The notes below the pieces were generated by a model, which saw nothing but the letters and a program-made list of their open reading frames with translations, had not been told where the DNA came from and did no database searches. The translations under genes and the position numbers were made by a program. DNA of 41,160 nucleotides, from contig OMXQ01000011.1 of assembly GCA_900315065.1 (NCBI GenBank), positions 1-41,160 on the forward strand, given 5' to 3'. This DNA is from an uncultured Erysipelotrichaceae bacterium (lineage in GTDB: Bacteria > Bacillota_I > Bacilli_A > Erysipelotrichales > Erysipelotrichaceae). Positions 1 through 41,160 of this stretch are shown here, one piece after another (the first letter of the stretch is position 1; every line of letters starts with the position of its first letter).

Positions 1-36
1 AACAAAATATGATCTTGGTAAAAATGGAACATGAAA

Positions 37-55
37 AGCGGGAAAATCTCCCGCT
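37..55 (-). terminator. Candidate hairpin downstream of potC
   Basis: A 7-bp perfect stem (AGCGGGA/TCCCGCT, 5-nt loop) is followed on the minus strand by only four T residues. It lies about 125 bp past the potC stop and could end the pot transcript, but the short T run makes it a weak terminator. Confidence 0.4.
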
Positions 56-179
56 GATCTTTAACCCTTTACAGGACATTATCGAAAACTATTGACACCC
101 AAAAAAAGAAGAGAATTCCTTCAGAACTCCCTTCCTGTTTCAAATCTGATTGATCCTTGTTATGAAGCAAAGCACCTCA

Positions 180-1001
180 TCAATCCATACGATTTTCAGT
201 AATTGCGGCGTCCTTCCTCATCCTTCTTTTTTCCTGAATGACAGGCACGACATTGACGATAATCAATACAGCGGTGATGACATAAACGATAATTGCTGAC
301 AAGGCATTGATTGTCGGATTGACCCGCTTGACATTGGAATAAACATAAATGGAAATATTGGAAATACCAGGTCCGGTCGTAAAAAGAGAAATAACGAAAT
401 CATCGAAGGACATGGAGAAAGCAACCAGCGCACCGGCAATGATGCCGTCCTTGATCTGCGGGATGATCACCTTGAACATGGCCTGCCACGGGGTACAGCC
501 AAGATCCATCGCAGCTTCCGCCATATTCGGATCCAGTCTTCTCAAACGCGGCATCACAGACAAAATGACATACGGAATACAGAAAGCAATATGCGCCAGC
601 AGCATGGTCGTAAAGCCTGTCTTGATCCGTAAGGACGTAAAGAACAACATGAACCCGATTGCAGTAACAATTTCCGGATTCAGCATCGGCAGGTTGTTGA
701 CCTGATTGACGATTTCACGCACAATCCTTCTGCTTTTGGAAAGACCGATCGCGGTAACGGTACCGACAAAAGTCGAAATAATGGTTGCCAGCACAGCGAT
801 GATGACTGTTGTTGCAATAGCTTCCATGATGGACCGGTTGTTGAACATTGCCTGATACCAGCGCAAAGAGAAACCGGTGAATTTTGACAATGACTTGGTA
901 CTATTAAAGGAAAAGAAGACAACATAGAAAATCGGCAGGTAGAAGAAGACAAGCATCAGGATCAGATAAAACCTGGAGATAAAACTGGTTTTCTTTTTCA
1001 T
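180..1001 (-). CDS. potC: Spermidine/putrescine ABC transporter permease PotC
   Basis: Inner-membrane permease subunit of a polyamine importer, pairing with PotB. The 273-residue protein begins with a basic segment and a first membrane helix at about residues 10-30, and has about six helices in total. The EAA loop that docks on the ATPase is visible as EAAMDLGCTPWQAMFKVIIP at about residues 160-180. Its ATG overlaps the potB stop by 4 bp (ATGA), so translation is coupled. It is the last gene of the XRE-potA-potB-potC run. A substrate-binding potD would normally follow, but the 180 bp downstream shows no signal-peptide ORF. Family assignment is firm; spermidine versus putrescine preference cannot be read from sequence. 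Confidence 0.93.
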   Translation of the reverse strand: MKKKTSFISRFYLILMLVFFYLPIFYVVFFSFNSTKSLSKFTGFSLRWYQAMFNNRSIMEAIATTVIIAVLATIISTFVGTVTAIGLSKSRRIVREIVNQVNNLPMLNPEIVTAIGFMLFFTSLRIKTGFTTMLLAHIAFCIPYVILSVMPRLRRLDPNMAEAAMDLGCTPWQAMFKVIIPQIKDGIIAGALVAFSMSFDDFVISLFTTGPGISNISIYVYSNVKRVNPTINALSAIIVYVITAVLIIVNVVPVIQEKRRMRKDAAITENRMD

Positions 1002-1783
1002 TCTGCTGCCTCCTTAGGTTCCTTATCGAGTTTTCTTGTCACATACATGGAAATCAGAATGATGATTGCCATGATCAGGGAAATGGCAGAACCGAAGTTC
1101 CAGTCACCGGTAGAAACGAAGTAATCTTCGATCAGGTTGCCGATCAGAACATACTGGCCGCCGCCTAACAGCTTCGGAATAAAGAAGGAAGAAACTGCCG
1201 GCAGGAAAACCAGCGTAATACCGGAAACAACGCCGCTGAGAGACAAGGGCAAAGTCACTTTCAGGAAAGTCTGGGCATCATTGGCACCCAGGTCATGGGA
1301 AGCAACGATCAAAGACGGATCAATCTTGCTCAAAGCGGTATAGATTTCAAGAATCATGAACGGCAGGAAGTTGTATACCATGCCTACATAAACCTTGAAT
1401 TCACCTGAAGCACCGAACATGGAAAGGATGCCCTTCCATGCATAGGTTCTTACCAGCATGTTGATCCACATCGGCAGTGTTACCAGCAATACCATGAGTG
1501 CTTTGGACTTGGGATTGAGGCGTGCCATGATGTAAGCCATCGGATAACCGGCAGCAATACAGATAATGGTTGTTACCACAGCCATCACCAGCGAACGCCA
1601 CAAAACGCTCGGAAAAATAGAATCTTCAAAGAAACGTGCGAAATTCTGGAAGGTAAACTGGAAAGTCAGAACCGAGTTGCCAGGTACCGTAATTGCATAC
1701 AATACAATCATCAGCATCGGCACAACGATCATAATAATCATCCAGACAATATACGGGATGGTAAGTTTAGCAAAGGATTTCAT
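998..1783 (-). CDS. potB: Spermidine/putrescine ABC transporter permease PotB
   Basis: Second permease of the polyamine importer, 261 residues with about six membrane helices. The cytoplasmic EAA loop reads ASHDLGANDAQTFLKVTLP at about residues 160-180, the site that contacts PotA. The start ATG lies 4 bp past the potA stop, with GGGGTGA just upstream as the ribosome binding site inside the potA 3' end. Length and helix layout match PotB/type-I ABC importer permeases. It overlaps potC by 4 bp. Nothing looks broken. Confidence 0.93.
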   Translation of the reverse strand: MKSFAKLTIPYIVWMIIMIVVPMLMIVLYAITVPGNSVLTFQFTFQNFARFFEDSIFPSVLWRSLVMAVVTTIICIAAGYPMAYIMARLNPKSKALMVLLVTLPMWINMLVRTYAWKGILSMFGASGEFKVYVGMVYNFLPFMILEIYTALSKIDPSLIVASHDLGANDAQTFLKVTLPLSLSGVVSGITLVFLPAVSSFFIPKLLGGGQYVLIGNLIEDYFVSTGDWNFGSAISLIMAIIILISMYVTRKLDKEPKEAAE

Positions 1784-1787
1784 TTTC

Positions 1788-3356
1788 TCACCCCATCTTC
1801 TTCATGACATGAATGTCTTCCGGATTCCACATCAGACCGACTCTTTCACCGGCTTCGTGCTGATCCGTTGTCTCGATCTTCAATTCACGGCCCTGCGTAG
1901 AGAAGGTAATCGGATAAACGCCTTCCTTGATATTCTGGTCATCAAAGTCATATTTGACATCCCAGATTTCAACTCTGGAATTGTCTTCTGTAGACCATGC
2001 ATAGGCATCAGCCCACCGGATCAGATCTGTATCCAAAGCGACGGATTCCTTGATTTCATCAACGGTACGATAGAAATCGAAAGCCTGGATGGATTCTTCG
2101 TTTTCTGCATCTTCTACTGCATGCGGCTTGACGACACTGATCTTGATGGAAATGGATGTTCCCCTGGCAGTGGAGAATTTACAATCATACATGCCGACCT
2201 GAGGCTTGACATCATATTCAACATCCGGAATGGAAACGAACTCATCTTCATCATTCCAGGCCTGGGCATTGGCACGGGCGATGACTTCCGTATCACTCAG
2301 GTTTTCTACATCTTCCATGTCCATTGTAAAGGAAGAAGCAGAAATCTTTTCGTGTGCTTCCTCATTGACAACGTCATGTTCGCTGGTGACATGCATCATA
2401 ACCGTCTTGGAAGTACCGGAAGACGTTTCAGCTATGATTTCATAATGAACACCCTTGAACAAAGAAGACTTGACTTCCCCGTTCAAAAGACCCTTGTTTC
2501 TCGGCACAATATCAATATCTTCCGGACGGATCATAATATCGACTGGTTCATTCTCGCCGAAACCATAGTCTGTGCATTCATAATCCGCATCATCAAAGGA
2601 AACAAGCCTGTCCTTCTTCATGACGCCGTCGATGATATTGGAATCACCGATGAATCTTGCACAATATTCATTGACCGGCTCATTGTAGATTTCCATCGGG
2701 GTGCCGACCTGTTCAATCATGCCGTCGCGCATGACGACGATCTTGTCAGACATAGTCAGAGCTTCTTCCTGATCGTGGGTAACGAAGATAAAGGTAATGC
2801 CTACTTCCTGCTGGATTTCCTTCAATTCAACCTGCATTTCCTTACGCAGATTCTTATCGAGGGCAGACAAGGACTCATCGAGAAGCAGGACTTTCGGTTC
2901 ATTGACTAAGGCACGGGCAATCGCAACACGCTGCTGCTGGCCGCCGGACATCAGATTGACATCCTTGTGTTCAAAACCTTCAAGACCGACCAGGGAAATC
3001 ATTCTGGAAACCTTCTGGTCAATGATATCCTTCGGTTCCTTCTTGATATGAAGACCAAAGGCAATGTTGTCATATACATCCAGATGCGGGAACAAAGCAT
3101 AGTGCTGGAAGACAGTATTGACGTCTCTCTTGTATGCCGGAATTGCCGCAATATCTTCCCCGTCCATGATGACATGGCCTTCGGTTGGTTCCAGGAAGCC
3201 GGCAATGATTCTCAATAACGTAGTTTTGCCGCAGCCGGACGGACCCAGCAGGGTTACAAATTCATTTTCATTGATATCGAGGGAAATGCCTTTCAATACT
3301 ACCTGTTTGTCAAATGTTTTGACGATGTTTTTGATTTCAATTAATTTTTTTGCCAT
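1788..3356 (-). CDS. potA: Spermidine/putrescine ABC transporter ATPase PotA with an inserted duplicated domain
   Basis: ATPase that energises polyamine import. Visible motifs: Walker [10 protein letters not shown] (38-46), Q-loop region FQHYALFP (83-90), signature [10 protein letters not shown] (135-144), Walker [12 protein letters not shown] (157-167) and switch His194. The TOBE domain begins near residue 287 ([16 protein letters not shown]) and its typical end ([18 protein letters not shown]) appears only at 503-520. Between them sit about 170 extra residues, making the protein 522 aa against roughly 350-380 usual for PotA. The insert holds two related copies, about 340-409 and 422-497, each with an A-x-AW...ED...V.YD...Y...FST pattern. 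Start ATG has AGGAGAG upstream. The gene is second in the operon, 31 nt after the XRE-cupin regulator. ATPase role is firm; the insert's role is unknown. Confidence 0.93.
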
Positions 3357-3387
3357 TTTCTATCTCTCTCCTGAATCATGATATCTG

Positions 3388-3930
3388 TTAAAAAGCCGGC
3401 GGCGTCGTGATCCACAGAATCACAGCCTTGTTTTTTGAACGGTTTTCGAGCCAGTGCTCTTCTTCGCCTTTGATGTAGAATGTATCCCCTTTTCTGACCA
3501 GAGTTCCCTTGCGGTCGGAAGTCTGCACAAGCACTGCTCTGCCATTGAGGACATAGCCGATCTCCTCGCCTTCGTGCGGAAGAATCTTCATGGATTCCCT
3601 TCCTGGTTCCAATTCCAGAATAACCGGTTCCATTTCATTCTTCTGCGCATTGGGAACAATCCAATGGACTGTATATCCGTCCTGCTCATCAATGAAAGCA
3701 TCTTCCGGCGTAAAGACAACCTGCTCGTCCTTTTCTTCTGCGAAGAAACGGGACATGGTTGTGCCCAGCGCTTCCGTAATGTCTTCCAGTGTCTGCAATG
3801 ACGGTGCAGTCAGATTTCTTTCCAGCTGGGAAAGAAACCCCTTGGAAAGTTCCGTTCGTGAAGCCAGTTCCTCAAGGGTGAGCTGATTCTTGGTGCGAAG
3901 CTGTCTGATTCTGTTTCCGATATCAATCAT
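3388..3930 (-). CDS. XRE-family regulator with C-terminal cupin domain (PuuR-like)
   Basis: Transcription factor of 180 residues. An N-terminal helix-turn-helix of the XRE/Cro type covers about residues 4-60 (IRQLRTKNQLTLEELASRTE, then LSKGFLSQLERN). A cupin fold follows at about 110-178, with EPGRESMKILPHEGEEIGYV as the typical beta strand and metal/ligand region. I chose the ATG at 3930 because AAAGGAG lies 5 nt upstream; a GTG two codons earlier is in frame but overlaps that site. It is the first gene before potABC, so control of polyamine uptake is likely. This architecture is that of PuuR and relatives that respond to putrescine; that ligand is inference here. A palindrome at its own promoter suggests autoregulation. 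Confidence 0.88.
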   Translation of the reverse strand: MIDIGNRIRQLRTKNQLTLEELASRTELSKGFLSQLERNLTAPSLQTLEDITEALGTTMSRFFAEEKDEQVVFTPEDAFIDEQDGYTVHWIVPNAQKNEMEPVILELEPGRESMKILPHEGEEIGYVLNGRAVLVQTSDRKGTLVRKGDTFYIKGEEEHWLENRSKNKAVILWITTPPAF

Positions 3931-3966
3931 GCGCACTCCTTTCGTTTTGTAAGGCTAAACAAATAA

Positions 3967-3985
3967 TCTGTTTTTATAAAACAGA
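3967..3985. promoter_or_regulatory. Palindromic operator candidate for the XRE-cupin regulator
   Basis: Perfect inverted repeat TCTGTTTT-TAT-AAAACAGA, placed 3 bp past the -10 hexamer of the regulator/pot promoter. It would cover the transcription start, the usual place for a repressor of this family to bind. Binding by this protein is inferred. Confidence 0.5.
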
Positions 3986-3988
3986 AAT

Positions 3989-4017
3989 ATTATGGCAAAG
4001 AGAGAGCGTCTTTGCAA
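3989..4017 (-). promoter_or_regulatory. Sigma-A-type promoter of the XRE-potABC operon
   Basis: On the minus strand TTGCAA (-35) and CATAAT (-10) are 17 bp apart, about 60 bp before the regulator start codon. Confidence 0.6.
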
Positions 4018-4109
4018 TATGTAATTTGAAACTTTTTGTTTAGGAATTGTAAACAGAAGATAAAGTCCAATAATTCAGGACTGCATGTAAAATCTGCGTA
4101 ACAGAAATG

Positions 4110-4141
4110 AAAAAAGACCCTGCATTTTCTGCAAAGTCCTT
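4110..4141 (-). terminator. Intrinsic terminator after trxA
   Basis: On the minus strand GACTTTGCA and TGCAGGGTC form a 9-bp RNA stem (three G-U pairs) followed by six T residues. It lies 25 bp past the trxA stop and closes the epimerase-nagB-trxA group. Confidence 0.7.
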
Positions 4142-4166
4142 TCGTTTGAAAATGATGTTTCTCAGA

Positions 4167-4478
4167 TCACAGAGCTGCTCTGACGATCTGTTCGAGATCT
4201 CCCTTCGGCTTGAAACCGAGGGACATAGCTGCCTGTTCGCCATTCTTGAAAGCGATCATTGTCGGAATAGACATAATGCCGTATCTCTGAGCAATATCAG
4301 GATTGTCATCGACATTGACCTTGACAAACTTTACATCTGTGTATTCCTTGGAAAGCTGTTCAACAACCGGGCCGGCCATCTTGCAAGGACCGCACCAGTC
4401 AGCATAAAAATCTACAAATACTGCCTTGTTTTCTTTCAGCAGCGCATCATATTCAGCTGCATTCTTGATAATATCCAT
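4167..4478 (-). CDS. trxA: Thioredoxin
   Basis: Small cytoplasmic dithiol protein that reduces disulfides in ribonucleotide reductase, methionine sulfoxide reductase and others, itself recycled by thioredoxin reductase. The 103-residue protein has the full thioredoxin fold: FYADWCGPCK with redox cysteines C29 and C32, the cis-proline in SIPTMI, and the GFKPKGDLEQ C-terminal helix. The start ATG follows GGAGGT at 11 nt, slightly long. A possible own promoter (TTGTCA, 16 bp, CATACT) lies in the nagB-trxA gap, so it may be transcribed both from the upstream operon and alone. A terminator follows. Function assignment is secure. Confidence 0.95.
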   Translation of the reverse strand: MDIIKNAAEYDALLKENKAVFVDFYADWCGPCKMAGPVVEQLSKEYTDVKFVKVNVDDNPDIAQRYGIMSIPTMIAFKNGEQAAMSLGFKPKGDLEQIVRAAL

Positions 4479-4539
4479 AATCTATGATTACCTCCGGATT
4501 CAGTATGCCACACTTTATTCATTTGACAAAATCAAATGC

Positions 4540-5268
4540 TCAAAGCAGAGAAGCTGCATCCTTGTCGAGAATCACGGTAACATCCGGATGATCCTGCAGG
4601 ATGGATGCAGGACAATCTGTGGTCTTCTCTCCTTTGATCATATCTCTGACTGCCTGTGCCTTCTTTTTCCCGGTGGCGATCAGCACGATCTTCCTTGCCC
4701 GCATGATGGATGCCAGTCCCTGGGTAATTGCCTGCGTCGGCACTTCATCAATATCATCATCGAAGAAACGGGCGTTGTCTATTCTGGTCTGTTCTTCCAG
4801 CTTTACAAGATGCGTTTCAGCATCAAACGGGGTTCCCGGTTCATTGAAGGCAATATGACCATCCGAACCGATTCCCAGAAGCTGAATGTCAACGACATAC
4901 TGTTTCAATGCATTTTCATAATCAACGCAGGCCTGCTTTTCATCATCAGCATCACCGGAAGGAATATGAATGTTTTCTTCCGGAATATCGAGACCGTCAA
5001 ACAGATTCTCATGCATGAATGTGTAGTAGGACTGATCATGCGACTTCGGCAGGCCCACATATTCATCCAGATTGAATGTGACGCAGTGCTTATAGGAAGT
5101 CCCGTTGGAATTGTGGTCAGCGATCATCTTCTTGTACATTCCGACAGGTGAAGATCCGGTCGCAAGCCCCAGCACCGGTCTTTCCTTTTCTTTGACAACT
5201 TCTTTCATAATGCGGAATGCTTCGGAAGAGATCTGATCATAGTTATCTTTGATAATTGTCTTGAACAT
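4540..5268 (-). CDS. nagB: Glucosamine-6-phosphate deaminase
   Basis: Converts glucosamine-6-phosphate to fructose-6-phosphate and ammonium, feeding amino sugars into glycolysis. The 242-residue length is that of the short Gram-positive NagB. Visible landmarks: the phosphate-binding LGLATGSSPVGMYKKM (about 34-50), the FNLDEYVGL motif with its active-site Asp, and LLGIGSDGHIAFNEPG. GGGGT lies before the ATG. It is 30 nt downstream of an aldose-1-epimerase-like gene and 61 nt before trxA, likely one transcript with the cre-bearing promoter at 6153-6184. No nagA is in the window. Confidence 0.95.
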   Translation of the reverse strand: MFKTIIKDNYDQISSEAFRIMKEVVKEKERPVLGLATGSSPVGMYKKMIADHNSNGTSYKHCVTFNLDEYVGLPKSHDQSYYTFMHENLFDGLDIPEENIHIPSGDADDEKQACVDYENALKQYVVDIQLLGIGSDGHIAFNEPGTPFDAETHLVKLEEQTRIDNARFFDDDIDEVPTQAITQGLASIMRARKIVLIATGKKKAQAVRDMIKGEKTTDCPASILQDHPDVTVILDKDAASLL

Positions 5269-5298
5269 ATATACCCCTGTTTCTATAAATACTATTAA

Positions 5299-6126
5299 TT
5301 ACTGAATACGGATTGCATAATCAGCAGTCCACGTCTTTCCTGCTTCCAAGAACAATGTGCCTTCTCTTTCTTCAAACGGTACCTTTACTTCCGTAAAGTC
5401 AGTATGGCCGAACCATGGTTCAATGCATACAAACGGTGCCTTCGGACTCCAGAAGGCAAGCCACGGATATCCTTTGAAGAGAACGGTGACACCATGGGTT
5501 CCATCGGTCAGAGAAACTTCTGTGCTCTTCGGATTATGAATGATAATGGTGTCTTTCAAAGCCGGTCTGTCCAAAGCAAGTTCGGTTACCTGATCCTTGT
5601 TTGTTGTCAGCCAGTGAATATCTTCCGGTGCATTGAAGACAAGTTTGTAATCTTCAAACTTCTTGGAAGGATCGGACGGGCAGTTGAAAGCCGGATGCAG
5701 GCCGAAATTGAACGGCATGGTCTCCTTGTTTGTATTTGTGATTTCGTAATGAATGGAAACGGTCCTTTCCTTCAATGTATATGTAATCGTCAATACAAAA
5801 TGATACGGATACTGAGCCAGCGTTTCTTCATTATCCTTTAACTGCATCTTAATATGGGAATCATCGTGTTCCACGCATGTAAAATCAGAGTGTCTGGTAA
5901 AACCATGGTTGCCGATCGCATATTCCTTTCCCTTGATATGAAGCTTTTTATCATAGGTAGAACCTACCATCGGGAAAAGCGTTGGATTTCTGCCTGTCCA
6001 GTAAGCCGGATCTGCCTGCCACATGTATTCCCTGTTTTCTTTTATATCCTTGAAACTGTGGATTTCGGAAGCGTGTTCGTCAACAGTCACTTCACATTGG
6101 TCATTATGCATTGTAAAAGAAGCCAT
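5299..6126 (-). CDS. Aldose 1-epimerase family protein (LacX-like)
   Basis: Cytoplasmic beta-sandwich protein of the galactose mutarotase superfamily, 275 residues from the ATG chosen here. GGAGG stands 6 nt before this ATG; an in-frame ATG four codons upstream lacks such a site. Key family positions are visible: GNHGFTRHSDF with the conserved Arg/His, LHPAFNCP with the catalytic-type His, and CIEPWFGHTD with the catalytic-type Glu. The likely reaction is interconversion of alpha and beta anomers of an aldose or aldose phosphate; the substrate is not readable. It leads the operon with nagB, which hints at a hexose or amino-sugar phosphate. Confidence 0.85.
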   Translation of the reverse strand: MASFTMHNDQCEVTVDEHASEIHSFKDIKENREYMWQADPAYWTGRNPTLFPMVGSTYDKKLHIKGKEYAIGNHGFTRHSDFTCVEHDDSHIKMQLKDNEETLAQYPYHFVLTITYTLKERTVSIHYEITNTNKETMPFNFGLHPAFNCPSDPSKKFEDYKLVFNAPEDIHWLTTNKDQVTELALDRPALKDTIIIHNPKSTEVSLTDGTHGVTVLFKGYPWLAFWSPKAPFVCIEPWFGHTDFTEVKVPFEEREGTLFLEAGKTWTADYAIRIQ

Positions 6127-6152
6127 ATTATCCTCCAATATATCGTTAATTC

Positions 6153-6184
6153 ATTATAGCATTTCTACCTTGAAAGCGTTTTAC
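6153..6184 (-). promoter_or_regulatory. Promoter of the epimerase-nagB-trxA operon with a cre-like site
   Basis: A perfect -10 (TATAAT on the minus strand, 6153-6158) sits 27 bp before the start codon. The -35 region is poor and overlaps TGAAAGCGTTTTAC (plus strand, 6171-6184), a close match to the CcpA cre consensus. Catabolite repression of the operon is inferred. Confidence 0.55.
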
Positions 6185-6213
6185 ACTGGCTGACAAAATT
6201 TGTTATCCGGCCC

Positions 6214-6244
6214 GCAAAAAAAGCCGGAGGGTTAATTCCGGCTT
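6214..6244 (-). terminator. Strong intrinsic terminator after the 2-hydroxyacid dehydrogenase gene
   Basis: Minus-strand AAGCCGGA and TCCGGCTT form a perfect 8-bp GC-rich stem with an 8-nt loop, followed directly by a T run of seven. It lies about 6 bp past the stop codon. Confidence 0.88.
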
Positions 6245-6249
6245 CTTAT

Positions 6250-7374
6250 TCAGATTTTATCAACGTAGTTCCATTCAGAAGGATCTGTCCAATCCATCTT
6301 GCCCAGATACTTTTCCAGCATTGCTTTCGGTACAGCCTTGATCTGTTCCGTGGTTGCATTCAGCAGCTTGGCCCAGCCGCCGCCCTGGGTATCTTTCGTA
6401 GATGCATCAGAAGGACGAAGCAGATTCTTCATCGGTTCATCAGCTCTGAAACGACGGGCATTTTCACGGATGATTTCAATACTGCGGCCGGCACGATTCG
6501 GAACCTGCGGCGTGCAATGCGGTGTAATATACACATTCTCCATCTTCCATAACGGGCTTTCTGCAGGCAGAGGCTGCTCTTCTACGACATCGAGTCCGGC
6601 ACAGGAAATGGTACCGTTGTTGAGTGCTTCAATCAGATCGTCAGTCTTAACCAGACCCCCGCGGGCCATATTGACAAGAACTGTTCCTTTCTTCATTTTG
6701 GCAAAACGTTCTGCATTGAACATATGATATGTATCATCTGTCAAAGGCAATGTCAGAACCACAAAGTCGCATTCCGGCAGAATATCGTCGACACTGCCGC
6801 CTTCATTCTGGATGCATTTCTTTTCTGCCCAGTCATAGCCCTTGATCGGGAACTTGTCATAGAGATACAGCTTCATGCCGAAGGCCTGAAGTCTGTCTGC
6901 CAGCATTCTGCCGTTGTTTCCCATGCCCAGAACTGCGCATGTTCTGCCATACAGACCTTTCCAGGAAGCGGAACCTTCCACACCCCATTGGCAGTTTTCC
7001 TGCGCACGCAGAAGTTCCTTTGTATGATAGCAGGCATTGAGCATGAAATAGATGCAATGTTCTGCTAAGACTGGTGCAGATCTGCCGGCAGCACCGGTAA
7101 CCTTGATGCCGCTTTCGAATACTTCCGGACGCGCAGAACCATTCAGACCTGCGTGATCACATGCAATCCACTTGAGCGTTTTGCTGGAAAGCAGGCAGTT
7201 ATCGACATCACCCAGCAGAATTGCAACATCTGCATCCGCTGCTTCTTTTTCAAGCTTCTGCTTGTCGAAGAAATCAACATAGACAAATTCTGCTTCCGGG
7301 AAGACATTCCGCAGCTCGTGATAATATTTCTTATCGTACCAGACAGTAGATACTACTTTTTTGATTGCTGTCAT
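6250..7374 (-). CDS. D-isomer-specific 2-hydroxyacid dehydrogenase with Gln-His active-site pair
   Basis: NAD(P)-dependent oxidoreductase interconverting a 2-keto acid and a D-2-hydroxy acid. A split substrate domain (1-110 and about 290-325) flanks a Rossmann domain with the glycine motif VLGMGNNG (148-155). Active-site Arg238 (NMARGG) and His286 (TPHC) are present. The position usually held by Glu in D-V-x-x-x-E-P is Gln267 (DVVEEQP), as in formate dehydrogenase of the same superfamily. At 374 residues it has about 50 more C-terminal residues (about 322-374) than typical members. The ATG has AGAGGT upstream. It is the last gene after garR, 11 nt away. The neighbour suggests hydroxypyruvate/glycerate chemistry, but the substrate is not known. 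Confidence 0.85.
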   Translation of the reverse strand: MTAIKKVVSTVWYDKKYYHELRNVFPEAEFVYVDFFDKQKLEKEAADADVAILLGDVDNCLLSSKTLKWIACDHAGLNGSARPEVFESGIKVTGAAGRSAPVLAEHCIYFMLNACYHTKELLRAQENCQWGVEGSASWKGLYGRTCAVLGMGNNGRMLADRLQAFGMKLYLYDKFPIKGYDWAEKKCIQNEGGSVDDILPECDFVVLTLPLTDDTYHMFNAERFAKMKKGTVLVNMARGGLVKTDDLIEALNNGTISCAGLDVVEEQPLPAESPLWKMENVYITPHCTPQVPNRAGRSIEIIRENARRFRADEPMKNLLRPSDASTKDTQGGGWAKLLNATTEQIKAVPKAMLEKYLGKMDWTDPSEWNYVDKI

Positions 7375-7385
7375 GAAGAAACCTC

Positions 7386-8270
7386 TTACTTTTCGGAAAG
7401 AGAAGCACCAGTCAGGTTCTCATAATACTTGGCCAGCGCACTGTGATCCATCTTGCCGCATCCATGGAAGTGCAGATATTCCATCATTTCCATGACTTCT
7501 GCTGTAACCGGCAGAGGGGCACCGCATGCATGTGCGGTTTCAATTGCATTATTCAGATCCTTGATGTGCAGATCAATACGGAAGCCTGGATCTGTATTGC
7601 CGGAGAGCATCATCGGGCCCTTGGCATCCATGACTGTAGAACCAGCTAAGCCGCCGCGGATTGCCTGATAGACAGTATTCGGATCAACGCCTGCCATCTT
7701 GGCCAGCATGAAGCCTTCAGCTACGGCTGTAATGTTGGCAGCGACAATGACCTGGTTAGCCAGCTTGGTTGTATTGCCGGCACCGACTGCACCGCACCAT
7801 ACAACAGAATGACCCATCTTTTCCAGAATCGGCTTGCACTGATCGAAGACTTCCTTCCTGCCGCCGACCATGAAGGACAAAGAACCATCAATAGCCTTCG
7901 GTTCACCGCCGGAAACCGGCGCATCCAGCATTTCAATGCCCTTTTCAGCAAGAGCTGCAGCTACTTCCTTGGAAGCAACCGGGCTGATGGAAGAACAGTC
8001 AATGTAAATCTGACCTGCATGCATCTTGTCAGCCAGATTGTCAGTGCCGAGCATGACATCCTTGACCTGCGGGGAGTTTGGCAGCATTGTAATCAGTACA
8101 TCTGCTTCCTTTGCGATTGTGGCATTGTCAGCAGCCTTGCCGCCGGCATCTACCAATGCCTGAACATGTTCCTGATGATGATCAGAGCCTAATACTTCAT
8201 AGCCTGCCTTTGCCAGGTTGATTGCCATAGGCTTGCCCATGATACCGAGTCCGATAAATCCGATTTTCAT
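7386..8270 (-). CDS. garR: 2-hydroxy-3-oxopropionate (tartronate semialdehyde) reductase
   Basis: Beta-hydroxyacid dehydrogenase that reduces tartronate semialdehyde to D-glycerate with NAD(P)H, a step of glucarate/galactarate and glyoxylate catabolism. The 294-residue protein keeps the N-terminal Rossmann motif GFIGLGIMGKPM (4-15), the substrate loop DAPVSGGEPKAIDG (116-129), catalytic Lys169 in GAGNTTKLANQ, and a C-terminal helical domain with YQAIRGGLAGSTV. The resemblance to Escherichia coli GarR extends over the whole length from my recall, stronger than to 3-hydroxyisobutyrate dehydrogenase, the main alternative. AAGGAG precedes the ATG. It lies 6 nt after the GHL6-like glycosidase and 11 nt before the 2-hydroxyacid dehydrogenase. 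Confidence 0.88.
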   Translation of the reverse strand: MKIGFIGLGIMGKPMAINLAKAGYEVLGSDHHQEHVQALVDAGGKAADNATIAKEADVLITMLPNSPQVKDVMLGTDNLADKMHAGQIYIDCSSISPVASKEVAAALAEKGIEMLDAPVSGGEPKAIDGSLSFMVGGRKEVFDQCKPILEKMGHSVVWCGAVGAGNTTKLANQVIVAANITAVAEGFMLAKMAGVDPNTVYQAIRGGLAGSTVMDAKGPMMLSGNTDPGFRIDLHIKDLNNAIETAHACGAPLPVTAEVMEMMEYLHFHGCGKMDHSALAKYYENLTGASLSEK

Positions 8271-8276
8271 AATTTT

Positions 8277-10298
8277 TTACTCCTTTTCTGCAATTGCAAT
8301 TGCTTCATAGTCTTTCAATGTATCCAACGTGATCACAAGATCTCCGTTGTTTTCTGTTACTGTTGTCCTGCCGCATTTCAATGCATCGACTGCAGGTGCG
8401 GCATTTTCAAGTCCTGCTGCTTTGAGATAATCAGCCGGCACCTTTACGCATACGTTCTGAATTGGCAGCGGTGCATAATAAGTATTTCCGAAGAAGCCGG
8501 ATGTATTGACAAGCTGAACCAGAATGCCTTTCTGCGTCTTGCGGATCGTTGTTTCAACCATCGGCGTTGTTCCCGGCAGCAGATCCTCTTCCCCAGCTAA
8601 GTTGAAGAGAACATCCTGCATGTAAGTGAAGGTATTTGTATAGCCTTCATCTTTATACATGGTTCCCGGATTGAAAGGCAGGTAAATACCCTTTCCTTCC
8701 CCATACGGATTGACGATCACACCCGGCTGGCCAGTAATGTCCTTATCCGTATAGTAGCATCTTTCCGGCGGTCCGAACGGATGTTCATCCACCATGGAGA
8801 GATAAGTTTCAGCACCCTGAACTGCCTGGCACTTAACAACCAGAGCACCCGGAGCAAGATATGGTGTTTCTGCACTTCTTGTAAAGACTGCCTTGTCCTT
8901 TTCTGTCTGCATGAACATTGTGCTCATGCTCTTTGGGGAAATGCCGGTAATCTTACTGATGCCCATGCACGCAAGCATCGGCTGCGGCAGCGGTCTGCCG
9001 TCTTTGCCAAGGATACCGGTAAGGCCGTTTGCAATCACGGTTCCACCCTGTCTGGCAAATGCATCTGCCAGCCTGGCAAGATCTGGCGAAAGCATCTTGT
9101 TTTCACCGAGAATCAGAACTTTCTTTCCTTCCATCTGGGCTGCATCTTTCAGCTCAGCTGCCTTGATTTCATCAAACGGAATATGGCTTTCGGTCAAGAA
9201 TCTGATCCATCCTTCGTATTCAGGATCCGGATAAGCCGGCGGCATATTGCGGACAAGCAAGGTCTTTGCCAGGGACTTTGAACCAGTGAAGAGCTCTTCG
9301 TGTTCTTTATGGAAAGCAAACATCGGCTTGGAAGCATTGATGGCACTGACGTCCTTGTGATTGGAAAGATCACCCATGATATAGAGGGAAACAGAACCGG
9401 CATTAGCCAGATTCTGCCACTGTCTCAGACTTACCTGATATGGAGAAACACTGATGTCACGATAACGGAAACCGATGAAATCCACGCAGGCATTGTCAGA
9501 AGGTCTGTCTCCGGACGGGCCGGCGGTCAGACGGGAATTCATGGATGCACTGTATACCCACTGGCTGCGGCCGATTTCCGTATTGGATTCGGTACGGATA
9601 TAATCGACGCCGTTGATGGCAATTTCCGGACTGATTGAACGAACCGTACGGATAATGTCTTCCTTGTGTTTCTTTGTGCATATATTTTTGAAAGCAAGAT
9701 ACTTCAGATAAGCAGGATCATGGAAATCATCCTTGTCCGGAATATCCAGGCCGAACATTTCCTTAAACTTCTTTCTGCAGTTTTCACAATGACACGGTCC
9801 ATAGTACTTGCCGCTGTAGTCCATGACAAGGAAACCTGACATATTGCAGAAAACACCGTCAAACGGGAATTCTGTCAATACTTCTTTCAGGATTTCCAGC
9901 ATATATTTCTGCTGGTAGTCACTGTTCGGGCAGACATGTACGTCACCGTTGTAGTTGATGATGTCTCCGTCCTTTGTACGGACTGCCCAATCCGGATGTT
10001 GTTCATAGAGCGGATATCTGACTTTGGAGAAGTCCGTTCTTGCGATGACTTTGATGCCTTGTGCGTGGCAGGCATCAATCACCTTCTGCAGGCTGTCGCC
10101 GTGCAGATAGGAAGATTTTGTCTGAAAAGGAAGTTTTGTTTCATAGGAAGCGATGATGCCGGCTGCATTCAGCAGTACTACCGTAGCGCCGAAGTCTTTC
10201 AGACTCTTTGCATAGGCTTTGGCATCCATTGTTTCCATATCAATTTCCCTGAGATTGGTCTGTACCATTCTCCATGGATAATTTGTCCACCAGCTCAT
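8277..10298 (-). CDS. GHL6-like TIM-barrel glycoside hydrolase with a beta-galactosidase-trimerisation-like domain
   Basis: Predicted cytoplasmic enzyme of 673 residues without signal peptide. I chose the ATG at 10298 (MSWWTNYPW) with AGAGGT 6 nt upstream; the open frame runs 37 codons further but that part looks non-coding. The N-terminal half resembles the hypothetical glycosyl hydrolase 6 group: strand signatures NAAGIIASY, GIKVIARTDFSKV, FPFDGVFCNMSGF, and a Cys pair in CHCENCRKKF that could bind metal. The second half (about 340-560) looks like the flavodoxin-like trimerisation domain of GH42-type enzymes (KKVLILGENKMLSPDLARLADAF), followed by a beta-rich tail. Substrate unknown. First gene of an operon with garR and a 2-hydroxyacid dehydrogenase, and divergent from a CdaR-like regulator, so a uronic- or aldaric-acid-containing glycoside is a reasonable guess. 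Confidence 0.72.
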   Translation of the reverse strand: MSWWTNYPWRMVQTNLREIDMETMDAKAYAKSLKDFGATVVLLNAAGIIASYETKLPFQTKSSYLHGDSLQKVIDACHAQGIKVIARTDFSKVRYPLYEQHPDWAVRTKDGDIINYNGDVHVCPNSDYQQKYMLEILKEVLTEFPFDGVFCNMSGFLVMDYSGKYYGPCHCENCRKKFKEMFGLDIPDKDDFHDPAYLKYLAFKNICTKKHKEDIIRTVRSISPEIAINGVDYIRTESNTEIGRSQWVYSASMNSRLTAGPSGDRPSDNACVDFIGFRYRDISVSPYQVSLRQWQNLANAGSVSLYIMGDLSNHKDVSAINASKPMFAFHKEHEELFTGSKSLAKTLLVRNMPPAYPDPEYEGWIRFLTESHIPFDEIKAAELKDAAQMEGKKVLILGENKMLSPDLARLADAFARQGGTVIANGLTGILGKDGRPLPQPMLACMGISKITGISPKSMSTMFMQTEKDKAVFTRSAETPYLAPGALVVKCQAVQGAETYLSMVDEHPFGPPERCYYTDKDITGQPGVIVNPYGEGKGIYLPFNPGTMYKDEGYTNTFTYMQDVLFNLAGEEDLLPGTTPMVETTIRKTQKGILVQLVNTSGFFGNTYYAPLPIQNVCVKVPADYLKAAGLENAAPAVDALKCGRTTVTENNGDLVITLDTLKDYEAIAIAEKE

Positions 10299-10394
10299 AA
10301 TATTACCTCTTGTGATTATATGCAGAGTTGCTGCAGCTATCTGCTTTTTACATCTATATTTATAGAACTTCAGGCATTTTATTGGAATATTCTG

Positions 10395-10437
10395 CTGACC
10401 AAGATACACGGAATCAGTTATACTTGAATATGGTCAG
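10395..10437 (+). promoter_or_regulatory. Promoter of the cdaR-like gene inside an inverted repeat
   Basis: CTGACC (-35, 10395-10400) and TATACT (-10, 10419-10424) are 18 bp apart, ahead of the regulator start at 10461. The promoter is bracketed by a perfect 7-bp inverted repeat, CTGACCA at 10395-10401 and TGGTCAG at 10431-10437. The repeat may be an operator for the regulator itself or for the divergent operon; this is inference. Confidence 0.45.
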
Positions 10438-10460
10438 ATGAACAATCGGAGAACAGAGCA

Positions 10461-11516
10461 ATGAACAACATAAGCCAGCGTATTGCAAATGACATCGCAG
10501 TCACAATTCAGGATGTAACGGGATGTCCTGTCGACGTTTGTCAGGACGGCAGAATTGTCATAACAAAAGCCAGAGGAAGCGTAAATGCCTTCGTCCAGGA
10601 AGCTTTCCAGGCCCAGCAGTCAAACGAACCGGTCGCTGCCGCAGAAGGTATCTATTTTCCTCTTCTATTGGACGATCAGATTCCCGTGGGAGCAGTCTGC
10701 GTCAAAGGAGACCCGGTTGTCATCCGCAAATATGAAATACTTGTAAAAAAATCTGTTTCGCTTGTACTCAGAGACAATCAGATCCATGGAACATATGTGC
10801 GCAATCCGCGTTCAGTCATGGACTATATCATGCAGGCTATCATCACCGGAACTGCTAACGGCGGTGATTATATCAAATCCTATCTTGCCACCCGGCATTT
10901 GAAAACGTATAAAAAATACCGGATCATCCTTGTGAAATACAACGAGCGTCTGAATCCGAAGAACATCACGCTGACAGATCAGGAAATCTTTGGTATTTTT
11001 GCCCGCACTGGTTCTGATCTCTATACTTTCCAATATCCGAATGAATATATTCTGATGCTGGAGGATACCATATGGCAGAAATACAAGTTCCTGTTTGAAG
11101 ACCTTGCCAGACGCAGCCGCTCCACACTGGTCATTGCGGCAGGCCAGGCATTGCCTCCTTACAGTATGCCGAAGTCATATACTTCTGCGGAAATGGCAGC
11201 GAAAAGCATTCATGGTCTTGCCAAGAATATGATTACTTTTGACGATCTGAACCTGGAATTGATTACCGCTGATCTGAGTGAAAATGTCAAAGCTCAGTTT
11301 ATTGAAAAAAATCTGAGCACCCTGGATGACAAGGAAAAAGAAGTCCTGCAGGTATATTACGGAAACAACATGTCTCTGAAAGATTCTGCCGAAGAATTGA
11401 GCATGCATAGAAATACGCTGCAATATCAGCTGGATAAGATCCATGAGAAATCAGGCCTGGATCCTCGTACTTTCCATGATGCGGTCATTCTGTATCTGTC
11501 TTTGATATTAAGCTGA
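10461..11516 (+). CDS. CdaR-like sugar-diacid regulator (PucR-type C-terminal HTH)
   Basis: Transcription regulator of 351 residues. Residues about 1-125 match the sugar-diacid recognition domain of CdaR (SQRIANDIAVTIQDVTGCPVDVCQDGRIVI). A middle region of about 140-270 resembles the GGDEF-like domain of PucR/CdaR proteins, and 290-350 is the HTH_30 DNA-binding region (LQVYYGNNMSLKDSAEELSMHRNTLQYQLDKI). In Escherichia coli CdaR activates glucarate/galactarate genes, including garR, in response to D-glycerate or related acids. Here a garR homologue is in the divergent operon, which supports the same type of control. The start has no strong ribosome binding site (AGA only), so expression may be low. 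A bidirectional terminator follows. Confidence 0.82.
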   Translation: MNNISQRIANDIAVTIQDVTGCPVDVCQDGRIVITKARGSVNAFVQEAFQAQQSNEPVAAAEGIYFPLLLDDQIPVGAVCVKGDPVVIRKYEILVKKSVSLVLRDNQIHGTYVRNPRSVMDYIMQAIITGTANGGDYIKSYLATRHLKTYKKYRIILVKYNERLNPKNITLTDQEIFGIFARTGSDLYTFQYPNEYILMLEDTIWQKYKFLFEDLARRSRSTLVIAAGQALPPYSMPKSYTSAEMAAKSIHGLAKNMITFDDLNLELITADLSENVKAQFIEKNLSTLDDKEKEVLQVYYGNNMSLKDSAEELSMHRNTLQYQLDKIHEKSGLDPRTFHDAVILYLSLILS

Positions 11517-11555
11517 AAAAATCAGCTGTCCTTTTTGCGGGATAGCTGATTTTCA
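11516..11555. terminator. Bidirectional terminator between cdaR-like gene and scrA
   Basis: AATCAGCT and AGCTGATT, extended by TCC/GGG pairing, form a stem flanked by A-rich and T-rich ends on both sides. It can stop the plus-strand regulator transcript and the minus-strand sucrose operon. Confidence 0.75.
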
Positions 11556-11579
11556 TTTGGTATATTTACTTTGTCAGGC

Positions 11580-13475
11580 TCAGAACTTCTGAATAACCTG
11601 CTTTGCCTTTACTTTGCCGACTGCTTCGTCCGAAGCCTTATCACCGGCTGTGTAAATGCACAGGATTTCAGTAGAACAATTAGCTGCCTTGACTGCCTTG
11701 GCATCCATGACTGCTAACAGCTGTCCTGCCTTGACTTCCTGGTCAGCAGCAACCTTGACCTCAAATGGAGCACCCTTCAGATTGACTGTATCGATACCCA
11801 TATGGATCAGCATTTCTTTTCCAGTATTGGAAGTCAGGCCGATCGCATGCTTGGTTGGGAAGACCAATGTAACTTTGCCGTTGAACGGGGCATAGATGTT
11901 AACTTTATTGCCGGATGGGAAGAGAACATAACCGTCACCCATGCCCTTGCCGGAGAAACCTGCATCTGTGGATTCAGAGATGTTCTTCAATTCGCCATCA
12001 GCGATAGCAGTAACTGTGTTGTCATCAACCTCTACCGGCTTGGCAGCTGCCTGTGCTCTTTTCTGGAAAGCAAGCGTGCAGACTGCAGAAACAACCATGG
12101 AGATAATCAGAGCGACACCGAACATCGGCCAGTCAGACGGCTTCATGGAAATGAAACCAGGGATACCGGCAGCACCCAATGCCTGGGCGAGAATATGGAA
12201 AGCACCGCACCATGCAGAACCTGCAGCAGAACCAATCATGGCACCATAGAAAGGATACTTCAGCTTCAGGTTGACACCGAACATAGCCGGTTCAGTAATA
12301 CCGAGCAATGCAGAAACACCGGATGCAGAGCAGAGGGACTTCAGCTTCTTATCCTGAGTTGTAAAGAGAACGGCGAGAACCGCAGCACCCTGAGCAACGT
12401 TGGACATACTTGCCGTTGTGAAGATGAAGGAACCGCCGGTCTTGGCAAGATCTGCAATCAGCTGTGTTTCTACAGCGATAAAGGAATGATGCATACCGGT
12501 AATGACGATCGGCGCATACAGCAGACCAAACAGACCTGCACCAAGAGCACCGAGGGAATTATACAGCCATGTGATACCAGCTGTGACACCGTCACCGGCA
12601 ATACGCATGATCGGACCGACAAACATGAAGCAGACAAATCCGGAAATCAGAATGGAAAGCAGAGGTGTTGTCAGGTTGTCGAGCCAGCTTGGTGTATGTT
12701 TATGAAGGAATGTTTCAAGCTTGGCAAGAATCCATGACATAACCAGGATCGGCAATACCGTACCCTGATAGCCTACGGCTTCAACCTGCATGCCGAATAC
12801 ATGCCAGATCTCCGGCTGGGTCATAACCCCGTCGATGACCTTGTGATAGTTATAAGCATTCAGCAGGTTCGGATGAACCATGATCATACCAAGAGCTGCA
12901 CCTAAGAACGGGTTGCCGCCGAATTTCTTCGTTGCGGAGAAACCGATCAATACAGGCAAGAAGGTAAATGCAGCGTTGGAGAACATATCGATCATGGTAC
13001 TGTAGTCTTTCAATGCAGGATATGCTTCAACCAGTGTCATACCGTTGAAAATCGGCGAAGACAGAACGTTGTTGATACCCATCAGAAGACCGCCGGCAAC
13101 GATCGCCGGGATAATCGGTACGAAGACATCAGACAAAGTCTTGACGCCGGCGTTTACATAGTCCATGAAACTGCGCTTTTTCTTTTCTTCCTGTTCTTCC
13201 TGAGCCGGTGCAGCGGCAGCAGCATCCCCGCCGACTAACTTGACGAACTCATCGTAAACAAGATTTACAGTACCGGAGCCAAGAATGATCTGGAACTGTT
13301 CCTTGGCATTGAAGACACCCTTGACGCCTTCAATGTCTGTAATTTTGTCTTCATCGATTTTGCTTTCATCATGGCACTGAATTCTCAATCTGGTTGCACA
13401 GTGCATGACATTTCTGATGTTTTCTTTGCCGCCGACTCCTTCCAGAATCGCTTCGGCTGTTGCTTTGTAATCCAT
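11580..13475 (-). CDS. scrA: PTS sucrose transporter subunit EIIBCA
   Basis: Phosphotransferase permease that imports sucrose and delivers sucrose-6-phosphate. The 631 residues contain all three domains in order. EIIB is at about 1-85 with phospho-Cys26 in VMHCATRLR. The membrane EIIC domain is at about 105-465 with about ten helices. A Crr-type EIIA follows at about 490-631 with phospho-His558 in LIHMGIDTVNL. Its ATG overlaps the scrK stop (TAATG), with GGGGGAA as ribosome binding site. Sucrose rather than trehalose or beta-glucoside specificity is inferred from the co-operonic scrB and scrK; the protein family alone covers all three. Confidence 0.9.
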   Translation of the reverse strand: MDYKATAEAILEGVGGKENIRNVMHCATRLRIQCHDESKIDEDKITDIEGVKGVFNAKEQFQIILGSGTVNLVYDEFVKLVGGDAAAAAPAQEEQEEKKKRSFMDYVNAGVKTLSDVFVPIIPAIVAGGLLMGINNVLSSPIFNGMTLVEAYPALKDYSTMIDMFSNAAFTFLPVLIGFSATKKFGGNPFLGAALGMIMVHPNLLNAYNYHKVIDGVMTQPEIWHVFGMQVEAVGYQGTVLPILVMSWILAKLETFLHKHTPSWLDNLTTPLLSILISGFVCFMFVGPIMRIAGDGVTAGITWLYNSLGALGAGLFGLLYAPIVITGMHHSFIAVETQLIADLAKTGGSFIFTTASMSNVAQGAAVLAVLFTTQDKKLKSLCSASGVSALLGITEPAMFGVNLKLKYPFYGAMIGSAAGSAWCGAFHILAQALGAAGIPGFISMKPSDWPMFGVALIISMVVSAVCTLAFQKRAQAAAKPVEVDDNTVTAIADGELKNISESTDAGFSGKGMGDGYVLFPSGNKVNIYAPFNGKVTLVFPTKHAIGLTSNTGKEMLIHMGIDTVNLKGAPFEVKVAADQEVKAGQLLAVMDAKAVKAANCSTEILCIYTAGDKASDEAVGKVKAKQVIQKF

Positions 13476-14443
13476 TAATTATTTCCCCCTTTTCTTGCCA
13501 TGATCTGCCGCATTGTCGGTGCTGCATTCATAGCGCCTTTCTGTTCACATACCATCGCTGCTGCAAGGTTGGCAAACGACAGGATTTCGGTTAATTCATC
13601 TTCGCTGAGTTCATTGATTCTCTTGCCGCTGACATCAAGACGGTTCATGAAGGCACCGACAAAGCTGTCGCCGGCACCGGTTGTATCGACAACCTTGATC
13701 TTGACGCTTGGTGCGAATGCTTTCTTCTTATCGCAGAAGATTTCAGAGCCCTTGGAGCCAAGCGTTACGATGACATTTGGTACATGCAGTTCATTCTGTG
13801 CGTAGGCAACGCCTTCTTCCACACTGGTCTTGCCGGTGATGAAGCCGATTTCATCATCTGCCATCTTGAAGATTTCTGCATACTTGGCAAATTCGAGAAT
13901 GACCTGCTTGCAGGCATCGAGATCATTCCAGAGATCCTTTCTGATATTCGGATCAAAGAGAATTGCTGCCCCTGCTTTCTTTGCCTTCTTCAGAAGATAC
14001 TCGGTTGCATAGCGGACCGGATAATCGACAAGATCAACGGTGCCGAAGTTCAGAAGATCCGTATTGCGGAATTCAAGATCTGCAACATCTTCCTTCTTCA
14101 GCAGCAGATCTGCCGAAGGAGAACGATAGAAGGAGAAATCTCTGGCCCCGTTTTCTCCCAGTGTAACAAAAGCAAGTGCCGTCTTGGCTTCCTTGGTGGT
14201 GCGCATGAAGTCAACATTGACTCCGTATCCTGAAATTGTATCAATCAGGAAATGACCGAACGGATCATCGCCGACCATGCCGACGAAATTCGCACTGGAG
14301 CCGAGTTTTGCTGCCGCAACAGCGACATTGGCCGGTGCTCCACCCGGTCTTTTGGCAAAGGCTTCCACCTCTGCCAGGGTAGGTTTCGGCTCTAACGGAA
14401 TAAAATCAATCAGAGCTTCACCTATGCTGAAAAGACGTCCCAT
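13475..14443 (-). CDS. scrK: Fructokinase (PfkB family)
   Basis: Ribokinase-family sugar kinase, most likely phosphorylating fructose released from sucrose-6-phosphate. From the ATG chosen here (GGGAGG 6-7 nt upstream) it is 322 residues; an in-frame GTG five codons earlier overlaps the end of scrB and is less likely. Landmarks: the substrate-binding GGAPANVAVAAAKLG (34-48), FDPNIRKDLW (163-172), and the catalytic DTTGAGDSF with Asp259. It sits 11 nt after scrB and overlaps scrA by one base, so all three genes are one transcript. Confidence 0.9.
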   Translation of the reverse strand: MGRLFSIGEALIDFIPLEPKPTLAEVEAFAKRPGGAPANVAVAAAKLGSSANFVGMVGDDPFGHFLIDTISGYGVNVDFMRTTKEAKTALAFVTLGENGARDFSFYRSPSADLLLKKEDVADLEFRNTDLLNFGTVDLVDYPVRYATEYLLKKAKKAGAAILFDPNIRKDLWNDLDACKQVILEFAKYAEIFKMADDEIGFITGKTSVEEGVAYAQNELHVPNVIVTLGSKGSEIFCDKKKAFAPSVKIKVVDTTGAGDSFVGAFMNRLDVSGKRINELSEDELTEILSFANLAAAMVCEQKGAMNAAPTMRQIMARKGGNN

Positions 14444-14454
14444 ATATACCTCCC

Positions 14455-15957
14455 TCACATTCTGAAATCGTCTTGTACGGTCCGTTTTGCTGCATAAACC
14501 GCAGCATCTATATTCTTTCCGCTGATACGGAAGAGATTCTCATCTTTTTCCGGGAACAGGCGGCATGTCATTACCGTTTCCCCGTCATTGACAAATACTT
14601 CAGCAGTACTGCCATCCATAAATACCTGCAGCTGATCCAGTCCCTTCTCCAGTATTACAGTACGGGTTGTACCGAAATCCGGATTGATCGGATTATGCAG
14701 AGTTCCTCTGTCCAGAACCAGTTCTTTTTTACGGGATGAATACGAAATTTCAAGACCGCGCGTCATCGTGGTACTGAAGAGATTCAGCTTTACATCTGCA
14801 TCATCAGGATTACCAACTTCAATCACACAGGCAGAAGGCATCATGCCAAGCATTTCATCATGCTTAATTTCCCCTTTTTCTGCCTTGAAAATACATTTAT
14901 CTTTCAGCTGTGAAAGATCAGCAGCTGGTCTTTGCTTCAGCTTTCCGTCTTCAATGGTCAGCTTTCTTGCCAGAGATAACATGCCGCTCCAGCCTTCTTC
15001 ATCGCTCGGCGGGTATACCATGTCACCGCAGCCAACCCAGCCTTCCAGAACAGCTGCATCTTTCATTGTATTCTGATATGCACACTGGGCAGCATAGAAA
15101 TCAAAGCCTTCATCTAATTCCTTCAGATCACCTTCCGGATAGAAGACAGCATTTTCTTCATCAAATCTGCCGATCAGATATGTATTGTTATATTTGTTCT
15201 GGAACCTGGTGCCTTCTGCTTTCATGCCCTGCGGGCTGAACAGCAGAATCCATTTGCCGCCGATCTTTTCAAGATCCGGACATTCCAGCATAAAAGTGTC
15301 TTTGTTCCAGCCGTCAATCGTTAATTCTTTATGGAACTTCCAAGGTCCTTCAATCTTGTCAGAACGATACAGCAGCAATGCCCCGGTACCGTCATTTCTC
15401 TGTGCACCGACGAGAATATCATAATGATCGTCATATCTGAAAAGCTTCGGGTCACGCTGGTGTTCCGTATATCCGTCCTTTGGCAGGATCGTCGGCTTGT
15501 CGGGTTTGATGATTGTACCGTCCGGTTTCATTTCTGCCACGATCTGATACGGATGCCTGATCCAATCAGGTGTACGATGATTGCCTGTATAAGCCAGATA
15601 GAGTTTCTGGTCATCTTCAAAATAGGCACTGCCTGAATAGCATCCGCGGTTATCGTAATCCTTGTCAGGATACAGGCGGATACCTTCATTCTGCCAATGA
15701 AGAAGATCATCACTTTCCACAAGATACCAGTATTTCAGCCCATGCACAGGACCAAACGGGAAATACTGATAAAACAGATGCCATTTACCCCGCCAATAGC
15801 TAAAGCCGTTCGGATCATTGAGAAGACCGGTTACTGGCTGAACATGATAGCATCCGCGCCAGAGAGATTGCGCAATCTGCTGATGAAGAACCTGCAGCTC
15901 AGCAGTATCCTGCTTCTGCAGCTGACGGTAACGCTCTGCGCGTGTCCATTCTTTCAT
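14455..15957 (-). CDS. scrB: Sucrose-6-phosphate hydrolase (GH32)
   Basis: Cytoplasmic glycoside hydrolase splitting sucrose-6-phosphate into glucose-6-phosphate and fructose. The start was moved to the ATG at 15957, which has AAAGGAGT upstream; the open frame extends 29 codons further without a ribosome site. The protein is 500 residues. The GH32 nucleophile motif is YHVQPVTGLLNDPNGF with Asp48, the transition-state motif is QRDPKLF and the acid/base motif is MLECPDLEKIG. A C-terminal beta-sandwich (about 360-490) completes the family fold. Leader gene of scrB-scrK-scrA. The promoter region shows a possible -10 TACAAT on the minus strand just upstream but no clear -35. Confidence 0.94.
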   Translation of the reverse strand: MKEWTRAERYRQLQKQDTAELQVLHQQIAQSLWRGCYHVQPVTGLLNDPNGFSYWRGKWHLFYQYFPFGPVHGLKYWYLVESDDLLHWQNEGIRLYPDKDYDNRGCYSGSAYFEDDQKLYLAYTGNHRTPDWIRHPYQIVAEMKPDGTIIKPDKPTILPKDGYTEHQRDPKLFRYDDHYDILVGAQRNDGTGALLLYRSDKIEGPWKFHKELTIDGWNKDTFMLECPDLEKIGGKWILLFSPQGMKAEGTRFQNKYNNTYLIGRFDEENAVFYPEGDLKELDEGFDFYAAQCAYQNTMKDAAVLEGWVGCGDMVYPPSDEEGWSGMLSLARKLTIEDGKLKQRPAADLSQLKDKCIFKAEKGEIKHDEMLGMMPSACVIEVGNPDDADVKLNLFSTTMTRGLEISYSSRKKELVLDRGTLHNPINPDFGTTRTVILEKGLDQLQVFMDGSTAEVFVNDGETVMTCRLFPEKDENLFRISGKNIDAAVYAAKRTVQDDFRM

Positions 15958-16091
15958 GATATGACTCCTTTGAAATTTAACTGAATATATTGTAGCATAT
16001 CTTCTATTTGTATATCCTCGAAACGATCGTCTCTTCTCTTTCATCAGGATAAAATCTGAAAGAAAGAAAAACTTGTGAAAAAAATAAGAAA

Positions 16092-16134
16092 GAAAAAAGA
16101 AAATTTCCCCCAGGGTTATTCTCCATGAGGGAAA
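16092..16134 (-). terminator. Intrinsic terminator after the GPH symporter gene
   Basis: Minus-strand TTTCCCTCA and TGGGGGAAA form a 9-bp stem with a 13-nt loop, followed by a T-rich run (TTTTCTTTTTTC). It separates the symporter from the scrB operon. Confidence 0.75.
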
Positions 16135-16163
16135 CTTTCATCATTGATCAATTATCTTCTGCT

Positions 16164-17936
16164 TTACTTATTATGCTTTGCTTTTCTGGCTTCTTTCTTT
16201 GCCTTCCTGGCAGCTGCTTTCTTCAGGTACTTTTCGTTTTCAGTATCAAAGTCAAGACCCTTCTTTGCACACTTCTCACGAAGTTCCTTTACTCTGATTG
16301 CTTCTGCTTCTTCAGCCTGCTGCCTGCGTTCAGCTAACTGCTGTTCCTTTGGAGAAACATAAGGAATACCCTTGGCAGCACATTCTTCACGCTTCTTGTT
16401 TTCAAGAGATTCAGATACTTCAGGCATCTTCTTTTCAAGATCGAAGAAGAAGATGAAGAGGACTACGAACATGATACCAGTCAAAGCAATGGCACCCTGA
16501 TAAGAGAAGTTGATCCAGTTGACTGCGGAAGCCGGCTGATCAGCAAAGATCTGAATGGTTGTGCCCTTGCTGTTGACCATGGTGTCGACGACTTTTGGGG
16601 TCTGATATCTGAATGCCATCAGGCCGGCGTTGAAGATACCAAGGCCGATACCGTTTGACATCGCATGCATGAATCCGACGAAGGCTGCGGTAACGCCGTC
16701 TGCACGAACACCGGACGCATATTCAACGTGGTCGATTGCATCACCTGTGAAACTCATCATTGTATAAAGATAAGCCATGGAACCGATGCCGCTGAGAGCG
16801 GTACCGATATATTCAATTGTCTGGCGGCCAGGAGAGAACAAAGCCGCAAGGCTGCCGGCTGCACAGACTGCAGAACCAACGATGATGGACTTTGTACGAC
16901 CGAACTTCCTGATCAGCGGAATGATGAGAAATAACATGATGCCGACCGGAGCCATGGCAACCATGGTGAAGTTACGCTGGACAACTTCATAAGTACCGTA
17001 AGAGTTACCGTTGACAACCCAGCCTGCATAATAAACCTGGCTGACGCCCTTCAGTGCATTCAGAACCTGATAAATCATGATCATGACAATGAACATGACC
17101 CAGTACTTATCCTTGAAACAGGCAGATAACTGTGTCCTGACTGGGGCTTCTTCCTGTTTTTCTTCCGGCTTCAGTTCAGCCTGCAGCTTTCTTCTTTCTT
17201 CTGTAATACGTTCTCTGGTGAAGTAATATTCAACAAAGGTAAGCGGTACCGCAACTGCACACATGAAGGCAAGCGTTAACAGATATCCTTCTTTCATATC
17301 GCCGCCAGTCAGACCTCTGGCAACTGCTTTCAGAATGGTCGGGAATAAGATAGAAACGAAACCGGTACCGATATTCTTGGTAATCTGACCTGCAATAGAG
17401 TTGCCGGCACGCTGCTTGGAATTACGGGTGGAAAGTGCGGCGGACATTTCGTAGGACATGTACCACATTGTGTAGCCGACAGAATAGAAGAGATTGAAGG
17501 CAATGACGACCCAGATCGCCATTGCTTTGACATTCATTTCCGGAATCGCAAACATCATTACAATACTGAGGACAACGATCGGAAGTGACAAAATCATCCA
17601 TGGACGAAGCTTACCCTGCTTACATGTTGTGTGATCCAGGACACGGGCCATGATCACATTGGTAATGGCATCAAATACTTTGGAAAGTACCGGGAAGATT
17701 ACCATGAAGCTGGCAATCCAGACACCCTTGCTGACAGTGAAGCCGAGTACGTCGGTCAGATACTGGTTGAAGTAACTGTTGACGATACTCTGCAGCATCA
17801 TGATGCCGAACGGACCGATTGCATAACCGAGAATTCTTTCAGCTTTTGTGACGTTGGCGGATTTGACTCTTGAATTCCAGATCTTAGATTCAAATCTGCC
17901 GGCCAGTAAGCCTCTGCTTGATTTTTCTTCTTTCAT
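16164..17936 (-). CDS. GPH-family sugar:cation symporter (MFS superfamily)
   Basis: Membrane transporter of 590 residues from the ATG at 17936, which is preceded by AAAGGAGAT; the frame is open for 64 codons further upstream but that crosses the promoter and cre. It has about twelve predicted helices. GPH-type features include KAERILGYAIGPFGIMMLQS at the first helix, the KVFDAITNVIMARVLDHT loop after helix 2, and FTGDAIDHVEYASGVRADG in the second half. The C-terminal 75 residues form a charged Lys/Glu/Ala-rich tail, probably cytoplasmic and helical, longer than usual. Likely substrates are glycosides or oligosaccharides; sucrose-related use is suggested only by position beside scrB. Confidence 0.82.
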   Translation of the reverse strand: MKEEKSSRGLLAGRFESKIWNSRVKSANVTKAERILGYAIGPFGIMMLQSIVNSYFNQYLTDVLGFTVSKGVWIASFMVIFPVLSKVFDAITNVIMARVLDHTTCKQGKLRPWMILSLPIVVLSIVMMFAIPEMNVKAMAIWVVIAFNLFYSVGYTMWYMSYEMSAALSTRNSKQRAGNSIAGQITKNIGTGFVSILFPTILKAVARGLTGGDMKEGYLLTLAFMCAVAVPLTFVEYYFTRERITEERRKLQAELKPEEKQEEAPVRTQLSACFKDKYWVMFIVMIMIYQVLNALKGVSQVYYAGWVVNGNSYGTYEVVQRNFTMVAMAPVGIMLFLIIPLIRKFGRTKSIIVGSAVCAAGSLAALFSPGRQTIEYIGTALSGIGSMAYLYTMMSFTGDAIDHVEYASGVRADGVTAAFVGFMHAMSNGIGLGIFNAGLMAFRYQTPKVVDTMVNSKGTTIQIFADQPASAVNWINFSYQGAIALTGIMFVVLFIFFFDLEKKMPEVSESLENKKREECAAKGIPYVSPKEQQLAERRQQAEEAEAIRVKELREKCAKKGLDFDTENEKYLKKAAARKAKKEARKAKHNK

Positions 17937-17991
17937 GTTACAGATCTCCTTTAGTGGTTTCAGAAAAGAACTTTTCCTGTTTACTACTAGA

Positions 17992-18014
17992 ATTATAGAA
18001 ATGAAAGCGCTTAA
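17992..18014 (-). promoter_or_regulatory. Promoter of the GPH symporter gene with overlapping cre
   Basis: A perfect -10 (TATAAT on the minus strand, 17992-17997) is adjoined by ATGAAAGCGCTTAA (plus strand, 18001-18014), nearly identical to the cre consensus. The cre lies in the spacer between -10 and a poor -35, where CcpA binding would block RNA polymerase. Confidence 0.65.
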
Positions 18015-18196
18015 AAAATATGTACAGAATAACAAACAATTTATCAAACCAGATCCGATATTTGTTATTCTGACTAATTCAGGCTGAAACATCTCTTTTC
18101 CGATATCAGAAATGCTGGTCTGAATCAAACCTGTAAAATTACATAAGCCGGTCTTTTTTCCGGCAGAATTACGTCAGATTGTCCATTTTGTCTTGT

Positions 18197-18232
18197 TTGT
18201 ACAGTAAACCGGTAAACTTTATTATGTTTACC
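18197..18232 (+). promoter_or_regulatory. pta promoter embedded in GTAAAC repeats
   Basis: TTGTAC (-35) and TATTAT (-10, 18220-18225) are 17 bp apart. A perfect inverted repeat, GGTAAAC (18211-18217) and GTTTACC (18226-18232), flanks the -10, and another GTAAACC copy begins at 18204. A further GGTTTACC occurs between the ribosome site and the start codon. This looks like an operator for an unidentified regulator. Confidence 0.55.
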
Positions 18233-18295
18233 ATGGTATTCTGCTCATTTTTGGTGTACAGTTTTTATGGTAATAAAAGGAGGAAGGTTTACCAA

Positions 18296-19306
18296 ATGTC
18301 ATTTATTGAGGGTATCAAGGAAAAGGCAAGACAGAATCTGAAGACTATCGTTCTGCCTGAGTCTGAAGATGAAAGAACAATCCGTGCTGCTGCCAAGGTC
18401 GTAGAAGAAAAGACAGCCAAGCTGGTATTGCTCGGCAACGAAGAAACAATCAAGGCTGATGCAGCCAAGTATGGTGTTTCCGTTGAAGGCGTCAAGATCG
18501 TTAATCCAGAAACATGCGAAAAGCTTGACGAATATGTAGCTCTGCTCACAAAGCTGCGTGAAAAGAAGGGTATGACCCCTGAAAAGGCAAGAGAAACACT
18601 GCTCACAGACAAGACAATGTTCGGTGTCATCATGGTCAAGAACGGCGACGCAGACGGACTGGTTTCCGGTGCATGCCATTCCACAGCCAACACCCTGAGA
18701 CCTGCTCTGCAGGTTCTGAGAACAGCTCCAGGCAAGAAGCTGGCTTCCGGTTTCTTTGTTGTTGATGTTCCGAACTGCACATATGGCGAAAACGGTACAT
18801 TCGTATTCGCTGACTGCGCTTTGAACCAGGATCCTGATTCCGAGCAGCTGGCTGCCATCGCTTCCGATTCTGCTGAATCCTTCGAAGCTCTGGTCGGCGG
18901 CCATGCAAGAGTAGCATTCCTGTCCCATTCCACAAAGGGTTCTGCAAAGCATGCATTAGTTGACAAGGTCACAGGTGCTGTTGCCGCTGCCAAGAGTGAA
19001 TATCCGGATCTGGATTGCGATGGTGAACTGCAGCTTGATGCAGCTCTCGATCCAACGGTTGCTGCTCTTAAGGCTCCGGGAAGCACAGTTGCAGGTCACG
19101 CAAATGTCCTGATCTTCCCTAACATCGATGCCGGCAACATTGGTTACAAGCTGGTTCAGCGTCTTGCAAAGGCTGAAGCTTATGGTCCGATGCTGCAGAG
19201 TCTGGCTGCACCGGTTAATGATCTGTCCAGAGGCTGCTTCTGGCAGGATATCGTCGGTGTCGTTGCCATCACTGCTGTACAGGCTCAGCTTGCTGACAAG
19301 AAGTAA
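18296..19306 (+). CDS. pta: Phosphate acetyltransferase
   Basis: Converts acetyl-CoA and phosphate to acetyl phosphate and CoA, the first step of acetate formation with ATP gain. I chose the ATG at 18296 (MSFIEGIKEKARQN), preceded by AAAGGAGG; the longer frame from 18179 would cross the promoter. The 336-residue protein is the short, single-domain Pta. Visible are the N-terminal IVLPESEDERTIRAA, the DGLVSGACHSTANTLRPALQV stretch, SHSTKGSAKH and GHANVLIFPNIDAGNIGYKLVQR motifs of the PTA/PTB domain. Acetate kinase is not in the window. Phosphate butyryltransferase is the nearest alternative but those motifs fit Pta better. Confidence 0.95.
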   Translation: MSFIEGIKEKARQNLKTIVLPESEDERTIRAAAKVVEEKTAKLVLLGNEETIKADAAKYGVSVEGVKIVNPETCEKLDEYVALLTKLREKKGMTPEKARETLLTDKTMFGVIMVKNGDADGLVSGACHSTANTLRPALQVLRTAPGKKLASGFFVVDVPNCTYGENGTFVFADCALNQDPDSEQLAAIASDSAESFEALVGGHARVAFLSHSTKGSAKHALVDKVTGAVAAAKSEYPDLDCDGELQLDAALDPTVAALKAPGSTVAGHANVLIFPNIDAGNIGYKLVQRLAKAEAYGPMLQSLAAPVNDLSRGCFWQDIVGVVAITAVQAQLADKK

Positions 19307-19330
19307 TCAGAAATATCATTGCTGAAAATG

Positions 19331-19361
19331 AAAAGACGTCTCAAGGGCGCCTTTTCTTTTT
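19331..19361. terminator. Terminator after pta
   Basis: AAAAG-x-CG and CG-x-CTTTT arms form an imperfect stem followed by TCTTTTT on the plus strand. The A-rich left arm lets it act also on the convergent tag transcript. Confidence 0.6.
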
Positions 19362-19374
19362 GCATGCATGACGA

Positions 19375-19983
19375 TCATGCACGCTGATCTTTCTTTGAAT
19401 TATTTACCGGAGGGTACACATTCTGCCAGATCTCATCGCCATGGTCTCTTTTGTAACACGGACAATCCGGCGTATGGGAATAGATGATGCCCACTGCCTG
19501 CAGGAAAGAGAAGATCGTCACAGAACCGCAGTACTTCATTCCCCTTTTCTTCATGTCCCTTGTGACATCATCACTGAGTTTGTCAGTCGTGATGCCTGGT
19601 TCTTCATAAATACTTTTATTATCAGTAAAGTGCCAGAGATATTCTGAAAACGACCCGTATTCTTCTTTGATTCTGAGGACAAGCCTGGCATTGATGACTG
19701 CTCCTTCTATCTTTTTCCGACAGCGGATGATTCCTTTGTCTTCCATCAAAGCATTGATCTTTGTTTCATCGTACTTTGCAATTTTATTTACATCAAAATC
19801 ATCAAATGCCTGGCGGAAGTTTTCTCGTTTCTTCATGATGGTAATCCAGCTGAGGCCAGCCTGAAAGAGTTCCAGCAGGAACATTTCATAGAGCTTATGC
19901 TCATCGTGTTCAGGTCTGCTCCATTCTTCTGCGTGATACTTAACATACAGAGGGTCGTTTTCATCATATAAACATGCAGGCAT
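19375..19983 (-). CDS. tag: DNA-3-methyladenine glycosylase I
   Basis: Base-excision repair enzyme that removes 3-methyladenine from alkylated DNA. The 202-residue protein shows family zinc ligands Cys4, His17, His170 and Cys174 (SHTPDCPCY), the start DPLYVKYHAEEW, the helix-hairpin-helix region LFQAGLSWITIMKKRENFRQAF, and the aromatic pocket GMKYCGSVTIFSFLQAVG. AAGGAAG lies before the ATG. It stands alone between two terminators, convergent with pta. A small palindrome (TGCATGA-CGA-TCATGCA) overlaps its stop codon. Confidence 0.94.
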   Translation of the reverse strand: MPACLYDENDPLYVKYHAEEWSRPEHDEHKLYEMFLLELFQAGLSWITIMKKRENFRQAFDDFDVNKIAKYDETKINALMEDKGIIRCRKKIEGAVINARLVLRIKEEYGSFSEYLWHFTDNKSIYEEPGITTDKLSDDVTRDMKKRGMKYCGSVTIFSFLQAVGIIYSHTPDCPCYKRDHGDEIWQNVYPPVNNSKKDQRA

Positions 19984-20002
19984 ATTTGTTTCTTCCTTTC
20001 TG

Positions 20003-20029
20003 AGGAAAAAGAGCCTTTTGCGGCTCTTT
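20003..20029 (-). terminator. Intrinsic terminator after the FAD-dependent oxidoreductase gene
   Basis: Minus-strand AAGAGCC and GGCTCTT form a 7-bp stem with a 6-nt loop, followed by TTTCC. It begins 8 bp past the stop codon. Confidence 0.8.
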
Positions 20030-20035
20030 CTTCAG

Positions 20036-21418
20036 TTACATCTTCTTTGCAATAATATCTGCGACAATCAGACCGTTGGCTGCTGCCTGAGACAAGGATC
20101 TTGTAAAGCCGGCCCCGTCACCAAGCGCATAAATACCTGGCGCTGCATTCAGTTCAAAGTCCGTTGCTTCAGGACGAGCAGAATAGTACTTGCATTCAAT
20201 GCCGTACAGCAATGTATCTTCATTTGCGGTACCAGGAGCTACCTTATCTAATGCATGCAGAGTTTCAATGATGTTATCCAGCTGACGCTTCGGCATGCAG
20301 AGAGACAAGTCACCCGGAACTGCATCCAGAGTAGGTCTTACGGAAGACTGGGCAAGTCTTGAAGCTGTGGTTCTTCTGCCCTTTTCCAGATCGCCGAGAC
20401 GCTGTACTAAGACATAGCCGCCGCTGATCTTATTGGCAAGAGAAGCGATATATCTTGCATATTCAACCGGCTGGTCAAATGGTTCCGTGAAGAAAGTAGA
20501 ACTTAACAAAGCAAAGTTGGAGTTATTGGACTGCTTTGCCTTGTCCTTGTAGGAATGGCCGTTGACAGTTAAGACGCCGTCAGAGTTTTCCGTAACGACA
20601 TAGCCTCTTTCATTGAAACAGAACATTCTGGTTCTGTCTCCGTAATGACCGTTCTTGAAATAGATCTTCGGTTCATAGATTCTGGAAGAGAAGTGTTCCC
20701 ATACTTCATACGGGAGTTCGACTCTGACACCGATATCAACCTGGTTGTTGGTACGCCTGATGTTGTACTTATTGCACCAGTCTTCAAACATGCCGTTGCC
20801 GACCCGGCCTACTGCAAAGATAACCTTATCGCCGGTAACTTCTTTCTTTTCACCCTTCTGCAGATAAGTAACAACTTTGGTGTCCTTATCTACATCTGTG
20901 ACAATGGCCTGCGTCTCAATCTCAACATGAGAGTTGTCCATCGAATGGATGAAGTTCAGCATTGTACTGTAGTTGGCATCTGTACCAAGGTGCTTGACAT
21001 CCGCCTGCTGCATATGCAGATCATGCTGGAGACACAGTGCCTTGAGCTCATTATCAGGGTGATAAACTTCCTGGTCAGCGCCGTATTTTACAAGAATGTC
21101 ATCTGCCTGATGGATGTAATCCAGAACTTCCTTCGGATCCATAACATTCGGCAGCCAGCCGCCGTATTCAGTTGTAATGTTATATTTGCCATCAGAGAAC
21201 GCACCGGCACCAGCCATGCCTTCCATAATGGAACAAGGCTTGCACTTGATGCACTTCTTTACCTTGCCTGCCAGGATCGGACAGCTTCTTTCTTCCAGTG
21301 TTTTGCCTCTTTCCAGAATCAGAACATCTGCTTCCGGTTTCTTTTCCATCAGCCGGTAGGCACACATCAGGCCGCCGATTCCGCCGCCGATAATCACAAC
21401 ATCATATTTTTCTTTCAT
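20036..21418 (-). CDS. Uncharacterised FAD-dependent dehydrogenase (COG2509-like)
   Basis: Flavoprotein of 460 residues. The N-terminal FAD-binding motif is VVIIGGGIGGLMCAYRL (about 6-22), and the C-terminal FAD motif is GIYALGDGAGFTRSLSQAAANGL (about 430-452). A cysteine-rich element, SCPILAGKVKKCIKCKPCSIM (about 46-66), precedes AGAGAFSDGK; four Cys there might bind a metal or cluster. I chose the ATG at 21418, with AAGGA 10 nt upstream; a TTG two codons earlier is too close to that site. Reaction and partner are unknown for this family. It lies 51 nt after the HAD-IB gene and is probably the last gene of that transcript. Confidence 0.82.
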   Translation of the reverse strand: MKEKYDVVIIGGGIGGLMCAYRLMEKKPEADVLILERGKTLEERSCPILAGKVKKCIKCKPCSIMEGMAGAGAFSDGKYNITTEYGGWLPNVMDPKEVLDYIHQADDILVKYGADQEVYHPDNELKALCLQHDLHMQQADVKHLGTDANYSTMLNFIHSMDNSHVEIETQAIVTDVDKDTKVVTYLQKGEKKEVTGDKVIFAVGRVGNGMFEDWCNKYNIRRTNNQVDIGVRVELPYEVWEHFSSRIYEPKIYFKNGHYGDRTRMFCFNERGYVVTENSDGVLTVNGHSYKDKAKQSNNSNFALLSSTFFTEPFDQPVEYARYIASLANKISGGYVLVQRLGDLEKGRRTTASRLAQSSVRPTLDAVPGDLSLCMPKRQLDNIIETLHALDKVAPGTANEDTLLYGIECKYYSARPEATDFELNAAPGIYALGDGAGFTRSLSQAAANGLIVADIIAKKM

Positions 21419-21469
21419 ACTCAAATTCCTTCTGTTTTATATTTCTTATGTAATTTATTCTTCATGTAA

Positions 21470-22036
21470 TCATTGCTTATTGGGCCAGGGCAGCAATTTG
21501 TCGCCTTTGACCAGATATGCTTTCCGGCTCATTTCTGCCAAAGGAGAATCCGTCAGGGAATCACTGTAGAATTCATCGATTTCCCTGTCTTTCATGACTT
21601 CTTTGAAACGTCTGACTTTTTCTTTGCCATGGCAATTCAGACCGGTGTATTTACCGGTTTTCGGATCAACAACAGAAGCCATCATGTGCTGAATGCCAAG
21701 TTTTTTGCAGAAACGGCCGATCGTAAATTCCGGACTTGCGGAAATGACCATGTCATCTTCTTTCTGCTGGTCCAGATAGAACTGCTTGACGTGATTCATA
21801 TGGGTATCCACAAATTCATCAACTGTACTTTCCATATCTCTGACAAAGACAAACATGTGATAAAGATTCTGCTTGAAAGTCAGCTTCTTTATAATATGCA
21901 GACCATAGAGCAGACCGCAGACCGCCGTTCTCGGCAATGAGAGCAGAGTCATGGGTCTATGAATATAGAGCCAGCCGACGAAGTCAGCTGTACTGTCCCC
22001 GCGGTAAATGGTATTATCCCAATCATATACATTCAT
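21470..22036 (-). CDS. HAD-IB family phosphatase
   Basis: Predicted cytoplasmic phosphatase of 188 residues in the phosphoserine-phosphatase-like group of HAD hydrolases. Motif I is YDWDNTIYRGDST with nucleophile Asp5 and general acid Asp7, motif II is MVISASPEFT, motif III includes the Lys of CHGKEKVRRF, and motif IV is FYSDSLTDSPLAEMS. A helical cap lies between motifs I and II. The ATG overlaps the stop of the upstream membrane-protein gene by 4 bp, with AAAGGAG before it, so I did not use the 49-codon upstream extension. Substrate unknown; relatives act on small phosphates or membrane-lipid phosphates, and the partner gene suggests an envelope precursor. Confidence 0.85.
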   Translation of the reverse strand: MNVYDWDNTIYRGDSTADFVGWLYIHRPMTLLSLPRTAVCGLLYGLHIIKKLTFKQNLYHMFVFVRDMESTVDEFVDTHMNHVKQFYLDQQKEDDMVISASPEFTIGRFCKKLGIQHMMASVVDPKTGKYTGLNCHGKEKVRRFKEVMKDREIDEFYSDSLTDSPLAEMSRKAYLVKGDKLLPWPNKQ

Positions 22037-23616
22037 GGCAGCAATATCTCCTTTACTGTTTTCGGATCCTGAATCAGATCCCCGTATAAGCCGATCTTCG
22101 TATCTGCATAGCTTGCTACATGACCGAACAAAGTCACAAAGACAAGACACAATTCCAATATCCACTGACCGACAACCGTCCACTCAAACAATCTGTAAAT
22201 AGCAATGAAGAAGACGATATCCGTAAACGGATTGAAGATGATTTCAAAGGCACATGCATAGGTTTCAATACCGGTGATCTTTGCCAGCATGCCCATGCAA
22301 AGAGGATTTATGAAGAAGATGATCATGCAGATGCCGAGATACTTCAGCATCCTGTCTTCCTTCACAAAAGCCCCGTGAATGAAAATAATCATGCCTGCCC
22401 ACCGCCAAAGATCCATAATGCTATCCAATATGGAACCACGCGGGAAAAGGAAACCTGCGGTTGTACGATGATAGAAATACTGAATATAGGATTTATATTC
22501 TATGCCATAGCCCGGCACAAAGAAACGGAGAATAAAAGTACCGACCAGGAAAATAACCGGAATCAATACAAAGAAGATTCTTGTATTGTAAGAAATCAGG
22601 AAATTTTCAACATGAATATATTTGTGATACACGGATTTTTTGTACCTTGCCAGTAAAAAGCCAATATAAGCAAGCGTCAGAATCCAGGCCCAGAGACGCG
22701 AATGATGATACAGCATGCCGATTCCGTAGAACACAACCGGAATCAGGAAAGTAACCGTATCATACAAAGAACGGATCTTCTCTTCCTTGAGCAGGAAAAC
22801 AAAAAGACCATAGATCAGCTCAATTGCTAATAGCAGGAAGGAATGATTGACAAACAAACCTGCAGCAATGACAATCGGAAAAAGATATTTGATATTTTCC
22901 TTTCCTGTCTTCAGCCACCGGTAAAGAACATACATGGCCAGGCCCGTCATTAAAAGACGCCAGTTTTCTCCTAAGAAGCCGCCGACGATCTTCCAGCTGT
23001 AATAATTGCAATAGAACAAGGAGAAAAAAATCAATGTAAAGCGGAACCAGGGATTCGGCAGATTGAAGCTGTCAATATAATTTAATGACAACATCATGCC
23101 GATTGCACTTGCAAACAAGCCCATCATCAATACCGGCAGTTCCAGATTTCCTCTGAAGACCATGACCAGCAGGCTTCCCAGCAATTCATATCCCTGCATC
23201 TGACCTGCTTCAATATGAGAAGAAAGCTTCTCATTCATCTGCAATAATTCACTCTGGGCAAGCATGTCCTGCATGCCGTATTTTCTGCATAAGCCGGCCA
23301 GTAATACAGCCCCGAAGATGAGATAGATCGTCCTTGCCCTGAAAAGCATATGGAAAACATCTTTCCATTCCCATGCGGTGACAATTGCCGCAAACAAAAT
23401 AACAAATAAGGAAATAATGCTGACGGCAATAAAACTACGCTGTTCCAGCATCAGCGGTGCATAGCCGAACTGCAGAAGCATGAATAAAAAGGCAGTGCCG
23501 AGCGGTGCCGCATACATGGCATAGTCAGGTTCAATATTCAGTCTTTTTAACAGCCATCTGCCGCTTCCTTCACTCAGGATTACCATGGCAGCCAGGCTGC
23601 AGATTACAGCAGGCAT
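22033..23616 (-). CDS. Polytopic membrane protein of unknown function (DUF6077-like)
   Basis: I do not recognise a function. The protein is 527 residues from the ATG at 23616, which has GGAAG 5 nt upstream; a TTG four codons earlier is the alternative. It has about 13-15 hydrophobic segments spread across the whole length, with short charged loops and one larger extracellular-type loop at about 110-150 (QDMLAQSELLQMNEKLSSHIEAGQMQ region). The layout resembles DUF6077 and other putative glycosyltransferase-C-like or polymerase-like envelope proteins, without a visible catalytic signature. A TATAAT -10 lies 24 bp upstream. It is translationally coupled to the HAD-IB phosphatase. Confidence 0.7.
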   Translation of the reverse strand: MPAVICSLAAMVILSEGSGRWLLKRLNIEPDYAMYAAPLGTAFLFMLLQFGYAPLMLEQRSFIAVSIISLFVILFAAIVTAWEWKDVFHMLFRARTIYLIFGAVLLAGLCRKYGMQDMLAQSELLQMNEKLSSHIEAGQMQGYELLGSLLVMVFRGNLELPVLMMGLFASAIGMMLSLNYIDSFNLPNPWFRFTLIFFSLFYCNYYSWKIVGGFLGENWRLLMTGLAMYVLYRWLKTGKENIKYLFPIVIAAGLFVNHSFLLLAIELIYGLFVFLLKEEKIRSLYDTVTFLIPVVFYGIGMLYHHSRLWAWILTLAYIGFLLARYKKSVYHKYIHVENFLISYNTRIFFVLIPVIFLVGTFILRFFVPGYGIEYKSYIQYFYHRTTAGFLFPRGSILDSIMDLWRWAGMIIFIHGAFVKEDRMLKYLGICMIIFFINPLCMGMLAKITGIETYACAFEIIFNPFTDIVFFIAIYRLFEWTVVGQWILELCLVFVTLFGHVASYADTKIGLYGDLIQDPKTVKEILLP

Positions 23617-23640
23617 ATATTCTTCCAATCCAACTCAGAT

Positions 23641-23646
23641 ATTATA
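23641..23646 (-). promoter_or_regulatory. Likely -10 element for the membrane protein / HAD-IB / flavoprotein operon
   Basis: Perfect TATAAT on the minus strand, 24 bp before the chosen start. The matching -35 (TGGTAA, 17 bp upstream) is poor. Confidence 0.4.
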
Positions 23647-23674
23647 TTCAAAATCACACTTCTTTACCACCATA

Positions 23675-23706
23675 CGAAAAAAGCAATGCATACAGCTGCA
23701 TTGCTT
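23675..23706 (-). terminator. Strong intrinsic terminator after groEL
   Basis: Minus-strand AAGCAATGCA and TGCATTGCTT form a perfect 10-bp stem with a 6-nt loop, followed by TTTT from the plus-strand A run. It lies 24 bp past the groEL stop. Confidence 0.9.
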
Positions 23707-23729
23707 TCTCAATGATTTATGCTTTCAGA

Positions 23730-25346
<1,617 letters not shown>

Positions 25347-25363
25347 TTATTACCTCTTTCTCC

Positions 25364-25648
25364 TTACTCAACAACTGCCAGAATATCTTCAGCCTTGATC
25401 AGAAGATAATCCTTGCCGGCATCCTTGACTTCGGTGCCGGAGTACTTCTTATAGATGACCCTCATGCCTTCCTTCAGGTCCATTTCCACAGTCTTGCCGT
25501 CTACCAGCTTGCCAGGGCCTACTGCAACAACGATGCCGTGGCTTGGTTCATCCTTGGCTTCCTTTGTGGTCAGGATGATACCGCTCTGTGTCTTTTCTTC
25601 TTCCTTTACTTTTTCAAGTACAACATAATCATGTAATGGTCTTAACAT
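25364..25648 (-). CDS. groS: Co-chaperonin GroES (10 kDa)
   Basis: Lid of the GroEL chamber, a heptameric beta-barrel. From the ATG at 25648 (MLRPLHDYVVLEK), with AGGAGG 6 nt upstream, it is 94 residues, the usual length. The mobile loop that contacts GroEL is KEEEKTQSGIILTTKEAKDEPS (about 15-35, in part). The upstream open frame of 11 codons runs into a CIRCE operator and is not coding. Confidence 0.97.
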   Translation of the reverse strand: MLRPLHDYVVLEKVKEEEKTQSGIILTTKEAKDEPSHGIVVAVGPGKLVDGKTVEMDLKEGMRVIYKKYSGTEVKDAGKDYLLIKAEDILAVVE

Positions 25649-25667
25649 TTCATGCCTCCTAGTGTTC

Positions 25668-25694
25668 TTAGCACTCACCATATCGGTTTGCTAA
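25668..25694. promoter_or_regulatory. CIRCE operator, start-codon-proximal copy
   Basis: On the minus strand TTAGCAAAC-N9-GAGTGCTAA: one perfect and one degenerate CIRCE arm with exact 9-bp spacing. It lies in the groES leader, between the -10 and the ribosome site, where HrcA would bind. Confidence 0.85.
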
Positions 25695-25702
25695 CACTGT
25701 TT

Positions 25703-25730
25703 ATTATATGCAGTTCTATCACTCTGTCAA
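25703..25730 (-). promoter_or_regulatory. Sigma-A promoter of groES-groEL
   Basis: Perfect consensus TTGACA (-35) and TATAAT (-10) on the minus strand, 16 bp apart. The -35 lies in the spacer and arm of the upstream CIRCE. Confidence 0.9.
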
Positions 25731-25742
25731 TATGAGTGCTAA
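25716..25742. promoter_or_regulatory. CIRCE operator, promoter-proximal copy
   Basis: On the minus strand TTAGCACTC-N9-GAGTGATAG: one perfect and one degenerate arm with exact 9-bp spacing, overlapping the -35. HrcA binding here would block polymerase. Confidence 0.88.
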
Positions 25743-25812
25743 TTTTTTTTCATAACCTTTTTTTCACGTCCTCAGACCAGGTACCTGTATAATAAACAAC
25801 AGAGGAAATCAC

Positions 25813-27786
25813 ATGAAACAACTGAGCTTATCCATCTTCCAGAATACAGAAACCTTATCTCTGTTACTGCTTTCTTTGTTTGTCGTCATGATTGTCAATC
25901 TGATCGTTCACTTTCTTCCTCTGTGCAGGGAAAGCGAAGACAGAATCATACCGCCGGTTCTTTCCTACGCCAAAGCCAGCCGCAATTTTCATATCTGGTC
26001 AAAGAAAGACGTCATGGCCTGTACTGTCATTACTGCTTTATATGCTTTGTTTTCTTTATGGCAGCTGGGTTCTTTGAAATTTCCGGAAACTACCTGGCAG
26101 CCTGCCGGTGACCAGCAGGAAATCACCTTTGCATTACCTGCAGAAACAAAATTTTCGGCCGTCTATGCAATCTATGGAGAAGGCGACAACAATGCCAATC
26201 CCGATACTTACCAGCTGGGGGATGAAGGCATTGCCTTCTACGGCTCCAATGACCAGCAGACATGGATTCAGATCGGCGTTCTGCCGAAAGGATCCATTTA
26301 CCAATATTCAATCATTTCCGGTACATGGGATTACCAGTACGTAAAGCTTGCCAGCAATTCCAAAAACAATACGCTGACAGAAATCGGTCTTCTGAACGAA
26401 GACCATACCGGTTTCATTCCGATAAAAGTCATTTCTGATTCTGCTGATAATGATAAATATCCTGCTTCTTTATTAATAGATGAACAGGACAAGCTTGTCG
26501 TTTCACCAACTTACTATGACCAGGGCTATTTTGATGAAGTCTATCATCCCCGCAATGCCTGGGAAATTGCCAACGGCCAGCGGATGTATGCAACTGTGCA
26601 TCCCCTGCTGGGTACCAATATCATGGCTTTGTTTATCCGCGTATTCGGCATGAAGCCTTTTGTCTGGCGGCTGCCGGGTGCGCTTGCCGGCATTGCTATA
26701 GTGCCGCTTGTCTATGCCATTGCACTTCTTCTGTTCAATCACACGATGCCTGCCATTGCCGCTGCAATCCTTTGTGCAGGAGATTTCATGCATCTGACAA
26801 CTTCCAGAATAGGAACTTTGGAACCTTTCTCCGTTCTGCTGATTCTTGCCATGTTCTACTGGATGATTAAGTATTTCTATACTTCCTTTTATGATCATGA
26901 TTTCAGAAAAACTTTGTTCTATCTGCTGATGTCAGGCATTTTCATGGGCCTGGCAATCAGTGCCAAGTGGACCGCCTGCTATTCGGCTGTCGGTCTGGCT
27001 GTTCTGCTTTTTACCAATCTTGGCAGAAGGTACTATGAATACCACGTTTCAAAGAAAATACTGAAAGAAAAAGCAGATCAGGTATCAGCGCTTGAAAGAG
27101 ATGAAGCCTACCGCATTGCCAACTGCTTTGCGAAAAAGTTCTGGACAACCATTGCCTGGTGCTTTGTCTTCTTTATCTTCATTCCTGTCGTGATCTACTG
27201 GCTGTCCTATCTGCCTGACAAGGTATGGGGAAGCGAAGGCTGGTCCATTGCCAATGTCTGGAAACAGAATCTTTACATGTACAATTACCACACCAACCTG
27301 AAAGCAACGCACCCGTATCAATCCACCTGGTATCAGTGGCTGCTGGATATCCGGCCGATCTGGTATGCCTGGAGTATTGATAATGAGGGGCTGTGCCACA
27401 GCATTTCCTGTTTCTCCAATCCTTTATTGACATGGGTTGGTCTTCCGGCAATTTTCTATGTTCTCTGGTGTGCTCTTTATAAGCGGAAAAGAGCTGCCTG
27501 GGTCATCGTGACTGGATACCTGACGGCCCTGCTGCCATGGGTGCTGCTGGTAGACAGATGCGTCTTTGCCTACCACTTCTACCCGACTTCTTTCTTTGTC
27601 ATCTTTGCGGTTGTTTATCTGATGCGGGATCTTTCCCAAACAAAAATCGGAAAGATTCTCTGCATTGCTTATCTGATTGCCTATGTCGTACTCTTCCTGG
27701 CCTTCCTGCCGGTAACGGCCGGATTCGGAGCACACCAGGATACGATCAGAGCATTGGAATGGTTTGAAACATGGTACTTCGGCTGA
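25813..27786 (+). CDS. Phospholipid-carrier-dependent glycosyltransferase (protein O-mannosyltransferase-like)
   Basis: Large GT-C-type membrane enzyme, 657 residues with about ten helices. After two N-terminal helices (about 15-35 and 68-88) comes a soluble beta-rich segment at about 95-210 that resembles a discoidin-like domain (AIYGEGDNNANPD, FYGSNDQQTWIQIGVL). The catalytic first loop carries the metal-binding acidic pair in YFDEVYHPRNAWEI and then HPLLGTNIMALFIRVFG, matching the DE and HPPLGK motifs of PMT enzymes with Leu replacing one Pro. It likely transfers a sugar from a polyprenyl phosphate to surface proteins or polymers. GAGGAAATC precedes the ATG and TATAAT lies about 20 bp further up. 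The stop overlaps the next gene by 16 bp. Confidence 0.82.
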   Translation: MKQLSLSIFQNTETLSLLLLSLFVVMIVNLIVHFLPLCRESEDRIIPPVLSYAKASRNFHIWSKKDVMACTVITALYALFSLWQLGSLKFPETTWQPAGDQQEITFALPAETKFSAVYAIYGEGDNNANPDTYQLGDEGIAFYGSNDQQTWIQIGVLPKGSIYQYSIISGTWDYQYVKLASNSKNNTLTEIGLLNEDHTGFIPIKVISDSADNDKYPASLLIDEQDKLVVSPTYYDQGYFDEVYHPRNAWEIANGQRMYATVHPLLGTNIMALFIRVFGMKPFVWRLPGALAGIAIVPLVYAIALLLFNHTMPAIAAAILCAGDFMHLTTSRIGTLEPFSVLLILAMFYWMIKYFYTSFYDHDFRKTLFYLLMSGIFMGLAISAKWTACYSAVGLAVLLFTNLGRRYYEYHVSKKILKEKADQVSALERDEAYRIANCFAKKFWTTIAWCFVFFIFIPVVIYWLSYLPDKVWGSEGWSIANVWKQNLYMYNYHTNLKATHPYQSTWYQWLLDIRPIWYAWSIDNEGLCHSISCFSNPLLTWVGLPAIFYVLWCALYKRKRAAWVIVTGYLTALLPWVLLVDRCVFAYHFYPTSFFVIFAVVYLMRDLSQTKIGKILCIAYLIAYVVLFLAFLPVTAGFGAHQDTIRALEWFETWYFG

Positions 27787-29447
27787 AAAATAAAAAATGG
27801 GATCTCCTATATTGTCTAGGCATCACTTTTCTGCTGTGTCTGCCTTTATTGTGCAAAGACTTTGTCAACATCGAACACGATACTTTCTTTCATCTTTCAA
27901 GAATTGAACAGCTTTCCCGTTCCATTTCCGAAGGAAACTTCTTTCCGGCAATTTATCCTTATGAGAACAACAGCTTCGGCTATGGTTCTCCTTTGTTTTA
28001 TTGTGATGTCCTCCTGATTCCTTTTGCCCTGATTCATCTGGCAGGTCTTCCTTTATCGGTAACTTATCAGATCATGTGCATCTTCTTTTCGTTTCTGGCA
28101 AGTGTGAATATGTTCAATTTTGCCTATACAGTTACGAAAAAGAAAAGTGCTGCCTGGCTTGCCTGTGCTGCGTATCTTCTGGCCAATTATCATATTACTG
28201 ATCTGTATGTACGCTCTGCAATCGGCGAAATCACAGCCATGGCATTTCTGCCGTTAGTGCTGAATCAATATTATTGCATCGTTATTCTGAAAGAAAAAAA
28301 AGGAATCGCTTTTGCCTTTTCATTGGCTCTGGTTCTGCTTTCGCACAATCTGACTTTCCTGATGTGTGTGATCCTGATCCTGGTGCTTTCGCTTGTCTTC
28401 CTGCCGGAGTTCACAAAAGAAACATTTATGGAACTTGCCAAAGGAACCGGCATTGCTTTTCTGCTTACCGTCTTCTTTTCTCTGCCCATGATTGAGCAGC
28501 TGCAGGCACAGAAGATGATTCTGAATTATTACGGACAATCATCAGATCTTGCCCAGGGATCCATGAACCTCTGGCAATTCTTCGTCAATGAGACGATCTT
28601 CGGCTATTCCGGCAACAACCTTTCCAAAGCACAGACCATGACGGTCAATACAGGCTGGTTTGTAACTTTCCTCTCTCCATTGTGGTTTGCGGTCTGCCGG
28701 AAGGAAAAGAACCGCTTTATCTCTGTCTTATGTATCATCGGTCTTGTCTGCATGGTTCTGCCTGCTTCTTTCTTTCCATGGAATTACATGACAGCTCTCA
28801 GGATTCTGCAATTTCCATGGCGGCTGAATACGATTGCCTTAGTGTGTCTGTGCATTCCTGCATCCGCTTTCGTTTCTTATTTTTCAGATCAGAAAAAATG
28901 GATCACTGCATCTATGATCATCTTGCTTTGTGCAGAAGGCTTCTATCATGTTCATCCTGTTTTCAGCCGGACCTTCGGCATGGATCATACGATGGTCTGG
29001 TCTGATATTACAGACGGTAAATTATGCGATCCTTACTACAGTGCAAATTATGTAAGAGTTGAACTGGCTGGCGGAGATTATCTGCCGATGCCGATACCGG
29101 ATTTCCATACGTATTCCCCGAAGATCAAAGATGAAAAGGAACAGGATCTTTCGCTGGAATATGAGAAAAAAGGAACGCAGCTGACCTTTGCAGCAGAAGA
29201 AGAAAACACAAAGACCTTCATCCTGCCCCTGACCTGGTACAAAGGCTATACGGCTTTTTATAATGGAAAAACGATTCCTGTTTCCAGATCCGCATACGGG
29301 ATGGTGACTTGTGAAAACAAAGGACCTGGTACTTATGTCATCCAATATAAAAGCACCCCTTTGCGCAAGGGATGCCTGTTTGTTTCGTTTGTCACTTTGA
29401 TGTGTGTTATTTTCTGCGCCGGTAAATCCTGGCTTCATAAGCAGTAA
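27771..29447 (+). CDS. YfhO-like / PTPS-related polytopic membrane protein
   Basis: Membrane protein of 558 residues with about eleven helices up to residue 400, then a soluble C-terminal beta-rich region (about 415-535) with WYKGYTAFYNGKTIPVSRSAYGMV, and a last helix near the end. This shape and the IEHDTFFHLSRIEQLSRSI motif after the first helix are those of YfhO-like GT-C glycosyltransferase-related proteins involved in envelope glycosylation. It starts inside the upstream PMT-like gene (16-bp overlap), so the two are coupled; no strong ribosome site is seen. The 3' end overlaps the convergent GH13 gene by 41 bp. Exact activity unknown. Confidence 0.72.
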   Translation: MVLRLKNKKWDLLYCLGITFLLCLPLLCKDFVNIEHDTFFHLSRIEQLSRSISEGNFFPAIYPYENNSFGYGSPLFYCDVLLIPFALIHLAGLPLSVTYQIMCIFFSFLASVNMFNFAYTVTKKKSAAWLACAAYLLANYHITDLYVRSAIGEITAMAFLPLVLNQYYCIVILKEKKGIAFAFSLALVLLSHNLTFLMCVILILVLSLVFLPEFTKETFMELAKGTGIAFLLTVFFSLPMIEQLQAQKMILNYYGQSSDLAQGSMNLWQFFVNETIFGYSGNNLSKAQTMTVNTGWFVTFLSPLWFAVCRKEKNRFISVLCIIGLVCMVLPASFFPWNYMTALRILQFPWRLNTIALVCLCIPASAFVSYFSDQKKWITASMIILLCAEGFYHVHPVFSRTFGMDHTMVWSDITDGKLCDPYYSANYVRVELAGGDYLPMPIPDFHTYSPKIKDEKEQDLSLEYEKKGTQLTFAAEEENTKTFILPLTWYKGYTAFYNGKTIPVSRSAYGMVTCENKGPGTYVIQYKSTPLRKGCLFVSFVTLMCVIFCAGKSWLHKQ

Positions 29448-31233
29448 GCATCGTATCGCTGCCGCTTGTTAACAAAGGTTCGTATCCGTCTGAAGGGTAA
29501 GGCCTTTTTTCATCTTTGCCAAGATTCAGATCAATCAGATAAATTTCATGATCATCTTCTCTTGTATAAACAAATCTGTCTTTCTTTGCGGAAAGGACTT
29601 TGAAGTCACCATACAGCAATGCACGGCTTGTTTTTCTCAGATGAATCAGGTAACGGTAGAAATCTCTGACTCTTGCGATCGGGCGGGCTTTGAGATGAGC
29701 CGGGAGTTTTTCTGCTTCCTCATTCCAGGGCATCATCATTCTTGCATGGTCTCTGGTGCCGGCCAGGATTGTTTTCCAGGCTTCTTCCTTTGTCTTTCCC
29801 TTTTCCTGCAGTTCCTTGTAATAGTTGATGCTTTCAACATCGTTGAGCTCGGAAATATCATGGAAATCCACGTTGGTCAGCCCCAGTTCATCTCCCTGAT
29901 AGACAAAGGGTGTACCTTTCAGCGTAAACTGCATGACGGCTAACAGCTTTGCGATTTCTTCCGTGTATTTTCCTTCCGGATCAATTTTGGATATCATCTT
30001 CGGGTTATCGTGGTTGTTATAGAACAAGGACATCCAGCAGCCGTTTCCATAGTTTTCTTCATAATCGATGAAATAGTCGCGCAGGTAATTGAGATCATAA
30101 ACATAATCATCCCATCTGACGTGACCTGGCGTTTCCAGATGATCAAAAGAGAAAACCATGTTGAGTTCCCGGCGTTTTTCATCCGTTACCAATTTACACA
30201 TCTCCATGCCCAGACCCGGTGTTTCACCAACGGAGAAAGCATTGTATTTTTCAAAACACTGCGTCTGGATTTCATGAAGATATTCGTGAAGATGCGGTCC
30301 GTAATAGTAGTGTTCAATACCGGTATAGCCCATGAGTTTTCCAACCGAGACATCACCTTCCGGCAATCCTGCATCTTTGGAAATGTAGTTGATGACGTCC
30401 ATTCTGAAACCGTCAACGCCTTTGTCCAGCCACCAGCTGATTATCTCTTCAATGTCTTTGCGTACCGCCGGATTGTCCCAGTTGAGATCGATCTGTTTCT
30501 TTGCGAAAAGATGAAGCGCCCAATCTTTGTTCTGCCCATACATGTCCCAGGCAGGACCCGAGAAGAAGGAAGTCCAGTTATTCGGGGTTTTGTCTGAGTG
30601 CTTACGGATAAAGTAGTAGTCCCGGTACGGACTGTTTTCATCCTGGATTGCACTTTGAAACCAGGCGTGTTCATCACTGGTGTGATTGACGACCAGATCC
30701 ATGATCAGTTTCATATTGCGCTTGTGCGTTGCTTCCAGAAGCTGGTCAAAATCAGCCATGGTGCCGAATTCGGGATTGATCTTTCTGTAATCCCGGATGT
30801 CATAGCCGTTGTCTGCCATCGGAGAATCATAGATCGGTGAAAGCCACAAAGCATCAATGCCAAGTTCCTTCAGATCATCCAGCCTGGAGATAATCCCTTG
30901 TATGTCTCCGATGCCGTCATGATTGGAATCACAGAAAGTACGGGGATAAATCTGATAGAAAACAGCTTCTTTCCACCAGGCAGGCGTAATCGTATCCTGT
31001 GTTTCAACCTTTCCTCTTTCCTGATTCATCAGATGAAGAAAAGCCGGCCAGAATTCCTGATCCAGAATTTTTCCTGTCATTTTTGCAAGTGCATTTAAAG
31101 AAATCAGAGAAAGCGGACCTCTGGCAATCAGATCAGACGGAATATTCATCTGCATCAATATCTTATGGAGAATGTCATGACCAATCGGATTGGCATAGAC
31201 ATCCTTTACGGTATCATTCATGGTAATTTTCAT
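29407..31233 (-). CDS. Oligo-1,6-glucosidase-like GH13 enzyme with extra N-terminal domain
   Basis: Cytoplasmic alpha-glucosidase of 608 residues, likely cleaving isomaltose/isomaltooligosaccharide alpha-1,6 bonds. The GH13 barrel starts at about residue 86 (WWKEAVFYQIYPRTF). Nucleophile Asp279 lies in GFRMDVINYIS, acid/base Glu337 in SVGETPG and Asp409 in NNHDN. Val after the nucleophile and the KQIDLNW motif favour alpha-1,6 over alpha-1,4 specificity. Residues 1-80 are an added helical domain (NPIGHDILHKILMQMN, LSLISLNALAKMTGKILD) absent from standard members. GAGGA stands 8 nt before the ATG. No neighbouring transporter. Confidence 0.88.
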   Translation of the reverse strand: MKITMNDTVKDVYANPIGHDILHKILMQMNIPSDLIARGPLSLISLNALAKMTGKILDQEFWPAFLHLMNQERGKVETQDTITPAWWKEAVFYQIYPRTFCDSNHDGIGDIQGIISRLDDLKELGIDALWLSPIYDSPMADNGYDIRDYRKINPEFGTMADFDQLLEATHKRNMKLIMDLVVNHTSDEHAWFQSAIQDENSPYRDYYFIRKHSDKTPNNWTSFFSGPAWDMYGQNKDWALHLFAKKQIDLNWDNPAVRKDIEEIISWWLDKGVDGFRMDVINYISKDAGLPEGDVSVGKLMGYTGIEHYYYGPHLHEYLHEIQTQCFEKYNAFSVGETPGLGMEMCKLVTDEKRRELNMVFSFDHLETPGHVRWDDYVYDLNYLRDYFIDYEENYGNGCWMSLFYNNHDNPKMISKIDPEGKYTEEIAKLLAVMQFTLKGTPFVYQGDELGLTNVDFHDISELNDVESINYYKELQEKGKTKEEAWKTILAGTRDHARMMMPWNEEAEKLPAHLKARPIARVRDFYRYLIHLRKTSRALLYGDFKVLSAKKDRFVYTREDDHEIYLIDLNLGKDEKRPYPSDGYEPLLTSGSDTMLTAYEARIYRRRK

Positions 31234-31274
31234 GGTGAAATCCTCTTGTCTTTATTTTATGCTCTGCGTTTTAC

Positions 31275-31320
31275 AAAAAAAAGAAGAATCCGCATTTGTT
31301 TGAAATGCTTTGGATTCTTC
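31275..31320 (-). terminator. Intrinsic terminator after pheT
   Basis: Minus-strand GAAGAATCC and GGATTCTTC form a 9-bp outer stem, with GCATTT/AAATGC extending it past a 3-nt bulge, followed by a run of T residues. It ends the pheST transcript before the GH13 gene. Confidence 0.85.
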
Positions 31321-31342
31321 CTTCTCATTCTTCTTTATCCGA

Positions 31343-33727
31343 TCAGGATCTTAATTCGGCATGCACTCTTTCAGCTAAGCTCTTGAGAATCTTCTCATGC
31401 GCCTGGTTGATTTCATCTTCCGTGAGAGTATGGTCTGTCTGATAAGTGACACGCAATGCGACCGACTTCTTATCGGCAGCGACGTGCTCTCCTTCATAGA
31501 CATCAAAGATTTCCGTATTGGATACAATCTTTGCGCCGCTTCTGCGGATTGCTTCGAGGATCTTGTAAACTGGCAGATCTCTGTCAACGACCAGAGCCAG
31601 GTCACGGGAAACTGCCTGGAACTTGTTGACTTCTTCGAATCTGACTCTGCCGGCCTTGGCAGCTTCAATCGGATTCAGTCTGATTTCTGCATAAACGACT
31701 CTGCCAAGAGAGAACTTCTTTGCATATTCAGGATGGAGTTCACCGAAGACGCCGAGCTTGTTCTTGTCCATCCAGAGTTCTGCACTTCTGTAAGGATGGA
31801 AGTGCTTTGTGTCTGTCTTGTTTTCAGCAACTCTGATTCTGGATCCGCTGAAGCCGAGCTTTTCCAGCCATGCCAGAAGAATTCCCTTCATGGCATAGAA
31901 GTCACCTTCAATTTCATGCTTGTGGAGCGGATCATTGACCAGCTTGCCATCCAGTACAAGTGCCAGTCTTTCTTCTTCTTTGCCCTTGGCATAAACCTTG
32001 GAAATTTCATAGAAAGCATTGTCTGTATTGGAATGTGCTTCGTTGTATTCAACGCATTCAAGCACAGAATTGATCAGGCTGGTACGGACATATTTTCTTA
32101 CCTCAGACATCGGCATTGCCAATTCAACCGGATCACCCAGATTGTCAAAACCGTCTTCAATATACTGGTCAGAAACCAATGTATACGTGACGATTTCATT
32201 AAGTCCCTGGGACATCATGACTTCTCTGGTTGTCTTGCGCAGCTGCTGGACAGGGGATCTCTGACCAACCGTAGCAGCGATCTGCGGCAAAGTGGAACCA
32301 AGGGAATCAAAGCCGATCAGACGGATGATTTCTTCATCGATATCAGCCTTGCCTTCAATATCAATACGATAGGAAGGAATATGACAGGTGATTTCATCCC
32401 CGTTGACTTCCGGCTTGAAATCCAGCCACTTCAAAGTTTCAACAACCTGGTCCATGGTGAAGTTCGTACCCAGCAGGCCATTGCAATGTGTCAATGTTTC
32501 CTTGACAACTAACGGCTGGTAAGTGGTCTTTCCTGTCTGAACAGTCTTTTCAAAACCGGCGGCATCGGCATATTCACTCAATAACTGAACAGATCTGTCC
32601 ATAGCCTTGAACATAGCATTTTCTTCAAGACCTTTTGTGAAACGCATAGCAGCTTCCGTAATCAGGTTGAGACGGATGGATGTATGACGGATGGCAGCGT
32701 GGTCAAAATGAGCTGCTTCAATGAAGATGGCACTTGTATTTTCATCGATCATAGATTCTTCGCCGCCCATGATACCGGCAATGCCAGTTGCTTCGCCATC
32801 CGTTGTGATCAGGATGTCGCCCTTCTGAATATCAAACTGGTTGCCGTCAAGTGCAGTCATCTGCAGTTCTCTGTCGTCAACAACCGTGATTTCATGTTTC
32901 TTCAATTTATTCAGGTCATAGTAATGAAGCGGCTGGCCGGTTTCCAGCATGACGAAGTTGGAAATATCGACAACGTTATTGATGGAATTGACCCCGGCTG
33001 CGTTCAGGTATTCCTGCATCCACTTAGGGGACGGACCGACCTTGACATGATTGACTACCTTGCCAAGATAGCAGGTGCATTTGTCACTCTTTGTTTCAAC
33101 GTGGAAGTCGCTCTCTTCGCCAATATCAGCCTTGCCTTCGTAATCCGGCAGCTTGACGTTTCTATGCAGAATAGCACCGACTTCCTTAGCCATATTCCAC
33201 ATGGCAGAACAATCTGCTCTGTTAGGTGTCAGGGAAACATCGAGAATAGTATCATCCAGACCCAGATAGCCGAGAACATCGCGCTCCCCGACTGGCGCAT
33301 CTGCAGGCAGTTCTTCAATGCCGTTGACCTGATCATCGCGCAGGCTCTTTCTGTCTACGCCCAGTTCCAATAAGGAACAAAGCATGCCGTTGGAATCATA
33401 GCCGTGCAGAGGACGTGCTTCAATCTTTCCGCCAGGCAGTTCAGCTCCAGGCAATGCGGCAATGACCTTGAGTCCCTTGCGGCAATTAGGAGCACCGCAG
33501 ACGATCTGATAAACTGCATCACCGACATTTGTCTTAGTCAGGTGCAGATGCGTACCTTCAATATCTTCACAGGATTCAACATAACCGATGGCCAGACCTG
33601 TTGCCTGTGCCATGGCATCCATGCCTTCTACTTCAAGACCTGCAGTTGTCATCCTGTCAGCCAGTTCCTTCGGTGTGACATCAGAGAGGTCAACATACTG
33701 ACTTAACCACTTGTAACTTAATTCCAT
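31343..33727 (-). CDS. pheT: Phenylalanine-tRNA ligase beta subunit
   Basis: Non-catalytic large subunit of the (alpha-beta)2 enzyme that charges tRNA-Phe; it holds editing and tRNA-binding domains. The 794-residue length is standard. In order: N-terminal MELSYKWLSQYVDL, the OB-fold tRNA-binding domain (about 40-150, with VCGAPNCRKGLKV), the B3/B4 editing region (about 210-380, ETGQPLHYYDLNKL, IMGGEESMI), B5 (about 405-475) and the C-terminal FDX-ACB anticodon-binding domain (about 700-794, FQAVSRDLALVVDRDLPV). It follows pheS by 18 nt under the same T-box. Confidence 0.97.
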   Translation of the reverse strand: MELSYKWLSQYVDLSDVTPKELADRMTTAGLEVEGMDAMAQATGLAIGYVESCEDIEGTHLHLTKTNVGDAVYQIVCGAPNCRKGLKVIAALPGAELPGGKIEARPLHGYDSNGMLCSLLELGVDRKSLRDDQVNGIEELPADAPVGERDVLGYLGLDDTILDVSLTPNRADCSAMWNMAKEVGAILHRNVKLPDYEGKADIGEESDFHVETKSDKCTCYLGKVVNHVKVGPSPKWMQEYLNAAGVNSINNVVDISNFVMLETGQPLHYYDLNKLKKHEITVVDDRELQMTALDGNQFDIQKGDILITTDGEATGIAGIMGGEESMIDENTSAIFIEAAHFDHAAIRHTSIRLNLITEAAMRFTKGLEENAMFKAMDRSVQLLSEYADAAGFEKTVQTGKTTYQPLVVKETLTHCNGLLGTNFTMDQVVETLKWLDFKPEVNGDEITCHIPSYRIDIEGKADIDEEIIRLIGFDSLGSTLPQIAATVGQRSPVQQLRKTTREVMMSQGLNEIVTYTLVSDQYIEDGFDNLGDPVELAMPMSEVRKYVRTSLINSVLECVEYNEAHSNTDNAFYEISKVYAKGKEEERLALVLDGKLVNDPLHKHEIEGDFYAMKGILLAWLEKLGFSGSRIRVAENKTDTKHFHPYRSAELWMDKNKLGVFGELHPEYAKKFSLGRVVYAEIRLNPIEAAKAGRVRFEEVNKFQAVSRDLALVVDRDLPVYKILEAIRRSGAKIVSNTEIFDVYEGEHVAADKKSVALRVTYQTDHTLTEDEINQAHEKILKSLAERVHAELRS

Positions 33728-33745
33728 CTTATTTCTTCCTCCCCT

Positions 33746-34783
33746 TTAGTCAAAACGATCGAATGTCTTCAGGAAACGGACATCGTTTGTATAGAAATTA
33801 CGGATATCATTGATGCCGTACTTGAGCATGGCAACTCTTTCCAGACCTACCCCGAAGGCAAAGCCGGAGCACTTTTCCGGATCAAAGCCATTCATTTCCA
33901 GAACATGCGGATGAACCATGCCGGCGCCGAGAATTTCAATCCAGCCGGAGCCCTTGCATACAGAGCAGCCCTTGCCGTTGCAGAAAGGACAGGAAACATC
34001 AACTTCTACAGATGGTTCTGTAAACGGGAAGTAGGAAGGACGGAAACGGATCGTACGGCCTTCACCAAATAATCTGTTGGCCATGAATTCCAAAGTACCC
34101 TTCAGATCTGCCAAAGTAACATTTTCACCCACAACCAGGCCTTCGCACTGCATGAACTGATGAGAATGGGTCGCATCATCATCGTCACGTCTGTAAACCT
34201 TGCCCGGGCAGATCAGCTTGATCGGTGTCTTTCCTTTTGCCTTTTCCAGCTCTCTCATCTGCATGGCAGTCGTGTGTGTTCTTAACAAAGTATTCGGATC
34301 GATGTAGAAAGTATCCTGCATGTCTCTGGCCGGATGGTCCTTCGGAATATTTGCCAGCTCGAAGTTGTAGTAGTCCTGTTCAACTTCCGGACCTTCCGCA
34401 ATCTTATAGCCCATGCCTAAGAAAAGGTCTTCAATTTCCTGCTGGATCATAATCAGCGGATGCATTGTGCCCAGTCTTACTTTGTCACCCGGCAGGGTAA
34501 TATCCAGTTTTTCTGCTTCCAGTTTTGCGGCAGTAGCTGCTGCTTCCAGTTCCTGCTGCTTCTTTTCCAGAACTGCTGTCACTTCCTGCTTGCAGGCATT
34601 GACCTTCTGACCGAATGCCGGTTTTTCTTCTCTTGGTAAAGTACGCATTTCCTGCATCAGGCCCTGGATCAGACCCTTCTTGCCAAGATACTGGATCTTT
34701 ACGTTGTTGAGATCGTCCAGTGTCTTTGCTTCGTCAATGGCATGCAGCGCACTTTCCTGAACTTCTGTAATTTTGTCGCTCAT
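33746..34783 (-). CDS. pheS: Phenylalanine-tRNA ligase alpha subunit
   Basis: Catalytic subunit of the enzyme, class II synthetase fold. From the ATG at 34783 ([11 protein letters not shown]), with GGAGG 9 nt upstream, it is 345 residues; the upstream open frame of 19 codons runs through the T-box terminator. An N-terminal coiled coil (about 5-90) precedes the core. Visible are [19 protein letters not shown], motif 2 in [28 protein letters not shown], the Cys cluster [20 protein letters not shown], and motif 3 [18 protein letters not shown]. Confidence 0.97.
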
Positions 34784-34803
34784 GTTCGCCAACCTCCTGA
34801 ATA

Positions 34804-35031
34804 AATAAAAAGCGTTCCTGAACACAGGAACGCTGAACACGCGGTACCATCCTGATTCATACAGACAAAACTGTATGCACCTTGATTATCCTTTAACGCA
34901 GGAATACGGAGAGGATTGGTCTCACTGGAAAAGCGAACGTTCCAATGTTTCAGGACAGGATCGTTTCAGCTGCGGATCCCTCTCTTATGTCCAATTACGC
35001 ATCGTACTTTTCTTTTCTTTTTAGCGCTTAT
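34804..35031 (-). ncRNA. T-box leader (tRNA-Phe sensing) of pheST
   Basis: The minus-strand leader has the T-box sequence AGGATGGTACCGCG at 34840-34853, just before an intrinsic terminator with a perfect 10-bp stem (AGCGTTCCTG/CAGGAACGCT, 34811-34834) and T-rich tail. A 7-bp stem III hairpin (CATACAG/CTGTATG) lies at 34858-34877, and stem I helices GGACA/TGTCC (34988-34992 with 34953-34957) are visible. A UUC at 34935-34937 is a candidate Phe specifier. Uncharged tRNA-Phe would favour read-through. The exact specifier-loop fold was not computed. Confidence 0.92.
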
Positions 35032-35037
35032 GCAACA

Positions 35038-35066
35038 ATTATAGACAAAATGCACCTGCATTTCAA
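35038..35066 (-). promoter_or_regulatory. Promoter of the T-box/pheST transcript
   Basis: Minus-strand TTGAAA (-35) and TATAAT (-10) are exactly 17 bp apart, ending about 7 nt before the T-box leader. Confidence 0.82.
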
Positions 35067-35075
35067 GCTGATAAA

Positions 35076-35807
35076 TTACCAGTTTCCGTTGTCACCGTAG
35101 TATTCAAGCCGGCTTCTGGCATCTTCATATGCATGATAGATATTGTCCAGATCATTGTCGTCTGCCGCAAAGGCGTCCCCCAGCAGTTCATAGTGACCAT
35201 CCTGGATCAATATGCCGCCGTTTTTCGGACACCCGAAGACAGCTTTGCCTTCTTCCTGCAGAGAACGGATGATTTTCTGCAGGTGGTAAGCATCTTCTTC
35301 ATAACCGGCATCCAGCATGAAGCCTCTGAGATACCCGATGCCCGGTTTCTTTTCCCTGTCCCATTCTTCATCCGGCAGGAATTCATCCATCATCACAGTA
35401 GAACCAGCCGCATTGCCGATTACGATGCCGTCATATTCCAGCAGGGTTTTCTGCAGACCATAGTCTTCAATGACTTCCATCATGGTGACCGGATTATTGC
35501 CGATGAGATAAAGAATATCCGTATTGGCAATCTTTGTTTTCAGAGATTGCGCATCTTCCTGATTGAGATTGAGGAAGTGAAGATGATCGTCTTTGAACAG
35601 GTAGTTGCGGAAAGGAGCCGCAATTTTTTCATATGCTCTGGAGCCTTTTCTGTATCGATGTTCAAAGTTTTCGAGATCTTCGCTCCATTCTTCATTGAAG
35701 AACAAAGGAAAAACAAGCACCTGCTTGTCAGGCGTCAATATATTGCGCAGGGATTCATAGGCCCATTCTGCGTCAAAGTTGTTTTCATGAAATATCAGAT
35801 TGATCAT
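35076..35807 (-). CDS. Peptidase S51 / type-1 glutamine-amidotransferase-like protein lacking the nucleophile Ser
   Basis: Cytoplasmic protein of 243 residues from the ATG at 35807. The fold is that of peptidase E (S51): LVFPLFFNEEW near 31-41, DILYLIGNNPVTMMEVIEDYGL (97-118), YDGIVIGNAAGSTVMMDEF (125-143), and a long helical tail. The nucleophile elbow normally reads G-x-S-A-G; here it is GNAAG (131-135), with Ala133 where Ser is expected. Either it is not a peptidase or it uses another residue. A TATAAT ends only 7 nt before the ATG and no ribosome site is seen, so the message may be leaderless; the in-frame extension upstream crosses the divergent acylphosphatase gene and is unlikely. Function unknown. 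Confidence 0.72.
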   Translation of the reverse strand: MINLIFHENNFDAEWAYESLRNILTPDKQVLVFPLFFNEEWSEDLENFEHRYRKGSRAYEKIAAPFRNYLFKDDHLHFLNLNQEDAQSLKTKIANTDILYLIGNNPVTMMEVIEDYGLQKTLLEYDGIVIGNAAGSTVMMDEFLPDEEWDREKKPGIGYLRGFMLDAGYEEDAYHLQKIIRSLQEEGKAVFGCPKNGGILIQDGHYELLGDAFAADDNDLDNIYHAYEDARSRLEYYGDNGNW

Positions 35808-35891
35808 ACCGGCTATTATAGTCCTTTTCTTCTGGATTGTTGATTTGTATTTTCTCGGGAAAATGCAATAATAAGAACAGAGGTAAAAAAT

Positions 35892-36167
35892 ATGAAACGA
35901 TATCACGTAATTGTGGACGGCAGAGTCCAGGGGGTCGGCATGCGTTCCTTCTGCATGCTGCAGGCTCAGCAAAGAGGACTGACCGGAAACGTCAAAAATC
36001 TTGACAACGGCATGGTCGAAATCTACGTCCAGGGCGAAGAAACAAAGATTGATGATTTTCTGGCGGCAATCCAGGAAGGAAATCGTTTCATCATGGTAAC
36101 GGATATTTCCGTCAAGGAAGTTCCCGTAGAACCGAATGAAAAGAGATTCAGCTACAGCTGGTACTGA
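35892..36167 (+). CDS. acyP: Acylphosphatase
   Basis: Small (91 aa) alpha/beta enzyme hydrolysing acyl phosphates. The phosphate-binding loop GRVQGVGMRSF carries the catalytic Arg (about residue 18), and the catalytic Asn is in GNVKNLDNG; Met replaces the usual Phe of GVGFR. The tail KRFSYSWY is a little shorter than usual but complete. GAGGT is 9 nt before the ATG. It is divergent from the S51-like gene with an 84-bp shared upstream region, and its last codons form the left arm of a terminator. Confidence 0.9.
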   Translation: MKRYHVIVDGRVQGVGMRSFCMLQAQQRGLTGNVKNLDNGMVEIYVQGEETKIDDFLAAIQEGNRFIMVTDISVKEVPVEPNEKRFSYSWY

Positions 36168-36184
36168 GCGAATCTCCTTTTTTA
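36143..36184. terminator. Bidirectional terminator overlapping the acylphosphatase 3' end
   Basis: GAGATTC (36143-36149) and GAATCTC (36170-36176) form a 7-bp stem followed by CTTTTTTTAT on the plus strand and TTTTC on the minus strand, between two convergent genes only 20 bp apart. Confidence 0.7.
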
Positions 36185-36187
36185 TAC

Positions 36188-36916
36188 TTATTTCTGCCGA
36201 TAGGAATACATGACAATGCCGCCGGCAACAGCAACATTAAGAGACTCAAAACCATGCATGTCAATGCGGAGTCTGTCATCTGCACATGCCTGCAGGTTTT
36301 TGTGAACACCCTGGCCTTCGTTGCCGAAGATAAAAGCCATCTTTTCTTCGGCAGGAATTTCATCGATCGTATGGGATTTTTCCAGGGAAGTCGCAATAAC
36401 CTTGAAACCATCCTTCTGCAGATTCTTCACAAGATCATTTAAATTGCAGCGGATAACAGGAATATGGAACAAAGCTCCCTGGGTGGATCGAACTGCCTTG
36501 TCATTATACAGATCACAGGTATCTTCTGAACAATACACGGCATCAAAGGAGAAGCTGATTGCAGTTCTGATCAATGTACCGAGATTGCCCGGATCCTGCA
36601 CCCCGTCGAGAAGGATAACCCGGTTCAGCTTCGCCGGTAACAGATCAGGTTTTCTGCAGACGGCAATCAGATGTACTTCCGAAACATTTTCTGAAATCTT
36701 CTTCATGATTGCCGGCGTTACATAAAAGACTTTCGGAAACGGAAGTTTTCTTTCTTCATCCGTAATGACTTCCTGGATGCAGCCGGCTGCCATAGCTTCC
36801 TGTGCCAGGTGTTCGCCTTCAATCAGGAAGAGACCGGTATTGTCTCTTTCTTTTTTCTTATGCAGAGCACACCATTTCTTGACGCGGCTGTTCTGCAGTG
36901 AGGTAATCTGTTCCAT
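36188..36916 (-). CDS. SpoU/TrmH-family RNA 2'-O-methyltransferase
   Basis: SAM-dependent methyltransferase with a trefoil-knot fold, 242 residues from the ATG at 36916. The N-terminal substrate-binding domain (about 1-90, SLQNSRVKKWCALHKKKER) precedes the SPOUT domain. Motif 1 is DPGNLGTLIRTA, motif 2 IFGNEGQGV and motif 3 SLNVAVAGGIVMYSYR, all present. The target (23S rRNA or tRNA ribose) cannot be read. The ATG overlaps the preceding stop (TAATG) with GGGTGA ahead; a GTG four codons upstream is a weaker alternative. Last gene of the sseB-like operon. Confidence 0.88.
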   Translation of the reverse strand: MEQITSLQNSRVKKWCALHKKKERDNTGLFLIEGEHLAQEAMAAGCIQEVITDEERKLPFPKVFYVTPAIMKKISENVSEVHLIAVCRKPDLLPAKLNRVILLDGVQDPGNLGTLIRTAISFSFDAVYCSEDTCDLYNDKAVRSTQGALFHIPVIRCNLNDLVKNLQKDGFKVIATSLEKSHTIDEIPAEEKMAFIFGNEGQGVHKNLQACADDRLRIDMHGFESLNVAVAGGIVMYSYRQK

Positions 36917-37680
36917 TATTTCACCCACAGTATTCTTGTGTCGTAGTATTGTTCTTCAAAACCGATCAGATCAATAATCTTCTGATAATCAACATTCTGC
37001 CCCAGAGGTGTCACAATCCAGCGGGATGTACCGTCTTCCTTGTGATAGACAATGCCGCTGACAACGCCTTTGAAAGTTTCCACCGGCTCGAGCGGCCCGA
37101 TCACCCAGGCATTCTGAAACTCCCCGTCAAGAGAAATCGGATCGGATACATACCCGTAATTAACAGGATAGAGAACATCCGGAAGATGAGGATGGAAGGA
37201 ACCATACGGATGATCAACCGTTACGGTAACCACTTTGCCAAGTGACTTTCTGCCGATCAGATATTCCATCGGTACCAGTTTCAAAGTACCGGCATCCTTT
37301 TCTTCCCCTTCCTGATCAAAGCCGTATTTCTGATAGAAAGTAACCAGCTGGGGATCTGCATCCGCATAGATAACAGGAAGGTGTTCTGTTTCTGCATATT
37401 GCATGAGGAAATCCAGCAGCTCCGTACCGGTCTGCCCTCTTCTTCTGTCTTTGATAACATAAAGAAGAACAATCTTACGGACAGCTTCTTCAAAAACAAG
37501 GATGCCTTCATAGCTGCCATAAGCCAGCCACTTATATTTTTCTGCGTGGTTTTTCAGATAGGTGACAATCTGTTCTCTTGCGCCGGCTTGCCAGGAAGTA
37601 TCTTCATCCTGCTTCAGCTGTGTTTCCAAAGCCTCTGCAGCTTCCCCGATTTCCTTATCACTTAAGAATCTGACTTCCAT
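36916..37680 (-). CDS. GNAT acetyltransferase fused to an inorganic-pyrophosphatase-like domain
   Basis: Two-domain protein of 254 residues. Residues 1-138 are a GNAT fold with the acetyl-CoA loop KDRRRGQTGTELLDFLM (78-93) and YADADPQLVTFYQKYGF (105-121). Residues 148-252 resemble small Bacillota proteins annotated as inorganic pyrophosphatase (VDHPYGSFHPHLPDVLYPVNYGYV, then VETFKGVVSGIVYHKED). The metal-binding D-G-D-P-x-D of true pyrophosphatases is DGEFQN (185-190) here, losing two of three Asp, so pyrophosphatase activity is doubtful. The ATG overlaps the SseB-like stop (TGATG) with CTGGAG ahead. Start at TTG one codon earlier is possible. Substrates unknown. Confidence 0.78.
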   Translation of the reverse strand: MEVRFLSDKEIGEAAEALETQLKQDEDTSWQAGAREQIVTYLKNHAEKYKWLAYGSYEGILVFEEAVRKIVLLYVIKDRRRGQTGTELLDFLMQYAETEHLPVIYADADPQLVTFYQKYGFDQEGEEKDAGTLKLVPMEYLIGRKSLGKVVTVTVDHPYGSFHPHLPDVLYPVNYGYVSDPISLDGEFQNAWVIGPLEPVETFKGVVSGIVYHKEDGTSRWIVTPLGQNVDYQKIIDLIGFEEQYYDTRILWVK

Positions 37681-38486
37681 CAAAGCTCCAGAATATCATC
37701 ATAGAGGGCAACGCTGTCCTTGATGATCTTGTTTTGGATTTCATCATTAAGGAAGACGACTTCTACTTCAACGCCTTTGCTTAACGGAACAGCAACTTCA
37801 CGGATAGCATTGAGGACGGATTCTTCCTGCTTCGTGGAATCTACAACCACAAAGAAATGCATGTCTCTGCCGATGAATTTACCCTTGAGCCAGACGTGCC
37901 TGATTTCTTCCATCTGTTCAGCCCGATCATAAATAGCATTGACCATTCTGGTCGGATAAACAGCCGGTTCTCCATAGGTAATGTTCAGCGGTGCCGGAGC
38001 AGGATTGACTTTCTTACCTGCAGTCTGAATCGGGCGGCCGGCAATGACACCGACTAACTGGGCAGGAATAACGATATTATCAGAACCAGGGTTTACAACA
38101 AGACCCACTGCCTTGGAATCCGGCATTGTTAATAAAGGATCGAATTCCTTTACCTGACGGACAACATACTTGGGATCGATCTTGTCGCCGAGATTGATCT
38201 TCCGGGTTCTTGGAATATCGGTAAAGACAGGGAAAAGAGTTTTGCCGTCATTGGTATTGAGCAGATAGAACTTGATCTGGTTCGGATGAACATTTTTGAT
38301 TTCCCCGTTCTTGTCAGGCTTGACATTGACGTCAAAGTCGCATGGTGAAAGCAGACGGGCACTCTTCAGTGCATTCAGCAGAGCCTGCTGCTTTTCAGGT
38401 GTACTGCCGGACTTCAATGCCTGAATAGCGGCATCCAGTTCCGGATTATGAATTGGTTTCATGTTTACATTTTTATTTTCAGCCAT
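37680..38486 (-). CDS. SseB-like protein
   Basis: Cytoplasmic protein of 268 residues with two parts: an N-terminal SseB-type domain (about 10-130, FYLLNTNDGKTLFPVFTDIPRTRKI, then MPDSKAVGLVVNPGSDNIVI) and a C-terminal SseB domain (about 165-265, YGEPAVYPTRMVNAI, HFFVVVDSTKQEESVLNAIREVAVPL). The family is named for enhanced serine sensitivity in Escherichia coli and has also been linked to type III/VI/VII-associated proteins; its biochemical role is unclear. GAGGA precedes the ATG. First gene of the operon with the GNAT fusion and the methyltransferase, under a good promoter. Confidence 0.82.
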   Translation of the reverse strand: MAENKNVNMKPIHNPELDAAIQALKSGSTPEKQQALLNALKSARLLSPCDFDVNVKPDKNGEIKNVHPNQIKFYLLNTNDGKTLFPVFTDIPRTRKINLGDKIDPKYVVRQVKEFDPLLTMPDSKAVGLVVNPGSDNIVIPAQLVGVIAGRPIQTAGKKVNPAPAPLNITYGEPAVYPTRMVNAIYDRAEQMEEIRHVWLKGKFIGRDMHFFVVVDSTKQEESVLNAIREVAVPLSKGVEVEVVFLNDEIQNKIIKDSVALYDDILEL

Positions 38487-38516
38487 AATTTTTTATCCTC
38501 GTAATGATCCTGAATA

Positions 38517-38545
38517 AGTATATCTTTTTAAGTTCTGTTTCTCAA
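38517..38545 (-). promoter_or_regulatory. Promoter of the sseB-like operon
   Basis: Minus-strand TTGAGA (-35) and TATACT (-10) are exactly 17 bp apart, 31 bp before the start codon. Confidence 0.68.
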
Positions 38546-38614
38546 CTCATCCCGCTTCAGCATCGTCATTCTTCAGCTTATTCTGACGGGAGTTCTCTGT
38601 TTTTTAAGCAGATG

Positions 38615-38651
38615 TTCACATTCACTTCACAATTGGTGCATACTATATAAG
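38615..38651 (+). promoter_or_regulatory. htrA promoter region with TTCAC direct repeats
   Basis: Three adjoining copies, TTCACA, TTCAC and TTCACA (38615-38631), lie over the -35, with a TATATAAG -10 at 38644-38651. Spacing from TTCACT to TATATA is 17 bp. The repeats could be a response-regulator site, since htrA is usually stress controlled; this is inference. Confidence 0.45.
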
Positions 38652-38680
38652 CGTGATCAGAAAAAAAGGAGGAATTTGAA

Positions 38681-39910
38681 ATGAGTGAATTCCAGAATAG
38701 AAATAGAGATACATTCGATGCTGAAGTTGCTTCACATCGTACAAAAGAAAAGAAAGGACACCCGGTTGTCTCTTTGTTATTGTCTGCCGTAATCGGCTTA
38801 GGTGCAGGCTTGGGCGGCACCTGGTTCACATTGAACCACTATCAGGGCAATACATCGTCAAATTCAGCCGGCATTACGACCACAACTGAATCCAGTCCGA
38901 GCAATGTGACTTCGGTTTCTTCCAATGACGACAAGACCGGTCTTTCCGTTGCAGGAGCAGCTGCCAAGGCAGCTCCAAGCGTTGTTGAAATCCGGACGGA
39001 AATTACTTCTACAACGTATGGTCTTTTCGGCGGTACATATACTTCTGAAGCTGCCGGCTCCGGTGTCATCATTTCTTCTGACGGCTATATCATTACCAAT
39101 AACCATGTCATTGAAAATGCCAATACCATCAAGGTCAAGACTTACGACGGCAATGAATATACAGCTGAACTGGTAGGTACAGATGAAAAGGCTGATATCG
39201 CTGTCATCAAAGTTGACGCAACTGATCTGACTGCTGCTACCATCGCTGATTCTTCCAAGATTGAAGCTGGCGATACAGCCATCGTCATCGGCAACCCGCT
39301 TGGTACATTGGGCGGCACTGTTACCGACGGTATTATCTCTTCCCCTTCCCGTGAAATCGTCATTTCCAATCAGTCCATGGAACTGATCCAGACGAACGCT
39401 GAAATCAACTCCGGCAACTCCGGCGGCGGTTTGTTTGACGGCAACGGCAACCTGATCGGCATCGTCAATGCCAAGGATTCCGGTACCACAAGTTCCGGTA
39501 CAACGATTGAAGGCATCGGCTTTGCCATCCCGATTAACAAGGCAATGGATGTCGCTGATCAGTTAATGAAATACGGCAAGGTTACAAATCGTCCGACATT
39601 AGGCATCAATGTCCAGACTCTGGAACAGGATACCCAGCGTTACAAGGCCGGCCTCTATGTCACTTCTGTAATCAAGGGCGGCGGTGCTGAAGCTGCCGGC
39701 ATTCAGGCATATGACAGAATTGTCAAGGCTGACGGCGAAGAGATTACTTCCTACAGCGATCTCTCCAAGATTCTGAATAAGAAGAGCGTTGGTGACACAA
39801 TCACATTGACAATTGAAAGAAACAACAAGCAGATGGATGTAGATGTTACTCTGACAGGTACTCTGGAAGAAGAAACAGGCGCTGCAAAAACATCCGCAAC
39901 CCTTGGTTAA
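38681..39910 (+). CDS. htrA: HtrA/DegP-like membrane-anchored serine protease
   Basis: Surface quality-control protease of 409 residues. A short basic cytoplasmic tail (to about 27) leads into one membrane anchor (28-49), then a Ser/Thr-rich linker (55-90). The trypsin-like domain holds the triad His142 (TNNHVI), Asp172 (ADIAVIKV) and Ser247 (INSGNSGGG). A PDZ domain follows at about 300-395 (LYVTSVIKGGGAEAAGIQAYDRIVKADGEEI). The length matches single-PDZ Gram-positive HtrA. AAGGAGGA stands before the ATG. Monocistronic, ended by a bidirectional terminator. Confidence 0.95.
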   Translation: MSEFQNRNRDTFDAEVASHRTKEKKGHPVVSLLLSAVIGLGAGLGGTWFTLNHYQGNTSSNSAGITTTTESSPSNVTSVSSNDDKTGLSVAGAAAKAAPSVVEIRTEITSTTYGLFGGTYTSEAAGSGVIISSDGYIITNNHVIENANTIKVKTYDGNEYTAELVGTDEKADIAVIKVDATDLTAATIADSSKIEAGDTAIVIGNPLGTLGGTVTDGIISSPSREIVISNQSMELIQTNAEINSGNSGGGLFDGNGNLIGIVNAKDSGTTSSGTTIEGIGFAIPINKAMDVADQLMKYGKVTNRPTLGINVQTLEQDTQRYKAGLYVTSVIKGGGAEAAGIQAYDRIVKADGEEITSYSDLSKILNKKSVGDTITLTIERNNKQMDVDVTLTGTLEEETGAAKTSATLG

Positions 39911-39936
39911 TCCATTGAAATCAATATGTTCAAATG

Positions 39937-39962
39937 AAAAGGAAGGGCAGCCTTCCTTTTTC
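39937..39962. terminator. Bidirectional terminator between htrA and the Cof-type HAD gene
   Basis: AAAAGGAAGG and CCTTCCTTTT form a perfect 10-bp stem with a 4-nt loop; T-rich on the plus strand and likewise on the minus strand through the A-run. Confidence 0.88.
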
Positions 39963-39979
39963 TTTGTTTATTTTGCTTA

Positions 39980-40810
39980 TTAGTGCTGTATCAGACCTGA
40001 AGAGACAAAAGCTCTGTAAAGACCATCTTCTTTGATATCAGGCGCAATCATATCTGCCGCTTTCTTTGAAGAGGATGAACCATTGCCCATGGCAATACCG
40101 GTGCCGGCTGCCTTGAACATGGCAATATCATTTTCGCTGTCCCCAAAAGCATATGCATCTTCTCTTGAAATTCCTGCACACTGGCAGATTTTCCGCAAAG
40201 CATTTCCCTTATCTGCTCCGTATGGCGTAATCTCCCCGCCCAGATATTTTCCGCCATGAACACTCAGATCCGTAACGATGATCTTTCCGGCATATTTTTT
40301 CTTCAGAATTGTCTTTGAAATCTGCGGACCGATATACACAAGCTTTTCCAGATTCTTCACTTCCTGTACGGAATCAATTGCCTGGGGCCTCGGAATAATA
40401 TGGGCATCTGAAACTCCGGCTGCTTTCTCAGCAGAATGAACCAGAAAACCATAAAAGCCTTTTGTCTGTTTTTTCAGCATGTAACATTGCCGGTAAGTAA
40501 CCAGTTCTATGACTGCCCCTTTTGAAACCAGATCATGTACTAAAGAATATCCTGTTTCTTCAGGAAAGTATGAATAGAAAACAGGCTGATCTTTATAGAG
40601 AACATAGGTACCGGAGCCGGAAATAATGCCGTCAAAACCGATATCAAGTATTCTCTTTTCAATTTCCGATAAAGAACGGGAAGTTGAAATCACAAGCTGA
40701 TGACCGGCTGCTTTTGCCTGTTTCAAAGCCTTCAGAGCAGAAGCAGGAATCGTGCCGTCAAAGTTGCGGATGGTGCCGTCAATGTCTAAGAAAAGAATTT
40801 TATTATTCAT
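39980..40810 (-). CDS. Cof-type HAD-superfamily phosphatase
   Basis: Cytoplasmic HAD-IIB hydrolase of 276 residues, likely dephosphorylating sugar or cofactor phosphates. Motif I LFLDIDGTIRNFDGTIP gives nucleophile Asp9 and acid Asp11, motif II is LVISTSRSL, and motif IV is AYAFGDSENDIAMFKAAGTGIAMGNG. A C2-type cap lies between (about 85-185). A TACAAT ends only 9 nt before the ATG with no strong ribosome site (AGGT only), suggesting a very short or absent leader. Substrate unknown. Confidence 0.88.
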   Translation of the reverse strand: MNNKILFLDIDGTIRNFDGTIPASALKALKQAKAAGHQLVISTSRSLSEIEKRILDIGFDGIISGSGTYVLYKDQPVFYSYFPEETGYSLVHDLVSKGAVIELVTYRQCYMLKKQTKGFYGFLVHSAEKAAGVSDAHIIPRPQAIDSVQEVKNLEKLVYIGPQISKTILKKKYAGKIIVTDLSVHGGKYLGGEITPYGADKGNALRKICQCAGISREDAYAFGDSENDIAMFKAAGTGIAMGNGSSSSKKAADMIAPDIKEDGLYRAFVSSGLIQH

Positions 40811-40874
40811 ACCTGGATTGTAACCTATCCTGCAGGCTTCTGACCACGAAAAAAACCTGCCCTTTTTTTGGCGC

Positions 40875-41160
40875 TGTAATTTTGCGTAGGGTGGGACTAG
40901 CGCTGTTAAATCATGTAGGGCACCAAAAATGCCCTTTTCTTTTTGCCGTAGGGTACCGCTGTGAAATCGCGTAGACTACCCCTCCTAAAGAAAAATACCT
41001 CCATGATAAAATACTCTTGCTAGTGAAGTATCTTAACGAATGAAGGCGCCATAAACGGCTGATAACGATTCTATCATAAGTACTATGAACTTGTCCCCAG
41101 GTGACACTGTAGGCGAAGACCTGGAAGCTCCAAGGCAATCAATGCACAACCCATAATCAA
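40875..41160 (+). mobile_element. Putative left end of an IS21-type insertion sequence (truncated by window)
   Basis: Three related 17-bp units, each starting with TGT, occur at 40875-40891, 40904-40920 and 40960-40976, following the pattern TGT-N-AAATCGCGTAGGG and preceded by CGC. Multiple terminal repeats beginning with TG are a mark of IS21-family ends. From 40977 to 41160 no gene is seen, as expected for the leader before istA, which would lie beyond the window. Family assignment is inference; another repeat-ended element is possible. Confidence 0.45.
40960..40976 (+). repeat. Third copy of the 17-bp terminal repeat unit
   Basis: The most divergent of the three copies (ends GTAGAC instead of GTAGGG). 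Spacings between unit starts are 29 and 56 bp. Confidence 0.55.

Follow-up and report, generated by a model that had tools for sequence, protein, structure and literature searches.

In an uncultured bacterium of the Erysipelotrichaceae, a GNAT acetyltransferase is fused to a degenerate domain related to family I pyrophosphatases (PPases), and the gene for this protein, here called GNAT-PPL (PPL for PPase-like domain), is real, specific to one lineage and under selection in the pairs that were tested. It lies in positions 1-41,160 of contig OMXQ01000011.1, a stretch referred to below as the window. The preliminary description of this DNA had proposed such a fusion, and it is borne out by a match to PF13673, by a family I PPase fold recovered at Z of about 10 and by the loss of active-site positions. 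GNAT-PPL adds to the known type of GNATs that carry an extra domain, the unusual part being that this extra domain is PPase-derived; a literature search in which most subscription papers were out of reach found neither a GNAT-pyrophosphatase fusion nor its pairing with SseB. In this protein an enzyme fold has perhaps been turned into a kept, non-catalytic domain, and the case is a tractable one in that it combines relatives with intact sites, a single fusion event, a loss of sites that is graded across one clade, and a neighbour gene that stays the same. The features concerned are these:

36188-36916, minus strand: SpoU-family RNA methyltransferase (PF00588, E 1.8e-38), adjoining GNAT-PPL only in the window genome
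36916-37680, minus strand: GNAT-PPL fusion gene, 254 residues (open reading frame list, sequence)
36919-37242, minus strand: PPL domain, residues 147-254, a truncated family I PPase OB fold about 40 residues short (homology, AlphaFold2 model, structure search)
37096-37131, minus strand: motif L-D-G-E-F-Q-N-A-W-V-I-G, residues 184-195, with D185, E187 and N190 (alignment with E. coli PPase)
37255-37680, minus strand: GNAT domain, residues 1-142 (PF13673)
37680-38486, minus strand: SseB-type protein, 268 residues, the conserved partner gene (PF07179, PF14581)

The two domains of the fusion

The match to PF13673 covers residues 52-142 (E 3.7e-11; score 43.5 bits, cut-off 23.6). The whole protein was modelled at pLDDT 88.8 and pTM 0.82, and Foldseek gave matches to GNATs (best E 3.3e-7). 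The consensus of the GNAT acetyl-CoA loop is given as R/Q-x-x-G-x-G/A (PMC8556138). The corresponding region of the window protein (about residues 77-90) reads DRRRGQTGTELL and departs from this consensus, its RRRGQTG missing it by one residue of register. Among 51 fused members the consensus is present in 30 and missed in 21, and 10 of these 21 loops are interrupted by a deletion (counted by eye).

The affinities of the second half are less evident from profiles. The window protein has no match to PF00719, the family I PPase model, at E<=1, residues 147-254 alone match no Pfam model, and a PF00719 search of the window's own genome returned nothing. The homologues of the domain are proteins of about 110 residues, found in the same order and beyond, and a scan of 11 of them gave a PF00719 match at E<=1 every time, the best at 4e-11. 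When the domain was modelled alone with AlphaFold2 (pLDDT 93.2), all 50 structural matches listed for it were family I PPases, with Z scores of 9.2-10.3 and 105-108 of 111 residues aligned, and the top alignment (Z 10.3, rmsd 2.6, 105 residues) places the model in the PPase OB fold. The earlier claim that the second domain keeps the PPase-like strands stands on these scores. In most of the matched chains the 105-108 aligned residues span about 145, so that about 40 are missing from PPL. PPL thus shares with family I PPases the OB fold and the YPxNYGY and LDG motifs, and differs from them in length (about 108 residues against about 170).

At the sequence level the best PPase match by phmmer is 1mjy, the D70N mutant of E. 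coli PPase, at an E value of only 0.072. It pairs D-G-E-F-Q-N of the window with D65-G-D67-P-V-(D70N), and through this alignment D185, E187 and N190, in the window numbering used throughout for the sites, correspond to E. coli D65, D67 and D70. In another alignment D216 corresponds to D97 or E98, depending on where a gap is placed, and residue 218 to D102. A profile search found a match to DHHA2, the family II PPase domain, in all 35 of 35 genomes, the window's own included, and since that genome has no PF00719 match, bulk removal of pyrophosphate need not rely on PPL.

A single origin

GNAT-PPL is present in 31 of the 36 genomes of a Solobacterium-like genus, counting the window's own. It is missing from three that are 69-74% complete (G009, G010, G028) and from G015 and G033, which are 97% and 95% complete. 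The relatives searched are Solobacterium and other Erysipelotrichaceae, mostly metagenome assemblies from animal guts. In a tree of 114 PPL domains, a quick one built on 122 columns and with many open forks, all 54 fused rows fall on one side of a branch with SH-aLRT support of 100. The fusion arose once in its lineage.

Loss of active-site residues

The catalytic acidic sites and lysine of E. coli PPase are D65, D67, D70, D97, D102 and K104. The window has D185, E187, N190, D216, T218 and R220 at these positions, that is, Asn for D70, Glu for D67 and Arg for K104, and does not retain the full catalytic set of a family I PPase. Its unusual residues are Asn190, His213, Thr218 and Arg220. The preliminary description had singled out DGEFQN in place of D-G-D-P-x-D; Asn190 is indeed out of the ordinary, but a DGE with Glu is what the subfamily normally has (54 of 60 PPLs outside the clade), and to that extent the degeneration of the motif was overstated.

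Site retention was counted over a five-site set (D185, D190, D216, an acidic residue at 218, and K220) in 54 fused proteins and 60 other PPLs. The former comprise a core set of 51 (50 named loci and the window, L045 and L025 being one gene) and the added loci L049, L162 and L164; fused proteins from a later fetch are excluded. The latter leave out L150 (a truncated match), L071 and L073, whose frames are broken by stops, and second entries for a place already counted; they include close relatives and 11 other fusions. Set A1 comprises 26 of 31 fused proteins and set A2 11 of 12 stand-alone ones. The five-site set is complete in 13 of the 54 fused PPLs against 57 of the 60 others, which differ in this from the window, where two of the five sites are kept. 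Six fused proteins are gapped at site 216 and their register there is uncertain, hence a lenient recount that allowed Asp/Glu and Lys/Arg exchanges and shifts of one residue at 215/216 and 218/219; it was passed by the same number of fused proteins, 13 of 54, and by all 60 of the others. When only the three acidic sites are considered and Glu is allowed, 34 of 54 fused PPLs keep them against 60 of 60 others. This milder result means that much of the loss sits at 218 and 220 or is a change from Asp to Glu, and most changes at site 185 in the fused set are indeed to Glu. The window fails all three tests, strict, lenient and three-acidic-site. Taken singly, D185 is kept in 29 of 54 fused proteins, D190 in 43 (with Asn in 6), D216 in 31 and K220 in 16, and at least seven changes on the tree are needed to account for the strict three-Asp state.

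Other positions are strongly conserved in the fused set: H163 and G160 in all 54 proteins, N174 in 53. Gln244 is found in 52 of 54 fused proteins against 19 of 60 others, and Trp252 and Tyr159, each in 46 of 54, occur in none of the 60.

The states of the two halves were compared in the core set of 51. No significant association was detected between the state of the GNAT loop and that of the PPL acidic sites (17/13/8/13, Fisher p 0.26), and a coupled loss of the two was dropped as a candidate on that result.

Selection on both halves

Sixteen close pairs (dS 0.1-1.0 for both domains, PPL dN <0.3) were available for estimates of omega, which in all 16 lies between 0.03 and 0.48 for the GNAT half and between 0.02 and 0.32 for PPL. 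For 13 of these pairs, the three Asp residues and a complete five-site set are missing from both members, and PPL omega spans the same 0.02-0.32; these 13 are not independent, six of them deriving from the four loci L089, L090, L091 and L098. The strongest cases are L106/L107, with K185 and E190 (PPL omega 0.13), and three pairs within L121-L123, with R185, H216 and V220 (0.06-0.12); these four are the only ones of the 13, among the pairs checked, that also fail the lenient three-site test. Across 1275 pairs PPL is more conserved than GNAT in 1262, with a median identity of 50% against 30%.

That the gene is decaying and on its way out could be suspected from the active-site positions lost in both domains, but these omega values reject decay for the close pairs, among which the window has no near relative, and the fused matches from the 36-genome search of the genus show no internal stops. 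Together with the presence of the fusion in most genomes of the genus, this makes decay a very improbable account of the family. Loss of sites under purifying selection fits a domain that binds without hydrolysing, and the earlier suggestion that the second domain may bind rather than cleave agrees, as far as sequences can tell, with this pattern.

Gene neighbourhood

The ATG of GNAT-PPL at 37680 overlaps the stop codon of the upstream gene by one base (TGATG). The product of that gene matches the N-terminal domain of SseB (PF07179; E 2.3e-16, 60.5 bits, cut-off 21) and the C-terminal one (PF14581; E 3.6e-11, 43.6 bits, cut-off 22.5), and so has both domains of the E. coli SseB family, with E. 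coli serving as control. The coupling to an SseB-like protein, proposed from the window, proved to be general: with neighbour genes placed by tblastn positions, SseB lies directly upstream of the fusion in 50 of 50 named fused loci. In the first genome set it precedes the fusion on the same strand in all 31 fused loci; the two sets overlap, since some genomes are present in both collections. Relative to the SseB stop, the start of GNAT-PPL is offset by -4 to +1 nt in all 50 loci, a figure that carries a bias, as starts were picked as the start codon nearest the SseB stop, with ATG favoured. Two genomes of other genera, G196 and G497, have a divergent SseB before the fusion. In G218 (L049) the fusion stands beside azlC-azlD, with no SseB there and no SseB_C match in the genome. 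Matches to SseB_C are few in the phylum sample (10 of 295), and in the eight loci read for SseB outside the lineage GNAT-PPL was not a neighbour. The function of the SseB family is obscure, and the Salmonella SseB that dominates the literature is a different protein; GNAT-PPL offers this family a testable partner.

In genus g24 (G196 and G218; L164 and L049) azlC- and azlD-like genes follow GNAT-PPL, AzlC being identified by Pfam for L049, and in G196 the GNAT half of the fusion is shortened. With two genomes only, AzlC/AzlD was set aside as a functional link.

The gene on the other side tells a different story. The stop codon of GNAT-PPL and the start codon of the SpoU-type methyltransferase overlap in the window. 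The methyltransferase had been counted as a partner and a common task envisaged, perhaps the modification of RNA or of a small phosphorylated ligand. A match to the methyltransferase is present in all 36 of 36 genomes, the window's own included, but it is found beside GNAT-PPL in the window alone: it was seen near the fusion in 0 of 50 fused loci (277 to about 5,000 nt downstream covered), and GNAT-PPL was seen within 1.5 kb of the methyltransferase in 0 of 29 loci from relatives, this genus contributing 21. Within the same distance of the relatives' methyltransferase stand an acylphosphatase gene in 7 of 29 loci and pheS in 5. The arrangement in the window is thus local, the idea of a partnership falls, and with it goes the evidence for a task in RNA modification; such a module is largely refuted and we regard it as highly improbable.

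In 25 of 50 loci a gene with a VTC domain (polyphosphate polymerase-like), mostly accompanied by DUF4956, lies downstream on the same strand (L078, L080-L082, L084 and L085 are among them). This was considered as a phosphate link and rejected, since HtrA- and rhomboid-type genes recur on the other side and plain synteny is enough to account for it; it remains a lead. A defence role was dropped as well, the PADLOC match of the fusion having an E value of 0.029 and SseB having none. Elsewhere in the window, a Peptidase S51-like gene (35076-35972, minus strand) adjoins an acylphosphatase gene (35892-36167, plus strand); as listed, its open reading frame begins inside the latter, and its true start is probably internal.

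A possible role for the second domain

The explanation that we prefer, and to which we give an even chance on the sequence evidence, is that PPL is a non-hydrolytic binding module within a chromosomal two-gene unit in which SseB comes first and GNAT-PPL second. In most members, the window included, PPL would no longer hydrolyse a phosphoanhydride; it would instead bind either a phosphorylated ligand or another protein, for which SseB is the simplest candidate, and would thereby regulate or anchor the GNAT half.

A regulatory role of this kind is modelled on the bacterial GNATs that have a ligand-binding regulatory domain. For GNATs that carry additional domains, responses to cAMP, amino acids, NADP+ or acetyl-CoA are described (PMC8556138), and the regulatory GNATs of types I-III, among them cAMP-GNAT and ACT-GNAT, resemble the window protein in that a GNAT is joined to a non-GNAT domain (PMC8556138, PMC6434083). 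In type III a small N-terminal domain binds cAMP, amino acids or NADP+. The window protein differs in that its extra domain is C-terminal and PPase-derived, which sets it apart from type III.

Several observations weigh against a non-hydrolytic binding module as a description of the whole family. Thirteen members have all five sites and are perhaps enzymes still, and the 34 that keep the three acidic sites with Glu allowed point the same way; G218 has the fusion without SseB. Moreover, the deletions in 10 acetyl-CoA loops and the departure of 21 of 51 from consensus mean that in part of the family there is perhaps no acetyltransferase left to regulate. One could go further and suppose that in much of the family both halves are non-catalytic, the protein being a structural partner of SseB, an account that would make sense of these same loops, of a five-site set incomplete in 41 of 54 fused PPLs, of the adjacency to SseB in 50 of 50 named loci and of the purifying selection on both domains in close pairs. 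The acetyl-CoA loop is nevertheless kept in 30 of 51 members, and the states of loop and acidic sites are not significantly associated; we consider this double loss rather unlikely.

The domain outside the clade

Outside the clade PPL is found both alone and in many other fusions. Stand-alone proteins of about 110 residues named "inorganic diphosphatase" have the same truncated domain as the window, and this is the public name in 14 of 15 plasmid records among the matches listed (24 matching). The name is an automatic, putative label for a domain found in many fusions, and should be taken with caution. Twenty-one PPLs from outside the clade, some of them in other fusions, share 32-43% identity with that of the window.

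By Pfam, PPL is fused to another GNAT (L043), to GNAT in both domain orders (L236, L238), to GrpB (L061), to an AAC(3)-type acetyltransferase (L075), to peptidase C26 (L137) and, in both orders, to Nudix (L230, L245). Other partners are a DUF3795 protein with a sub-cut-off DUF1284 match (L136), a nucleoside phosphorylase (L205), RhuM (L210), a P-loop protein (L233; AAA_18 below cut-off), an RpiB-type isomerase (L235) and a cyclase (L241). On two plasmids PPL is a separate gene in a row that includes GNAT: GrpB-GNAT-PPL in Priestia (L199, NZ_CP137804.1) and PPL-GNAT-MATE in Phaeobacter (L200, NZ_CP081267.1). A Listeria plasmid region with a PPL gene has no GrpB or GNAT neighbour. Among 20 proteins adjacent to stand-alone PPLs, chosen from 67 listed, no common pathway was apparent: one is a GNAT, two are methyltransferases, DinB, HAD, HIT and histidine phosphatase proteins occur singly along with others, and three are unmatched. 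In a plain tally acetyltransferases recur among the partners of PPL, as do many other families.

This variety bears on the preferred reading in two ways. Fusion to many partners that are not acetyltransferases weakens the case for a role specific to GNAT, and partners that handle nucleotides (Nudix in both orders, GrpB, nucleoside phosphorylase), together with the five sites kept nearly throughout outside the clade, suit a bifunctional enzyme in which PPL is still a phosphohydrolase of altered substrate, the Glu of DGE replacing Asp67 and the window copy being merely weaker. The fused PPLs that retain all five sites (13 of 54) or the three acidic ones (34 of 54) speak for it too. It has more difficulty with the window itself, where N190, T218 and R220 fail both the strict and the lenient tests, and with L121-L123, in which R185, H216 and V220 coexist with low PPL omega; we see it as possible but doubtful. 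To return to the binding module, a broader version of it can be put forward, tentatively: PPL may be a widely reused and undescribed domain for binding phosphate compounds, a sensor or anchor joined many times to enzymes of small molecules and nucleotides, which in Solobacterium would have shed catalysis and would form a mostly non-catalytic sensor complex with GNAT and SseB.

Further candidate fusions were noted by eye only (L220, L222, which has no Pfam match, L232, L237, L239, L240, L246 and L247). In L063, L065, L068, L149 and L151 PPL is preceded by an N-terminal region of about 160 residues; L149, the one scanned, lacks a Pfam match and has a weak PADLOC match to PDC-M42B (E 8e-4). A distant group (G483, G502, G546 and others), of which the sole member read, L249, has a frame of 252 residues without the DGE motif, consists mostly of frames of 127-165 residues that match the PPL profile at about E 1e-11 to 1e-13.
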